64,000 nucleotides of DNA, taken from positions 19,893-83,892 of the forward strand of contig JAENYQ010000006.1 of the NCBI GenBank assembly GCA_016841675.1, given 5' to 3'. The translations under genes were made by a program, and so were the position numbers. Origin of the DNA: Desulfotomaculum sp. (GTDB lineage: Bacteria; Bacillota; Desulfotomaculia; Desulfotomaculales; Desulfallaceae). Below the pieces are notes generated by a model. The model was not told the origin of the DNA and searched no databases. It saw only the letters and a program-made list of their open reading frames with translations. Shown piece by piece: positions 1-64,000 of the stretch (positions within the stretch are counted from its first letter, which is position 1; each line of letters starts with the position of its first letter).

Positions 1-2
1 TT

Positions 3-80
3 AATGTCGGAGAAATAGTTGTTGTGGATGGCTCAGCAGGAATAGTGTATAAGAAAGGAACAACGGTGCCTGGCCCTTAA
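3..80 (+). CDS. 3' end of a CDS, C-terminus resembling a PEP-utilising mobile (phosphohistidine) domain
   Basis: Frame 3 reads NVGEIVVVDGSAGIVYKKGTTVPGP*, similar to the 'GDxIxVDGxxGIVY' end of PEP synthase/PPDK-type proteins; truncated by window edge. Confidence 0.4.
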   Translation, partial: NVGEIVVVDGSAGIVYKKGTTVPGP

Positions 81-388
81 CTTATTAAGTAGAGTAAACC
101 CCGGCAAATGTCTGGGTCTAATATTATAGTTTTGCGTAGTACAACTAAACTGGATTCGCTACTCAAAAAGCATACCGGGCTGGTACCTTGGAAAATCACC
201 TTCCTGACAACACTTTTGGGACCAGTCCGTCTTATAAACAGTACATTATCTGGCATGTTCATCACTATTCCCGCTCTATGACCAGACCTTATCGTAATCT
301 TTAAATACATATGTGTAAATTTAAAATACAATAGTTGACTTTATAAATATTACTATTTATAATTCGAGCATTAAAAGGAGTGGTTGAT

Positions 389-604
389 ATGTCAGTATCT
401 GAGCAGCTTAAAATACTGTGTGTCAAGCTCGGGGTAAGTGTTTCCGAGCTCGGGCGGATGGCTGGGAAAAGCCCGCAAGCTTTCAGCCAAAAGATGAAGC
501 GGGAGAGCTTCACCGTTGACGAGTTGAAACAGATTGCAGAAGCGGCAGGCTGTAAATATGAATGTGCCTTTATCATGCCGAACGGAGAAAAGGTTACATA
601 CTAA
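389..604 (+). CDS. Small HTH (XRE-like) DNA-binding protein
   Basis: MSVSEQLKILCVKLGVSVSELGRMAGKSPQAFSQKMKRESFTVDELKQIAEAAGC; AAGGAG RBS upstream; ATG at 389 preferred over GTG at 380. Confidence 0.7.
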   Translation: MSVSEQLKILCVKLGVSVSELGRMAGKSPQAFSQKMKRESFTVDELKQIAEAAGCKYECAFIMPNGEKVTY

Positions 605-624
605 CTAGAAGGAGAAAAATCCAA

Positions 625-1374
625 ATGAATATATATCAAAAGGTTGACCTCTTTAAGGCCTCCATCGACAAGGTACGCCCCTTCGCGGGTGAGCTGCTGA
701 AGGAGATTAAAAGCTATTACCGCATTGACCTCACCTGGTCAAGCAATGCCATTGAAGGTAACTCGCTTACCGAGAGCGAGACGAAGGTGCTGCTGGAGGA
801 TGGCCTAACCATTGGAGGTAAGCCGCTTCGGGACACGTTTGAGGCCCTGGGCCATGCGCAAGCGTATGACTTCATGTTCACGCTGCTGCAAAGCCGCCGG
901 ATTACCGAGAACGACGCTTTGACCATGCACCAAATGTTCTACCGTAAGATTGATTCTGAGGCCGCAGGCCGATACCGCACCCGCTCGGTCATAATTACCG
1001 GCTCAAAATATGCTGTATGTAAACCGGGGTTGATTAAGGATGAGATGGGTTTGCTGTTCCAGTGGGTAGCCAACGAGCGGGACAAATATCACCCGGTAGA
1101 GTTTGCAGCGCAATTACACAAGCGGTTCGTGCTAATCCATCCGTTCATTGATGGCAATGGGCGCATATCCCGCTTGTTGATGAACACAGCCCTGATTCAG
1201 GATGGGTATATGCTGGCCATCATTCCACCGGTCTTGAGACATGAGTATATCACACTACTGGAGAAAGCCCACAAAGATGACCGGCCATTCATGGACTTCA
1301 TCGCGGATCGGGTAATGGAATCCCAGAAGGAGATCATACGACTATTACACATTCCGTTCCCAAAACTTTTGTAA
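625..1374 (+). CDS. Fic/DOC family protein (AMPylase-type)
   Basis: HPFIDGNGRISR Fic core motif and an N-terminal SSNAIEGN segment matching the (S/T)xxxE(G/N) inhibitory motif; AGAAGGAG RBS before ATG at 625. Confidence 0.9.
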   Translation: MNIYQKVDLFKASIDKVRPFAGELLKEIKSYYRIDLTWSSNAIEGNSLTESETKVLLEDGLTIGGKPLRDTFEALGHAQAYDFMFTLLQSRRITENDALTMHQMFYRKIDSEAAGRYRTRSVIITGSKYAVCKPGLIKDEMGLLFQWVANERDKYHPVEFAAQLHKRFVLIHPFIDGNGRISRLLMNTALIQDGYMLAIIPPVLRHEYITLLEKAHKDDRPFMDFIADRVMESQKEIIRLLHIPFPKLL

Positions 1375-1424
1375 TATCTGAAGACTGCATAATTATGGTT
1401 TTTGTCAACCTGAAAACTGAGTTA

Positions 1425-2030
1425 TTTGTTCTCCCTGCCGTTGGCTTCCATCCAGGCAAACAAAAGGGCGCCGCCCCTGGAAACAATATTTGTTAACCGC
1501 TGGTTTTTTTGAAAGTCGTTGCTGTTTCACAATTGATCCCGGCGTGAATGGTCATAAAATCCACACCTTCCCGGGCGTGTTTTTCCACCACACCTAAAAA
1601 TTCTTGGGCGGTAATACTTTCAAGTTCCTTGTCGTAATAGCCTACGGCGTCGTAAATGGGGACCGTTCCAATGGCCGCCAGAAATTTCCACCAGGCGACG
1701 TCTGAATTCCCCGGTTTTGCCGTAACAACTCAAGTCCATGATGGCATCTGCTTTGAGTTCCACCGCATAGCGCGCCTTTTCCATCTCGGATTCTACGTCG
1801 CAGCAATCCTTGGAAACACCGATGTTAACGTTTATTTTAGTCTTTAGCCCCCGACCGATGCCGCAAGGGTGCAAGGAAAAATGTTTTTTATTGGCCGGGA
1901 TGACCACCTAGCCCTCGGCCACCAATTGTTGCAGTTTGTCCACTTCCATATTTTCCTCGCGGGCCACAATTTCCATTTCCTTGGTTATGATCCCCTTGCG
2001 GGCGGCGTCCATTTGCGTGTTGTAATGCAC
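1425..2030 (-). pseudogene. thiC: thiC (phosphomethylpyrimidine synthase) remnant
   Basis: Minus-strand pieces THYNTQMDAARKGIITKEMEIVAREENMEVDKLQQLVAEG* / [34 protein letters not shown]...ADAIMDL / [15 protein letters not shown] resemble ThiC but are split by an in-frame stop (near 1909) and frameshifts and lack the C-terminal part. Confidence 0.75.
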
Positions 2031-2032
2031 AA

Positions 2033-2701
2033 TTAATCCCCCTTCCCATTAATGACGGCCCGTAAAGCGCGCACCTTGGCTGCTATATCCACGGCCCCTA
2101 CAATCTCCGTAACCAGAGCAATACAGCGGGCGCCCCGCCGGCTAACTTCGTTGATGTTATGTTCCTTGATGCCACCGATGGTAACGAACGGTATGTTTAC
2201 ATTGTTGACGGCATATTCCAGGTAATCCAGCCCCACCGGTGCGCACACATCTTGCTTAGTTTTGGTGGCGAAAATAGGCCCGACGCCGATATAATCCACT
2301 CCGCTGTTGACAGCGGCCCGGGCCTGGGCAGGGGAATGGGTGGACATACCGATAATCATTTCATCCCCCAGCAGGTGGCGAACTTTTTCCGGTGGCAAAT
2401 CATCCTGGCCGAGGTGCACGCCGTCGGCGCCCACCAGCAGCGCCAGATCAATATGATCGTTAACAATAAAGGTAACGCCGGCTTCCCTGGTGATGTCCCT
2501 TATTTGCAGACATTCATTATATTTTTCCCGGAGCAATTTTTCCTTTTCGCGGTACTGGATAACCCTGATACCGGCGGCAACCATTTGCCGGACCACTTCA
2601 ATATTGCTTCGGCCCAGGGAATATTCCCCGGCGGTGATGCCGTAGATGTCCGCCTTCAGTAGCCCGGCCATGCCCGGTTTATGTGCCACAATTATCACCA
2701 A
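2033..2701 (-). CDS. thiE: Thiamine-phosphate synthase
   Basis: Full-length 222 aa; DIYGITAGEY, QYREKEK, FIVNDHIDLALLVGADGVHLGQDD, YIGVGPIFATKTK, GGI motifs. Confidence 0.9.
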   Translation of the reverse strand: MVIIVAHKPGMAGLLKADIYGITAGEYSLGRSNIEVVRQMVAAGIRVIQYREKEKLLREKYNECLQIRDITREAGVTFIVNDHIDLALLVGADGVHLGQDDLPPEKVRHLLGDEMIIGMSTHSPAQARAAVNSGVDYIGVGPIFATKTKQDVCAPVGLDYLEYAVNNVNIPFVTIGGIKEHNINEVSRRGARCIALVTEIVGAVDIAAKVRALRAVINGKGD

Positions 2702-2707
2702 CCCCCG

Positions 2708-3355
2708 TTAGATCATCTGCCAGTCTTTAAAAACCGGCTGATAACCGTGGTTATAAATCACCCTGGTCATCGCCGCCACATCCCTCTCATCGGAGATATC
2801 AAACTGCCCGGTGGAATTTTCGGCACCCGTCCGTCCGCCCACCGCCGTGCAGGACCCCGCCGACATTTTGGTGGCGCCCAACTGAATTAGATGCTCCCGC
2901 AGTTCCGGGCTTTCCCGGGTGGAAATGGTAATTCCTCCCCGGGGCATAAACAGTCTGTAAGCGAGGATATATTGGACCAGGTTTTTATCGGTTACCGTTA
3001 CCCGGGGCGGAAAACCACCCAGATACGGACGCATCCGGGGCGGGGATATACTTACCTCGACGTCGGTATAACGGTTTTGTAAATAGTTGGCGTGCAGCCC
3101 GGTGAAAAATGCCTCAGTGCGCCAGTCATGCAATCCCAGCAGGGCGCCCACGTTGACCGATCGGATTCCGGCCCGGCAGGCCCGTTCCGGTGTGTCCAGT
3201 CGATAACGGTAATCACGTTTTGGCCCGGCCGGATGCACTTCAAGATAAACTTCCTCGTTGTAAACCTCCTGGTATATCGTCAGGCTGTCCACCCCCGCGG
3301 AAACCAACTCAGCATACTCATCCTCGGCCATTGGATAAACCTCTATAGAGTACAT
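2708..3355 (-). pseudogene. thiH: N-terminally truncated ThiH-like (2-iminoacetate synthase) fragment
   Basis: 215 aa matching the C-terminal half of ThiH ([16 protein letters not shown].., [18 protein letters not shown].., ISPPRMRP..); radical SAM CxxxCxxC motif absent. Confidence 0.7.
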
Positions 3356-3409
3356 TCGATAGGATTGATAGGATATATTTGTGTTTGTACTTATGCTTTA
3401 GAAGTGTAT

Positions 3410-6400
3410 CTACAACTCCAGAACGACATGATGGACTTGCCCGTCGTCGTGCAATTCAACGCAAGGTCCCTCCTGCACGTCTTGCTCCGAAAGCGCAACT
3501 TCCCGCCCATTAATTTGTAAAGCGGTCGCTCCGCCGGACTTGCGCGACGGATTTTTGACCGTAATAAGGTAGCGTGCGTCGCCAAAACGGTAGCTGACAG
3601 AAAACTCCGGCCATTCGCAAGGAATGCAAGGGCAAATGTACAACCGTTGGCCACGGCGGCGCAGGCCGAGAATCCACTCCACTCCTGCCTGGTACATCCA
3701 TCCCGCAGCGCCGGTGTACCACGTCCAGCCGGCGCGTCCCTGGTGCGGATCCGCCGTGTAAACGTCTGCCGCCATGACGTAAGGTTCACCGGCATATTGC
3801 CGCACTTCATTGGGCGTGCGGGTGTGATTGAGAGGATTTAACATCTGAAACAATTCCAAAGCCTTATCTCCATTGCCAAGCCGGCACCAGGCGATAATGC
3901 TCCAGATAACACCGTGCGTATACTGGGCTCCGTTCTCCCGAATGCCGGGCGGGTAGCCCTGAATGTAGCCGGGACTCGGATCCGTGCGGTCAAAAGGCGG
4001 CGTCAAAAGACGCGCCACGGATAGATCCCGGTCCACCAGCTCGCGGTCGAATGACTGCATAGCCTGTAGTGCCTTCTCTCGGGGCGCCGCGCCGGAGATA
4101 ACCGACCACGACTGGGCGATGGCATCAATCCGGCATTCCTCATTGTAAATAGAACCCAGCCATTGTCCGGCGTCGGTGAAGGCCCGCCTGTACCACTGCC
4201 CATCCCAGGCGTGCTCATCAAGGGATGAAGCCAACTTACCACGTACATCTCGGTAGCGTACCGCCCGCCGGGCATCGCCGCGCCGCCGGCAAAGTTCCGT
4301 GAACCGGTTCAGCACTGCACAGAGGAACCAACCCAGCCACACGCTCTCACCGCGGCCTTGGGCGCCGACACGGCTCATACCGTCGTTCCAGTCGCCGATA
4401 CCGATCAGCGGCAGATCGTGTTCGCCGAAGCGATGCAGGGCCCTGTCGATGGCACGCAAGCAATGCTCGTAAACGGCGCCGCTTTGGGTAGAAATCTGGG
4501 TCGGTTCGTATCTTTCATGTTCACCCTCCGGCAAAAGTTCACTATGCAGATACGGCTCCGTCTCGTCAAGTATACTGTCGTCTCCCGTATGCTCGACATA
4601 CCGTCCGACGGCATAGGGCAGCCACAACAAATCGTCGGAGAAACGCGTACGGATGCCGCGCTGCGTCTCTTCATGCCACCAATGCTGCACGTCGCCCTCC
4701 TCATATTGATGTGCGGCGTGCAGCAAAATTTGCGCCCGCGTGAGGTCGGGACGGGAGTGCAGGAGCGCCAATGAGTCCTGCAGTTGATCGCGAAAGCCGT
4801 ACGCGCCTCCCGCCTGGTAAAAGGCGGACCGTGCCCACATTCTGCAGCCCAGGGCCTGGTAAATCAGCCAGCCGTTCAGCAAGACATCCATCTCCGGGCA
4901 GGGCGTGGAAACCGAGACCTGGTCCAAAACACCAGCCCAGAATTCCCGTACCAGTTCAAAGGCCTGGTCGCAGACACTGTTTTGGCAGTATTTTTGCGCC
5001 AACTTAACGACGGCTTCCCGGGAATTTTCGCACCCGAGCAGGATGTAAACAGTCCGTTCGGCGCCAGGCTCCAGGGTGAGCTTAGCCTGCACCGCACCGC
5101 AAGCGTCATAAAGTGCTCCTGTTTGGCCTGACAGGCGTTCCCTGCCCATGGCGGCGGGATTTTCCAGTGTACCGTTGCGGCCAAGAAATTCGTTGCGGTC
5201 TGCCGTCCAGGACAGCTCGTCCGCCCCGGCGGGATTCCGCTTCGCTTCGCATTCCGCCGCAGCCGGTGGGTCGACAGGCGCTTCCGGTTGCGGCTGCACC
5301 CCTAAAAAGGCTGTGGCATCGCGAAATGCCTCCTGATATGCGTTGCGGGCCAGCATAATTTGGGCCGACTCATCCCACTCCGTGATGATGAAAGAGGCGT
5401 TCGCCTGGCGCTGTACACCCAGCACCCATTCTGCGTAATAGGTGACGGAGAGGCGCCGCCTCTCGGCACTCATGTTCTGCAGCCGCAATTTGACCACCTT
5501 GACCGGATCATCCAGCGGAACAAAAACCGTCATTCCCTGCCTGACACCGTGTCTCTCGTGGCGAAAACACGTAAACCCCCGGCCGTGGGTAACCGTGTAA
5601 GGTTGGCCTGCTTGTACGGTGGACGGCGTGGTAGACCATAGTTCGCCACTCTCTTCGTCCCGCAGGTAACACACTTCACCCGGCTGGTCGAGCACAGGAT
5701 CGTTGGACCATGGAGTCAGTTTAAACTCACGACTGTTGCGCCACCAGGTGTAACCCGTACCGAGCTCGGAAACAAGGCAGCCGAAGCGCGGATTGGCGAT
5801 GACATTGATCCATGGCGCCGGCAGATGATTGCTGTTTTTGATTATAATCTGATACTCCCGGCCATCCGGCGAAAATCCTCCCCAACCGTTGAAGAACATT
5901 AATTGGCGCATGTCGTCCGGCGGATGGGCAGCAAATCTGTTTAACGGCGCTGCCGGCGTGAGGGGTGCCGGGAAGACGGTATCCCACCGGGGTAGTTTGG
6001 TTTGCGCCTTGAGGCTGGGGCCGCCTGCCCGCAGCACAACGCGGGCTGTGGCCAGCAACAGTGTCCTGTCGTCGTCCGGCAGTTGATCGGCATTGATGAT
6101 AAAAACACCGCCGGGCCCTGTACCATGCCGATAAACGACTTGTTCCACCGCCCGCCGCAGTGCTTCCTGCAAATCCTGCTGGTATCCCCCCGCCGATTCG
6201 TTTAGAACGACCAGGTCGAATAGGAACCCCAGGCGGCGTAAGTACTCGTGCCCGGTCAGCAGCTTGACGACAAACTGCATATTGGCCCGGTTCTCGATCC
6301 GTACCAGGATCATCGGCACATCTCCGGAAACTCCGTAAGCCCAGAGGTCGGACTGCCCCTTTACATTGGCATTGATATTAAGCTTGCGCTCCTGCCGTAG

Positions 6401-9400
6401 TGGCGGAGTATACAACACCCGGCCCGCAAAAGCTTGGAAAGTCATGGCCTTGGCGGCAGTCAAGTGCAAATGTCGAAGTTCGATTTGACTGCGATTCCAG
6501 GCCAGTTGAAATGTTCGTTCCACTGCCAGATCCCCCGGGAAACGGCTAACAATGTCCATCGCCTCTTCCTTCGTGTCTGCCACAGCAGTAACAGCGTTAA
6601 GTTGCACCTGTTCACCGGGCTCAATGCTTAAACGCCTGCGCATGATCAAGGCGGGGTCTGCCACAGAGCCCACCGTGCCACGCAGGCGGGAACGGATTCC
6701 CTGCGGCTGGGAGAGCGGATGACCCCGGCCGATAAAGACGGCCCGATCAGTCTCGTATTCCACCGATCCCAGTGTTTGGCCTGGACTTATAAGCGAATGC
6801 GCCACCCATAACGGTGGCTCGTCTTCCTCGCGAGGTCTACGCCGGGCCAGCAGGCACTGGGCATCCTCCACATATGCCGTTTTAATGAACAATTTGCTAA
6901 AGGCCGGGTGCGCATCGTCGGCGCTGGGAGGCGCCAGGGCCAGTTCAAGAAACGTTGTGACTTCGATGATCCGCGCTTCATTCCCTGCGTTGGTGAGCGT
7001 CAACCGGCGGACTTCCGCATTCCATTCCGGAGACATACAGATTTCCAGGCTCGTCTGTACGTCTCCGTCCACGCGCATAAAGGCTGCCCGATCAAGGTAG
7101 AATTGCACCCGTTGTTCATGAGACGGGACACGGCACGGCTGAAACGCCGGCGACCATAGCATGTCGCGGGTAACGTCACGAATATACATGTAGCTCCCCC
7201 AATTGTCCAACACCGGATCCTCCCGCCAGCGCGAAATGGCCAGGCCTTTGTACCGGCTGAACCCGCTGCCGCTGTTGGTTACCATGGTCATCAATGTCCC
7301 GTTGGAAAGGACACACACTTCCGGTGCAGGTGTATCCGCGTTGAGGTATTCACGCAGGGCTTCGGCCACTGCCGGCCTGGTATTAGGCACATGCACCCGG
7401 GCCAGGGCGGGATGTTTAATGATTTTAGGCTGCGGGGGAATACGTTCCTGCAGCAGCAGTTCCGCTGCCTGCACGCGCTTATCACGGTGAAAACGTTCGT
7501 ATATTTTTTTCGGCGCCAGCAAGTTGGCCAGGGCGAGCAGGCTCATGCCCTGGTGATGGGCCATAAAACTGCGGATGACTATCCTGGTCTGATCCTTCGG
7601 CAGCCGCTGGGACGTGAAATCTATGGCTTCGTAGTAGCCGTATTTCCCCCGGGCGCCCAGATCATCAAATTTGCGCAAATCCGCCAGCCCTTGCCGCTTG
7701 GCAAAGGGTAAGGCCAGGATTGTCGCGTAGGGCGCCACAACCAAATCTTGTTCCAGGCCGCGCTTGAACCCGAGGCCGGGAACGCCAAAGGCCCGGTATT
7801 GATAGTTCATCTGATAATCAAAGGCGTAATAACCGGATTCGGAGATGCCGAAGGGGACTCCCCGTTGATGCGCGTACTGGATTTGCCGTTTGACCACCGC
7901 ACGGTAAGTGCTGTCCCAGACGGTGTTTCGGTAGGTACGCATAAAGAGCCAGGGCATTAAATATTCAAACATGGTCCCGGACCACGAAAGCAGCGTGACC
8001 CGCCGCCCTACCCTGGTCATTGTCCGCCCCAGCGCATGCCAGTGCGACACAGGCACATGACCCAGGGCGATGGCAATAAAGCTTGACTGCCTGGACTCTG
8101 ATGCCAGGAGGTCATACAGGATTTGATCCGGTTCACGCAGCCCGGCGTTGTAGCCCAGGGTGAACAATTTAGCCTTAGGGTCGTAAAGCGGGCGAAAGTC
8201 TGTCCCATTGATCAGCGCCTCCAGGCGAGCGATCAGATTTTGCCCGCGGGCCGGCCAATCATCCAGGACGCTTTGGGGCGATGTTCTGCTATGGGCTACA
8301 TTGTTATCTTTCAATGCAGGGGTTAACTCCCCGGCAAATAAAACATTAAAAGCTTCCGTTGCCTGACCGCGATCTTGATCAGAACCTGGCTGTTCGCCTT
8401 CGCTATCCGACTTGAGCCAGTCCTCAACTCCCTCTTTGACCGTCATCAAACTGCCGACGAAGTTACCGGAATCCACTGTTGATACGTACAGCGGAGGTAG
8501 TGGTTCGAGGGTGACCGTGTCGTACCAGTTGTAAAGATGGCCTTTCCATTTATCCAGGTGCTCCACCGTACTGATGGTGCGTTCCAAACGCTCAATTAAG
8601 CCGGGCGTATCGATGAACCCGAAATCCCGTGCCGCCAGCGCGCAGGCGAGATAAAGCCCGATGTTGGTGGGCGAAGTGCGGTGCGCTATCCCGTTGGGCG
8701 GCTCGATTTGCACATTGTCAGGTGGCAACCAATGATCTGTTTCAGTAACGTAGTCTTCGAAAAACGTCCAAATCTGTTTCGACAACTTGCGTAGTTCGGC
8801 CTCCTCAGCCGCTGCCAGCGGGCGCTCGGGCCGCTGCACGGGTCGGTCCAACCAGCGGACCGCCAGGGGAGCGACAGCCCATACAGCGGAAAGCGCCAAG
8901 CCTGTCCACTGCAGCGCCGGAACAGCGCTAGCCGCCGCTGCCAGCGCAAAGAGGAACACCAGCGTGTAACCTCCGTACATACCCAGCAGCGCAGGGTAGC
9001 GCCTGCCCCGACTACGGCGTTCAATTTCCGCGGCGCTGACCCATTCGAGCAAATGGCGTTTGGACACGAATAAGCGGTACAGGGTTCTGGCGATTGCATC
9101 CAGCAACACCACGCTTTGAAACGGCAGGGTCATAATGGTTAACAAAACTTTCCCGGCTGTAGCCAGCAAGCTCCGGGGACGCCAAACCGTCCGCCTGATG
9201 GCCACCAATTGGCGGATCAACGGCAAGAACAATGTAACGAACACCAAAGCAAGCCAGCGCCCGGGAGAGCCTGGTAAGACGGCCAGACCCAGCAGCAGTA
9301 CCGTAAAAAATGCCATCGGAAGCAAACTGCGGCGCAGATTGTCGATCATCTGCCAGCGGCTTAAAGGGGATAAATCTACCGGCAAAAGCGTTCCCCGCCG

Positions 9401-11812
9401 GTCGCGGACATGATGAAACAGCCAGGGGAGCAATTGCCAATCGCCACGCACCCAGCGGTGCATTCTCTTCTGATAAGCGCTGAACGTAGAGGGGTGCTCA
9501 TCGATTAATTCAATGTCCGACAGCAGGCCGGCGCGCAAAAATCCGCCTTCCAACAAGTCGTGACTAAGCACCCGGTTTTCTGGAATACGTTTACACAGCA
9601 CCTGGGCAAAGGCGTCAACATCGAAGATACCCTTCCCCGTAAAAATGCCCTGCCCCAACCCGTCCTGGTATGGATCGGAGGCGGCAAAGGCGTACGGATC
9701 GATTCCCGGCTCCGCCGTCCATATATAAGCAAAACGAGAGCGTAAGGCGGCCCCGTGGCTAATGCCGATACGCGGCTGCAGTACGCCGTATCCTTCGATG
9801 ACCCGTGTCCGCGTACGGTTTAACCGCGGCCGGTTGTAGGGCAGATGCAGGGTGCCGATCATCCGCTGCGCGCTTTCCAGCGGTAGCTGCGTATCCGCGT
9901 CAAGGGTGATGACGTAACGGATGCGCGGGAGGATAGACTTGTCCCCGACTACGAAGGTGTAAGTCGTATCAGCCCGCCCTTGAAGCAGTTCGACAAATTC
10001 AACCAATGCGCCCCGCTTGCGTTCCCAACCCATCCATACCCCCTCGGACGGGTTCCACAATCTGCGGCGCTGAAAGAGGTGAAATGTACTACCGCCCGGG
10101 CGGGAGTACTTGCAGTTTAACTCCTCAATGCTTGCGCGCGCGGCTGCAAGGACGGCAGCATCATCAATTGGGGATGATGTGTGTCCCCTTTCCTTTGATA
10201 ATGTCTCCGCGTCTGCGTCAACAAGATCACCCAGGAGAGCGAAGTGGATATTCGTGTCGCGGTTGGCCAGGTAATGCAGTTCCAGCCGCTCCGCCAATTC
10301 CTGCACCTCTTTGACCGTGGACCAGATTACGGGAATGACGACCATAGTGGTCGCTTCATGAGGAATCCCGCAGGAAAAATCGTATCTCAACAGCGGCCGT
10401 GGCCGCCTGGCGCACTCGATCAGCCAGTGTGCCGCCGTGACGGCCCACTCGCTGGCTGGGAACGACAGCGCCAGCAGTATCATCGTCCACTGGGCAGTGG
10501 TAAAACCGGTGCCCCTGGCGACCCACGCCGCAAATCCCGACAGGACGACTAAGAACAATCCTATGAGGAGGGTAAAATACGCGCCGGTGGCACGACGTAA
10601 AACTCCTATTTCCGGTAAATACCGGGGGGTGCTGCATATTTTCAGCGTGCGCTGCAGTTCTTTAACGCCGTCCGGTTCCAGCAGGTAATAGGCGACAAAT
10701 GTCGGGCGCGGCAGTTCCTCAATTGGGGAGGAGGTGTGTCCCCTTTCCTTTGAATTTGCCGGGCCGCCGGCGGCCTCATCATCCTGTGCCCGCTCCGCGC
10801 ACGCCTGTTTGTATTCCTGTGCCGCAAGTTGGACGGCCTGCTGTGCCACCAGATTTTCCGGCACCCGTAAGCGGCGGGCCAATTGCTCAACGTGCTTTCG
10901 CAACACTTCACGGCTTGAGAAATCAAGCAGTGGATAGACACCTGCGCTTTCTTCACGCAGAGTGTGTTCAACCATGCAAATCTGCTCGAACCGATCGCGC
11001 CAGTGCAGGCGCGAAATTTTGCGCAGGCTTCCGATGAGGTTGCCTGTGGTTACTTGATAGGCGGCCTGAAGCTGATATTCATAGGAGACGATTCGATCAA
11101 GGCTTTCCGGGCCGTTTTCCAGTTTGCATATCAGCCATTCTCGTACGGTTGCCGAATCGTCCGCCCACTCGCGCAGGTGCCTGATCAAGTGAGCGATCAG
11201 CGGGCCGGAGAGCGGTATTTCCTGGCCCGCTTCTTCAAGGGCAGTCTGAAGAACATCAGGACTTAACTGCGACGACTCAATGCGCGCCAGCAGCCGTTCG
11301 ACCAGCATACACACCTCTCGTCGTTCGCGGACCAGCTTCATGACTTCGGCCAGGCGCCGGATCAAGGCGATGCGCAGGATAAGCGGGGTCGCCCACGCCT
11401 CCGCAATGGTAAGTACCGCTACTTCCTGGTAAGAATTGATGTATGAAACGAGCGATTCTTCGTCCATGTTTCCATCCACATGTTCGAGATAATCAGCACA
11501 TATAGACAGTACCCTTGCCTGGCCGGTTTTGCGCAGGTGCGGCAAATCCCGCAAGAAGTTTTTGGAAAGCTGGTGCCGGACGACCAACACCTGTTCTTCG
11601 ATGAACTCGGCATGATCGAGCAGCCATTCTTCCGCGGGCTGCGAACAGCTTGCGCTGATGTCCTGCAGGGAGCGTATAAACGAGCGTAAATTCTCAACGT
11701 CTGTATAAAACTCCCGCCACAGGTGCTTTGATGGTCTGCTTCTCACGTAAGGGTCGTGTGTTAAGGCAAGTTCATGGGCTTTTTGCCGGAGTTGTTCAGT
11801 ATTTAAAATCAT
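3410..11812 (-). CDS. Giant cyclic beta-1,2-glucan synthase-like protein (NdvB/Cgs family: GT84 + GH94-like)
   Basis: 2800 aa; multiple TM segments; VITLDADTQLP glycosyltransferase motif, HRWVRGDWQLLPWLF, and C-terminal glucoamylase/phosphorylase-like region (IGIGDWNDGMSRVG, GGAYGFRDQLQDSLAL). Confidence 0.88.
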   Translation of the reverse strand: MILNTEQLRQKAHELALTHDPYVRSRPSKHLWREFYTDVENLRSFIRSLQDISASCSQPAEEWLLDHAEFIEEQVLVVRHQLSKNFLRDLPHLRKTGQARVLSICADYLEHVDGNMDEESLVSYINSYQEVAVLTIAEAWATPLILRIALIRRLAEVMKLVRERREVCMLVERLLARIESSQLSPDVLQTALEEAGQEIPLSGPLIAHLIRHLREWADDSATVREWLICKLENGPESLDRIVSYEYQLQAAYQVTTGNLIGSLRKISRLHWRDRFEQICMVEHTLREESAGVYPLLDFSSREVLRKHVEQLARRLRVPENLVAQQAVQLAAQEYKQACAERAQDDEAAGGPANSKERGHTSSPIEELPRPTFVAYYLLEPDGVKELQRTLKICSTPRYLPEIGVLRRATGAYFTLLIGLFLVVLSGFAAWVARGTGFTTAQWTMILLALSFPASEWAVTAAHWLIECARRPRPLLRYDFSCGIPHEATTMVVIPVIWSTVKEVQELAERLELHYLANRDTNIHFALLGDLVDADAETLSKERGHTSSPIDDAAVLAAARASIEELNCKYSRPGGSTFHLFQRRRLWNPSEGVWMGWERKRGALVEFVELLQGRADTTYTFVVGDKSILPRIRYVITLDADTQLPLESAQRMIGTLHLPYNRPRLNRTRTRVIEGYGVLQPRIGISHGAALRSRFAYIWTAEPGIDPYAFAASDPYQDGLGQGIFTGKGIFDVDAFAQVLCKRIPENRVLSHDLLEGGFLRAGLLSDIELIDEHPSTFSAYQKRMHRWVRGDWQLLPWLFHHVRDRRGTLLPVDLSPLSRWQMIDNLRRSLLPMAFFTVLLLGLAVLPGSPGRWLALVFVTLFLPLIRQLVAIRRTVWRPRSLLATAGKVLLTIMTLPFQSVVLLDAIARTLYRLFVSKRHLLEWVSAAEIERRSRGRRYPALLGMYGGYTLVFLFALAAAASAVPALQWTGLALSAVWAVAPLAVRWLDRPVQRPERPLAAAEEAELRKLSKQIWTFFEDYVTETDHWLPPDNVQIEPPNGIAHRTSPTNIGLYLACALAARDFGFIDTPGLIERLERTISTVEHLDKWKGHLYNWYDTVTLEPLPPLYVSTVDSGNFVGSLMTVKEGVEDWLKSDSEGEQPGSDQDRGQATEAFNVLFAGELTPALKDNNVAHSRTSPQSVLDDWPARGQNLIARLEALINGTDFRPLYDPKAKLFTLGYNAGLREPDQILYDLLASESRQSSFIAIALGHVPVSHWHALGRTMTRVGRRVTLLSWSGTMFEYLMPWLFMRTYRNTVWDSTYRAVVKRQIQYAHQRGVPFGISESGYYAFDYQMNYQYRAFGVPGLGFKRGLEQDLVVAPYATILALPFAKRQGLADLRKFDDLGARGKYGYYEAIDFTSQRLPKDQTRIVIRSFMAHHQGMSLLALANLLAPKKIYERFHRDKRVQAAELLLQERIPPQPKIIKHPALARVHVPNTRPAVAEALREYLNADTPAPEVCVLSNGTLMTMVTNSGSGFSRYKGLAISRWREDPVLDNWGSYMYIRDVTRDMLWSPAFQPCRVPSHEQRVQFYLDRAAFMRVDGDVQTSLEICMSPEWNAEVRRLTLTNAGNEARIIEVTTFLELALAPPSADDAHPAFSKLFIKTAYVEDAQCLLARRRPREEDEPPLWVAHSLISPGQTLGSVEYETDRAVFIGRGHPLSQPQGIRSRLRGTVGSVADPALIMRRRLSIEPGEQVQLNAVTAVADTKEEAMDIVSRFPGDLAVERTFQLAWNRSQIELRHLHLTAAKAMTFQAFAGRVLYTPPLRQERKLNINANVKGQSDLWAYGVSGDVPMILVRIENRANMQFVVKLLTGHEYLRRLGFLFDLVVLNESAGGYQQDLQEALRRAVEQVVYRHGTGPGGVFIINADQLPDDDRTLLLATARVVLRAGGPSLKAQTKLPRWDTVFPAPLTPAAPLNRFAAHPPDDMRQLMFFNGWGGFSPDGREYQIIIKNSNHLPAPWINVIANPRFGCLVSELGTGYTWWRNSREFKLTPWSNDPVLDQPGEVCYLRDEESGELWSTTPSTVQAGQPYTVTHGRGFTCFRHERHGVRQGMTVFVPLDDPVKVVKLRLQNMSAERRRLSVTYYAEWVLGVQRQANASFIITEWDESAQIMLARNAYQEAFRDATAFLGVQPQPEAPVDPPAAAECEAKRNPAGADELSWTADRNEFLGRNGTLENPAAMGRERLSGQTGALYDACGAVQAKLTLEPGAERTVYILLGCENSREAVVKLAQKYCQNSVCDQAFELVREFWAGVLDQVSVSTPCPEMDVLLNGWLIYQALGCRMWARSAFYQAGGAYGFRDQLQDSLALLHSRPDLTRAQILLHAAHQYEEGDVQHWWHEETQRGIRTRFSDDLLWLPYAVGRYVEHTGDDSILDETEPYLHSELLPEGEHERYEPTQISTQSGAVYEHCLRAIDRALHRFGEHDLPLIGIGDWNDGMSRVGAQGRGESVWLGWFLCAVLNRFTELCRRRGDARRAVRYRDVRGKLASSLDEHAWDGQWYRRAFTDAGQWLGSIYNEECRIDAIAQSWSVISGAAPREKALQAMQSFDRELVDRDLSVARLLTPPFDRTDPSPGYIQGYPPGIRENGAQYTHGVIWSIIAWCRLGNGDKALELFQMLNPLNHTRTPNEVRQYAGEPYVMAADVYTADPHQGRAGWTWYTGAAGWMYQAGVEWILGLRRRGQRLYICPCIPCEWPEFSVSYRFGDARYLITVKNPSRKSGGATALQINGREVALSEQDVQEGPCVELHDDGQVHHVVLEL
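10164..10198. repeat. 35-bp palindromic repeat copy A inside the cgs-like ORF
   Basis: tcaattggggatgatgtgtgtcccctttcctttga; encodes SKERGHTSSPI on the minus strand. Confidence 0.8.
10719..10753. repeat. 35-bp palindromic repeat copy B inside the cgs-like ORF
   Basis: tcaattggggaggaggtgtgtcccctttcctttga; 33/35 identical to copy A; encodes SKERGHTSSPI. Confidence 0.8.
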
Positions 11813-12027
11813 AGGTTCTCCTATTGACAGTTAAAAAGTTGAGAATTCCTTACCATACGATGCTGCGAAATCCGAAACAGTTAAAATATGCCCCTTGGGG
11901 ATATTAATTATGTCGTCAGTGGTCAGTAAATCTATTAATAAAATTTTTCCAGCTTAAAAATAGGATAGTCGGTAAAGATAAATAAGGATTTTAAAATTAT
12001 TATAAATAAAGGGGGAAGTGGCTTACG

Positions 12028-15000
12028 TTACTTACTGATATACCCCTTGATAAAGGTGGCCACCAATCCAAAGGCAGCCAGCAGAGCCATAAAGGAAACG
12101 GCTTTAGTGCCGGCGCTGCTTGATTGATGCGCTGACTCTTCTTTAAGTTCATATGCTTTAACATTTTTTTGCCCCTGTTCCGGCTTTTCGGTTTCCTGCG
12201 GCGCAGATTGTTGAGTTTCTGTACGTATATTAAGCTGGGTATTGTGCTGAGCCGGTTTGTCTCCCACCGGAGTCGCGGACTGTGCCAATTGTCGGGTTTG
12301 AGTTGGCGCTGCCCCGGCCCCGGATGGCAGCTTACTTTGCGGTGCCGGCTGGATCGGTTCCACCTGCTCCGCCGGTTCAGGCGAAGCGTTGCGGGAAGGC
12401 GAACTGGATAACGGCGACGCATCGTGATCTTGATCCTGGTTTTGCTTGGGGGCTATATTCAGTTGTTGGTCAGTTGATGTATAAAAAACTTCCTTAAACT
12501 TATCCATTGTATCACTGTCTACAGTAGCATAACTGGCCAGCCACTCGTTAAATACAATGTTGCTGCAGGTATGGTGGCAGCAAACCACTCCATATTGGGC
12601 AGCCGTTTGCATGTAAGTATCGGCCAATTTGGTCAACGTTTCCTGATCGGCCTGCCACATCTGCCGCCGCGCCGCTTCCAGGTTCCAACCGATGATAGAT
12701 TGCAGCACAAAAGGATCCAGCTGGCTCATGATCTTGTCGTCAAAGACAAAGGTTTCGGCTACCTGCCGCCAGGCCCAGTCATCGATGCCCTCCAGGGTGG
12801 CATCCACCAGGAACATGTTCGCTACGTGGTTACCGATCTCCCGGGATCCGGCATAACCTTCCTTGAGCATTCCCTCGATCCATTTGGGGTTTAACAGCCG
12901 GCTGCGTAATTCCGTGCCGACAAACTCACTAAAAGTCTGCACCCGGGGACTGCCGGTGCGCGTGTTGACCATATAAGTCTGCACCTTATTACCGGAAGCC
13001 GCTTCCGCCGCCAGTTTCAGCCCGCCCAGGTACTGGGCCACGTCATCGTTGTCCAGCGCGCCCCAGAGGGAATCCCGGACCTGGGTAACCAGGTCCACGC
13101 TCTTTAGGATTTCCCGGAAGGTATCCTGAGCCGGCACACCGTAAGCGGTCTTACCGTAGATGTAGGACATCCGGCTCATGTAGGTGTCCACAAGATCCTG
13201 GCTGTCTTCCCAGGCGCTGGTGGCCTGGCCCAGCTCTGAAACGCCCGTGCCGTAGGTTCCCGGAGCGTCACCAAAGATCCTGGCTTGCGCCAGATCGTCT
13301 GCCTCTTGCTCTGACAGGCCCTGCTCCCGGAGCTTGTCCCGCAAGGTTAGATAGGTCTTGCGCACCAGGTTGCTTTCCGGGTTCTCTTCCAGTAAAGCAA
13401 CTTGCCTGAAAGCGTCGTCCAGCACGCCAACCGTATGGGAAAAGGTATCCCGAAACAGACCGGAGATGGTTACCAGCACGTTAATCCGCGGTCGCCCCAG
13501 TTCCTCCAGGGGAGTAACCTGCACCGTGCTCACCCGGCCGCTCTTATCCCAAACCGGCTCGGCACCAATTAAACGGAGGATCAGAGCCACGGATTCTCCC
13601 TGGGTGCGCATGGTCTCAATGGCCCAGAGGACCACGCCCACCGTTTCCGGATAACGCCCTTGCTCCGCATAGAATTTTTCCAAAAGCTGATCGGCCGCCT
13701 CTTTACCCGTCTTCCAGGCCGCCTCGTCGGGCACCATGCGCGGGTCAAAGGAAACCATGTTTCTGCCCGTGGGCAATGCGTCGGGTACCCGCACCGGGTC
13801 CCGCCCCAACCCGGGCTCGATAAATGCACCGGAAAGTGCCCGCAGCAGATTGGTTATTTCGTTAGTAGTCAAAAGCAGGCACTCTCTAATTTCATCCCGG
13901 CTTTCTTCTCTGGCTACCGCATCGTAATTTACGATGGATTCAACCATCAGATCCAGCATTTCTCCTTGGGGCGGCAAGCCGAAGGTATGCAAGCCGTAAG
14001 GCATGAGCTCCGTGGCCAGCTCTTCCAGGTATTCATGGAGCAGGGAGGCCACCTGAGCAAAATCGGCCGTTTCAAGATCAAGGCTCAGATCCCGGTCAAG
14101 GCTGTTCGCCTTAACCTTTTCAATAATCTGTTCCTGCAGGTTGGACGCTCTGGCAGTATTGCCCACGCTTACTGCGTTCTCGTAGTCCACTACTAGTTGC
14201 TGCAGTTCGGCCAGTGCGCCGTAGAGCCCGGGCTGGATCATGGGCGGCGTGAGGTGGTCGATGGTCACCGCATACCCCCGCCGCTTGGCCTGGGTTCCTT
14301 CGCCGGGATTGTTCATGATGTAGGGGTAGATATCCGGCAGATTGCCCATTAATACATCCGGCCAGTCATCTTCCCCCAGCCCCACGCTCCGTCCGGGCAA
14401 CCATTCCAGCGTACCGTGGGTGCCCAGGTGGATCACCGCGTCAGCCTGGAATTCCTTCTGCAGCCAGAAATAAAAAGCTATATACTGGTGTGGTGGAGGC
14501 AAAGCAGGTGAATGGGCGATTTTTGAGGGATCATCCCCCCAACCCCGCATAGGCTGCGGGCCCAGGAAAATGTTGCCCAGTGTGGCCCCGGGAATAACCA
14601 GGTTGCCCTCATAAACCATGATGTTGCCCGGAGGCGGACCCCATTCCTTTTCCACCTGCGCCCGCAGCTCCCCGGACAAGGTGGCGTACCACTCCAGGTA
14701 TTTCTCTACCGGCAAGAGTAGGGCCCCCGCCTGCACCAGTGCGTCCAATTCACCCGGTGCCCAGCTACCGACATTCCTTCCTTGTCGGTGAATGAGTTCT
14801 TCTATTACCCGGGAGCTGAGGTCACCTTCCACCCGGTAGTCATTATCGCGTAATGCCTGTAAAATAACCGCTGCGCTGGCAATGCTGTTTAAGTAGGAAG
14901 CGCCAATATCATCTTTGCCCCCGTGGTGGTTATAATAAACAAGAGCTATTTTTTTGTCCGTATTGTCCTTTTGCTGCAGGTTGACCCAGGCCAGTGCCCG

Positions 15001-16221
15001 GCCTACCAGGCGTTCAATGCGGTCGGGAAGGGGTACTTTTTTCACTATGGTAGCTCCCGTACTTTCGTCTACCTTGACTACCGTGCTGCCACCCATGAAC
15101 ACCGGTTCAATACGCCCGTCCAGCTCAGGATAGGCAATCTGCCAGGCCACTTCGCTGCTGATACCGGCCGGGTTGCTCTGCCATTCTTCCAAATCGCTGC
15201 TGTAAACCGGTGCCATAACCGGTACATTTAACTGTTTAAATAACTCGATACCCTCTTCCGGCTGGCCGTAGATAAAGTTAAACCCCACCGCCGCAATAAG
15301 AAAGTCTACCTGCCTTTTGCCACCGGGCATGAAAAAGTCCTGGAACGCCGCTTTACGGTTGCTGCTATCGCTGAAAACCAGGAGCGCGTTGGCCCCTTTG
15401 GCTTCCAGTTCCCTTTGGACGGCCAGAAACATATCGATATCGTTATTCTTAAAGAAGCTATCATAGGTAGTTATACCGACCGATGGAGCCCCCTCTTTGA
15501 AGTGCCCGCTGACTTTATACCAGGCCAGATAACCGCCTAAAGTATCGAAAGTACCCGGCGGAAGTCCCATACCGTCTTCTACGTTAAGGGTTAATCCTTC
15601 AGCATCCGGGTGATAGATAAACCGGCCGGGCATATTGATCGGGTCTAACTGTTCCTCGGTTGCGACCTGCCCGTATGTGGAGGCCAGATGCAATACCAGC
15701 TGCCGCATGTTTTCCACGCCGCCGAACTTAAAATAATTAGTTAGTAAGCTATCTTGACTATCATCAATTTGTGGATATTCCTGAAAAGAACCGCTCCGGG
15801 TGGAAAGTACCTTGCCTTCCCATCCCTCAGGCAGGTCTTGCAGCAACGGCCCTATCGTTTGAATACCGGTGGAACCAATCATCTCCAGCAAAAACACATC
15901 GGCATCCTGTAAAGATTGCTTTAACTGCTGAACCTTTTCTTCATTTGCCAAGTCATTGGAATTAAATAATTTCAGATCAATTGGGTAATCCCCCAACTTG
16001 TCATAAGCATCCACCAGGGGCATTAAAAAACCCTCACTGCCCAAAAGCATGACCACCCTGGTGCGGGCATTTTCATCCGCTGCAACCACCGGTACCTTAA
16101 TTAGTGGAACAACAACAAGGGCCAAAAATATCACAAAGGTAAAGATTATATTTCTACGTAATTTATATGTCCTTGAGAACATTAAGTCTTTGCCACCTCC
16201 GTTATTCTTTGCCATCTTCAA
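12028..16221 (-). CDS. CobN-like (cobaltochelatase large-subunit family) protein with N-terminal signal peptide and C-terminal TM anchor
   Basis: 1397 aa; CobN/BchH-type motifs (VIHLGTHGTLEWLPGRSVGL, RPRINVLVTISGLFRDTF, YGTGVSELG); N-term hydrophobic segment then VVAADENA; C-term Pro/Gln-rich linker and AVSFMALLAAFGLVATFIKGYISK. Confidence 0.88.
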   Translation of the reverse strand: MKMAKNNGGGKDLMFSRTYKLRRNIIFTFVIFLALVVVPLIKVPVVAADENARTRVVMLLGSEGFLMPLVDAYDKLGDYPIDLKLFNSNDLANEEKVQQLKQSLQDADVFLLEMIGSTGIQTIGPLLQDLPEGWEGKVLSTRSGSFQEYPQIDDSQDSLLTNYFKFGGVENMRQLVLHLASTYGQVATEEQLDPINMPGRFIYHPDAEGLTLNVEDGMGLPPGTFDTLGGYLAWYKVSGHFKEGAPSVGITTYDSFFKNNDIDMFLAVQRELEAKGANALLVFSDSSNRKAAFQDFFMPGGKRQVDFLIAAVGFNFIYGQPEEGIELFKQLNVPVMAPVYSSDLEEWQSNPAGISSEVAWQIAYPELDGRIEPVFMGGSTVVKVDESTGATIVKKVPLPDRIERLVGRALAWVNLQQKDNTDKKIALVYYNHHGGKDDIGASYLNSIASAAVILQALRDNDYRVEGDLSSRVIEELIHRQGRNVGSWAPGELDALVQAGALLLPVEKYLEWYATLSGELRAQVEKEWGPPPGNIMVYEGNLVIPGATLGNIFLGPQPMRGWGDDPSKIAHSPALPPPHQYIAFYFWLQKEFQADAVIHLGTHGTLEWLPGRSVGLGEDDWPDVLMGNLPDIYPYIMNNPGEGTQAKRRGYAVTIDHLTPPMIQPGLYGALAELQQLVVDYENAVSVGNTARASNLQEQIIEKVKANSLDRDLSLDLETADFAQVASLLHEYLEELATELMPYGLHTFGLPPQGEMLDLMVESIVNYDAVAREESRDEIRECLLLTTNEITNLLRALSGAFIEPGLGRDPVRVPDALPTGRNMVSFDPRMVPDEAAWKTGKEAADQLLEKFYAEQGRYPETVGVVLWAIETMRTQGESVALILRLIGAEPVWDKSGRVSTVQVTPLEELGRPRINVLVTISGLFRDTFSHTVGVLDDAFRQVALLEENPESNLVRKTYLTLRDKLREQGLSEQEADDLAQARIFGDAPGTYGTGVSELGQATSAWEDSQDLVDTYMSRMSYIYGKTAYGVPAQDTFREILKSVDLVTQVRDSLWGALDNDDVAQYLGGLKLAAEAASGNKVQTYMVNTRTGSPRVQTFSEFVGTELRSRLLNPKWIEGMLKEGYAGSREIGNHVANMFLVDATLEGIDDWAWRQVAETFVFDDKIMSQLDPFVLQSIIGWNLEAARRQMWQADQETLTKLADTYMQTAAQYGVVCCHHTCSNIVFNEWLASYATVDSDTMDKFKEVFYTSTDQQLNIAPKQNQDQDHDASPLSSSPSRNASPEPAEQVEPIQPAPQSKLPSGAGAAPTQTRQLAQSATPVGDKPAQHNTQLNIRTETQQSAPQETEKPEQGQKNVKAYELKEESAHQSSSAGTKAVSFMALLAAFGLVATFIKGYISK

Positions 16222-16558
16222 TCATAATCAACTTTCCGGTTTTCGGATCCCGGTACACCGTGCCCATCTCCCGGTACCCGGAACCCCCACCTTGTTGTAT
16301 TTGGGGCACCTCCTCCAGTTCCTGGCCCCGCTCCACATTAATTACTTTTTGCATGCTTTGCATCAGGCGCTGTTTTTCCTCGGGTTTAACTTTGGCAAAG
16401 ATAATGTTTTGCAGGTTCCAGGAAAGCACCAGGGCTACCATCAATCCACAGCAAAAAACCAGCATCACATCAACCAGGTTGCCCAACCCGCCCAGGGGAT
16501 CAACTTCTTCTTCGGACAACCGCCCCCGCCTCATTCTCCTGGACAGCACGTGTTTCAC
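16202..16558 (-). CDS. TolR/ExbD-like small membrane protein (DUF2149-like)
   Basis: 118 aa, single N-terminal TM (LVDVMLVFCCGLMVALVLS), overlaps the CobN-like gene start and the ExbB-like gene end. Confidence 0.7.
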   Translation of the reverse strand: MKHVLSRRMRRGRLSEEEVDPLGGLGNLVDVMLVFCCGLMVALVLSWNLQNIIFAKVKPEEKQRLMQSMQKVINVERGQELEEVPQIQQGGGSGYREMGTVYRDPKTGKLIMIEDGKE

Positions 16559-17189
16559 CTCCCACCACCAACTCCAAGAGCAGTTCCATGTTACCCAGAT
16601 CCTGCTCGTACCAACGCCGCCGCACCTTGGAGATCAAGGCAGCCACGGCTCCGGCCGCAATGCCCGCCACCGTGGTATCAAAAGCGATAATTACCGCCTC
16701 GGACAGTCCTCGCACATCGCCCTGACCAAGGGCGGCCAGGCCCGGGCCCAGGGGAATAAGAGTACCCATAAGTCCCAACACCGGCCCCAGTTTGGCCAGC
16801 AGATCTGTTTTCCCCAGCACCTTCTTGGCCCGGAATTCTTCCCGATCAAGGATATCCCGGGCAATCAGTTTTCTGACTTCAATAGAAAGGTGAGCTCTGG
16901 CTAAAAGGTCGGTAAGTGGTTTCTTCTGACGGGGTAACAACGAACTGCTATCAATAACCTTCTGCAGGTTTTTCATCTGCCAGGGTGCAATGTTTCCCAC
17001 ATCGTGAAAGACTTCCATCATGTTTACCGGTTTGTTAGCTTTCCTCCTTTTGGCCTCTGCCACAAAGGTGCCTAACTCCGTAAAAGCAATTACCAAAAAA
17101 AATAGCAGACCTAAAACAACGGGGATTAACAAGCTCTGTGCAGCGGCATGTAAAATTTTTGTCAAATATTCTGAACCGGGAATGTTCAC
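16500..17189 (-). CDS. MotA/TolQ/ExbB proton-channel family protein
   Basis: 229 aa; LLAKLGPVLGLMGTLIPLGPGLAALGQGDVRGLSEAVIIAFDTTVAGIAAGAVAALIS is characteristic of TolQ/ExbB. Confidence 0.88.
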   Translation of the reverse strand: MNIPGSEYLTKILHAAAQSLLIPVVLGLLFFLVIAFTELGTFVAEAKRRKANKPVNMMEVFHDVGNIAPWQMKNLQKVIDSSSLLPRQKKPLTDLLARAHLSIEVRKLIARDILDREEFRAKKVLGKTDLLAKLGPVLGLMGTLIPLGPGLAALGQGDVRGLSEAVIIAFDTTVAGIAAGAVAALISKVRRRWYEQDLGNMELLLELVVGGETRAVQENEAGAVVRRRS

Positions 17190-17929
17190 TGGTTATCACA
17201 ATCCTTTACATAACTAATTTGGTACATGATATACCCCCAAAACCCCAGGCCAACCATCCCAACCAGCACCAAAGCCACCAAGCGAGGTGAGCTTATGGAC
17301 AGAGGGGTTAAGGGCATGGCCATAGACTGCACAAAATTGGGGATAATCAGGGCGAAGGTGAGGGTTAGTATGCCGATAAATAATAACAAGTTATTAAAGA
17401 TGGCTGCTGGATTAAATCTAATTAAATGAACAATTCTCCTGATCGCTACGGCAATAACCAGCACCAGGGTTGAAAAGAAAAGGGCTATAGTCCGGCCAAG
17501 TTCTGATAAGGATATGCCCACCATGGAACTGATCAAAATTACTGAAAAGGACAGGGCAGCCAAACATAGTGGGCAGGGTAAAAAGCCAAGGATGAATTTC
17601 CATTGACCAGGTCTGAATCCGGGTTTTACAGCTCTTTCAACCGGTTGCCCGGATGAAGAACATCCCTGCTCCGGTTCTTGCTGTAGGCCAAGGTAAATCA
17701 GCAGTATGGCCATTAGTAAAGAACCAACAAAGGTATAGCGATCCAGAAACGTAACCAGCATTTGCTGGTGAGCGCCAAAAGTCAGTACCAAACAGTACAG
17801 GCTAATGCCGAAAATGCCGGAAACCAGTACCAGCCATCGCCGGTTCAGCCAGGATGTCCCTAAAATCAGCCCCGTTTTAACACCTAAAATTATGGTGGCA
17901 ACCAGTAAACCGCCCTGAAACCATAACAT
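17186..17929 (-). CDS. Polytopic membrane transporter (DUF2162-like)
   Basis: 247 aa, six or so TM segments, FLPCPLCLAALSFSVIL; translationally coupled to the ExbB-like gene. Confidence 0.65.
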   Translation of the reverse strand: MLWFQGGLLVATIILGVKTGLILGTSWLNRRWLVLVSGIFGISLYCLVLTFGAHQQMLVTFLDRYTFVGSLLMAILLIYLGLQQEPEQGCSSSGQPVERAVKPGFRPGQWKFILGFLPCPLCLAALSFSVILISSMVGISLSELGRTIALFFSTLVLVIAVAIRRIVHLIRFNPAAIFNNLLLFIGILTLTFALIIPNFVQSMAMPLTPLSISSPRLVALVLVGMVGLGFWGYIMYQISYVKDCDNQ

Positions 17930-18018
17930 ACTTGTCGCCTTCCTTCATAAATTGTAAATTTACTGAAACCCTCCTGATTTTTGCTTATTTTTATTCACAT
18001 CCCGTGTAATGCGCATAA

Positions 18019-18052
18019 TAAAAAATCCTCCGTCTTAATAAGACAGAGGACT
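18019..18052 (-). terminator. Intrinsic terminator of first cobalamin leader
   Basis: Minus strand TCCTCTGTCTTATTAAGACGGAGGATTTTTT. Confidence 0.75.
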
Positions 18053-18124
18053 GATATCAGAGAAACATAACGCTTCTCCATACATAAGAAATCACCCCCC
18101 CTATCCGCGTAGGCAGTACGATAC

Positions 18125-18340
18125 TCCGGGACAGGCAGGTCTCCTGGCTTAGGTTCATCAGTGTTGCCACGTCTTCCCATCCGGCACTCAATGACTCAAA
18201 AATAGCAAAACATTAAGTGCGGACAGTGACATTGTGTGGCATACTTCCCCTTTACAGTGGCGGGACCGCGCCGGATTCACACCGGCTTCCCTTTTAAGTT
18301 TGCACCCTTCTGGTGTAAACACCTGTCCGTTTAAAAATTC
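18125..18340 (-). promoter_or_regulatory. Cobalamin riboswitch 1 (proximal)
   Basis: Minus strand contains B12 box AGCCAGGAGACCTGCC (near 18131-18152), GGGAAGCCGGTGTGAATCCGGCGCGGTCCCGCCACTGT core. Confidence 0.92.
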
Positions 18341-18473
18341 ATTTGTTGTTACGCTTGTCAACCAAATATATTATTTAACCTTTCTACCTTATTTTTACCC
18401 TTCAAGTAATCTAATAGGAGCACAACACGTATTTTAATATTAACACGTATTTTAATATTAATAATAAATAATA

Positions 18474-18505
18474 AAACCTTAGCTCCCATGGGCTAAGGTT
18501 AACAA
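18474..18505 (-). terminator. Intrinsic terminator of second cobalamin leader
   Basis: Minus strand AACCTTAGCCCATGGGAGCTAAGGTTTTATTATT. Confidence 0.65.
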
Positions 18506-18579
18506 GCCAGTAAGTTACCTTTACCTGTTAAGTTAAGGCAACCACACTAACCCTCTCCGCGGGAGGTTATCGTGTTTTA

Positions 18580-18750
18580 TCAGGTAAGGTCTCCTGACTC
18601 GTGGCTCATAGCGAACCTCCCGCCTTCCCAGGCTATTTAGAAAAACCCAGTGGCACTTTGGGAGCTGCTCCCCACTTACAGTGGCCGGACCGCCCGGGAT
18701 TTACACCCGGTTCCCTTTTCACCCCCGGCGTAACCGGAGGAACCTGAAGA
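18580..18750 (-). promoter_or_regulatory. Cobalamin riboswitch 2 (distal, tandem)
   Basis: Minus strand GGGAACCGGGTGTAAATCCCGGGCGGTCCGGCCACTGTAAGTGGGG and B12 box AGTCAGGAGACCTTACC. Confidence 0.92.
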
Positions 18751-19161
18751 ACAAGTTATTTAATTTATGGATATTTTAACACTTTTTAAAAAATATGTCC
18801 ACTATTCGAGGCCGGCCTATAATACTCCCATAGGGTGGGACACAAAATTCAAAATGTAAGTTATACTAGAAACATGAAAAAACGAATGCGATGAAATTGA
18901 GGATATTCGTTATGCCGAGGCTGTTCTTCTAATCATGGGCTTTTCGCCTCAACACTGAACAAGCAATTTATTTTGTCTAAAGAGCAAATTCAACAGTTCT
19001 TAGATACGTTTTTTGAACAGTTACCTGCCTTTCTGAAATGTTCGCTTCAAAAAAAGGCGGCTGCTTGATATTAATTGTTTTCAATCGCTTACGTACAAAA
19101 GGCTTGAGCTTATTTTACAGGTGCTAAAGCTGAGTATTTATTTAAATAAGGGGACTGGGTA

Positions 19162-20711
19162 TTGGAGGTTTCTATGATTAATGAAAAAGTGTATTTGTTA
19201 TCTAAAGTTCGATTTTTTGCCGACCTTACTGCCCATGAATTAAGCGAACTAGCGAATGAATTTAAGTGGCAAGAGTATAAACAAGGAACTGATATCATAA
19301 AACGAGGCCAAACGGAACACCATTATTATGTTTTAATTAAGGGACAAGCTGAAGCATTAGTTTCTAAACAGGGAATTAATGCTTGGAAAGTAAATCTCTT
19401 CGGCCCATATGATACCTTCGGTGAAATCTCTCTGTTCACAAAAAAACCTGCACCAACGACGGTTCGTTGCTTAGAAGATTGCCGCGTTTTAGTATTAAAT
19501 GCCGATAATTTTACTCAAATGCTGATAAGGTGGCCTAAACTTTATCAAAAATTTATTGAACAGCTATACAATAGTTTAACTGATGTTAATCATGAAATAT
19601 GGAATGCTAAATATAGAGATTTTTTAAGTTTAACTTTGCAGCTAACCCATTATAAGGATAGATTTTACGAAACTTGGGGAGGTGTCCGAACAACTAGGGA
19701 AATTGAAAATAAAATTGCCGAGTTGGTTAAAACAAAGGAAAACTTGCTTCTATTTGGTGAACGAGGCACAGGACGGCAAATGCTGGCCTGGTATTTACAT
19801 AAACGCAGGTTTGGAGAATCGGCCACCTTTGTAGTTATTGATGGGCGTTATTTTGATCAGCAGTGGAGCGAAATGATGTTTAAATCTGGAGAAGAAGGTA
19901 CTTCAGCATTTAATTTTTTTGAAATAATCCATAATGGTACACTATTGTTCCGGGAAATAAATGAAATATCCCCCAAGACTCAATTAAAATTAGCTGAATG
20001 CCTAAAAATGAAAAAACTGAACTGCCTTGTGATAGCTAGCTTACAAGGGAACGTGGATCAATTGTCCCCTAAAATAATACCGGAATTAATGGAGTGCCTT
20101 AACCAAACTTATACAATAACACCGTTACGCGAACGGAAAAGGGATATCCCAATCATAGCCCAGGGTATCTTAGAAAAACTAGCCCTTAAGCATCATAGGA
20201 CGACCCCTGTTCTCAGCAAAGAAGCGGTTAAGTTACTTCTTTCTCATAATTATCGACAGGGAAATGTGACTGAGTTAATTCAAGTGCTGGAAAGGGCATT
20301 TTTTCTGGCTGAAGATAATTCAATTGGGCTGGAGCACATTTTTTTTGGTCCTACAGCTCAAAAAATCGGAAGCACGGTTAATCTTCTTTCGTGGCCAAGT
20401 ATTGAAAACATATTAAAAAGAGGAGTGCTTATTTCTTGGCTTAGGCGTATTACCGCAGCTATTTTTATATCAATAATTTTATTATTACTGCTGACTCCCA
20501 AAACAGCTATGGCTAACTTAATTGTTACTTTAGTTTGGTGTTTAGGCTGGCCTGTTTGGGGTTAGGCCTTAAAACCCCTGTAGGGATAAATCAAGTCTTT
20601 TATGTTTCTGCTTTCGCAGTAGGAGCAACAATCGCCATTTCAATTGGTTTGCTTTTGACGATTTTTGCATTTATTATGGTGATCATTCGGAAAAAACTAG
20701 CAAAAAAATAA
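19162..20711 (+). CDS. cNMP-binding domain + AAA+ (sigma54-activator-like, no GAFTGA) + C-terminal membrane region; apparent frameshift near 20560
   Basis: ORF 19162-20565 has CRP-like beta barrel and degraded NtrC-like AAA+; in another frame the sequence continues LGLKTPVGINQVFYVSAFAVGATIAISIGLLLTIFAFIMVIIRKKLAKK*. Confidence 0.65.
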
Positions 20712-20727
20712 GATCCACACCGTAATC

Positions 20728-20880
20728 TCAAATTGTCAAAGCTTTCATTGCTGGGACTTTTCACGGGCTTGATGATAAGCACTTGAAGGCTTATCTTAAC
20801 GAATTTTGCTACCGCTTTAATCTCCGTCGATTCAAAGGAAAATTGTTCAATTGTCTCGTAAAGTGCTGTCTTTCATCGCC
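20728..20880 (+). mobile_element. IS1595-type transposase C-terminal remnant
   Basis: IVKAFIAGTFHGLDDKHLKAYLNEFCYRFNLRRFKGKLFNCLVKCC resembles the HLxxYLxEFxxRFNRR C-terminus of IS1595 transposases; no ORF start or ends. Confidence 0.6.
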
Positions 20881-20929
20881 TAATATTACCTTTACTGGGC
20901 TAACGGTATAATCATGTTTTTTAATTGCG

Positions 20930-21202
20930 TTACTTCATAAGTGCGGGTATTAACCACCCTTTTAGCTTACCAAATTTGCACATGTCATCATATATTTTTG
21001 TCTCTGTGTGAAGGTTTTTTATAGCTAAACCACGCATAACATCATTAGTTATATATGTACGAACAGTATGAGTTAGTGTTGTCATCAAATTTTCAACACC
21101 TGACTGCCAACAATAAAAAATGCCATGAAGGTGACTTGCTCTCTCCAGAGTGTATTTACCATAAACAATTATTTGTGAGAATTCACCAACCTTCATTTGC
21201 AC
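20930..21202 (-). CDS. Small hypothetical protein, possibly DUF3231/spore-coat-like
   Basis: 90 aa; C-terminal KIYDDMCKFGKLKGWLIPAL resembles short spore coat-like proteins. Confidence 0.35.
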   Translation of the reverse strand: MQMKVGEFSQIIVYGKYTLERASHLHGIFYCWQSGVENLMTTLTHTVRTYITNDVMRGLAIKNLHTETKIYDDMCKFGKLKGWLIPALMK

Positions 21203-21231
21203 TTACCCCTTTATAAAAATTTTTCTGTACT

Positions 21232-21843
21232 TTATGCTTTAACCCAGCATTTCCTAAGGTAATCTATTATTTCATCCGCCCGGTTAATCAGGCCTTTCCC
21301 ATTTCCTTCTATTGACCAACGGAAAACAGTGGTTTGCACTAACCCCATGCAGGAAGTAGCAGCCATGTCAACATTTAAATCCTTGCGGAAGGTTCCTTTT
21401 TCAATGCCCTCTTGGATAATTCCGTGCAAAAAAGCATAATATCCATTAATGTTTTGTAAGTACATTTCCCTGAGTAAATGGCTACCGAGATATATTTGTT
21501 CGGAAAAAATTACTCGTGGTATTCCCTGGTTTTCTTCCAAGAGATTGAATTGAAAACGAATGATTCTTAATAATTTCTGTAAAGAATCACCCGTATCGGA
21601 GTCAATCTCCGTTATTTTTTTGTGCAAATTCTCTTGCACAAATTTGAGCGCAAAAACTAAGATATCATTTTTGCTTTCGAAATATTTGTAGATAGCGGCT
21701 TCTGATATTCCTACCTCTTTGGCTAACCTTTTAGTTGTAAGTTTATCAACTCCTTGTTTGGCTATAATTTTTAAGGCAGCCTGACTTATTTGTAGTCTTC
21801 TTTCCATTTGAGTTGTTTTTTCTTGGATCATAGAATCCTCCAA
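21232..21843 (-). CDS. TetR family transcriptional regulator
   Basis: N-terminal HTH QAALKIIAKQGVDKLTTKRLAKEVGISEAAIYKYFESKNDIL. Confidence 0.9.
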   Translation of the reverse strand: MEDSMIQEKTTQMERRLQISQAALKIIAKQGVDKLTTKRLAKEVGISEAAIYKYFESKNDILVFALKFVQENLHKKITEIDSDTGDSLQKLLRIIRFQFNLLEENQGIPRVIFSEQIYLGSHLLREMYLQNINGYYAFLHGIIQEGIEKGTFRKDLNVDMAATSCMGLVQTTVFRWSIEGNGKGLINRADEIIDYLRKCWVKA

Positions 21844-22292
21844 TGATTAAGTAAGTATTCACCAACTTTCTAGTCAAATTTATACAAAATTATTTTATTT
21901 GTCAAGTTTTCAACTTTTGCGCCCCCAAAAGGGCTTTGAAAGTTTAAAAAACGCTGATTAAACTCAGAAAGCAAAGCTTGACAACGGAACCTTTCATGTT
22001 TAATATTTGGTGAGTAAATACTTACTAAGGATGGTGAGATTATGGAAAAACATGGAGTAGTTGTTAAGTTCAGATGTTTCCATAGCCGTAGCCCTGTTAA
22101 AAAAGGTGCCAGATAAGTGTGCAATTTTTAGGAAACTGGTTTTGCCGCTGCGCGACTGGGTTTGACGGTAGTAGCAATAGTACTAATTGGGTACCATGTG
22201 GAATTGATTGCCGGTACATTAATTTACAGTATAGCGAAACAGAGGGGAAATTAAAGGGTGTGTAATAAACCCGTACAAAGGAGTTATCTGAA

Positions 22293-22955
22293 ATGAATAA
22301 AATAAATAGTGCAAATAAACGCCTTACGCTAGTTGACAAGTTGAGATTAGTGGTACAAATCTTCTGTTTAATTGTATTTATTTTTTTAATATCTATAAAT
22401 CAAAATAAAATATGGATGAATATTATGCTAGGTTCATTCATGATTACCTTTATATTTGGCCGTTTTTATTGTGGATGGATTTGCCCGATAAACACGTTAA
22501 TGCGGCTGGTTGATTGGTTGGCAAAAAAGTTAAAAATACAGCATAACGATATACCACCTGTTTTAAAATCACCCTGGTTGCGTTATGTTATTTTTATATT
22601 ATTTTTGGTATCAATGATTTTACTTAAGGATATTATCAAATTAAACATGTTGCTTATCATCATGCCGTTTGCTTTGCTGGTTACGGTATTTTTACCGTCT
22701 GCAGCCTGGCATAGATATCTTTGCCCGTTTGGTATATTGTTCAGTATCCCAGCACGATTATCATTGTTTAATTTCGGAATAAACAATGATAATTGTGCGT
22801 CTTGCGGTAGGTGTAGAAAAATATGTCCCGGCGTTGCCGTGGAAGAAGAACGTACAAAAGGGAAACGCTTTTTTGTTTTGCCCCGGCATTGTCTGCTTTG
22901 TTTTGAATGTACTAAATTTTGCCCCCAAAAAGCTATTAGTGTGTGTAAGCGATAG
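22293..22955 (+). CDS. NapH-like polyferredoxin membrane protein
   Basis: TM segments, FGRFYCGWICPINTLMRLVDW and two C-terminal 4Fe-4S motifs CASCGRCRKICP / CLLCFECTKFCP. Confidence 0.88.
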   Translation: MNKINSANKRLTLVDKLRLVVQIFCLIVFIFLISINQNKIWMNIMLGSFMITFIFGRFYCGWICPINTLMRLVDWLAKKLKIQHNDIPPVLKSPWLRYVIFILFLVSMILLKDIIKLNMLLIIMPFALLVTVFLPSAAWHRYLCPFGILFSIPARLSLFNFGINNDNCASCGRCRKICPGVAVEEERTKGKRFFVLPRHCLLCFECTKFCPQKAISVCKR

Positions 22956-23084
22956 GCGCACCGCTTCGCCAAAGCCAAACACGTCGGCATTCAACTTCTG
23001 GGCCTCCAGCCCAAATAAAAGGGCCTAAAAAGACCCAATTTATAGTTTGAACAAATTAACATAACGGAGGCAGAAAGGTTAACT

Positions 23085-23350
23085 AAGATCAACATCATCA
23101 CCCTGCGTAATGTTAAAGACGCAGCCCGCCAAATTAAAGCTTCGGGCGCCCAGTGGGTACTAATCAAAGGGGGACATTTAGAAGAACAGAACGATTTGGT
23201 TACGGATGTATTATACGACGGATGGGAATTTCACACCATTACCGCTCCCAGAATTTCAACTCGCCCTCTGCACGGCACAGGTTGTGCCCTGGCCTCCTGC
23301 TTGACCGCAAAACTTGTCCAAGGTTTCTCCATGCAACAGGCGGTGGAGAA
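23085..23350 (+). pseudogene. thiD: thiD (HMP-P kinase) C-terminal remnant
   Basis: Reading NVKDAARQIKASGAQWVLIKGGHLEEQNDLVTDVLYDGWEFHTITAPRISTRPLHGTGCALASCLTAKLVQGFSMQQAVE; no N-terminal half. Confidence 0.75.
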
Positions 23351-23353
23351 TTC

Positions 23354-24544
23354 TTACTCTTTAACAGCCTGTTCCAATCTCTCCAGCGCTTGTTGCAGTA
23401 TAATGCGGGGGCAGGCCAGGTTAAACCTTTGAAAACCCCCGCCACCGGACCCGAAGACGTACCCGTCATCCAGTGCTAAACGGGCCTTACTACGCATAAA
23501 ATGCTGCAGCTCAAGGGCATTCATACCTAAACTTCTCAGATCAACCCAGGCCAGATAGGTTCCTTCCGGCTTAATCACTTTAAGTCGGGGAATTTTATTA
23601 TTAATGTAATCGGTAAAGAACTTTACATTAGCCCTCAAATATAGCAGTAACTGGTGGAGGTACTCATCACCGTAGCGGAAGGCAGCCTCAAGCGCAATAT
23701 AGCCAAAGGAATTGCCGCTGTTTTGGCCGGCCCTGGACCTAATAAACTCATTACGCCAATGCTCATTGGGAATAACAGCAAAGGAAGTGGCCAATCCAGC
23801 TAAATTAAATGTTTTGCTGGCAGACATAAAAGTTATGGTCTGCTGTTCAAACTCCCGGGATATGGTTGAGGTAACCGTATGTTTAACATCACCAACCAGT
23901 AATGCACAATGAACTTCATCAGCAATAAGCATACAGTTGTTTTTAATGCAAATTTCACCTAAAGCAGTTAGCTCTTCCTTTGACCAGACTCTCCCGACAG
24001 GATTATGCGGGCTGCATAAAATAAGCATCTTAATCCGGGGCATCCGTACCGGAAAGGCCGTGACAGGTTTAAATAGCTGTTCCAGATTATTAAAGTCCAT
24101 GGTATACCGCTCACCGTCAAAGGCCAAATGGTTATGTAGAACCTGGCAACCGTTGTCTCTAATGGCGTTAAAAAAAGGATAATATACCGGGGACTGCACT
24201 ATTACCTCATCTCCAGGATTGGTAAAAGCCCCCACCGCTGAATATAACCCATTAACCACCCCGGCCGTAAATACTAGCCATTCTTTTTTTATTTTCCAGC
24301 CGTAGTCCCTGGCCAGCCGTTCAATTATAGCTTCATACAACGATTTTGGTGGAAATGAATAGCCATAGACGGGGTCATTGGCCCGTTCTTTAATAGCCTC
24401 AACCACCGGTTCCGGGCAGGGAAAATCCATATCTGCCACCCACATATTAATTAAATCATCCCTGCCAAATAATTTAATACTCTTGTCCCATTTTATACTA
24501 TTGGTATTTTTCCTGTTAATAATATGGTCAAAGTTGTATAGCAT
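23354..24544 (-). CDS. MalY/PatB-type PLP-dependent aminotransferase (C-S lyase)
   Basis: 396 aa; W(V)ADMDF, HNPVGRVWSKEEL, FMSASKTFNLAGL motifs. Confidence 0.9.
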   Translation of the reverse strand: MLYNFDHIINRKNTNSIKWDKSIKLFGRDDLINMWVADMDFPCPEPVVEAIKERANDPVYGYSFPPKSLYEAIIERLARDYGWKIKKEWLVFTAGVVNGLYSAVGAFTNPGDEVIVQSPVYYPFFNAIRDNGCQVLHNHLAFDGERYTMDFNNLEQLFKPVTAFPVRMPRIKMLILCSPHNPVGRVWSKEELTALGEICIKNNCMLIADEVHCALLVGDVKHTVTSTISREFEQQTITFMSASKTFNLAGLATSFAVIPNEHWRNEFIRSRAGQNSGNSFGYIALEAAFRYGDEYLHQLLLYLRANVKFFTDYINNKIPRLKVIKPEGTYLAWVDLRSLGMNALELQHFMRSKARLALDDGYVFGSGGGGFQRFNLACPRIILQQALERLEQAVKE

Positions 24545-24636
24545 CTTTTATACCACCATTTTATAGTTTTTATATTTTAGCCTGGTAATCACCTGTTAAC
24601 CCATAATCAGACGCATTTAGGAGAGACGAGCAGTTT

Positions 24637-26406
24637 TTATTTTAGATGGTGCGCGGCGAGGTTTTGGTTATTCTTTAACTTGTCATACAAAGTAGCCCTG
24701 CTAATACCTAATAGTTTTGCCGCCTTGGACTTATTGCCTCCTGTAATTTTTAGTACTTTTGATATTGTTTCATGCTCTGCTTCTTTTGCTACTATCGACA
24801 AAGCAAGCCCAGGATCCTGATTATACTCTTTATCTTGCTCCCAGGAATTAATTCCTAAATCAGCTATTTGAATTGAGTCTCGGTGGCAATAAATTACCGC
24901 CCGTTCGATTATATTTTCCAATTCCCTAACATTTCCGGGCCACTGATAAGTTCTTAAAAATTCCATAACTTGGTTTGCTACACCATCAATTTGTTTTCCA
25001 GATTCTTTATTACATCTATTTAAAAAATACTCTAATAAAAATGGAATATCCTCAATATGCTCTCTTAAAGGTGGCAGCGTAATGGCCAACACCTTTAACC
25101 TGTAATAAAGGTCCTTTCTAAACCGCCCTTCTTTTTTAAGCTGATATAAATTTTTATTTGTCGCGGCAAGTATACGGACATCAATTCCTTTTGTCCTAAT
25201 GCCCCCCACCCGCTCTATTTCTTTCTCCTGGATCACACGCAATAACTTGCTTTGCAAAGGCAAGGGCATGTCACCAATTTCATCTAGAAAAATAGTACCT
25301 CCATCGGCAAGCTCAAATTTACCTGGTTTGCCATGCCTGAGGGCACCCGTAAACGCCCCTCCTTCGTAACCAAACAATTCCGCTTCGGCCAGCTCGGTAG
25401 GTATCGCAACACAATTTACCTTTACAAAGGGGCGTTTAAAACGGTCGCTTGCATTATGGATAGCCTGCGCCAATAGCTCTTTTCCCGTACCAGTTTCGCC
25501 ATAAATAAGAACCGTGGAAGAACTTGTAGCGGCCTGTAGAGCTTGTTTTTTAATTTCTTCCATGCTTGCACTCCTGCCAATTATACTTTCAAATGTATAC
25601 TTAGTACCGTTCAACTTAGATAGTTCGTTATTATTTTTTAGCTGTTGGACTAGAGAAACTCTTTGCGTATGCTCTTCATTTTTAATGTAATGTTTGGCCG
25701 CCCCGATTTCCGCGGCATCCTGTAAAATTAAAATTGCTCCTTGTGTCTTGCCGGCATGAATAATCGGGAGCCCATTGACAATGAAAGTCGATGACAAAAA
25801 TTTCACTTTTTGTGGTCCTGTCCAAACCCCATTGATGATTTCCTCAAACGGCAGGTACGGTAATAATTCTTGAATTTGTTCTCCAACTCGAACATCTGGA
25901 AGCAGCCGGTTAAGATAAACACTGACTAAATTTATGATTCCCCATTCATCGGTAGCAACAAGCCCGCAGGGTGCTTGTTGGAATATATTAGATAGTTCTT
26001 CATATAAAATTTCAATGTGGTCAAGCAGATGCATTACAGCGTAAGCCTGGGTAATGGTTCCACTCGGTCTGCCATTAGGATCTATTACTGGGGTCTGTCC
26101 AATACGAGGGTTACGTAACCACCGTATTAATTCAGTAAAATTATTAAAGGTTTTATCCTCCCGAAAGTACATGATGTCCCGCAGATAGTATTTTTCTATG
26201 CTGGTATCAAGGCTGATTCCTTGAAGTAGGCAATCGTATAAATTGTGGCGGGTAAACATGCCAATTAACATCCCATCTTTGTTAATCACAGGAATACCTG
26301 TCAACCTGGCGCTACGGTAGGCAAGCAGAGCATCTTTCATTGTGCTGTCAGGATTTAGGGATATATTAACCGGCTCCATAATATCCTTTGCTTTCATAAG
26401 TGCCAC
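24637..26406 (-). CDS. Sigma54-dependent activator with N-terminal CBS pair and PAS-like domain, C-terminal Fis-type HTH
   Basis: 589 aa; GETGTGKELLAQAIH, ELFGYEGGAFTGA, FLDEIGDMPL, WPGNVRELENIIERAVI, HTH NKSKAAKLLGISRATLYDKL. Confidence 0.95.
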   Translation of the reverse strand: MALMKAKDIMEPVNISLNPDSTMKDALLAYRSARLTGIPVINKDGMLIGMFTRHNLYDCLLQGISLDTSIEKYYLRDIMYFREDKTFNNFTELIRWLRNPRIGQTPVIDPNGRPSGTITQAYAVMHLLDHIEILYEELSNIFQQAPCGLVATDEWGIINLVSVYLNRLLPDVRVGEQIQELLPYLPFEEIINGVWTGPQKVKFLSSTFIVNGLPIIHAGKTQGAILILQDAAEIGAAKHYIKNEEHTQRVSLVQQLKNNNELSKLNGTKYTFESIIGRSASMEEIKKQALQAATSSSTVLIYGETGTGKELLAQAIHNASDRFKRPFVKVNCVAIPTELAEAELFGYEGGAFTGALRHGKPGKFELADGGTIFLDEIGDMPLPLQSKLLRVIQEKEIERVGGIRTKGIDVRILAATNKNLYQLKKEGRFRKDLYYRLKVLAITLPPLREHIEDIPFLLEYFLNRCNKESGKQIDGVANQVMEFLRTYQWPGNVRELENIIERAVIYCHRDSIQIADLGINSWEQDKEYNQDPGLALSIVAKEAEHETISKVLKITGGNKSKAAKLLGISRATLYDKLKNNQNLAAHHLK

Positions 26407-26470
26407 CTTCCACCAAATTTTAAATAATTTCTCTTAAGATATACCGTTTTAATTTGTGACTATTGCACAT

Positions 26471-26513
26471 AAAAACGCCGGGCTGCATTGCGAAAAGCAA
26501 AGCTAGCCCGGCA
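26471..26513 (-). terminator. Terminator hairpin in the activator leader (expression platform)
   Basis: Minus strand GCCGGGCTAGC-TTTGCTTTTCGCAAT-GCAGCCCGGC-GTTTTT. Confidence 0.75.
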
Positions 26514-26530
26514 TAAATTCCGGATCCAGT

Positions 26531-26623
26531 CTCCTTTTCGCAATGGAAGGCATGCCGGTTTCCCAACTTACCCTAAAGGCCTGGCAACCATACCTTTGGG
26601 CTAAGGTTTGTCAGGCTCGGAGA
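26531..26623 (-). promoter_or_regulatory. Moco/Tuco-type riboswitch, proximal copy
   Basis: Minus strand ctccgagcctgacaaacc...atggttgccaggcctttagggtaagttgggaaaccggcatgccttccattgcgaaaaggag; matches Moco RNA motif ends (CUCCGAGCC ... GCCUCCCAUU-CGGAAAGGAG). Confidence 0.85.
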
Positions 26624-26919
26624 ATAATTACTATACAATTTTGCAGGGTATCCCTTTATCGGTTCCCGACCTCAAGGGTATAAAGAAACCCTTATTAACG
26701 CCTAATGTATTTGCTTATCTCTCACAGTAGCTGAAACATGTTAGTACATCCAATATCGCTTTCATTTATTATGGTTACCAAGTTAATGAATAAAAACAGG
26801 AGCGACAATTACCTACGGGTTCATATTGGCCTATGGATCCAGCAAATTATTCCACCTGGTTTTAAGACCGTTATGTTTTTGTAAGCATATTGCCGCCAGC
26901 ATTAACTACCGATTCAAGT

Positions 26920-27013
26920 CTCCTTTTCACAATGAAAGACATACCGGTTTCCCAACGTACCCTAACGGCCTAGTAACCATACCTATGGGCTAAGGTCTGC
27001 CAGATTCGGAGAA
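26920..27013 (-). promoter_or_regulatory. Moco/Tuco-type riboswitch, distal tandem copy
   Basis: Minus strand ctccgaatctggcagacc...atggttactaggccgttagggtacgttgggaaaccggtatgtctttcattgtgaaaaggag. Confidence 0.78.
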
Positions 27014-27195
27014 CGAGTAGAGAACGAGTATTATACATTTTTTACAATTCGACTTAAGATGTTGAATTCCTGCAACAATGCAATAATTTAAATCTCATCT
27101 TTCAACGGTATATTAACAAGACATCCGTTGCCTGTAGAATAAATCAACACTTTAATGAACAGACTATATTTAACCAGAGGAGGGATGTCTTAGAA

Positions 27196-27993
27196 ATGAA
27201 GAATATTAACCTTGCCACTACAACCAGTGCCCAGGATAGCGGATTGCTTAACATGCTGCTACCCAAATTTGAATCCGCAAGCAGTTTCAAAGTGAGTGTG
27301 CGTGCGGTTGGTAGCGGGATGGCCATGGAGTTGGCCAACAAAGGCGAAGCTGATGTGCTACTTGTTCACGACCCGGAAGGGGAAGAAGGATTAGTAAACA
27401 GCGGTGTAGGAATCAGCAGGAAATTGGTAATGCACAATGACTTCATCCTGGTAGGTCCGCATGAAGACCCAGCGCGAATTAAAAACGAAGATTTTATTAT
27501 TGAGGCTTTTAAAAAAATTGCTCAAGCTAAAACCGTGTTTGTATCCCGTGGTGATTCTTCGGGCACTGACAAAAGAGAAAAGCAAATTTGGCAAAAATCA
27601 GGGATCAATACAGGAGATATTAATTACCATAACACCAAAAGCGGTATGGCCGAAACTCTGACAGTAACCTCGGCCAAAAAGGGATACACACTCACCGATC
27701 GGGCAACCTTTATGGCTCATAAACAAGAGTTGAACCTGGATATTATGGTTGAGGGCGACGACCTTCTACTTAACCTTTACCATGTTATACAGGTCAACCC
27801 CAATAAATTTCCCCAAGTGAATGCCGAAGGAGCAAAGCAATTTGCAGACTTTTTGCTTAGTCCGAGTGCCCAAGAAATCATCGCTAAACATATGCGGGAC
27901 AAATATGGCCATTCATTATTTATACCTGATGCCGGAAAATCAACGGACGATGTAAGACGTAGTGATTGGAAACAGCAGGTTATTTACAGCTGA
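27196..27993 (+). CDS. TupA-like tungstate-binding protein without recognisable signal peptide
   Basis: 265 aa starting directly at MKNINLATTTSAQDSGLLN..; SRGDSSGTDKREKQIW, YTLTDRATFM, VIQVNPNKFPQVNAEGAKQFADFLLS motifs. Confidence 0.85.
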   Translation: MKNINLATTTSAQDSGLLNMLLPKFESASSFKVSVRAVGSGMAMELANKGEADVLLVHDPEGEEGLVNSGVGISRKLVMHNDFILVGPHEDPARIKNEDFIIEAFKKIAQAKTVFVSRGDSSGTDKREKQIWQKSGINTGDINYHNTKSGMAETLTVTSAKKGYTLTDRATFMAHKQELNLDIMVEGDDLLLNLYHVIQVNPNKFPQVNAEGAKQFADFLLSPSAQEIIAKHMRDKYGHSLFIPDAGKSTDDVRRSDWKQQVIYS

Positions 27994-28048
27994 TTAAAAA
28001 ACCTCTTTACTGCCTGGAGTATTTACAAGTCATCCATAGAAATCGTGG

Positions 28049-28083
28049 ATTCAGGGGTACTCATTAATAGAGTACCCCTGAAT
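28049..28083. terminator. Bidirectional intrinsic terminator between convergent genes
   Basis: attcaggggtactc attaata gagtacccctgaat perfect hairpin. Confidence 0.8.
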
Positions 28084-28140
28084 TGATTTATTTCATCCCT
28101 AGTAGCTCCCACCTTTTGTTACCTTTTCTTTTTTTAAAAT

Positions 28141-29274
28141 CTAAGTTTTAATTTCATACTTTATACTTCTCTGGTATCCGGTTTTTTTCAATTTATCTAA
28201 ATATCTTAATCTTGGAATAATTTCCTTGTGTATCTCACATGCAACAGATTTTCCTGATGAAGTACCGGTCAACAACAACTTATCATGCGGACATCCTCCC
28301 TGACAGATAGTTTTAGATTCACACTTTCTACATTCTTCTGGGATGTCTGGTCTTGTAACATCATTATGAAACATATCACATTGTATCTTACTTAAAGGTT
28401 TTGGGTCAAATATTGTTCCAGTTTTAAATAAATGGTCTCTAATACATGGCCCAATTGTTCCATCGGGATATACGGCAGCAAGTCTTTTTCCACAAGGGTA
28501 TGGAGAAGATTCAAGACCCCACATAGGAACTAAAGTATCCAACAAGAAAGTAGTATGAACATCATATCCCTTATCAATATAATCTTCCAGCGTATCACAT
28601 ACTTTATGATATTTATCCAATAATCTTTTTTTATATCCAGTGTCCGACCCTCTGTATATATTTTTTTGGTATCTTAAACGATATCCATTTTCTATCCCGA
28701 ATTTTGTTATATCAATAACTCTATCTAAGTTATATTCATCCATAGTAGCTGCTATTGTTTGTCCTATAACATTTGATCTTTTACTAATTATTTTCATTCT
28801 TCTTGACAGTTCTTCAATACTAATATCTGTAATACTCGTAGTTATCCATTGAATGTCTTCAAGGTTATCCCAATTTACCGAATCAACTAAATCACCATTC
28901 GTATATAGCGATCCTTGTATACCATCCGTATTTTTATAGACAGAATCCATAATTTTTTTTATTCTATCCGTTCTTAGTAATGGTTCCCCACCAAGAAAAA
29001 CAATTGTATTTACTTTAACGTTATTAACTTTCCAGACCTCTGGAATCCATTCTAATAACCTTGAGAAAGTATTCTCACTCATTTCCATTTTATCCTCATC
29101 ACCAACTTGATTATAGGCATAACAATAGTTACACCTCCTTGTGCACTTGTATGATAGAAATAAGATAAACCAGAAAAGAGGTAACTTACCCCAAATGCCT
29201 TGTCCCTTCACTCTTCCATCTTCAATAGAATACATTCTTTTCAATTGCTTAGCATGTTCTGTAAATTGCCTCAT
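28141..29274 (-). CDS. Radical SAM/SPASM protein
   Basis: 377 aa; CTRRCNYCYAY, FLGGEPLLR; C-terminal SPASM-type Cys cluster (CGKR...CIRD...CRKCESKTICQGGCP). Confidence 0.9.
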   Translation of the reverse strand: MRQFTEHAKQLKRMYSIEDGRVKGQGIWGKLPLFWFILFLSYKCTRRCNYCYAYNQVGDEDKMEMSENTFSRLLEWIPEVWKVNNVKVNTIVFLGGEPLLRTDRIKKIMDSVYKNTDGIQGSLYTNGDLVDSVNWDNLEDIQWITTSITDISIEELSRRMKIISKRSNVIGQTIAATMDEYNLDRVIDITKFGIENGYRLRYQKNIYRGSDTGYKKRLLDKYHKVCDTLEDYIDKGYDVHTTFLLDTLVPMWGLESSPYPCGKRLAAVYPDGTIGPCIRDHLFKTGTIFDPKPLSKIQCDMFHNDVTRPDIPEECRKCESKTICQGGCPHDKLLLTGTSSGKSVACEIHKEIIPRLRYLDKLKKTGYQRSIKYEIKT

Positions 29275-29329
29275 GTTTTATTACCTGGCCTTTCCTTATC
29301 TTTCTAACAATCATTTGCCCTTCCTCATT

Positions 29330-30838
29330 TTATATCATATATGCTGAAACTTTTTCTCCCGCCGTGAGCCAACCTCTACCAGGCGGTATATCCACGAACA
29401 AATTGCAGTCTGCCATTGTTCTCAAAACACTCTGCCCGGTGAGAATTCTTGCCCTGGCGATTCCTCCTTCTATAGAAAGCCTGGCCGCCTTCAATCTTCT
29501 TGCATCACTTTTATGGTAACCGTCGGATAGGATAACCTCTACTTTACGGGGCAGGATATATTTATGGCCCATCATTTTTTTCAGGACAGGCTTAACTAAA
29601 AGCTCAAAAGAAGTAAATGCAGCTCCCGGATGACCGGATAAGCCCAGGATTAATTTGCCGTCTTTTTTCGCCGCCACTAAGGATTTGCCGGGCCTGACTG
29701 TTACCCCTGAAAAAAGGCTCTCAACCACCGCCATATCCAGGGCATGTTCAACCAGGTCATAATCTCCGGTTGATACTCCTCCCGTAGTAATGACCAAATC
29801 CGCTTTTTCTAGGGCGGTTTGCACAATAGCTGCTATTTTTGCTGTTTCATCATGCACAATACCCAACGGGAGTGGTTCTATCCCAATATTCCTGAGAAGG
29901 GCTGCCAGGAAATACTGATTGCTATTATAAATTTGGCCGGCACCGAGTGTTTGGTCAAGCCCTGCCAATTCACTACCTGTACTGATGATAGCAACCTTAA
30001 CTGATGAATAAACAGGTATGTCATTAAACCCCGCCGCAGCCAGCAAGCCAAGCAGGGACGGGGTAACCGGCGAACCCTTACAAACAACATTTTCACCGGC
30101 TATTATTTCTTGGCCGGCTTTAATTACGTTGGTGCCCTCCAGAACCTGGTGATAAACCAGGATATCCGCCCCCTCCCGCCGAACATCTTCGTATTTGATC
30201 ACCGCATCAGCCCCCGAAGGAATAGGCGCACCTGTCATCACTTTAACTGCCGTCCGGGTCGAGACTTGAAAACGAGGGTTCCTTCCGGCCGGCACTTCTT
30301 CCAGGACCCGGAGTTGGGCCGGGGCATTTTTCCCGTTCTTTTCGGTATCCCGCCCTAATAGGGCATACCCATCCACTGAGGAACGATTAAATCCCGGTAT
30401 ATCTTCCTGAACCGTCAGGTCTTCCCGAATTGTACGTCCCAAAGCTTCCATCAAAGGCAGCTGTTCCCCCGGACGGGTGACCGCATGCTGCAGTAGAAGA
30501 TCGCGGGCTTGTTCCAGGGTTAAGTTCCTGCTCCAACAATGGGGTGAGATAGCGCAATAATCTTGGGGAATATTGATATTTATTAAAGCCTTTTCAGGAG
30601 TGCTCAGTGTTTGTAATTCATCCTCGACATAGTTAATCCTAACCATGGGAAACTCAAGAATCTCGGAAATATTCCGATCCGCAGGAGGTATCAATATATC
30701 CGATAAAATATCCTCATATAAGCCAAGATTGGACATTTCCCTGATAGAAACGTTTTCACAGTTTAGAGAATTAACTGCGTTTAAAATAATTTTTTGCGTT
30801 TCTTCAATGGATACCGATAAATTTTTATTTCTCATTTT
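29330..30838 (-). CDS. MoeA-like molybdopterin molybdotransferase with extra N-terminal ~95 aa
   Basis: LTLEQARDLLLQHAVTRPGEQLPLMEALGRTIREDL, RSSVDGYALLG, MTGAPIPSGADAVIKYED, TGGVSTGDYDLVE, GLSGHPGAAFTSFELLVKPVL; start at 30838 or 30856. Confidence 0.9.
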   Translation of the reverse strand, partial: KMRNKNLSVSIEETQKIILNAVNSLNCENVSIREMSNLGLYEDILSDILIPPADRNISEILEFPMVRINYVEDELQTLSTPEKALININIPQDYCAISPHCWSRNLTLEQARDLLLQHAVTRPGEQLPLMEALGRTIREDLTVQEDIPGFNRSSVDGYALLGRDTEKNGKNAPAQLRVLEEVPAGRNPRFQVSTRTAVKVMTGAPIPSGADAVIKYEDVRREGADILVYHQVLEGTNVIKAGQEIIAGENVVCKGSPVTPSLLGLLAAAGFNDIPVYSSVKVAIISTGSELAGLDQTLGAGQIYNSNQYFLAALLRNIGIEPLPLGIVHDETAKIAAIVQTALEKADLVITTGGVSTGDYDLVEHALDMAVVESLFSGVTVRPGKSLVAAKKDGKLILGLSGHPGAAFTSFELLVKPVLKKMMGHKYILPRKVEVILSDGYHKSDARRLKAARLSIEGGIARARILTGQSVLRTMADCNLFVDIPPGRGWLTAGEKVSAYMI

Positions 30839-31065
30839 GAACTCTCTCCCCAGCAAAACTGTGTACTTAACTGTTTTGCGGAATATTTTTACATAATCGA
30901 TGTCCCATGCGTGTGCTCTGCATTATGGTATAACCTTCCAATGCGAAATCGTTTGCAGGAGCTATCAATCATCCTACAATATCCTCAAAGTGTATAGATT
31001 CTACCCTGTCCTTCAAGTACTACCTGACGCTGTCCCGTAGCCGTTTACTGAGCAGGTCTTAGATG

Positions 31066-31110
31066 CAAAATGCCGGGCAGTTTTGCGAAAAGCAAAGCTA
31101 GCCCGGCATA
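31066..31110 (-). terminator. Terminator hairpin downstream of riboswitch in moeA leader
   Basis: Minus strand GCCGGGCTAGC...CTGCCCGGCATTTTG; near-identical to the hairpin at 26471-26513. Confidence 0.7.
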
Positions 31111-31126
31111 AATGCCGCATCCAGGT

Positions 31127-31221
31127 CTCCTTTTCGCAATGGAAGGCACGCCGGTTTCCCAACGCACCCTTAGGGCCAAAAAACCGTGGCATCAATGCTT
31201 TAGGCTATCTGGCTCGGAGCA
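31127..31221 (-). promoter_or_regulatory. Moco/Tuco-type riboswitch upstream of moeA-like gene
   Basis: Minus strand ctccgagccagatagcctaaagc...ggttttttggccctaagggtgcgttgggaaaccggcgtgccttccattgcgaaaaggag. Confidence 0.82.
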
Positions 31222-31301
31222 TATTATTAAAATGTAATAAAGTTTCCCCAATTATAGAGAGGACAAGATTATACCGTTAAATAAACGAGTTGTTCCTTGT
31301 T

Positions 31302-33546
31302 TTAAATAACTTCTTTTTTCTTTCTGACAATAGTTCTTTCTCCTTCAGGAACGGGCGACGGGACGGGCTCGCCGGAAATCTTCGTTACTGCACCAAATTT
31401 AGTGGGGCAGGCTTCAAAACAAGTTCCGCATTTGATGCATTTTTCCTGGTCAATAACATGGATCTGGTTCTTGGCACTGATAATAGCCTCAGCCGGGCAT
31501 CTTCTCGCGCAAGTCATACAGGCCCGGCACTTTTCACATGCCCCACACCCCATGCACTTTTTCACATCCACCTCGCAAACAGAGCCGGAGGCAATGACCG
31601 TATCACGCGAGAGAAGCGTTAAGATCCGACCGGCGGCTCCATAAGCCTGGTTAATTGTTTCCGGTATAAGCTTGGGATAGTGAGCCAATCCGCAGAGATA
31701 AACGCCGTCGGTACCAAACTCAACCGGTCTTAATTTGACATGGGCTTCTTTGAAAAAGCCGTCCGGGCTTAATGTTACTTTGAATAATTCCGCTACTTCC
31801 TTGGTTGCTGAGGAGGGAATAACAGCGGCAGCCAAAGTTATTAAATCAGCATCTAGTTCAAGCCGCTTACCTAAGATAAGGTCGGTTACGGTAACTTTTA
31901 GAACCGGACGGCCCTCATCGGACTCACCAGATTCCACCTGGGGCGGTTCATCCGGTGCATAACGGATGAACCGGACTCCTTTACCGGCCGCTTCCCGGTA
32001 ATAATCTTCTTTGAAACCATAGGTTCTCATGTCTCTAAAGAGGATGTAGATATCCATCTCGGGGTTTAGCTCTTTTAGTTTCAGGGCGTTCTTTATAGAT
32101 TCACTGCAACAGATGCGGCTGCAATAATTTCTGTCTTCGTTGCGGCAGCCTACGCATTGGATCATCACCAAATTTTCGGCGTTAATGAGCCTTTCGTCCT
32201 CTTTGGTAGTCAAGGAGTTCACCACATTGGGAGCCGGCCCCACTGGCGCTAAAAACCGACTCGGGAATATCTGTAGGACCCTGGAAAGCGCCGCTTACAA
32301 AGACTCCGAGTCTGTTGGTCTCCATAGGATTGACCGGATTGACCTTGCAAAAATCGTGATGATTGAGCTCGATGCCAAACTTTTTGGCCATCTCCTGTGC
32401 ATCGGCAGGAGGATTTAATCCGACGGATAATACCACCATATCGAATTCTTCTGCTTTTACTCCATCGTCGGGTGTAGAATAACGTACGGTGACATTTTTG
32501 GTTTCCGGGTGCTCTTTTACTATTGATGTATAGCTTCTGATAAACTGCACTCCGGGTAATTTCTCCGTCCTTTCGAAGAATCGTTCAAAATCCTTGCCAT
32601 AGGAACGAATATCGTTATGGAATATGGTACATTCAGCCTCTGCGTCGTGGTCTTTGGTTAAAATTACTTGTTTCTGGGCGTAGGTGCAGCATACAGCTGA
32701 ACAATAGCTGTTACCACCGGGGATAACCTGTCTGGAGCCAACGCATTGGATCCAGGCTATTTTATGAGGATGCTTCTTGTCTGAAGTACGCAGTATTTCA
32801 CCTTGGTATGGCCCAGTGGAGCTTAACAGCCGCTCAAATTCCATACTGGTTATTACGTTTTCAAAATCTCCGTAGTGATATTCCGACCTGACTTTGGGAT
32901 CATACGGTTCAAGACCGGTTGACAAAATTATTGCGCCTACATTTATTTCTTTTGTTTCCGGCGTTTGATTTAAATCTATGGCGTTATTTTTACATACTCC
33001 TTCGCATATTCTGCATTTATTCTCTTTAAGGTAGAGACAGCTTTCATCAATATATGCGACAAGGGGAATAGCCTGTGGAAAATAAATATGGACGGCTTTA
33101 TTCTGCGATATTTCCTGATTGAATTGATCAGGGTATTGGACCGGGCAGTACTCTACACAGGTAGTACAGCCCGTGCATTTGCTCTCGTCAATATATTTGG
33201 GCTTTTTATTGAGCATTACCTTGAAGTTGCCTGCTTCCCCCACTACACTTTCAACTTCAGTATAGGTTAAGACTTCTATATTTTGATGCCGGCCGACCTC
33301 GACCAGCTTTGGCGATAGTATTCACATGGAACAGTCATTGGTGGGAAAGGTCTTATCTAACTGGGCCATATGGCCTCCGATGCTCGGCGCTTTTTCCACC
33401 ATGAATACTTTAAAACCGGTAGTGGCCAGATCCAGTGAGGCTTGAATGCCGCTGATCCCGCCGCCAACAACCATTACATCGCCAAAGTTACTGTCTCCAC
33501 GACTTTTACAAAGCTGTTTAATTGTTTCTTTTAGCTCTTTTGCCAC
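31302..33546 (-). CDS. HdrA-like (BamE-like) FAD/4Fe-4S protein; in-frame UGA (predicted Sec) and an apparent +1 nt frameshift
   Basis: Three ORFs form one protein: [64 protein letters not shown]..; frameshift at about 32235 where ..[10 protein letters not shown] switches to ..[17 protein letters not shown]-terminal ferredoxin motifs. Confidence 0.85.
33288..33307 (-). promoter_or_regulatory. Candidate SECIS hairpin 3' of UGA codon 33322-33324
   Basis: Minus strand GCTGGTC-GAGGTC-GGCCGGC, 7-bp stem (two G-U) with GGUC in loop, 14 nt after UGA. Confidence 0.75.
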
Positions 33547-33612
33547 TTGCTATCACCTCATTTCATCAGGTTTAATGTTCCTATACTCTTCTGGTTAACC
33601 ATACTTAGTTTT

Positions 33613-34434
33613 TCAACAGCCAAGCAGTTTCGGGTGGGTAAACACTGCCAGGTAGTCGTCGCGGGCCTGACCAACCAGGGCAATGCCCAGATCATGAGCA
33701 AGCGAAATGGCATTCTTTGTCGGCGCGTGCCGCGAAACAACAACCGGGGTCTGCATCTTTGCCGCCTTGAGCAGCATCTCGGACGATATGCGACCAGTGA
33801 TCAGCAGCAGTCGGTCTTTGGTTGATAATCCCCTCAATAGACATTCACCCTGGATCTTGTTCAAGGTGTTATGTCGTCCGATATCCTCAGCCACTACGAG
33901 CAGGTTCCTGGTATCGGACAGAGCTGAAGTATGCACGCCGCCACTAAGCCGGTACAGATCCATCTGCTCTAAAAGCTGCTTCATCAGTGACAGCACTTCC
34001 GTTGGTGCAACAACAAGATCCGATTCCACCCTTTGCCCCTGAGTTTTGAAGACTGAACTGCCACTGCAGCCAAGTTTACGCAACGTTGGCAATAGATACT
34101 CGGAGTTTTTGAGCCGCACATCGGCCCGCGATACATCCTCACGCAACCGCATGCTCACCACGTCGCCAATGTCTGAAATGATACCCTCTGCGTAAAGATA
34201 TCCGATAACAAGGTAATTCAGCTTGGCTGCAGTACACAGGATTGTGACCAGTGCTTCCTGATTCACATAAATAGTGAGCTCCATCTCGCAGGGCACGTGA
34301 ACTGAGGTACTGACCCATGCCCCGTCTGAAAAGCGTTTACAAACCACTTCCGCTGCTACACCTTGCATATCTGATACTCCAATTGCTTTTTGCATTTCAG
34401 CTTCCCTTCCACTGGGGACATTCCTCGACCCCAT
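33613..34434 (-). CDS. fdhD: FdhD-like sulfurtransferase/formate dehydrogenase accessory protein
   Basis: VPCEMELTIYVNQEAL, LVIGYLYAEGIISDIGDV, GGVHTSALSD, DIGRHNTLNKIQGECLL, LLITGRISSEMLLKAAKM..PVVVSRHAPT. Confidence 0.9.
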   Translation of the reverse strand: MGSRNVPSGREAEMQKAIGVSDMQGVAAEVVCKRFSDGAWVSTSVHVPCEMELTIYVNQEALVTILCTAAKLNYLVIGYLYAEGIISDIGDVVSMRLREDVSRADVRLKNSEYLLPTLRKLGCSGSSVFKTQGQRVESDLVVAPTEVLSLMKQLLEQMDLYRLSGGVHTSALSDTRNLLVVAEDIGRHNTLNKIQGECLLRGLSTKDRLLLITGRISSEMLLKAAKMQTPVVVSRHAPTKNAISLAHDLGIALVGQARDDYLAVFTHPKLLGC

Positions 34435-34496
34435 AGCCTTGACCCATAAGCAGAATAGGGGTGTCCCCTTTCATATTTGGGGGACATTCCTCATTA
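34410..34496. repeat. Pair of REP/RAYT-like palindromic motifs
   Basis: ...ggggacattcctcgacccc... and ...aggggtgtcccctttcatatttgggggacattcctcattagtccc... Confidence 0.6.
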
Positions 34497-35048
34497 GTCC
34501 CTCTCTACCATTCGGGCCAATGTATCCACCAGCGTGTCTAATCCATGCCTGTCCACCAAGTGTTTCAATCCCATTTCCATCTCACCCAAAATCACTTCTT
34601 CTTCGACTTCCTCTTCCCTTTCTTCGTAAATCAGGACATCATTTAAGCACACTTGAACACAGAGCGGCTTTTCTCCTGGCGGCTTTTCTCCTGGCGCATT
34701 TTCTTCACACATATCGCATTTTAAAGGGAGGCCGGAATCAGGCTCTTTGAATAAATCCCTGGATGGACAGGCAGCCCTGCAGAAGCCGCACTCGTCGTAT
34801 TCCTTTCCGTCAATTATATATTTATCTCGGCCCATGCATTCGGCTGCAGCCAGCTCACCCGCAAATACCGGCAGCCAGATGTCTTTTAGCCGGTGGGTCA
34901 TCACCTGAATCCGGGATCTGGCCGGATTATTGCTGCTGTATTTCGGTATAGCATGAAATGAGGAGCAGGCTACTTCACAGGCCCGACAGCCATTACATTT
35001 ATCTGCATCGACTTTGATCGTCTTGATCTTCTTCTTAATCTTGGCCAT
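34494..35048 (-). CDS. 4Fe-4S ferredoxin-type electron transfer subunit (BamC-like)
   Basis: 184 aa; CNGCRACEVACSSFHAI, CGFCRAACPSRD, CDMCEEN..CVQVCLNDVL; overlaps AOR-family gene. Confidence 0.8.
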   Translation of the reverse strand: MAKIKKKIKTIKVDADKCNGCRACEVACSSFHAIPKYSSNNPARSRIQVMTHRLKDIWLPVFAGELAAAECMGRDKYIIDGKEYDECGFCRAACPSRDLFKEPDSGLPLKCDMCEENAPGEKPPGEKPLCVQVCLNDVLIYEEREEEVEEEVILGEMEMGLKHLVDRHGLDTLVDTLARMVERD

Positions 35049-37017
35049 CTTTTAACATCCCCCTCTTTTCAAGGTCTTCGGCAACATAACCCAGATCTAA
35101 TTCCTGTAATCTTTCTTTAGTAGGGATACCGTCATAATTCCATCCCTTGAATTTGTAATACGTAGTTAAGAGATTTTCTTCAAGCTCGGGAAATCTCTTC
35201 TTCCAATGGTCTTCAGGCGGTTTCTCATCAGGCCTCATCATGCCTCTTCGATTATTAAACGCTCTGTGTAAATTACGGCTCCGATTGACTATTTTCTTTA
35301 GTCCGGCTTCATCTAGATCCATCCCGGTGGCCGCCGAGATTATTTTTGGGTAATTGTGAATATGATAGGGAGGCTTCAGAACAAACGATGCCCACCCGGC
35401 ACATATCCCAAGGGCGTCATCAACGTTATGCAGCATCTCCATCCAATCTACAATTTCACAGCACATTTCAGGGGTCGGGTAATATGGATTTGCGTTTTCT
35501 CCGCGCGATTCCCAGTCCAGTAAATATTGCTTGAACTTTTCATCAGGAAGCTGGGGCCAGTCCTTTACAAACTCCTCTCTATCCTCTTTTCTGGGAATAG
35601 CCCCCTGGGGCCAATTGCCTTCCATTTGAGTAATGCTTATCTTCTCGTTGGTAGAATACATAAGATAGTAAAGCGGATCCAGCATGCCCAATTTGATATT
35701 CATCTGTTCGTGTTTTTTAATGGTATTATGATCAAATGCCTCTGCACCATTGCCAATCTTGCGGGCTGCCCAATAAACGCCGTCGGCCAGAACATCTCCT
35801 ATTCCTTCCCGCCGGACAACTTTGTCAAGCAGCCAGAAAAATCTCCCTTCATTATCGGATGGGCATCCTGCAAAATCTGCATCAGTAAGAATACCAGCTT
35901 CATAAAGCTCAACAGCGAAGGCCAAAATTTGCGGGGTTGAAAATGAATCCAATCCATACTCAGTAGCGCGCTGTAAAATTTTCCAGGTGAAATCAAGATC
36001 GTCTACGTAAGCTGCCATGGTATAAGTAAGTTTCGAAAAGCATTTCATCATGAATCTTGGAACATCCTTGAAGGAAATTAAGGCCCCGCATTGTTGTGTA
36101 CAGTTAAAGCAGCTTATTAAACGCTTTATCGCAGATGTTTGACTCTTCGTCCAACTCTCTTCGGTTTCCTTGGTCCAAAAGTCTTTTCTCCGGCTGCGGG
36201 CATTTCCCCAAGCAAAACCTGTAGTATGCCACTCTTCATCAGCGTATTTCATCGCTTGCGGCGAACCAATAATAGCGCCGTGCTGAGGTGAGTGCACTGC
36301 TATCTTAAGGTGATTTTCATTCCGTAATTTTACGAATTTTAGCACCTCACCCATAATAAGTTCCCTAAATTCTTCCCCTCGGGCAATGTAGACGTCCTTT
36401 GTTCCCCGGACAGCTATCGCCTTTAGGTTTTTGTCCCCCATAACGGCGCCTCCTCCGCCCCGACTGGAACTCGACCTTGACTGTTCGATAGAAGCGGTGA
36501 AAACTCGGTTTTCACCGGCCAAGCCGATAGCGGCCACCTGGGCTCTCGGTTCTTTCAACTCGTCTCTTATTAGGTCTTGCGTTTCAACAGCACCCTTGCC
36601 TCTCAAATATGATGCGTCACGTATTTCTACTTTGTCATTGTGTATCCATATATACACCAGATTGGGTGACTTGCCACGAATGATTATTTTGTCATACCCG
36701 GCATACTTCAATTCCGCCGCCCAAAATCCCCCCATCATTGGATAGGCCAGTAAATCCGTCTGAGGAGAAATGAAGGAAACAAGGGTACGATTAGCGCTGA
36801 AAGCTGGAGTGCCACATAAAAGACCAGAACTGAATATCAGTAAATTCTCAGGATCAAATGCTTTAGTTTCAGGGGGAACCCTATCCCAGTGCAACTTGAC
36901 ACTGGTACCAAGACCACCCAAATGAAGTTCCATTAATCTCGGGTCAGTTTCTACCTTTTCAATGTTTCCTGTGGCTAAATCAATTTCCAAGTTATATCCT
37001 GTCTCTGCGTATCTCAT
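35035..37017 (-). CDS. AOR-family tungsten oxidoreductase, BamB-like (class II benzoyl-CoA reductase active-site subunit)
   Basis: 660 aa; MRYAETGYNLEIDLATG, GGLG, MMGGFWAAELKYAGYDKIIIRGKSP, RGGGGAVMGDKNLKAIAVRGTK, SCFNCTQQCG, KPPYHIHNYPKI. Confidence 0.8.
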   Translation of the reverse strand: MRYAETGYNLEIDLATGNIEKVETDPRLMELHLGGLGTSVKLHWDRVPPETKAFDPENLLIFSSGLLCGTPAFSANRTLVSFISPQTDLLAYPMMGGFWAAELKYAGYDKIIIRGKSPNLVYIWIHNDKVEIRDASYLRGKGAVETQDLIRDELKEPRAQVAAIGLAGENRVFTASIEQSRSSSSRGGGGAVMGDKNLKAIAVRGTKDVYIARGEEFRELIMGEVLKFVKLRNENHLKIAVHSPQHGAIIGSPQAMKYADEEWHTTGFAWGNARSRRKDFWTKETEESWTKSQTSAIKRLISCFNCTQQCGALISFKDVPRFMMKCFSKLTYTMAAYVDDLDFTWKILQRATEYGLDSFSTPQILAFAVELYEAGILTDADFAGCPSDNEGRFFWLLDKVVRREGIGDVLADGVYWAARKIGNGAEAFDHNTIKKHEQMNIKLGMLDPLYYLMYSTNEKISITQMEGNWPQGAIPRKEDREEFVKDWPQLPDEKFKQYLLDWESRGENANPYYPTPEMCCEIVDWMEMLHNVDDALGICAGWASFVLKPPYHIHNYPKIISAATGMDLDEAGLKKIVNRSRNLHRAFNNRRGMMRPDEKPPEDHWKKRFPELEENLLTTYYKFKGWNYDGIPTKERLQELDLGYVAEDLEKRGMLKDGQD

Positions 37018-37270
37018 TTTTCAACCCCTCTAAGTATCTTATTAGCCCCTTTCGGGTAACTCCGCATGCATTGCTTTCAGTTGCGCAGGTTGTTCATGGC
37101 ATCTTAGCTTAAGGTCTTGTTTTTTGGGGCGACGCCGCGCGCGCCGAAAGCAACAAAAAGTATAGGTTAAAACTGTGGTGGGGATAAATGGTTCCCACGT
37201 CCGTCTTGGTGCGGCTAACTTGTTATGATTATTAGGCTAACCATGTCAGAATAGAAGTATATTTTAAATA

Positions 37271-37288
37271 TAGCAATTATTGTGCCAA
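37271..37288 (-). promoter_or_regulatory. Sigma54 (-24/-12) promoter upstream of BamB-like gene
   Basis: Minus strand TTGGCACAATAATTGCTA matches TTGGCACN5TTGCW. Confidence 0.82.
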
Positions 37289-37453
37289 GCACCCGTTGAG
37301 TCTTAAGTGTTTTTTTCAGCAGGGTAACTGGTGTAATAGCCAGGCAACCCCTAACCGTATGCAAGAAGATTATCCCCGAGTTGCTTTCACCGTGTAGAGA
37401 TTTTCATACAACTGCAAGCTAAATAACAACAGGCTGTTCGGCAGGGATATACG

Positions 37454-37490
37454 CTGACAGTGATGTGTGAAGATATTCTTACACTGTCAG
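37454..37490. promoter_or_regulatory. Inverted repeat, candidate upstream activator site
   Basis: CTGACAGTG-N19-CACTGTCAG, ~165 bp upstream of the sigma54 promoter. Confidence 0.6.
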
Positions 37491-37689
37491 TCAAATCAGT
37501 CACATTTTATTATTGCTTCGATATTAACATTGAATTTTCCAAAATTTATCTTTCACTGCCCGGATAAAACCACCTTCTGGGTCTGGGGGTCGCTCGCTCC
37601 ATGACCGTTGTTATGACAATATGTATTGACAGGCATCTTTTTTTTCAAAAACCGAAAAAACCAGCCTTTCCCTTTTAGGTATACTTTCA

Positions 37690-37725
37690 AAAAAAAGGCC
37701 CGGTTTTGTGGAAAACCGGGGTTGT
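37690..37725 (-). terminator. Intrinsic terminator after modC
   Basis: Minus strand CCCCGGTTTTCCACAAAACCGGGCCTTTTTTTT. Confidence 0.85.
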
Positions 37726-37786
37726 AAGGAGTGTAAAAGTTTAACGGCTCTAACCTAAATGAAAGTTTATCGTTTGGCCTGCCGTC

Positions 37787-38500
37787 TTAATACAAAAGAC
37801 TTATGTGATTTGCCACAGGTTGTCCTTTTTCCAAAGTCAATATTACATCACCTAGAATACTTGCGTCTTCTTCGTCGTGCGAAACCACCACGAAAGGTAT
37901 TTGCCACTGCCGGTGCAGCTTTTTTAATTCTTCCCTGAGCATAATCTTATTTTCCTTGTCCAGGGCGCTGAAGGGCTCATCCAGCAGCAGCAATTCGGGC
38001 TGCACCACCAATGCACGGGCCAGGGCGACCCGTTGTTTTTCCCCGCCGGAAAGCTGTGCGGGATAACGGTCGACCAGGTGTCCCAATCCAAATGAGTTCA
38101 GCATTTCCAAAGGATCCGTCACGTCATTTGTTTCGTTTTTTTTGTTCCGCTTGTTTTTTAGTCCGTACATTACGTTCTGGTGCACGGTCATGTGCGGAAA
38201 CAAGGCATAATCCTGGAACAGGTAACCCACGTTTCTGGACCGGGTGGGGATATTGATTCTTTCATTTGAAGAATATAATACCCGTCTGTTCAGTGTAATT
38301 TGTCCGGAAGACGGCTTTCGCAAACCGGCCAGGCAGTGCAGGACAGTTGTTTTTCCCGCCCCGGAATGTCCCCAAAGGACGAGAATCTGGTTGCCGAGTT
38401 TCAATTCCAGTTCCATGGTGAAGTGCCACAGTTTTTTCGTTAATCGTAACTCTAACATATTCATCACCGCAAATATTAGTAATTGCGCCTCTTGGCCCAC
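37787..38500 (-). CDS. modC: Molybdate/tungstate ABC transporter ATPase
   Basis: GHSGAGKTTVLHCLAGL, LSGGEKQRVALARAL, LLLDEPFSALD; overlaps modB. Confidence 0.9.
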   Translation of the reverse strand: MGQEAQLLIFAVMNMLELRLTKKLWHFTMELELKLGNQILVLWGHSGAGKTTVLHCLAGLRKPSSGQITLNRRVLYSSNERINIPTRSRNVGYLFQDYALFPHMTVHQNVMYGLKNKRNKKNETNDVTDPLEMLNSFGLGHLVDRYPAQLSGGEKQRVALARALVVQPELLLLDEPFSALDKENKIMLREELKKLHRQWQIPFVVVSHDEEDASILGDVILTLEKGQPVANHISLLY

Positions 38501-39147
38501 CGGTTGACCCAGAAAATTACCACAAAGCTGAAAATAGTAATAATAGCCACCAGTGTTCTGGCCGTGGCGTTGTCCCCGGCGTCTACCGCAAAATATATGG
38601 CCAGGGGAATGGTCTGGGTTTGCCCGGGAATGTTACCCGCCACCATCAAAGTGGCGCCAAACTCGCCCAAAGCTCTGGCGAATGATAAAACCAAACCAGC
38701 TATTATCCCCGGCCAGGCCAGGGGGAGGGTGACGGTAAAAAATATTCGCCATTCACCGGCCCCTAGGGTCCGGGCCGCTTTTTCATAATTTTCGTCCACA
38801 CTTTTAAAGGCCGCCTTGGCACTCTGGTACATTAGCGGGAAAGCCACCACCGTGGAAGCCAACACTGCGGCCCACCAGGTAAAGATTAGAGATATGCCCA
38901 GCTCAGATAAAAAGCGGCCCAAAAAGCCGTTTTTACCGATTAACATCAGAAGTCCGTAACCGATGACTGAGGGTGGCAGCACCAAGGGCAAAGTCAATGC
39001 CGCTTCCACAAAGTCTTTCCCGTAAAATTCCCGGCGGGCCAGCAACCTGGACAGCGGCAAGCCCAGGCAGGTGACAATAAACACTGCTATAATTGCAACC
39101 CGGAGAGATAGAAAAACGGGATACCAGTCGGCAAGTTGAAAGAACAT
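38476..39147 (-). CDS. modB: Molybdate ABC transporter permease
   Basis: LPLVLPPSVIGYGLL, FARALGEFGATLMVAGNIPGQTQTIPLAIY. Confidence 0.93.
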   Translation of the reverse strand: MFFQLADWYPVFLSLRVAIIAVFIVTCLGLPLSRLLARREFYGKDFVEAALTLPLVLPPSVIGYGLLMLIGKNGFLGRFLSELGISLIFTWWAAVLASTVVAFPLMYQSAKAAFKSVDENYEKAARTLGAGEWRIFFTVTLPLAWPGIIAGLVLSFARALGEFGATLMVAGNIPGQTQTIPLAIYFAVDAGDNATARTLVAIITIFSFVVIFWVNRWAKRRNY

Positions 39148-39156
39148 GAATCAGAG

Positions 39157-39951
39157 CTATTTAATCAGGGGCTTGAAGCCGTACTTGGCAAAAATTTGTG
39201 CCGCTTCATCCCCCGAAATGAATTCGGTAAAAGCCTGTGCTTCCTCCGGATGCCCGGTGTCTTTGATCACGGCCATAGGATATACAATAGGCTTGTGTGA
39301 ACCGACCGGCGCAGCGGCAACGATTTTAATTCCTTTACCGACTACGGTATCGGAACTATAGACCAGGCCGGCATCCACGTTACCGGTTTCCACGTAGGTT
39401 AGCACCTGGCGCACATCCTTGGCCAGGACCAGTTTGGGTTGGATTTTTTCCCATAATTCCATGCTGACCAGGGCTTCCTTGGCGTACTTGCCGGCAGGCA
39501 CGGATTCCGGTGTGCCGATGCTGATCTGGTCCACGTCGCTACCGGTCAAATCCGCAAAGCCGGTCAAATTACCATCACTTTGCGTAATCAGTACTATTTC
39601 GTTGCTTAACAGGTCCTGACGGGTTTCTTTAACAATCAGCTCCTTATTGGCCAGGGCGTCCATCTGGGATTTACCCGCAGAAATAAACACGTCTGCCGGC
39701 GCCCCTTCCTCAATTTGTTTCTGCAGGGTCCCAGAGGAAGCAAAATTATAGGTTATACTAACTTCAGGATGTTCAGTTATGTAAATTCCCTTTAGTTCCT
39801 CCGCCGCATCTTTAAGGCTGGCTGCCGCCGAAATGGTCAAGCTCACCTGCTCTGTTTGGGGCTTGATTTGTTCCTTGTCGGTCCCGCAACCGGTCGCTAC
39901 AGTTGCGATAAAAAACATTACTAGACCCAACAAAAATGATAATCTTTTCAT
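39157..39951 (-). CDS. modA: Molybdate ABC transporter substrate-binding lipoprotein
   Basis: Lipobox ATGCGT; LTISAAASLKDAAEEL, NFASSGTLQKQIEEGAPADVFISAG. Confidence 0.93.
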   Translation of the reverse strand: MKRLSFLLGLVMFFIATVATGCGTDKEQIKPQTEQVSLTISAAASLKDAAEELKGIYITEHPEVSITYNFASSGTLQKQIEEGAPADVFISAGKSQMDALANKELIVKETRQDLLSNEIVLITQSDGNLTGFADLTGSDVDQISIGTPESVPAGKYAKEALVSMELWEKIQPKLVLAKDVRQVLTYVETGNVDAGLVYSSDTVVGKGIKIVAAAPVGSHKPIVYPMAVIKDTGHPEEAQAFTEFISGDEAAQIFAKYGFKPLIK

Positions 39952-39984
39952 TGTATTGGTTACTCCTTTCCAATGCTACCAGTG

Positions 39985-40158
39985 TTATAAAAGTGCTTTT
40001 TCATATGCTGATTCAAAGCCTGTACCTCGTGAAAGGGCATACCTTTGTCTGATAAAAGAAAACAAGCTTTCCAGGACGGAATAAATCGTCAACGAAAAGA
40101 TAACAAGTAAAGCAATACCCATAAAAACGTAAGTTAATGAAGTAATAACGCTGTCCAT
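39985..40158 (-). CDS. 57-aa single-TM small protein upstream of modA (not in ORF track)
   Basis: MDSVITSLTYVFMGIALLVIFSLTIYSVLESLFSFIRQRYALSRGTGFESAYEKALL*; GGGTGAG RBS-like upstream; hydrophobic N-half. Confidence 0.6.
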   Translation of the reverse strand: MDSVITSLTYVFMGIALLVIFSLTIYSVLESLFSFIRQRYALSRGTGFESAYEKALL

Positions 40159-40287
40159 TTGCTCTCACCCGCTTCAACAATTATTTTCTTAAAAGTGAAT
40201 AAACATTACGTAACGTTACAAAACGTTACTATGTATAAATAGTAAATTGAGTTATAATACTTGTCAAGGTACTGGGGGGGGGAATAA

Positions 40288-41259
40288 ATGATGAGCGAAG
40301 AGATTTCTTTAACACCTGAAGAAGTAGCACGCATATTAAAAATTGCTAAAAACACGGTTTATGAATTGATAAAGCGGGGAGAACTCCCGGCTTACCGGGT
40401 TGGTCGTAAAATTAGGGTTGACCTACAAGATGTGGAAGCCTATAAGAAACATGGTAAAAATATCGAATTGGCACCGGCCCCGGCTACAACTTCACGCCGC
40501 ACCCCGCCTTTGAAACCGCAGCATTATAGCCCGGAAGGAACAGTTTCTTACCATCAGGAACTGGTGATCTGCGGTCAGGACGAAATCCTGGATATTCTGA
40601 CCCGACACCTGGAGCGACACCCCGATGGAGTTCACGCCTATCGTCATCACGTGGGAAGTTTCACCGGCCTCCAGGCCATGTACCAGGGCAAGTCCCATAT
40701 GGCCGCCATCCACCTGTGGGACGGAGACACCGGGATGTACAATATCCCTTATGTACGCCGTCTTCTTCCCGGTGTTCCCTTGGTCATTGTGCATTTGGCC
40801 TACCGGATGCAGGGATTTTACCTGGCGAAGGGTAATCCCAAGAGCATTAAAGAATGGAAAGACCTGGCCCGGCCAGACGTATGCTTCATCAACCGGGAGA
40901 AGGGCTGCGGCACCCGGGTTTTACTGGATGAACAATTACGCCAACTAGGACTGGATAGAAGGCTGATCACGGGATACGATAAAGAGGAACTATCCCACCT
41001 GGGCGTGGCCAGCACCGTGGCCAGGGGGGAGGCAGACGTTGGTCTGGGTAAAGAAAAAGCGGCCATGCAGGTACGGGGGCTGGATTTTCTCCCTCTGCAC
41101 AAGGAACGCTACGAAATGGTGATCAAAAAAGAAGACCTGGACAAGCCTCATACCCGTGCCGTAATCGAAATTCTCCAGTCTGAAGAGTTTAAAAAGGCAG
41201 TCCGGGGCTTGGGGGATTACGATTTAACTGAAACAGGCGGAATCATAGCTGAGGTATGA
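40288..41259 (+). CDS. One-component regulator: excisionase/MerR-type HTH fused to periplasmic-binding-like molybdate/tungstate sensor domain
   Basis: LTPEEVARILKIAKNTVYELIKRGELPAYRVGRKIRVD HTH + PBP-like C-terminal domain (GSFTGLQAMYQGKSHMAAIHLWD, FINREKGCGTRVLLDEQL). Confidence 0.88.
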   Translation: MMSEEISLTPEEVARILKIAKNTVYELIKRGELPAYRVGRKIRVDLQDVEAYKKHGKNIELAPAPATTSRRTPPLKPQHYSPEGTVSYHQELVICGQDEILDILTRHLERHPDGVHAYRHHVGSFTGLQAMYQGKSHMAAIHLWDGDTGMYNIPYVRRLLPGVPLVIVHLAYRMQGFYLAKGNPKSIKEWKDLARPDVCFINREKGCGTRVLLDEQLRQLGLDRRLITGYDKEELSHLGVASTVARGEADVGLGKEKAAMQVRGLDFLPLHKERYEMVIKKEDLDKPHTRAVIEILQSEEFKKAVRGLGDYDLTETGGIIAEV

Positions 41260-41403
41260 CATCGATCCTGCGAATCGCTATTTTACTAATGTTTCAATTA
41301 AGTAATCCGGGCAGAATCGGGGACGTAAATTTTGGGTTAAGTAAAAAAGACTTTTATTTTTTATCCGGGTACGCTTCCGATGTTGATCATATAGTTTATA
41401 GTT

Positions 41404-41670
41404 TTAATGCATTGGGATATATCTATTGGGAAGGCTGGAGAGCAACAATTCTGCTATATCCAGAACAAGCACGTCACCTTTTTCCTGTCGCTCTATTTCT
41501 TCCTCAAAAATAGTACGGCAATAGGGGCAAGTGGTAATCACCATTGAACTATCCATAGCTAAAAGCTCTTTAACCCAATTAATGCTTATCGGGTTTTCCT
41601 TTTCCAGCCTGGTCCAGAAGCGACCGCCGCCGGCACCGCAGCAGAATGATTCCTTTTTGTTTCTGGGCAT
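41404..41670 (-). pseudogene. C-terminal fragment of HdrD/CCG-domain protein
   Basis: KKESFCCGAGGGRFW...VITTCPYCRTIFEE; only ~88 aa. Confidence 0.7.
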
Positions 41671-41775
41671 GGGAAATTATTAATAGAGAAAAAAAATATT
41701 ATTATTCGCATATTAACCTCACACGACATCATTATATCCATTGACAAAGGGCTTAAAAAAACACCATTCGCCCAT

Positions 41776-41820
41776 CAAAAAGACCGGGGTGCAGCAAAAA
41801 CACAGCACCCCGGTCTTATA
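41776..41820 (-). terminator. Strong intrinsic terminator
   Basis: Minus strand AAGACCGGGGTGCTGTG...GCACCCCGGTCTTTTTG. Confidence 0.85.
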
Positions 41821-41837
41821 AAGACCCAGTAACATGC

Positions 41838-41928
41838 GCTCCTTTCCGCACTAGGAGGGCTTGACGGTTTCCCATCAAACCCTATCGGCCGGATTATCAT
41901 AGCTTTGCTTTAAACAAACCGGCTTGAA
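41838..41928 (-). promoter_or_regulatory. Degenerate/variant Moco-type riboswitch just 3' of fdh gene
   Basis: Minus strand ..aagccggtttgtttaaagcaaagctatgataatccggccgatagggtttgatgggaaaccgtcaagccctcctagtgcggaaaggag; 5' P1 strand ctccg replaced by tttca. Confidence 0.6.
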
Positions 41929-41935
41929 ACAATTA

Positions 41936-44629
41936 TTATTCATGTATATGCTCCTTTATTTTATTTATTTTAATAGCGCAAACTTTATACTCACCGGTTT
42001 TGGTAATCGGGTCTAGGGCAGCGCTTGTAAGAACATTGGTAGGGGTTTCCCCGTAATGGAACGACATCCATACCATACCGGGGGGAACACGGTCGGTTAC
42101 CGTGACTTTAGTGGTAACCTCTCCACGCCGGGAGGATACCCTTGCTATATCACCGGAAACAAATCCTAAACGGGCGGCGTCTTCCGGGTTAACTTCGGTA
42201 TATTCATCCGACCACATGCTGGCGATGCCCGCCGAATAAGGTGTGGTTACATTATAGTGATACAATATCCGGCCCGTGGACAGCAGGAAGGGATATTCCT
42301 GATCAGGCATTTCCGCAGGAGGAATATGCTCGATGGATTGGAAAAGACCTTTGCCCCGCACAAACGAATTGGCGTGCAAATAAGGTGTTCCCGGGTGCTC
42401 AGCGGTTGGACAAGGCCACTGCAGGCCTTTTTCATCAATTCTGGTATAATTTATACCACCGTATGATGGAGTCAGCGATGCCATCTCCAGGAAAATTTCT
42501 TCGGCAGTGCTGTAGCTCATTGGGTGCCCCATCTTTTCACAAAGAGCTATCATGGTCTGCCAGTTGGTTTTGCCCGGCAGCGGTTCAATTGCTTTTCTAA
42601 CACGCTGTACCCGACGCTCAGTATTGGTAAATGTCCCATCTGTTTCAGCAAAACTGGCGGCAGGCAGGATTACATCGGCATATGCAGCGGTTTCTGTAAG
42701 AAACAACTCGTGCACTACCAAGAATTCCAGCTTATCCAGCCCTGAACGGATATGGTTGCTGTTGGGATCCGTCAGCACAGGGTTCTCACCCAGAATATAC
42801 ATCGCTTTGAGCTCACCGGAATTAGCCTTGTCAAACATTTCCGGGATCATCAATCCAAGCTCACCGGCTAAAGGCACGCCCCAGGCCTGTTCAAATTTTC
42901 CCCTTGCCGCCGGGTCAATCACACGCTGATAGCCTGGAAATACGTTTGGCAGCGCCCCCATATCACAGGCTCCCTGCACGTTATTCTGCCCGCGAATCGG
43001 GTTCACCCCCGTGCCCGGGCGTCCCATATGTCCGGTTAGCATAGCCAGGTTGGCAACGTTCATCACATTGTTTGTTCCACAAACATGTTCTGTTATGCCA
43101 AGTGTATAAAAAGCCATCGCTTTATCTGTACCGGCATAAAGGCGGGCCACCGCATACAGGTCTTCAACCGGTATGTCGGTCAGGTCCGACACATAATCAG
43201 GTGTGTATTTCCCAACTGTTTCTTTAAGAGCTGCGAAGTTCTCGGTTCGCTCATCCACAAACTGCTGATTATATAAGTTTTCGGCAATGATGATGTTCAT
43301 CAGCCCGTTAAGAAATGGGATATCGGTACCCGGTTTAATGCGCAACCAGTAATCGGCTTCCTCAGCAAGTTCTATGCGCCGCGGGTCCACCACAATAAGT
43401 TTTGCGCCCTTGCGCGCTGCCTGTCTCATTTTATAACCAATCACCGGGTGGGCTTCGGTTGTGTTGGTGCCAATCAAGAACAACAATTCAGCATTTTCAA
43501 TTTCTGAGATTGAATTGGTCATTGCACCGCTGCCGAAGGAAGTGGCCAGACCGGCCACTGTAGGGGCGTGTCAGGTACGGGCACAATGGTCAACGTTGTT
43601 TGTGCCCATCACCACCCTGGTAAATTTTTGTAGCAGGTAATTCTCTTCATTGGTGCACCTGGCTGAACTTAGGCTGGCAAATGAATTAGACCCGTGTTTT
43701 ACTTTAATTTCACTAAGCCTGTCCGCTATTAAATTCAATGCCTCATCCCACGATGCAGGCTCAAAACACCCTTTCCTTTTAATTAAAGGAGTAGTCAGCC
43801 GACGGTCATTATGAATAAAGTCCCAACCAAACCTCCCTTTAATACACAGTGCGCGTCCGTTTACGGCGCCTTCCGGGCTGGATACGACGCCAACCACTTG
43901 ATCATCTTTTACGCACAGATCGAAACTGCAGCCGGTGCCGCAGAACGGGCAGGTTGTTCTAATTTTTTGGTACTCCCAGTGCCTGACTTTGCCCTGCATT
44001 TGTTTCTCCGTCAGCGCACCCGTGGGACATACGGAAACACAATTCCCGCAGAAAACGCAATCGGACTCCCCAAATGACACATCATAAAAGGTTGTCGCCT
44101 TAGTCTCAAAACCTCGGTAGGCCCAATCCAGGTTATTTTTACCGGTTATTTCCGCACAAGCACGGATACATTTACCGCATAAAATACATTTGTTAGGATC
44201 GCGGAAAATAAATGGATTGCTGTCATCTACCGCATAATTATGTCTTTCACCTTGCAATGAACTTTGCTTGACTCCGTATTCATAGCAGTATTGCGCCAGC
44301 TTGCAGTCACCCATTTTTTCACAGGTTAAACAATCCTGTGGATGGTTGGCAATTAACAACTCTAAAATTGTACGCCTTGCTTCAATTACCACCGGTGAAT
44401 GGGTTTGCACAATCATTCCCGGTGTAACTGTTGTTACACACGAGGCCGGCAAGTTCCGCATCCCTTGGATTTCCACCACACATAGACGGCACGCCCCCAA
44501 AAAACTCAGATCGGGTTCGTAACAAAGCCTGGGGATGTGGATACCCGCTTGTTCAGCAGCTATTAATACCGTCGTGCCCGCTAGAACTTCAACTTCTATA
44601 TCGTTAATACTCAAACTGACCATTTCCAA
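41936..44629 (-). CDS. fdhA: Selenocysteine-containing NAD-type formate dehydrogenase alpha subunit (NuoG-like N-terminus + molybdopterin domain)
   Basis: ORFs 43571-44629 and 41936-43558 join through UGA at 43571-43573: [31 protein letters not shown]; N-terminal 2Fe-2S/4Fe-4S motifs. Confidence 0.93.
43541..43559 (-). promoter_or_regulatory. SECIS hairpin 3' of UGA in fdhA
   Basis: Minus strand AGTGGCC-GGTCT-GGCCACT, perfect 7-bp stem with GGUCU loop. Confidence 0.85.
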
Positions 44630-44907
44630 ACTAACATCACTCCTTTTTGCATTAGAATTTTATTAACTAATTTGTTTTATTAAACAACGTAGTAAATACC
44701 AATGGGTTTAGAGGTACTTTCAACAGAAAAAGGAAGGCGGAGAGCCCAGGACAGCCTGAACCCGTGTATGTTGAAGAGACCATCTCCAGACTCTCCACTC
44801 CAATGGAGCCAAAATAAAAAGCGTTTACAAACTGTCAATCAAGTTCATATCTTAACTTAACTTGATTATTAAAGTTAACTATGTCAGAACAGAGTATATT
44901 TTAAATA

Positions 44908-44925
44908 TAGCAATTATTATGCCAA
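44908..44925 (-). promoter_or_regulatory. Sigma54 promoter upstream of fdhA
   Basis: Minus strand TTGGCATAATAATTGCTA. Confidence 0.75.
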
Positions 44926-45080
44926 GCACCGTTGAGTCTTAAGTGTTTTTTTCAGCAAGGTAACTGGGGTAATTGCCAGGCAACCCCTAACCGTATACAA
45001 GAAGGGTTGCTTTCGCCGTGTATAGATTTTCATACAATGGCAAGCTAAATAACAACAGGCTGTTCGGTCAGGGATATACG

Positions 45081-45117
45081 CTGACAGTGATGTGTGAAGA
45101 TATTCTTACACTGTCAG
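45081..45117. promoter_or_regulatory. Inverted repeat, candidate upstream activator site (copy 2)
   Basis: CTGACAGTG-N19-CACTGTCAG. Confidence 0.6.
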
Positions 45118-45351
45118 TCAAATCAGTCACATTTCATTATTGCTTCGATATTAACATTGAACTTTTCAAAATTTATCTTTCACTGGCCCGGATAAAGTAA
45201 CCAGCCTTCCCTTCGCACCGCGGCATGACAGTTTTAGGTATAATTTCAAAAAAAAAGCCCGGTTTTGTGGGAAACCGGGGTTGTAAGGAGTGTAACATTT
45301 TAACGGCTATAACCTTAATAAAAGTTTATTGTTTGGCCTGCCGTCTTAATA

Positions 45352-45396
45352 CAAAAAAGCTTTACCCAATTATGCAAAAGGATAAAGCTTTTTGTA
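45352..45396 (-). terminator. Terminator-like hairpin downstream of riboswitch
   Basis: aaagctttaccc...ggataaagcttttt. Confidence 0.6.
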
Positions 45397-45410
45397 AAAA
45401 AAAGCTATTC

Positions 45411-45504
45411 TCTCCTTTCCACAATGGGAGGCACACTGGTTTTCCAATGTACCCTAACGGCCTGACAACCATACCTTAAGCTTAGGTCTAACAGGCTCGG
45501 AGAA
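45411..45504 (-). promoter_or_regulatory. Moco/Tuco-type riboswitch upstream of fdhA
   Basis: Minus strand ctccgagcctgttagacctaagc..atggttgtcaggccgttagggtacattggaaaaccagtgtgcctcccattgtggaaaggag. Confidence 0.87.
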
Positions 45505-45646
45505 TATTAATTTTTATGTTTATTCCCTTTGCTCAGTAAGTGGTAAAGCGTCTCACTTTACTTTTTTCATATGTTTTGTAAAATCTCTGCCAGAATAAGC
45601 ACAACAATGATCAATCAGAGAATTAAAATAATCTCCTAACGTTTAA

Positions 45647-46903
45647 TTATATTAGTTGGCTATCCTTCTCATCTATTGTTTCCTCGCCATATGCCGACTT
45701 CAGGATTATAACAGATAATTCCTCGCCTTTTTTTACGGGCGGGTGTCCCTCCGGAAGGTCAATTAAAGCATTACATTCTCTGAGAAACGCCTTTGTCATG
45801 CTTGATTTTTGGCCCGGTAATATTTTTACGCGCCACCCCAAATGTTCACATGCTACTGATGCCAGTAAAAAACGCCTGGAGCCTCCTTTTTTCAAAAAAA
45901 CATTGTCACTTACAGCGGAAAGTCGTGTCTGGTATGGCTTCAGATTCTGCATAGCACGCAAAACCGGAGCAACCAGCAAGTGGTAGCCAACCGCGCAGGC
46001 TGCCGGGTTTCCTGAAAGCGAAATAACCAGCTTTTCCCCAAAGGATGCTGCGCCACTATGGCTGCCTGGTTTAATTTTAATTTCCCAGAACAATAATTCT
46101 GCCCTACTTTGCTTGATTAAGGGAAAAGCTTGATCACTAACACCGTATGCCGCCCCACCGATAGTAATCAAGATGTCGGAGCAATGAAGCAACTCTTGAA
46201 AGCGTTTTCCCATTTGATTGGCATTATCAGTTCCGGCGACTTCTACACTAATTACCTGCCCCTGCTCCTGCATTACCAGCGCCGCCAGATGCAGGCCGTT
46301 ACTATCCCGCGTTTGTCCCGGCATTGGTGTTTCCCGGCAGGAAACAATGTCCGGCCCTAGACTTAGAATAGCAACCCTGGGCTTCCTGTACACAGTCACT
46401 TCATTTCTTCCATACGCTGCCAGAACGCCGGCCATACCAGGGCTGAGGCAGGCGCCTTGACGCACTAGCAAATCACCCTTCCGAAAATTCTCACCCGAAG
46501 GTTTAATATTACTGCCCGGCACAATCGCTTTATTAAATGTAATGTATTCTCCCCTCAACTCAGTTGCCTCTTGCGGTACCACTGCCACCACCCCATCAGG
46601 CAGCGGACCACCGGTAACCACCCCGACTGTCTGACCGGAACTGAGTGAAGCAGTGGGCATTTCTCCCGGCAGAAGGCGCTCTATAACCTGATAAGGTCCA
46701 CCTCCCTCAGGCACAGCATAGCCATCCATAGCCGCCTGCGCGTATGGGGGCAGGTCATGCTCCGCTATAATATCTTCGCAAACAATGCGGCCTAAAGCCT
46801 GCAGCAGGGGTAAAGACTCTCCCGGCAAGACTGTAACGTGGTTTAAGATAATATCTTGAGCCTTTTCTAATTCTACTTTTTTAAGCACTCGGCTTCTCCC
46901 CAC
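45647..46903 (-). CDS. MoeA-like molybdopterin molybdotransferase
   Basis: LEKAQDIILNHVTVLPGESLPLLQALGRIVCEDI, QAAMDGYAVPEG, VVTGGPLPDGVVAVVPQE, LSGNPAACAVGYHLLVAPVL. Confidence 0.9.
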   Translation of the reverse strand: MGRSRVLKKVELEKAQDIILNHVTVLPGESLPLLQALGRIVCEDIIAEHDLPPYAQAAMDGYAVPEGGGPYQVIERLLPGEMPTASLSSGQTVGVVTGGPLPDGVVAVVPQEATELRGEYITFNKAIVPGSNIKPSGENFRKGDLLVRQGACLSPGMAGVLAAYGRNEVTVYRKPRVAILSLGPDIVSCRETPMPGQTRDSNGLHLAALVMQEQGQVISVEVAGTDNANQMGKRFQELLHCSDILITIGGAAYGVSDQAFPLIKQSRAELLFWEIKIKPGSHSGAASFGEKLVISLSGNPAACAVGYHLLVAPVLRAMQNLKPYQTRLSAVSDNVFLKKGGSRRFLLASVACEHLGWRVKILPGQKSSMTKAFLRECNALIDLPEGHPPVKKGEELSVIILKSAYGEETIDEKDSQLI

Positions 46904-46912
46904 CTCTAATGT

Positions 46913-47944
46913 TTAGATTCCTGTCGCTTTACCGAAAGCACAGGCTGGATAGCGGCAAACCTGGCATTCTTCACACAGTCCGCCATGACCTAACGCCACA
47001 ATATCTGACTTGGTCAGACGCTCTCCGGTAAAAATACGCGGCAACATCAAGTCAAAAACAGTAGTCTTGTTATACATCACGCAGCCCGGCAGGCCGCAAA
47101 TCGGCACTTGGCCCAGGTAAGCCAGCATAAACATAGATCCAGGCAGTACCGGCGCGCCATAAGAAACAACATCTGCTCCGGTCGCCTTAATCCCGGTCGG
47201 TGTCACATCATCCGGGTCTACCGACATACCTCCGGTAAGTATCACCATTTCCGCTCCTTCACTAATCATCCGGCGGATTTCATTGGCAATCAAGTTAGAA
47301 TCGTCAGGCAAAGTTACATGGCCGAATAACTGTGCGCCGAAAGATGTGACTTTATTGCTGACAACATTCGTAAAGCCGTCCTTAATCCGTCCCGAACAAA
47401 TCTCGTTCCCGGTAGTTATAATGCCAACCGAAAGTGGCTGAAATGGTTTTACAGTCAATAATGGTTCCGCCGCACTGCAGATTTCTTCTGCTTCATCCAG
47501 GATTTGACGTTGGATCGTGAGTGGAATAACCCTGGTTCCGGCAACAAGCTGATCTTTAGTGACTACCCGATTATTATGTATCGTCGCCAACACCACCCCA
47601 TCCAGGTTATTGAGGTGGCTCAACCTGTCGCCCCGCACTTTCAAGATGCCGTCGTAAAAGGCCCGCAGGCTTACTTTGCCCTGGTTTGGCTCATCCCAGT
47701 TCAAGCCTGGCCCGGCGACAAGTCGGGCTAAGAGCATAGCTGCTTCGTCCTCATGGACGAGATCAGGTGAATTTTCCCACACGTAAATATGTTCCTTCCC
47801 TAAATCACGCAGCTTAGGAACATCTTCCTTCGTCAACATTTGACCTTTTCGGAAGGCCCGGCCTTTTTCACAACCAGGGATAATTCTAGTAATATCGTGA
47901 CAAAGGATCATGCCTACCGACTCGGCTACAGGCACTTTTAGCAT
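46913..47944 (-). CDS. MoeA-like molybdopterin-binding protein with C-terminal Cys cluster
   Basis: VPVAESVGMILCHDITRIIPG, VGIITTGNEICSGRI, VILTGGMSVDPDDVTPTGI, GLPGCVMYNKTTVFDLMLPRIF; C-term CEECQVCRYPACAFGK. Confidence 0.87.
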   Translation of the reverse strand: MLKVPVAESVGMILCHDITRIIPGCEKGRAFRKGQMLTKEDVPKLRDLGKEHIYVWENSPDLVHEDEAAMLLARLVAGPGLNWDEPNQGKVSLRAFYDGILKVRGDRLSHLNNLDGVVLATIHNNRVVTKDQLVAGTRVIPLTIQRQILDEAEEICSAAEPLLTVKPFQPLSVGIITTGNEICSGRIKDGFTNVVSNKVTSFGAQLFGHVTLPDDSNLIANEIRRMISEGAEMVILTGGMSVDPDDVTPTGIKATGADVVSYGAPVLPGSMFMLAYLGQVPICGLPGCVMYNKTTVFDLMLPRIFTGERLTKSDIVALGHGGLCEECQVCRYPACAFGKATGI

Positions 47945-48134
47945 GTATACCCCCCTAGCTCTCTCGCTCCCGACAGGACAGACACTATACCCTGTCAATG
48001 AACGTTAATTAAATAAACATTTGTATCAAACCAATAAGTCTAAAACCCATAAATGCTGCGCTGTCTATAAAATGAAATTATTTTTTAAAATAAGTTAATG
48101 AACATACATTAACTTATTTTTTTAAAAGGCCTCG

Positions 48135-48833
48135 ATGACCTCATCCCGCGATTTTGACAATACCCGGGCTGTATGGTATCATTTTTCTGCTTTCTATATA
48201 ATATTGAAGGGAGCAGTAGGGAATTTGACAGGGACAAGACAGCGCAAAGAAATGCAGACTTCCATTAAGAAAAACTGGTTGCTTGATAAAGCTGGAATGC
48301 TCTTCTGGCAAAAAGGGTATCATGCCACAAGTATGAAAGATCTTGCTAACGTATGTAACTGCAAGCCCGCTAATTTTTACAATTATTTTAAGAATAAAGA
48401 AGACATCTTGTACGAAGTAATCAAAAACATTACCGAACAAGGCGTTTCATCCATTAGACACCTGGATGATGATGAAGAAACAAGCCCGGTTGAGCAATTA
48501 CGGTCACTAATCAAGAGCCATTTCGGCTATCTAGCAAGTATGAAGCAGTCAAGCATATTATTATCCGACACAGGAATAAAATACTTATCCCGTGAACACC
48601 GAAAAGAAATTATTGAGTTACGTGACTTATATGACAGCATTCTCCGCAAAATCATACGGAGAGGTATTGAAGATGGCGAATTTGCCCCCACAGATGAGCA
48701 GGTTGTCAGTAATCTAATCGCTTCTGTAGTGGTCCGGAGCAGCATCTGGTTCTCGAACAAAGGAAGGTTATCTGTCGACGAGGTCGGTGAGATCATGTTT
48801 AACTTTGTTTACAGTGGCATCGGGGGCGAATAA
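48135..48833 (+). CDS. TetR family regulator
   Basis: NWLLDKAGMLFWQKGYHATSMKDLANVCNCKPANFYNYFKNKEDILYEVI; true start probably downstream of 48135. Confidence 0.87.
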   Translation: MTSSRDFDNTRAVWYHFSAFYIILKGAVGNLTGTRQRKEMQTSIKKNWLLDKAGMLFWQKGYHATSMKDLANVCNCKPANFYNYFKNKEDILYEVIKNITEQGVSSIRHLDDDEETSPVEQLRSLIKSHFGYLASMKQSSILLSDTGIKYLSREHRKEIIELRDLYDSILRKIIRRGIEDGEFAPTDEQVVSNLIASVVVRSSIWFSNKGRLSVDEVGEIMFNFVYSGIGGE

Positions 48834-48954
48834 TAGCCATTCCGCAAAAGATGCATACAAGAACTCATCAAACTAATTTACTGTCGTACTGACAATCTCA
48901 TTAGTTAAAGTTTAGCCTGCCAATGACCTTGTTAAAATTAATATTACATTTAGA

Positions 48955-48998
48955 AAAGAAAAGCTTTGTCCCATCTGGCAAGAAAGGACAAAGCTTTA
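48955..48998 (-). terminator. Terminator hairpin downstream of riboswitch
   Basis: Minus strand AAAGCTTTGTCC...GGACAAAGCTTTTCTTTTC. Confidence 0.7.
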
Positions 48999-49013
48999 AA
49001 AACAAAGCGATTT

Positions 49014-49103
49014 TCTCCTTTCCACAATGGGAGGCACACCGGTTTCCCAATGTACCCTACGGTCAGATAACCATACTTACGGCTTAGGTTATCTGACTCG
49101 GAG
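49014..49103 (-). promoter_or_regulatory. Moco/Tuco-type riboswitch (minus strand)
   Basis: Minus strand ctccgagtcagataacctaagcc..tatggttatctgaccgtagggtacattgggaaaccggtgtgcctcccattgtggaaaggag. Confidence 0.87.
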
Positions 49104-49539
49104 TATCGTATTTGGTAGTAATAATATGAACCGTACCTATTTATATCTTCATGCTGAAAGCCAATCTTAAGCTCTAAAAGTAGCCATCATTTTTCTTATC
49201 TTATCTTGACAATAGAAATACACACAGTTCCATGTATTAATACGCAATGAATTAATAGCGCTATTTTAAAAAGCATTTTATAATCTGTAAATAATAATAT
49301 ATATGTTAATTACGCATGTCAAGATTTTTATCAGCTCTTTAATAAATCAGAATATTCGATCTATAATATCGCATCGCAAAGTCAATAAAAAAATTTCATA
49401 ATTATTCCCTTTACTCAGTAAATCCACATTGGATGAGAAAAACATGTTTCATCATGCGTTAACGGTATTATGAAAAATTTTTGCATTTTTTTTTGTTGTA
49501 ATTGTGACAGGCATATGATAGTATAATCAAAAATAAATT

Positions 49540-49632
49540 CTCCGAGCCAGCAAACCTTAGACTTTATGTATGGTTAACTGGACGTCAAGGTATATCGGGA
49601 AACCAGTATGCCCCCCATTGTGGAAAGGAGAA
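49540..49632 (+). promoter_or_regulatory. Moco/Tuco-type riboswitch (plus strand)
   Basis: ctccgagccagcaaaccttagac..tatggttaactggacgtcaaggtatatcgggaaaccagtatgccccccattgtggaaaggag. Confidence 0.85.
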
Positions 49633-49654
49633 AGATATCTTTTTTATAAAGTTT

Positions 49655-49688
49655 TATCCTTGTCACATATCGGATAAAGCTTTATAAA
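49655..49688 (+). terminator. Hairpin after plus-strand riboswitch
   Basis: ataaagttttatcc..ggataaagctttat. Confidence 0.55.
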
Positions 49689-49689
49689 C

Positions 49690-49800
49690 CTTTAAGTATG
49701 GTGGACTGGCAGTCGCCCCCATTGCGGAAAGGAAAAAGATGTCTTTTTAGAGTAAAGCTTAATCCTTTTCACATACTGGATAAAGCTTTATTTTTTTATA
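49690..49800 (+). promoter_or_regulatory. Truncated second riboswitch copy plus terminator
   Basis: cctttaagtatggtggactggcagtcgcccccattgcggaaaggaaaaa...taaagcttaatccttttcacatactggataaagctttattttttt; 5' half missing. Confidence 0.65.
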
Positions 49801-50159
49801 GTTTTTAACATTGCTGCTCTGTAACCATGCTAGATTATTGCTTATATTTTATTGTTTTTATTAATGGTCATTAATTAATAAATAACAACACTGTTTATCC
49901 TGCACTCAAACCAGCAATATTGATACATATTTGTTAAAATCAGAAACCGGCTGCAGATAGTTAGTTAATAACCAAAGGGGGTGGGCCATTAAGAAATACA
50001 CCAACTGTAAAGTTAACTTACCCTTGGGTTAATGGTCGTTAATTAATATCTAGGGTAAACGGTAGAAATTTCACATCACCCCCGACCTAGTTAATAACAG
50101 CTTTAGCCAAGATTTTAGTTGGTAAGTTAATTAGCTTTATTAAAGCAAAGTAATAAAAA

Positions 50160-52238
50160 GTGGAGGTCGAGCAAATGGAAAAAATTCAAACTGACTGTGG
50201 CTTGTGCATTAACTGCTGTGGCATAGATTGCTATGTGGAAGATGGCAAGCTAGTTAAGGTTGAGGGCACGCCGGAGCACTGGTTGAATAAAGGGGAATTA
50301 TGCGCTAAAGCTAAATTTCTGGTGGAAGGAACCTATTCTCCTACCCGCTTAAAATACCCCATGAAGAAAGTTAACGGGAAATTCCAAAGAATATCCTGGG
50401 ATCAGGCATACGAAGAAATTGGCTCTAAATTATTGGAACTGAAGGAAAAATACGGAGCTCGCACCCTGGCTACCTGGACCGGTTCAGTGGGTGTCGAGCA
50501 CTTTGAGATGGCGGCTTTTAACCAGCGTTTAGCCAAAGCCTACGGTTCTCCTAACTTCTTTAATCCGGAAGGCATTTGCTTCCGCACCCGGATCCTGGCT
50601 CGCCAAATTACGTTTGGCCGCTATCCTGTGGAGCAGCCGCGGAATGCCAAATTGATCATTCTCTGGGGACATAATCCGGATGCTAGTTATTTCGTTATTG
50701 GCAAAGAAATCCGTGAAAGGCTCGAGAAAAAAGAAGTAGAGCTAGTGGTTATTGATGTGCGCCGGATTCCGCTGGCCAAAGAGGGCCTGTTTTTACAGCC
50801 CCGCCCGGGCACCGATGCTGCCATCGCACTGGCTATGATGAACACTATTATCGAAGAAGATCTTTACGATCATGAATTCGTTGAAAAATGGACTACAGGA
50901 TTTGATAAACTGGCAGAACACGTTAAGAAATACACACCGGAAAGAGCTGAGGAAATTAGTGGTGTGTCGGCTGAAGAAATAAGACGAGTCGCGCGGATGT
51001 TTGCTAATATCAAAGAGGCTGCCATTTTGGAAGGTGTGGGCCACCTGAACCAATATCAAAACGGCCTCCAGACTGAAAGATGTTTTTGCATTTTGATGGC
51101 CATTACCGGCAAAATCGATCGCCCGGGTGGATGGGTCACTTGCCCGCAAATTCGTCTGGCCGACCTGCGCGTGAAGGTAGAAGAAAAGAATCTAGGTTAC
51201 GATGAATACCCGGTATTCCACCAGTTCAACAAGCGCACTCCCCCATACGGTTCCGCATCTATGATGACGGAGGCGATGATTACAGAAAAACCGTACCCGA
51301 TCAAGGCCTTCATTAGCTCGGGCAGCAACCCGGCCCTGACCTTCCCCGATACCGGGCGTTTTTTAGAGGCTTTAAAAAATCTAGAACTATTTGTAAGTAT
51401 TGACCCGTATATGACCGAAACCAGTCGGCTGGCTGATTATGCTCTACCTGCCTGCACCTTCATAGAAGAGACCGGCGTAGGTGGTTTCCCCTATGCCATA
51501 TCACACTGCGTTCCCTATATCATGCTGCGCAAAAAAGTTATTGAGCCGCTTTATGAGAGCAAGCCGATCTGGCAAATCTGGAGCGAACTGGGGCATAAGA
51601 TGGGCTACGGCGAGTATTTCCCTTGGAAAACAGACGAAGAGGTAGCGAAACACCTTTTCTCCACATCCGGGGTCACGTATGAGCAACTGGTTGAACATCC
51701 TGAAGGTCTATATTTTGGCGAGATAGAATATGAGCTTTTTAACAGAGTCGGTTTTGCTACTAACAGCAAGAAAGTAGAACTCTATTCCGCAGAACTGGAA
51801 CGGTTAGGCGCAAGTGGTCTTCCGGAGCACGTCGAGCCGGAACAGAGCTATGTGGCAAATCCCGAGATAGCCAAGGAGTATCCGGAAACATTGCTCACCG
51901 GGGCCAGACATCAGGAATACATTGGAGCTCAAATGCATGATGTGCCCGGCCTGCGGGCGTTGATGACAGAACCGAAAGCAATGATCAATATTATCACCGC
52001 CAAAAAATATGATATTATAGATGGTGAATTGATCGGTGTGGAAACACCGCGCGGCAGGATCAAAATTAAAGCACAAGTAACCGAGGATATCAGGCCGGGT
52101 GCGGTGTCCATTCCCCACGGCTGGGCACAAGCCAATGTCAATATCCTGTTGGACGCTAAAGTTAGAGATGCAGTGTCAGGTTACATTACGATGAGGGGTA
52201 ACGCCTGTCGCCTCGTAAAAATAGATTCAAGTAGATAA
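50160..52238 (+). CDS. DMSO-reductase-family molybdopterin (Mo/W) oxidoreductase, acetylene hydratase/thiosulfate reductase-like
   Basis: 692 aa; CGLCINCCGIDCYVEDGKLVKVEG..GELCAKAK 4Fe-4S motif, DVRRIPLAKEGLFLQPRPGTDAAIALAMMN, YALPACTFIEETG, GNACRLVK. Confidence 0.9.
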   Translation: MEVEQMEKIQTDCGLCINCCGIDCYVEDGKLVKVEGTPEHWLNKGELCAKAKFLVEGTYSPTRLKYPMKKVNGKFQRISWDQAYEEIGSKLLELKEKYGARTLATWTGSVGVEHFEMAAFNQRLAKAYGSPNFFNPEGICFRTRILARQITFGRYPVEQPRNAKLIILWGHNPDASYFVIGKEIRERLEKKEVELVVIDVRRIPLAKEGLFLQPRPGTDAAIALAMMNTIIEEDLYDHEFVEKWTTGFDKLAEHVKKYTPERAEEISGVSAEEIRRVARMFANIKEAAILEGVGHLNQYQNGLQTERCFCILMAITGKIDRPGGWVTCPQIRLADLRVKVEEKNLGYDEYPVFHQFNKRTPPYGSASMMTEAMITEKPYPIKAFISSGSNPALTFPDTGRFLEALKNLELFVSIDPYMTETSRLADYALPACTFIEETGVGGFPYAISHCVPYIMLRKKVIEPLYESKPIWQIWSELGHKMGYGEYFPWKTDEEVAKHLFSTSGVTYEQLVEHPEGLYFGEIEYELFNRVGFATNSKKVELYSAELERLGASGLPEHVEPEQSYVANPEIAKEYPETLLTGARHQEYIGAQMHDVPGLRALMTEPKAMINIITAKKYDIIDGELIGVETPRGRIKIKAQVTEDIRPGAVSIPHGWAQANVNILLDAKVRDAVSGYITMRGNACRLVKIDSSR

Positions 52239-52298
52239 GTAAGCGTATTAACATAGGTTCTGTCTAGAACTAAGACCTTATACTTATGCTAAATTACA

Positions 52299-52352
52299 GA
52301 AAGCCGGCGTCATACAAAACCAATGGTTAAGTATGATGCCGGCTTTCTTTAG
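52299..52352 (+). terminator. Intrinsic terminator
   Basis: gaaagccggcgtcatac...gtatgatgccggctttcttt. Confidence 0.85.
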
Positions 52353-52365
52353 TTTTAGTCTAGTT

Positions 52366-52420
52366 CTTTTCCACTGACGAAAATTTACTCATCAAGGAGG
52401 TACCCGTTACCTTAATTTTA
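52366..52420. repeat. ~55-bp repeat, copy 1
   Basis: cttttccactgacgaaaatttactcatcaaggaggtacccgttaccttaatttta, near-identical to 57197-57251. Confidence 0.75.
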
Positions 52421-52489
52421 TCCGCTCTTTCTTTGTTAATTGGTACTACCGGAATTGTGAGCGCATTAATGTTGGGTTGGGCAATCCTA

Positions 52490-53377
52490 TTATCGGTTCC
52501 CGGCCTCCAGGGCACAAAGAAACGAGTTTTCCGTCCACCGTCTGTAAATGCAGTTGAAACAGCTCTTGGTTTTTTCGCTGACCATCTCTTCCGGAACATC
52601 CGGCTTGAATTTGCCGCAGGCCTCGGTATTGGTCCGTTCATCACCGAACTGTCTCATTTCGCTTTTGTCCATGGTCAGCCATTGCCCATACTCTGCACCG
52701 GGTACAACCAAAAGGACAGGCCGGCCGTTATACAGTACCGGCTTGGCCTTCCACTTGATGGTGACAAGCTCCCGGTCAGCCAATGGTTTCATATCCGTGG
52801 TATATACCCCTGTAATCAGTTCTTCCCACATCAGCTCCGCTACGGTAAAGCTCATACCCTTCGTCATACGTCCGATACCGCCTTTTACTTCACCGTCATT
52901 ACCGTTCAGTCTAAGACCGACACCGGCCAGGGACCCGATTACACCATCACCGCTGCCCCCTTTTTCCGTTAAAAATACCCCGGTTTTGGCAGCCAGCCGG
53001 TAAGCCCGGTCTTTGTTCAGCACCTCACATTTCGCCTTGAAACCAAATTCAATCAGTTCCTCCCGGTGGTTGATGTTTTCCAGGTCGGCGATACATATCC
53101 CCGGGTCGGAACCGGCCGCGCTTTCCGACCCCAGGTATTCAGCCAGTTGCCATTTCAGTTGTTCATAGTATTGATACTCAACTTCGGTATTAAAGCACAT
53201 TGCACTGTTGTGGGAAGTGTATGGCACATCCGGATGCAACAGCAACTGGTGCCGGGTAACAAACCCACATTTACCCCAACCTTTTGTTTCAATCATCTGA
53301 AGCATTTCTGAAGCGATCCATCCTGTTCCCCTGGACTCAAGATTATCGGTATCGTCAATACAAATTAACAATCGCAT
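52490..53377 (-). CDS. TiaS-like (DDTDN nucleotide-binding) protein
   Basis: MRLLICIDDTDNLESRGTGWIASEM... ; C-terminal Cys pair CFNCIYRRW..FLCALEAGNR. Confidence 0.75.
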   Translation of the reverse strand: MRLLICIDDTDNLESRGTGWIASEMLQMIETKGWGKCGFVTRHQLLLHPDVPYTSHNSAMCFNTEVEYQYYEQLKWQLAEYLGSESAAGSDPGICIADLENINHREELIEFGFKAKCEVLNKDRAYRLAAKTGVFLTEKGGSGDGVIGSLAGVGLRLNGNDGEVKGGIGRMTKGMSFTVAELMWEELITGVYTTDMKPLADRELVTIKWKAKPVLYNGRPVLLVVPGAEYGQWLTMDKSEMRQFGDERTNTEACGKFKPDVPEEMVSEKTKSCFNCIYRRWTENSFLCALEAGNR

Positions 53378-53432
53378 GAGCGTACCCTCTTTTTTCTATA
53401 GTTGCAGCAGGTTTAATCTTAAAACGTAAAAT

Positions 53433-54542
53433 TTAAATTCCCGGTCCACCCGATGGACTAATTTTCTTATACCCTTTGCCGGACAATATTTTAGCCAGTT
53501 GACTGTCCGAAAGCTCATAGTCAAAAAAGTTACGGTAAAAATCCCTGGTTTCCTTTTCTATATCAACGTCGCTGAATAACTCGGGGTAAACTGTTTTAGC
53601 CGTCCAAAGTATAGCCAGCGGTGTTTCGATGGAATTTGGGTGCCCCCATCTGGAAACGCCTAAAGGAAGGAGATAGATATGCCCTTCCCGGTATGCCCTG
53701 AGGTTATGGAGCTGTGGGCTTTGCTCGATGTAGGTCAGAACATCTTCACCGTTGATAAGAATATATTCGGGATTATGCTGCATTAATTCTTCCAGTGCAA
53801 TAAAGTGTTTACCCGTGATTGGAATGTCTTCCTGCTCGCCTAATAAGGCTACATTCTTTGTTCCCGCCAGATTGAACACATCCTCGGAAAGGGTGCCAGG
53901 TATATCGGTTCTTAATAACTCGTTCACGGCATGATAAATGGTTTTCTTTTCATTTTCGGGAATACCATTGGTTCTGTCAGCAACGAGATCGACGACAGAC
54001 TGCAAGTACTGGTTATAAGCGGCGGCTTCCTGCTCATTGCCGGTAATGGTACCCATCATCCCCATGATCCGCTGCTGCTCGGCTATGTTTTCGTAAGCAA
54101 TGGTAATAGTAGGTATCCCCAGTTTTTCTAATTTTTCCACGGTTACATCATCAAGCGTCACTTCCGGATTGGCGATTAATACTTCCGGTCTGGGCTTTTT
54201 GACCACTTCCTCAATGTTAAGGGTATTATTCCCTTTTACTATTCTGGCGTTCTGCAATTGAGGATATATTTCCATAAATAAAATGTCTTTGGTGTTACCG
54301 TCCGCCATTGTAACAACCTGATCCACCTCACCATACATTGCCAATATATGGGTGGCAACAGCGAAAAGGCTTCCGTAATATTCCGGATTTTGTTTCACTT
54401 TTACTTCCTTCCCTAAATAATCGGTCACGATCACATATCCTTCTTCCGGTGTTGTATCCGTGACGGTTGTTTGAGAACAACCGGCCAGAAAGGATGATAG
54501 TAAAAAAATTACAGCCAGCCAAGAGATAATTCCTTTATTCAT
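53433..54542 (-). CDS. TroA/BtuF-type ABC substrate-binding lipoprotein
   Basis: Lipobox LAGCSQ; KKPRPEVLIANPEVTLDDVTVEKLEKLGIPTITIAYEN; co-directional with ATPase and FecCD permease. Confidence 0.88.
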   Translation of the reverse strand: MNKGIISWLAVIFLLSSFLAGCSQTTVTDTTPEEGYVIVTDYLGKEVKVKQNPEYYGSLFAVATHILAMYGEVDQVVTMADGNTKDILFMEIYPQLQNARIVKGNNTLNIEEVVKKPRPEVLIANPEVTLDDVTVEKLEKLGIPTITIAYENIAEQQRIMGMMGTITGNEQEAAAYNQYLQSVVDLVADRTNGIPENEKKTIYHAVNELLRTDIPGTLSEDVFNLAGTKNVALLGEQEDIPITGKHFIALEELMQHNPEYILINGEDVLTYIEQSPQLHNLRAYREGHIYLLPLGVSRWGHPNSIETPLAILWTAKTVYPELFSDVDIEKETRDFYRNFFDYELSDSQLAKILSGKGYKKISPSGGPGI

Positions 54543-55366
54543 TGCCATTCGCCCCCCGTACAAAAATCTACAGGCACTAAATAATTAAGCACCCTGTCTC
54601 CATTAGAATCGCTAAATTTTTTGGTCCAAACCCGGAAAATTTTAGCCATGTTTTCCTGGTTCAAAACATCGGCGGGGAAACCAACCGCACCAAACGCCCC
54701 GTTTTCCATCAGTGCCACCCGGGTTGGTAATCCGCAATCTTCAAAAAAGTAGGCATGGTTTAGAAAATGAGTAGCCATGATTACGGATATACCCTGGTCT
54801 TTAATGATCTGGGCGATATATTTAATCACATTCAGTTCATGCCGGAAGTCCAGGTGAGATGTCGGTTCATCAAAGATAATTAGCCGGGCTTTCTGGGCTA
54901 TGGCCCGGGCAATTTTGATCAGCTGTGCTTCACCGCCGCTTAATTTGGTAAAGATGCGGTCTTTGAATTTATACATCCCCACACTGTTCAAGGCTTGTTC
55001 GGCAATATCGATATCTTCTTTGCCCGGCGAGGAAAACAACCCGGAGTAAGCCGTTCTGCCCATTAAAACGATCTCCAACACGGTATAGGGAAAAGTTCGA
55101 TCGCTTTTTTGGGATACATAGGCAATTCTTTGGGCCTTTTGAGCCGGGGACAATGTTAATGCATCGGCTCCGTCAATGAATACCTTACCCTCGTCCGGTT
55201 TGTTCAGCCCCAGTATGCAGTCCAGCATGGTTGTTTTTCCACACCCGTTGGGACCGAAAATGCAAAAAATTTCACCCTGTTCGACTGTAAAGCTGACTCC
55301 GTTTAAGATCTTTTGATCATGATAACTAAAACTCAGGTTTTCAACTTGTATTTTGGCCATTACCAA
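54539..55366 (-). CDS. FepC/BtuD-type ABC ATPase
   Basis: GPNGCGKTTMLDCILGL, LSGGEAQLIKIARAIAQ, IIFDEPTSHLDF. Confidence 0.93.
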   Translation of the reverse strand: MVMAKIQVENLSFSYHDQKILNGVSFTVEQGEIFCIFGPNGCGKTTMLDCILGLNKPDEGKVFIDGADALTLSPAQKAQRIAYVSQKSDRTFPYTVLEIVLMGRTAYSGLFSSPGKEDIDIAEQALNSVGMYKFKDRIFTKLSGGEAQLIKIARAIAQKARLIIFDEPTSHLDFRHELNVIKYIAQIIKDQGISVIMATHFLNHAYFFEDCGLPTRVALMENGAFGAVGFPADVLNQENMAKIFRVWTKKFSDSNGDRVLNYLVPVDFCTGGEWQ

Positions 55367-56379
55367 CTTCCGCCCCCCTTCGTTCGCTTAAGAATGACAA
55401 TGAAGAACGGCCCGCCTACCAGGGCCGTCAGAACGCCGAGGGGAATTTCGGTACTGACGATGCTGCGGGCAATCAAGTCTACAATTAAGAGAAAACAACC
55501 GCCTACAGATAAACAGACCGGCAATAAAATACGGTTATCGTTGCCGACAAGCATTCTTACAATATGGGGAATAATCAAGCCAATCCAACCGATGGTACCG
55601 CTGACGCAGACAGCGCCGGCGGTGGCAATCGAAGTACAGATAATAATAATCACCCGGCATAAACCCGTATTTACGCCCAATGTATTTGCTTCTCGCTCGC
55701 CTAGGGAAAGTACATTAACCCGCCAACGGACAAGCATGATACCGGTGACCCCAATAGTAATCGGGATCAGGGCCACCGTCATGTCTTCAAAATTAGCCCT
55801 GCTCAAGCTGCCCATGAGCCAAAATGTAATGGTGGGGAGTTTTTCCATTGGGTCGGCAACAAATTTCAAAAATGAGATCAAGGCGCTAAAAATAGATGAT
55901 ATGATGACTCCGCCCAAAACCAGGGTTACCGTTGGTGCCGAATCATATATTTTACCAGTTAAAAAGCTTAACAACACGGCCAGGATCCCAAAACAAAAAG
56001 ACAAGGTGTAAATCATAAAAGAGTGGTGAAAGAAAACAATCCCCAGGCAAGCGCCAAAGCCAGCGCCTGCGCTGACCCCCAGCATACCCGAATCAACCAG
56101 GGGATTCCTGAACATGCCCTGGAGAGCACCACCACAAATAGACAGTGCTCCTCCGACAACAAAGGCCAGCAGAGCCCGCGGCAATCTAATGTCAAAAACC
56201 AGGGCATATTCAATGGCTCGTTCAGGATCGGAAATCCACTTTTCTCTTTCGATTAGAATGGACAAAATATCGATGATTTTCAAATCATATCTTCCCACAA
56301 ATAAGGAAAGGAGAATTAACATGATTGGTAAAACAAGGCAGGCTAAAGCAACAAACTTGGTGTAGCTTTTATTGAGCAT
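55360..56379 (-). CDS. FecCD-family ABC permease
   Basis: DIRLPRALLAFVVGGALSICGGALQGMFRNPLVDSGMLGVSAGAGFGA, GWIGLIIPHIVRMLVG, EIPLGVLTALVGGPFFIVIL. Confidence 0.95.
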   Translation of the reverse strand: MLNKSYTKFVALACLVLPIMLILLSLFVGRYDLKIIDILSILIEREKWISDPERAIEYALVFDIRLPRALLAFVVGGALSICGGALQGMFRNPLVDSGMLGVSAGAGFGACLGIVFFHHSFMIYTLSFCFGILAVLLSFLTGKIYDSAPTVTLVLGGVIISSIFSALISFLKFVADPMEKLPTITFWLMGSLSRANFEDMTVALIPITIGVTGIMLVRWRVNVLSLGEREANTLGVNTGLCRVIIIICTSIATAGAVCVSGTIGWIGLIIPHIVRMLVGNDNRILLPVCLSVGGCFLLIVDLIARSIVSTEIPLGVLTALVGGPFFIVILKRTKGGGSW

Positions 56380-56953
56380 TATTTTTCCTTTTGATCAATG
56401 CAAATGCTGCCGCGGCAACAACAACCAGGGCTATAACGGCAATCCACCATTGGGATGGGTTACTATCGGTTGACGCAGAGTCACTGCCGGTTACCTCCGA
56501 TATATACCCCGGTGTTGAAAAAGTGTATTTAATTTCTTGACCCAAAATGTCGCCGTTTTTGGGCTGCAAATTCGGGCTGATGGTAATTGTATATTCCTCC
56601 GCCTCTTTAAAGGCCTCTGGTTTAATAATAATGTCATTTCTCTTTTCCCTTTCCAGTTGATCGTCAAAGGTGACGACTTCAAAGGGGACGGCATTGCCGC
56701 TTGAGTCAACCATGGAAAAACATTGGCGATTGTTTTCAACTATTGCGATATTGGCGACATTTTTACTAAAAACGAATTTAATCTCCCGGTCAATATTTAC
56801 GTTTTTCTCCCCGTCATCTACAGTGGATGAAACAATATCAAACGCGTTATTATTTGCTCCCCCTGAACCGTCTCCCGCGGCCAAGACTGTAAGAGAAGGC
56901 CATCCCAATAGTAAAATAATTATTAAAAACGATAATTTAAATATTTTTTTCAT
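56369..56953 (-). CDS. Secreted/membrane-anchored Ig-like (Big_5/SbsA-like) protein
   Basis: Signal peptide, VDDGEKNVNIDREIKFVFSKNV.., YTITISPNLQPKNGDILGQEIKYTFST, C-terminal TM and KRKNN. Confidence 0.7.
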   Translation of the reverse strand: MKKIFKLSFLIIILLLGWPSLTVLAAGDGSGGANNNAFDIVSSTVDDGEKNVNIDREIKFVFSKNVANIAIVENNRQCFSMVDSSGNAVPFEVVTFDDQLEREKRNDIIIKPEAFKEAEEYTITISPNLQPKNGDILGQEIKYTFSTPGYISEVTGSDSASTDSNPSQWWIAVIALVVVAAAAFALIKRKNNAQ

Positions 56954-57196
56954 TCTAGCTAACTCCTTAATTGTTTTTAGACTTTGATTTTAAAACTGTT
57001 TTTTATGGTTTTGTTATCCTATGCCTTACCCCAAGTTACAATAATCAGCACTTAGCACCCCCAGTATCAATTATTTAATTCATTACATAATTCCCAATGG
57101 GTCAGTTGATTACAAGGCCGTTATGCTGGAAAAAGCATATTGCTGGCATAGTATCTTTGCTGCTGGAACAAAAAAATCATTATCATTTTTCAATGT

Positions 57197-57251
57197 CTTT
57201 TCCACCGGCGAAGATTTGCTCATCAAGGAGGTACTCGTTACCTTAATTTTA
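57197..57251. repeat. ~55-bp repeat, copy 2
   Basis: cttttccaccggcgaagatttgctcatcaaggaggtactcgttaccttaatttta. Confidence 0.75.
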
Positions 57252-57284
57252 AATAATTGATGAAATAGGCAAGGTTTCCGTGCT

Positions 57285-57347
57285 AAAGCGGTAGCCCGGC
57301 CAGCATTAAAGCCGCCCCGAATTCTCCCAACGCCCTGGCTTGCATAG
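57285..57347 (-). pseudogene. Short modB remnant
   Basis: Minus strand reads QARALGEFGAALMLAGLP, matching ModB FARALGEFGATLMVAGNIP. Confidence 0.6.
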
Positions 57348-57357
57348 TCCTCTCTTT

Positions 57358-57525
57358 TTAAATAAGAGCCTTTATGAAGGTCGTTTCAAACTCTTGGTCC
57401 CAAGATTCGGCACACACGCCTTGATGCCAAAAAAAGTTTTCCAGGACCATATGAACCGCCAGTGAAGAAGCGGTCAATATGATTACCGGCATCAATATGC
57501 CTGAATATATTAAAATGATATCCAA
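57358..57525 (-). CDS. 55-aa single-TM small protein (TTG start; not in ORF track)
   Basis: MDIILIYSGILMPVIILTASSLAVHMVLENFFWHQGVCAESWDQEFETTFIKALI*; shares VLE(N/S)xF and terminal F-x6-KAL(I/L) with the ORF at 39985-40158. Confidence 0.5.
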   Translation of the reverse strand: MDIILIYSGILMPVIILTASSLAVHMVLENFFWHQGVCAESWDQEFETTFIKALI

Positions 57526-57528
57526 CGC

Positions 57529-58401
57529 CTATCCCACCCTATGGAAAAGCTTTTTAAAATAGGCGGCGTTCTTGACCGTAACAGGGGAAAAAATATTAAC
57601 CCCCGCATCAACCCAAAACGACGCTTTTGCTTCAGGAAAACATCTCGCCCTGATATCAATTCCCGCTCCCGCTATACTTCTCATATACTGTATAAATTTA
57701 ATTGCCCCAGTTTCATCACCCGGCATTAAACCGGCCATCGGTGAACCGGCGGCAAATGCAGGGTCAAACAGAGAAATATGCACGGCTTCCACCTGAAGGT
57801 CCTTAAAAATTTGGGCTGCCTCCCGGTAGTCGCCCTGTTTTTCACCAATCCCCACTATTATGCCGCTCTCTACCTCCAGGTCAATATCTTTGCACTCTCT
57901 AATGGTATTAATCCTTTCATCCAGCGAATCACCGGGCTTAACTTTGTTAAAAAGCTCCCTGTTTACTGTTTCCAGCTTACACGTGTACCTGTCTACACCG
58001 GCGTTTTTAAGTCTCACCAAAGAATCACGGTCCAGTTCGCCAAAGGCCACCATCACTTTCAGCTTTGTATTAATCTTGATTAGCTTAATATAATCGGTTA
58101 TCCCTTTGGGCAAACGCTTGCCCAACCAGCCTGTAACCAGGAAGACCCAGTCCACGCCTGCTTCCTCGAGCTCCCGGGCCTGCCTTAAGACTTCGCCTTT
58201 GCCAGTGAAAAAAGAAGCGTCCACCAGCCTTATATCAGCCACGCTATTACCCTGATGAATGAAGCCGCAGTACAAGCAAGGTTTTTTACGAATACAAAGA
58301 TTGCTTACCTTAATCACGCCGCAGAGCTTAATTTTTTTCTTACTTTCCATATAAAAAGTCACCTCAAAACAGGTTGTGTCTTTATAAATAATGCACCACA
58401 A
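57529..58401 (-). CDS. Radical SAM protein with CX5CX2C motif (BioB/HmdB-like)
   Basis: NLCIRKKPCLYCGF; TIM-barrel features LEEAGVDWVFLVTGW.., GVDRYTCKLETVNRELFNKVKPGDSLDERINTI. Confidence 0.82.
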   Translation of the reverse strand: MWCIIYKDTTCFEVTFYMESKKKIKLCGVIKVSNLCIRKKPCLYCGFIHQGNSVADIRLVDASFFTGKGEVLRQARELEEAGVDWVFLVTGWLGKRLPKGITDYIKLIKINTKLKVMVAFGELDRDSLVRLKNAGVDRYTCKLETVNRELFNKVKPGDSLDERINTIRECKDIDLEVESGIIVGIGEKQGDYREAAQIFKDLQVEAVHISLFDPAFAAGSPMAGLMPGDETGAIKFIQYMRSIAGAGIDIRARCFPEAKASFWVDAGVNIFSPVTVKNAAYFKKLFHRVG

Positions 58402-59176
58402 ACAGCTCCTGATCGCTCATTTCCCGGGCTTCTGCAAGTCGGAAAACCCTTTGGGGCTTGATGCTTATGGTCTTATTTTCCTTCATCCATATTACTTCCA
58501 CGTCATTATTATTCTCTTCAAAGGAGAGCCGGGGCGGGTTGGCGAAGCGGGCTCTGGTAAGTCCTTGCAATACATCGACCAGGCACCCGGGTCCTTTAAC
58601 TTTTAGCTTTGTTTCGGCAGACTGAATTTTTCCCAAGTACTCTTCGGCTATTAAAGCCATTTTGATCCCCAGATGCAACCAAGTACACTCTTCCTGGTGG
58701 TGCCTCATGGCTTCTTTAAAAAAGATCTCTTTTCTCATCTTATACTTGGCCGGCCGGATATAAGGTGTCCCCGGAGAAAAAATGATATCCTGTTCAAAGT
58801 AAGGTTTTATATCCAAAACGGGCGTGCCTGCCACAGCATCAAGTCCTGAAACGTAAATATGTTCACCCTCTACCCTTTCCAACCCAACCAGGGTAAGAGC
58901 GATGGGATTGGGTCTGGCCGGCGCTCTTAAGCCAAATACCCCGTATTCCGGCAGGTCGGGGTTAAGGCGCAAAGGCGCTATCCGTAATCTATCCCTCCTG
59001 GCCTGGTGAAACCAGCATAATATCCACAGATGCGAGTTTTCTTCAATCCTGTGCAAGGCCGGCACAAGTTCCGGGCGTATTTTTACGATTGCCCTTTGGC
59101 CCGCTATGGTCATATCATCCGGGCTTTTAACGTCGGAAAGAACGTATCCGACGGGAACAATGGTTATACTTTCCAC
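58382..59176 (-). CDS. TsaA/TrmO-like domain fused to FmdE-like domain
   Basis: N-term: PVGYVLSDVKSPDDM..LWILCWFHQARRD..GVFGLRAPARPNPIALTLVGLERVEG; C-term: HHQEECTWLHLGIKMALIAEEYLG..GPGCLVDVLQGLTRARFANP.. Confidence 0.72.
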   Translation of the reverse strand: MESITIVPVGYVLSDVKSPDDMTIAGQRAIVKIRPELVPALHRIEENSHLWILCWFHQARRDRLRIAPLRLNPDLPEYGVFGLRAPARPNPIALTLVGLERVEGEHIYVSGLDAVAGTPVLDIKPYFEQDIIFSPGTPYIRPAKYKMRKEIFFKEAMRHHQEECTWLHLGIKMALIAEEYLGKIQSAETKLKVKGPGCLVDVLQGLTRARFANPPRLSFEENNNDVEVIWMKENKTISIKPQRVFRLAEAREMSDQELFVVHYL

Positions 59177-59272
59177 GAGTTATTCACTCCAATCACAGGC
59201 AATTTTACTATTTATAAATATAGCGTCTTAAGCAGCAATCGATGACCCCCAACAGAATTGCCCGGGAAACAG

Positions 59273-60064
59273 TTAAGCTTCCGGGGTGCAGAAGTTGATG
59301 GTGGTATCGCCGTCCACTACCTGAAACACCTTGACCCTCAACCCATAGGTCTCGCTCAGGTTTTCTTCGGTCATCACCCTTTCAGCCGGACCTTCGGCAA
59401 TAATGCCGTTTTGGCCCATCATTGCCACTCTACTGCTCAGCAACCAGGCATGGTTGGGAAAATGACTGGTCATGATAATAGTAAGACCTCTGCCTGCAAG
59501 GCGGCTGATGGTCCGGAGGATCAGCGTCTGGTTTTTAAAATCAAGGTGGGAAGTCGGTTCGTCAAACAGGATCATCTCGGGTTCCTGGCAAAGCGTACGT
59601 GCGATGAGCACAAGCTGGCGTTCGCCGCCGGACAACATAGTATAGCGTTTATCGGCCAGGTGACCGATACCCATCTCTTCCATAATGTCTCCGGCCAGCT
59701 CAGTGTCCTGTTCCGAGGGTACTTGGAAAATACCCAGGTGGGGGGACCGGCCCATTCTTACCACTTCAAGCGAGCTGTAGGGGAACGGTGCGCTGTGCTC
59801 TTGGAACACATAGCCCATGTTTCTTGCTCTCTCGATAATCGTCATCTTTTGCACATCCCGCCCGTCAATCTGAATCTCCCCGCTTTGTGGGGTCAGGTCG
59901 CCGTGGATGCAATTGAGGAGTGTAGTCTTGCCGCAACCGTTTGGACCAAGCAAGCATATGGTCTCGCCCTGCTTCACGCGCAGGTTGATATCACGCCACA
60001 CTACCTTGTTACCGTAGCTGAATCCGGCGGAGCGTATTAACACCTTGGCCGTCATTATCCCCAT
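59273..60064 (-). CDS. FepC/BtuD-type ABC ATPase (second system)
   Basis: GPNGCGKTTLLNCIHGDL, LSGGERQLVLIARTL, ILFDEPTSHLDF. Confidence 0.93.
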   Translation of the reverse strand: MGIMTAKVLIRSAGFSYGNKVVWRDINLRVKQGETICLLGPNGCGKTTLLNCIHGDLTPQSGEIQIDGRDVQKMTIIERARNMGYVFQEHSAPFPYSSLEVVRMGRSPHLGIFQVPSEQDTELAGDIMEEMGIGHLADKRYTMLSGGERQLVLIARTLCQEPEMILFDEPTSHLDFKNQTLILRTISRLAGRGLTIIMTSHFPNHAWLLSSRVAMMGQNGIIAEGPAERVMTEENLSETYGLRVKVFQVVDGDTTINFCTPEA

Positions 60065-61143
60065 CCTCCTTTCGTCTTCCGCAGCAAATACATAAAGAAC
60101 GGGGCGCCCACCAATGCGGTAAGAATGCCTAAAGGTACTTCTGCCGGAGAGATAATACGGGCTATGTTATCAATGAATATCAGGTATGCGGCTCCTACGC
60201 AGAGCGTGGTGGGCATGAGAACCCGGTGGTCGGGTCCCACCAGCATCCGGCATAAGTGGGGAATGACCAATCCCACCCAGCCGATAATGCCGCAGAAGGC
60301 GACTACTACCGAAGAAATAATAGTGGTACAAACGATGACCATGCCCTTTAGCAGTTCTGTGTTTATGCCCAGCGACCTAGCTTCCTGGTCCCCCATAGAA
60401 AGCACATTGAAACGCCAGCGGACGAGGAGCAATCCGATGACGCCGACCGTAATTAATACCAGAGCAAAAGGCAAATCCTCAGGACGCACACCACCCATGC
60501 TTCCCATCAGCCAGAATACGATGGCTGGAAGCTTATCTTCTGTATCGGCGGTGTATTTTAGCAATGAAAGCAACGACTGGAAGAGGGCGGAAACAACGAT
60601 GCCGGCAAGGACAAGCATCAGGATGGGGGTCGTCTTGTAAATACGGCTTGTAAAGTAAGTGATGGCGACGGCAACGATACCGAAAACGAACGCCAAGACC
60701 TGAATCATGAACATCGAGCCATCCATAACTATCGCCAGCGCCGCGCCAAAGCCGGCACCTGCGGAAACGCCAAGTATGAAAGGGCTCACCAGCGGATTAT
60801 GGAACATCCCCTGAAAAGCGGCACCGGAGATGGAAAGACCGGCGCCGGCTGCCCCCGCCATGATCGCACGGGGTAATCTTACCCGCATGACCACTGTTTC
60901 CATAGTATCAGTCCAGGTCTTGTCAATAGGAATAAACAGCAGCTTATGCGCCAGTATTTTTAAAACGGTAAGGGGGTCGATGAAGAGACGCCCCAAAAAC
61001 AAAGAAATGAATAAGAAAAGTAGGGGGAGGCCGGCAAGTAGCGCCACTTTTCTCCAGGAAAGCCTTTCGGTTTCCGTCTGTATGTCCAGGCTCTTTTGTT
61101 TATTGGGCAGTGTTGTCTGTAACCTATTTGCCGTGGTGCGCAT
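60055..61143 (-). CDS. FecCD-family ABC permease (second system)
   Basis: RVRLPRAIMAGAAGAGLSISGAAFQGMFHNPLVSPFILGVSAGAGFGA, GWVGLVIPHLCRMLVG. Confidence 0.95.
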   Translation of the reverse strand: MRTTANRLQTTLPNKQKSLDIQTETERLSWRKVALLAGLPLLFLFISLFLGRLFIDPLTVLKILAHKLLFIPIDKTWTDTMETVVMRVRLPRAIMAGAAGAGLSISGAAFQGMFHNPLVSPFILGVSAGAGFGAALAIVMDGSMFMIQVLAFVFGIVAVAITYFTSRIYKTTPILMLVLAGIVVSALFQSLLSLLKYTADTEDKLPAIVFWLMGSMGGVRPEDLPFALVLITVGVIGLLLVRWRFNVLSMGDQEARSLGINTELLKGMVIVCTTIISSVVVAFCGIIGWVGLVIPHLCRMLVGPDHRVLMPTTLCVGAAYLIFIDNIARIISPAEVPLGILTALVGAPFFMYLLRKTKGGWG

Positions 61144-61181
61144 GACCTTCCTCCCATAGATGATTAGTTAATTGGTAGTAT

Positions 61182-62303
61182 TTACTCCACCCAACCGGCG
61201 AGCGCCTTTTCCGCTTCCGCTGTGCTCAGCTCATAGTCGTAGAACGTCTCGAAGTAGTACTTTAGTTCCTTGACCAGGTCAACATCTGCAAACAGGTCGG
61301 GGTGCAGTTGTTTGGCCAACCAGTAGTAGTACACAGCGCGGCTGGTTCCCTTATCCAAGAAGAAGACACCGGCGGGAATGCGATAGAGGCGGTCATTCTT
61401 GACCGCGGGCAGCGATGTCCAATCGGCGCTTGTTTTAAGTTCTTCAATAATTTGTTCCGGATTGTGCCCGTGGTTATCCACGATAATAACCTCGGGCTCC
61501 CAGGCCAGCAGCTGCTCTTTGGTAATTTCCGGGAACTGGCCGCCCTGCTCCACGCTAACCATTTTACCCCCGCAAAGGGCAACTTCAAATTGTTTTGGCG
61601 TCAACGGCCATGTGGCGAGGATATTCGGGCCCCAGCTGTTGCCCCAGTATACGATGGGACGTTCATCATCCGGAATTTTTTCGGTGCGGGACAAAATAAA
61701 GTCCACAGTTTTGTCAAGGTAGCTTTCCCACTCGGCATAGCGCTCGGGCGCACTACCGCCTAGCGCGTCCGCCAGCACTGCAATCTGTTTTTTGGAGTCC
61801 ATTAAGGTTTCCTCTAGATTTGTGGGCTGAAAGCTGGACCAGTTGACCACAATAGCGGGAATACCGGCCGTATCAAATTTCTCAAGTTCCTTTGCAATAT
61901 TCCAATAAATAACCAGATCGACTTCCTGATTAAGGAACTCTTCCACATTCACCGGTGTTTGGGGCCCGACGCCGGACATTGTAGGGTAGCCGGAAATGTC
62001 CGGATTGGTTAGGCGGGCAAGTGGATAGGCAATGGGATGGTCCTCCCTGACTAGCCCGATCTGGTCTTTAGCGCCCAGCATAAAGACCATCTCATACGTG
62101 GGGCCCTGCATGGTGGCTACCTTTTGGGGCTCTATAGGTACAGTCACGGTTCTCTCCGCAAGGTCCACCACCTCCCGTGTCGTCGTTACTGCCTCCTCGG
62201 GTTCAGGGGCACAGCCCCAGGCTCCGATGAGGAGTGCCGGAACCATTAGTGCAAAGATCAACATTCGGATCAACTTGTTCATTGTTTTCTCCTTTCGCTG
62301 CAT
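61182..62303 (-). CDS. TroA/BtuF-type ABC substrate-binding lipoprotein (second system)
   Basis: Lipobox IGAWGCAPE; substrate-binding fold motifs WNIAKELEKFDTAGIPAIVVNW, WEPEVIIVDNHGHNPEQIIEEL. Confidence 0.88.
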   Translation of the reverse strand: MQRKEKTMNKLIRMLIFALMVPALLIGAWGCAPEPEEAVTTTREVVDLAERTVTVPIEPQKVATMQGPTYEMVFMLGAKDQIGLVREDHPIAYPLARLTNPDISGYPTMSGVGPQTPVNVEEFLNQEVDLVIYWNIAKELEKFDTAGIPAIVVNWSSFQPTNLEETLMDSKKQIAVLADALGGSAPERYAEWESYLDKTVDFILSRTEKIPDDERPIVYWGNSWGPNILATWPLTPKQFEVALCGGKMVSVEQGGQFPEITKEQLLAWEPEVIIVDNHGHNPEQIIEELKTSADWTSLPAVKNDRLYRIPAGVFFLDKGTSRAVYYYWLAKQLHPDLFADVDLVKELKYYFETFYDYELSTAEAEKALAGWVE

Positions 62304-62356
62304 AAACCGCGCGACGCGATAAAACGAAGCGCGGTTTCAAACCGGTACCGTGGCTG

Positions 62357-63565
62357 TTACAGTTCTCCAGTCCGGGCGCGCCACTGGGCGGAGTTGGGGA
62401 AGAAAAGCGACTCGCCGTAAATATCCTTCTTGAAATTATCAATCACCGTCTGCGCCTCGTCCGAGGTGGCATACTCCACAAACTGCATCGCCAGGTCGTA
62501 CTTGACCTGAGGGAACATCTCCGGGTTGACCGGGATCAGGGTAATGAAATTTAGGAGTGATTCGTGCTTCTCCACCAGAACCTTCAAGGTGATCTCGTTT
62601 TTAAGAACCAGATAAGTGGCCCTGTCCATGAAGGTGTACGCCTGTTGTTCATCGGTGTAGCGCAAGGTGGCGCTGTTGCCCTGGGGGCCGCCTTCCCAAA
62701 CCAGGTACCAATCGCCCTGGGGTTCCAGTCCTGCCGCTTCCCAAAGACCCATCTCACTGACGTGGGTACCGGACCGGTCGCCGCGGCTAATGAAGAGCGA
62801 CTCCGTTTCCATAATCCGGTGCAAAGCCTCTGTCGGGGGCAGCCCATTAATCCCGGCGGGGTCGGCTTCCGGACCAACGATAACGAAGTCGTTATACATC
62901 AGGTCGATGCGCTCGGTTCCATAGCCATCGGCCACAAACTGCTCCTCAAGCGCCCGGGCGTGTACCTGTACCAGGTCAAAGTCCCCGGTCTTGGACATCT
63001 CCAGAGCTTTACCGGTACCCGCGCCTACAAAATCAACCCTAATGCCCGTTTCCTCCTCGAATAGCTCGGCCAAGGTGCCTACGATGCCGGCGTCAATGGG
63101 GCCGATGGTGCTCGCCAGACGAATGAAATGTCCGGTATGTACATAAACCACCCCTTCGGTCTCGTTCCAGTCAACTGTCTTGCCCAGAGCCTCACTGACA
63201 AAACGTAACGGCACCATTACACGCTGGTTTTGCACCAGGGCCGGAGCGTCGAGCTGCACATCTTGATCATTTACTTTAGCTTGAGTGCTGCCAACGGGCA
63301 TGGTAATAACCGAGCCCCCGTGGTTGACGATAGCCGTTTGGGCGGCTTCGTCCCAGTTTACTGTAGCACCCAGGGCCTCACTAACAAACCGGATGGGGAC
63401 GAAGGTTCGACCGGCATCGGTATCCAGAAAGGCCCCCTGATCCGGAAACACTACCGGCTCACCATCGACAACCACATTGACGGCGGATGGCGCGGCGTAG
63501 GCTACCGCGGTGCCGAGAGAAAAAACCAGTACTAGCGCCAGAATAATAGTCAATCTTTTTTTCAA
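62357..63565 (-). CDS. TupA-like tungstate-binding domain fused to N-terminal copper-amine-oxidase-N-like domains
   Basis: Signal peptide; two FVPIRFVSEALGATVNW / VPLRFVSEALGKTVDW repeats; then STIGPIDAGIVGTLAELFEEETGIRVDFVGAGTGKALEMSKTGDFDLV.., SRGDRSGTHVSEMGLW. Confidence 0.9.
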   Translation of the reverse strand: MKKRLTIILALVLVFSLGTAVAYAAPSAVNVVVDGEPVVFPDQGAFLDTDAGRTFVPIRFVSEALGATVNWDEAAQTAIVNHGGSVITMPVGSTQAKVNDQDVQLDAPALVQNQRVMVPLRFVSEALGKTVDWNETEGVVYVHTGHFIRLASTIGPIDAGIVGTLAELFEEETGIRVDFVGAGTGKALEMSKTGDFDLVQVHARALEEQFVADGYGTERIDLMYNDFVIVGPEADPAGINGLPPTEALHRIMETESLFISRGDRSGTHVSEMGLWEAAGLEPQGDWYLVWEGGPQGNSATLRYTDEQQAYTFMDRATYLVLKNEITLKVLVEKHESLLNFITLIPVNPEMFPQVKYDLAMQFVEYATSDEAQTVIDNFKKDIYGESLFFPNSAQWRARTGEL

Positions 63566-63666
63566 AACGATTACCTCCTTCTTGTTTTAGGTTACTAAAC
63601 AGGATATTGATACCATCAAAACCGGTAAAACCACGCTACGTTCCGATATTTCCACCTCCTGTCAGG

Positions 63667-63710
63667 TAAAAAAAGATCCGGGTGGCAAAAAGGAAGCCAA
63701 CCGGATCTTC
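63667..63710 (-). terminator. Terminator hairpin downstream of riboswitch
   Basis: Minus strand AAGATCCGGTTGGCTTCC...GCCACCCGGATCTTTTTTT. Confidence 0.85.
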
Positions 63711-63723
63711 GTTTCCGGATATG

Positions 63724-63820
63724 GCTCCTTTCCACAATGGGAGGCCTGCCCGTTTCCAGGCAAACCCTACAGGCCCGGTGACCATAGGGGGTATGTCCTT
63801 TAGGTCGTAGGGCTCGGAGC
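63724..63820 (-). promoter_or_regulatory. Moco/Tuco-type riboswitch heading the TupA-like/ABC operon
   Basis: Minus strand ctccgagccctacgacctaaagg..ctatggtcaccgggcctgtagggtttgcctggaaacgggcaggcctcccattgtggaaaggag. Confidence 0.87.
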
Positions 63821-64000
63821 AATATGCTGTTAACTGGTATAGAACTCGTAACACCACTATAGTTAGTCAGCGTTCGGAAGCATGTATACGGATTATCGGC
63901 GCCAAACTCTCTATTATTAAGACATTTCTCCCCTCAAGGACCTGCAATAGTACATTCGAAAAATCCTAAAGCCTTGCAAATATAGGCTTTATTTTTTTGC

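Follow-up and report, generated by a model that had tools for sequence, protein, structure and literature searches.

Computational analysis of a 64,000-nucleotide stretch of the genome of Desulfotomaculum sp. (hereafter the window) points, with moderate confidence, to an extracytoplasmic machine that is driven by PMF (or SMF) and handles tetrapyrroles and metal for the salvage of cobalt and corrinoids. In its working this machine would be similar to the Hmu system of Bacteroidota, although its CobN-like component is not an HmuS. The host is an anaerobic bacterium, and the gene set is found on the minus strand under B12 control. The salvage reading is supported by cobalamin riboswitches at 17 of 17 cassettes, CbiM and CbiJ neighbours, the absence of Omp85 and the exchange of one kind of motor for another. 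Furthermore, it is supported by a predicted fold close to that of the de-chelatase HmuS, a putative relay between CCxxxC and CPxC motifs and a candidate coupling box at the membrane.

Operon organization

Tandem cobalamin riboswitches, each with a terminator-like hairpin, are followed by the genes for DUF2162, ExbB, DUF2149 and the CobN-like protein, in that order (Table 1). Open reading frames were called mechanically and topology was derived from hydropathy. Profile matches to all four families confirm the gene set given in a preliminary description of the window, and two RF00174 matches (E about 1e-30 and 1e-29) do the same for the two riboswitches that it placed ahead of the operon. The GTG start of ExbB overlaps the stop of DUF2162 (GTGA overlap), and the ExbB and DUF2149 genes share 59 bases. 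Such overlaps suggest that the four operon genes are translationally coupled. Since Bacillota, Actinomycetota and methanogenic archaea have this block of four genes as well, the arrangement is not due to chance. The nearest relatives belong to Desulfotruncus and Desulfofundulus, which points to a Peptococcaceae-like anaerobe as the host.

Table 1. Features of the operon, with positions in the window
Feature	Position	Strand	Basis
Cobalamin riboswitch 1 (upstream one)	18566..18761	-	RF00174, 122.5 bits, E 2.9e-30
Terminator-like hairpin 3' of riboswitch 1	18475..18500	-	-13.2 kcal/mol, folding z -3.1
Cobalamin riboswitch 2	18117..18341	-	RF00174, 120.5 bits, E 1.1e-29
Terminator-like hairpin 3' of riboswitch 2	18024..18052	-	-16.4 kcal/mol, folding z -6.1
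DUF2162 predicted permease, 247 aa, 7 predicted TM helices	17186..17929	-	PF09930, E 8e-53
CPLC (CPxC) motif of DUF2162, TM4 start	17564..17575	-	Homolog comparison
ExbB/TolQ/MotA-type motor subunit, 229 aa, 3 predicted TM	16500..17189	-	MotA_ExbB PF01618, E 7.5e-9
DUF2149, ExbD/TolR-like subunit	16202..16558	-	PF09919, E 2e-22
CobN-like extracytoplasmic class-I chelatase	12028..16182 (ATG) or 12028..16221 (TTG)	-	CobN-Mg_chel PF02514, 1139 bits
Predicted signal peptide of CobN-like protein	16078..16182	-	Hydropathy; VPVVAA/DE by eye
His602 of CobN-like protein, HLGTHG	14416..14418	-	Aligned with catalytic His538 of HmuS
CCHHTC motif, CobN-like residues 1214-1219	12565..12582	-	Alignment
AYEL juxtamembrane box, CobN-like residues 1356-1359	12145..12156	-	Sequence comparison
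C-terminal TM anchor, CobN-like residues 1370-1388, then IKGYISK	12058..12114	-	Hydropathy

Cobalamin control and cobalt context

Every one of the 17 distinct bacterial cassettes that are complete and of the window's type, with CPxC in DUF2162, is preceded by a same-strand cobalamin riboswitch, in 16 cases at a distance of at most 510 nt. In L051 the riboswitch lies 6.2 kb up, ahead of a ribonucleotide reductase gene and a co-directional, BtuFCD-like Peripla_BP_2/ABC set directly upstream of the cassette. No cobalamin riboswitch was found at motor loci without a full CobN, nor at the second-type cassettes L088 and L090. CbiM or CbiJ adjoins the cassette in three loci (L045, L143 and L152), and archaeal CobN-less cassettes also contain CbiM. 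Other riboswitch loci of the host genome include CbiJ-CbiQ-CbiO, CbiM and a ThiC-family pair, and ECF CbiMNQO transport is encoded there as well. CbiD is present in 15 of the 18 cassette genomes and the cytoplasmic CbiK/CbiX route in most of them, so that B12 synthesis and cobalt insertion would be possible without this CobN. In Bacteroidota, a cobalamin riboswitch precedes the Hmu-like operon at L178, where the same gene run encodes a CbiK-type cobalt chelatase with a signal-like N-terminus (predicted secreted).

The CobN-like protein

The CobN-like protein had been given as 1397 aa long. The gene is present, but its start is likelier the ATG at 16182 (1384 aa), which has GGAGG ahead, than the TTG at 16221 that yields the longer version and falls within the DUF2149 gene. 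From the ATG onward the sequence reads as a classical signal peptide (MFSRTYKLRRN...VPVVAA/DE). The hydropathy profile shows a single N-terminal segment and a single TM helix at the C-terminus, in agreement with the export signal and anchor first proposed. According to a genome profile search the host holds a single CobN, and a whole-genome search for partners of the ChlI/ChlD or CobS/CobT type reached at best 44.5 bits for Cob-chelat-sub, where the cut-off is 779, in line with the reported absence of CobS/CobT.

The AF2 model of residues 35-1234 (pLDDT 84.7) predicts a CobN/ChlH-like fold, with a TM-score of 0.83 to HmuS (PDB 9d26) and 0.79 to CobN (7c6o). In the alignment, the catalytic His538 of HmuS (HFG(T/A)HG) is kept as His602 in HLGTHG, together with the central-cleft residues. 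At the position of HmuS His1209 (LSLDHxxEFMGG) the window protein has ALDNDDVAQYLGG, with Asp in that place, and the same Asp is found in all monoderm and archaeal cassette proteins but the most divergent. The HmuS heme ligand His254 is replaced by Gly/Phe in the window protein and its relatives, the ligand Met79 is not aligned, the Met of the window protein lying one residue off, and no stretch like the 120-residue Met-rich insertion of HmuS is present at residues about 760-782. The Asp at 1209, the missing His254 and the shifted Met79 place the window protein outside the definition of HmuS, even though both follow the same plan. Judged from this alignment, the chemistry of HmuS is not simply transferable to the window protein, which counts against the salvage reading.

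The His-to-Asp exchange at 1209 was considered as a discriminator between heme and B12 proteins and rejected, since the L178 protein, under a B12 riboswitch, keeps the His and the residue thus follows phylogeny. The L178 protein has lost Met79 and His254, a loss that appears to fit a heme/B12 distinction better than residue 1209 does.

The ExbB-DUF2149 motor and its coupling to CobN

The ExbB homologs share invariant GTLIPLGP and AFDTT motifs. DUF2149, of which the host genome encodes one, has a single TM bearing the Asp of DVMLV at the position of the ExbD/TolR aspartate, and its short outer domain ends in GTVYRDPKTGKLIMI. The acidic TM residue is conserved in nearly all homologs, one of which has Glu. 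Omp85 was detected in none of the 18 cassette genomes (15 bacterial and 3 archaeal) by a search that was positive in seven diderm controls, and on this basis a TonB-dependent receptor and an outer membrane are judged absent from all 18. Service to TonB is therefore excluded for this motor, whose target is probably the CobN-like protein. With respect to the PMF-powered envelope system of the preliminary description, comparative evidence upholds the extracytoplasmic site, the ExbB/ExbD-type motor and the B12/cobalt context, and the power source may be PMF or SMF (H+ or Na+).

All intact cassette CobNs end in a variable linker, the box (A/S)YE(L/I/V) or a close variant, and a TM helix, frequently with GY at its inner end. 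The same ending is found in unrelated secreted neighbours of the motor, such as half-CobN, FmdE-domain, Oxidored_molyb/Big_2 and beta-helix-like archaeal proteins. The pattern [YFHIM]E[LIVM], widened from [YF]E[LIVM] after the misses had been inspected, occurs at most 45 residues ahead of the helix in 58 of 67 loads, mostly 10-22 residues away, compared to a shuffle expectation of 3.5 (maximum 9), although kinship among the loads makes these counts less independent than they appear. In held-out later loci the strict pattern [YF]E[LIVM] is present in eight of nine loads (shuffle mean 0.17, maximum 2), a small set in which L224 is a near copy of an earlier protein and L216 and L217 are near-identical. 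As bitopic controls away from the motor amount to only four proteins, the comparison was made with within-segment shuffles and the held-out set. In HmuS the conserved stretch next to the membrane is another one, VVLKK-like, and not the YE[LIV] box of the cassette CobNs.

Paired cysteine motifs in CobN and DUF2162

Just past the protein body, cassette CobNs carry the motif GVxCCHHTCxN or GVxCCDCSCGN, and the three Cys of CCxxxC are invariant across a 23-sequence alignment (A2). In a first set of loci, CPxC at the start of TM4 is present in 44 of the 46 DUF2162s that adjoin CobN, and the two without it adjoin truncated CobNs that lack CCxxxC. Among DUF2162s of this set without a neighbouring CobN, the motif occurs in 5 of 26; four of these five are on contigs ending before the CobN position, and the contig of the fifth, L143, ends with a piece of CobN. 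A later set shows CPxC in all eight DUF2162s adjoining CobN versus 4 of 11 without it, the latter four comprising two cut contigs, one short contig (L211) and one real exception (L212). This co-occurrence suggests that metal or thiols may be relayed between the CCxxxC of CobN and the CPxC of DUF2162. A fold search of the DUF2162 AF2 model (pLDDT 81) against the PDB returned nothing below E 0.28, the best TM-score being a non-significant 0.40-0.43 to CcdA, and the lack of a significant match to a solved fold weighs against the salvage reading.

Distribution and divergence of CobN motors

In the sampled genome collections, DUF2149 is present in 24 of 299 genomes of the window's phylum, in 7 of 298 of a second phylum that was reached via an Actinomycetota record, and in 138 of 153 of the phylum of the Methanobacteriaceae record. 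Methanosarcina acetivorans was also positive for DUF2149 in a control search. Full cassettes are found in Bacillota and Actinomycetota, and with a different gene order in Methanobacteriaceae. Cassette CobNs have a signal, an anchor and the ExbB motor. The 28 non-cassette CobNs of the same phylum, located in 25 loci, have no C-terminal anchor and no ExbB, DUF2149 or DUF2162 gene nearby. At least 14 of these 25 loci contain a ChlD-like AAA/vWA gene, only such loci being counted since the AAA regular expression also catches ABC ATPases; several further loci have a ChlI-sized AAA gene.

In a tree of 61 proteins one branch (SH-aLRT 99) parts the cytoplasmic CobNs from the others, and a second one (SH-aLRT 100) sets apart the HmuS proteins of Bacteroidota, the tree being unrooted, without an outgroup, obtained by a quick search and varying in letter composition. 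This split is consistent with location and power source having changed together, and one single switch between the cytoplasmic and anchored states is favoured, not proven.

Relation to described systems

The statement that no biochemical description of such a set is known has to be qualified, as Hmu and BtuS operons share the architecture and HmuS has been characterised (PMC12583661; PMC10100974; PMC6460266). The operon architecture itself is thus not new, and the HmuSTUV/BtuS systems of Bacteroidota are the nearest described. For the CobN homolog HmuS, de-chelation of heme has been demonstrated and a cryo-EM structure solved; it is encoded together with HmuT, HmuU (ExbB) and HmuV (PMC12583661). 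Hmu-like operons with cobalamin riboswitches in Bacteroidota/Bacteroides were noted earlier (PMC10100974), and the Bacteroidota loci examined here contain CobN, an HmuT-like gene, ExbB and DUF2149. The window set resembles HmuSTUV in having a CobN-like protein with N- and C-terminal membrane segments beside a small membrane protein, ExbB and DUF2149, as well as in the predicted fold and the retained His538 equivalent. However, it is without a TonB receptor, HmuY and an outer membrane, its CobN-like protein deviates at His1209, His254 and the Met-rich insertion, it combines the CCxxxC/CPxC pair with cobalamin riboswitch control, and DUF2162 stands in the place of HmuT. A comparison of HmuT with DUF2162 by hhalign (probability 61.5, collinear, TM-biased) hints at a weak relation at most, and HmuT has no CPxC.

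BtuS, a B12-regulated third type of CobN proposed by Rodionov in 2003 (cited in PMC6460266), is likewise CobN-like, membrane anchored and linked to a cobalamin riboswitch, but in the part of the literature that was accessible it is described from Bacteroidota with TonB receptors, and with a putative B12 role. The CobN-ExbB-ExbD-TonB cluster of Geobacter lovleyi also places CobN beside a motor in the absence of CobS/CobT, yet it belongs to a diderm with TonB, and its motor was read as serving outer-membrane transport (PMC3403914). Cytoplasmic CobN/ChlH proteins that work with CobST or ChlID share the fold and the HxGTHG motif, whereas the window protein is exported and anchored, and has an ion-gradient motor rather than an AAA+ partner. 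TonB-ExbB-ExbD and TolQRA offer the ExbB homolog and a single-TM acidic residue like that of DUF2149, but here there is no outer membrane and the load protein bears its own C-terminal TM adaptor. The monoderm and archaeal sets, the motor swap and the motif pairs were not found in published BtuS/Hmu descriptions, in a search that covered little of the subscription literature. The new part is comparative, namely the riboswitch link, the absence of Omp85, the motor split, the motif pair and the box.

Proposed mechanism and alternatives

In the proposed mechanism the machine would be made when AdoCbl is scarce. The CobN-like protein would be located outside the membrane, tethered by its C-terminal helix, and ExbB-DUF2149 would form an ion-driven motor acting on it directly through the YE[LIV] box and the TM helix. 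This motor would supply the mechanical force for which the cytoplasmic relatives depend on the ATP motors ChlI/ChlD or CobS/CobT. Most likely, the chelatase would thereby be opened near the membrane, so that the cobalt of an external corrinoid or related complex is freed, or the corrinoid captured. The metal may then be handed over by the CCxxxC of CobN to the CPxC of DUF2162, and so reach the cell interior. Release of cobalt is favoured over insertion, since metal removal is what the closest relative studied so far carries out, and since the motifs hint at a route for metal to DUF2162. Salvage would not be essential, as most cassette genomes make B12 and take up cobalt by CbiM. Removal of cobalt from a corrin is chemically hard and, to our knowledge, no enzyme is known to achieve it, both of which count against the salvage reading. 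Furthermore, HmuS in purified form is active with NADH in the absence of a motor (PMC12583661), and the task of the motor may hence be a different one.

Alternatively, the CobN-like protein could be an outer-face receptor from which an ExbB-powered DUF2162 carries the intact corrinoid inward with its metal kept. Such an importer, which we regard as rather unlikely, would agree with the B12 riboswitch control, with the BtuFCD-like set at L051 and with the likening of the head and neck domains of the HmuS-type fold to binding proteins (PMC12583661). It is at odds with the small size and seven TM helices of DUF2162, with the retention of His602 and the central-cleft residues beyond a receptor's needs, and with the many hosts that make their own B12. 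Improbable to a greater degree is the capture of free cobalt (or nickel), in which the CCxxxC of the CobN fold would bind the divalent metal at the surface and the motor would drive it through the CPxC-containing DUF2162, without any tetrapyrrole. The adjoining CbiM genes and the co-occurrence of the two motifs suit this reading, but a 1400-aa chelatase with an intact cleft would be a costly metal binder, and the genome already provides for ECF CbiMNQO transport. We give little credence to an HmuS-like de-chelatase for heme or another porphyrin that was merely placed under B12 control: the fold and operon plan are as in Hmu, but neither the window protein nor its relatives have His254 or the second axial His1209, Met79 is not aligned, and the B12-riboswitch operon L178 of Bacteroidota also lacks Met79 and His254. 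Extracytoplasmic cobalt insertion, by which metal-free incoming corrinoids would be metalated in the forward CobN reaction, accords with CobN family chemistry and with the predicted secreted CbiK-type chelatase of L178 but is very improbable, given the cytoplasmic CbiK/CbiX route of most hosts and the scarcity of metal-free corrinoids outside cells.

The salvage reading can be extended to a wider proposal, offered tentatively and as a possibility that we hold to be somewhat doubtful. ExbB-DUF2149 would be a general ion motor in organisms that lack an outer membrane (many archaea and some Bacillota and Actinomycetota), acting directly on extracytoplasmic CobN, half-CobN, FmdE- and Oxidored_molyb-domain loads with a shared YE[LIV]-box/TM adaptor at the C-terminus. 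Within the CobN branch, the AAA+ ATP motor would have given way to it once, and it would power the removal of cobalt from external corrinoids.

Implications

In published Hmu models, HmuU and HmuV are assigned to TonB and the outer membrane. That such a pair adjoins a CobN-like protein where there is no outer membrane points to a direct role in driving the chelatase. If the proposal is true, class-I chelatases would be of two kinds that differ in power source and in the side of the membrane on which they work. A function would also be provided for DUF2149, DUF2162 and the methanogen 'CobN' genes, which are listed as unexplained (PMC12583661), and the enzymatic recovery of cobalt from corrinoids would represent new chemistry.

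Variants of the CobN-like protein

The motor, an ExbB-DUF2149 pair, is encoded with a secreted C-terminal half of CobN (462-470 aa) at three comparison loci from other genomes (L060, L062 and L065), accompanied at L060 by dipeptide/nickel-type ABC genes. In the bacterium of locus L044, two differing anchored CobN-like proteins follow one motor (see table). In Bacteroidota, a cobalamin riboswitch heads the gene run of L178, whose CobN differs from the heme de-chelatase HmuS in having lost both heme ligands of the latter (Met79 and His254). Small FmdE-like genes are frequent close to the B12 cassette (L044, L045, L049 and L089), and are accompanied by dipeptide/nickel-type ABC genes at L045 and L049.

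Coordinates of the features described
Feature	Location	Setting
CobN-like proteins, anchored and in tandem, one of CCHHTC type and one of CSENSC type	L044:1-4930 and 5181-9377	Behind one motor
TonB receptor; CbiK-type chelatase with signal-like N-terminus; CobN-HmuT-ExbB-DUF2149	L178:1626-13438	
MoeA-like, ModABC-like, aldehyde-oxidoreductase-like and formate-dehydrogenase-like genes	Window 26515-63831	Among Moco/W riboswitches
A pair of FecCD-type ABC sets that include Peripla_BP_2 binding proteins	Window 26515-63831	Among Moco/W riboswitches
Secreted FmdE-domain protein, ~1000 aa, AYE box (juxtamembrane) and C-terminal TM	L221:2899-5943	Beside ExbB-DUF2149
Secreted FmdE-domain protein, ~1000 aa, AYE box and C-terminal TM	L208:8921-12109	Beside ExbB-DUF2149

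Surroundings of the window operon

Directly downstream of the CobN operon lies a gene (3410-11812) whose 2800-aa product carries glycoside hydrolase 94 domains. This protein is cyclic beta-glucan synthase-like, and an ERGHTSSP stretch is apparently repeated in it. The product of a divergent gene (19162-20565) combines cyclic-nucleotide-binding and sigma54-activator AAA domains and ends in hydrophobic segments; no DNA-binding domain was matched in it. Eight Moco/W riboswitches (RF01055) lie within ~37 kb (26515-63831), a molybdenum/tungsten regulon of unusual density.

The motor beside other secreted proteins

Secreted proteins are encoded beside ExbB-DUF2149 pairs at nine loci (L056-L059, L061, L063 and L066-L068), some with Moco riboswitches nearby. 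The domain scan, which covered L058 alone of these, found Oxidored_molyb, Fn3_assoc and Big_2 domains, and L058-like proteins are present, by appearance, at the other eight. At L221, a CbiM gene separates the FmdE-domain protein gene from the pair. At the nine loci, the ExbB-DUF2149 motor is put to a second use.
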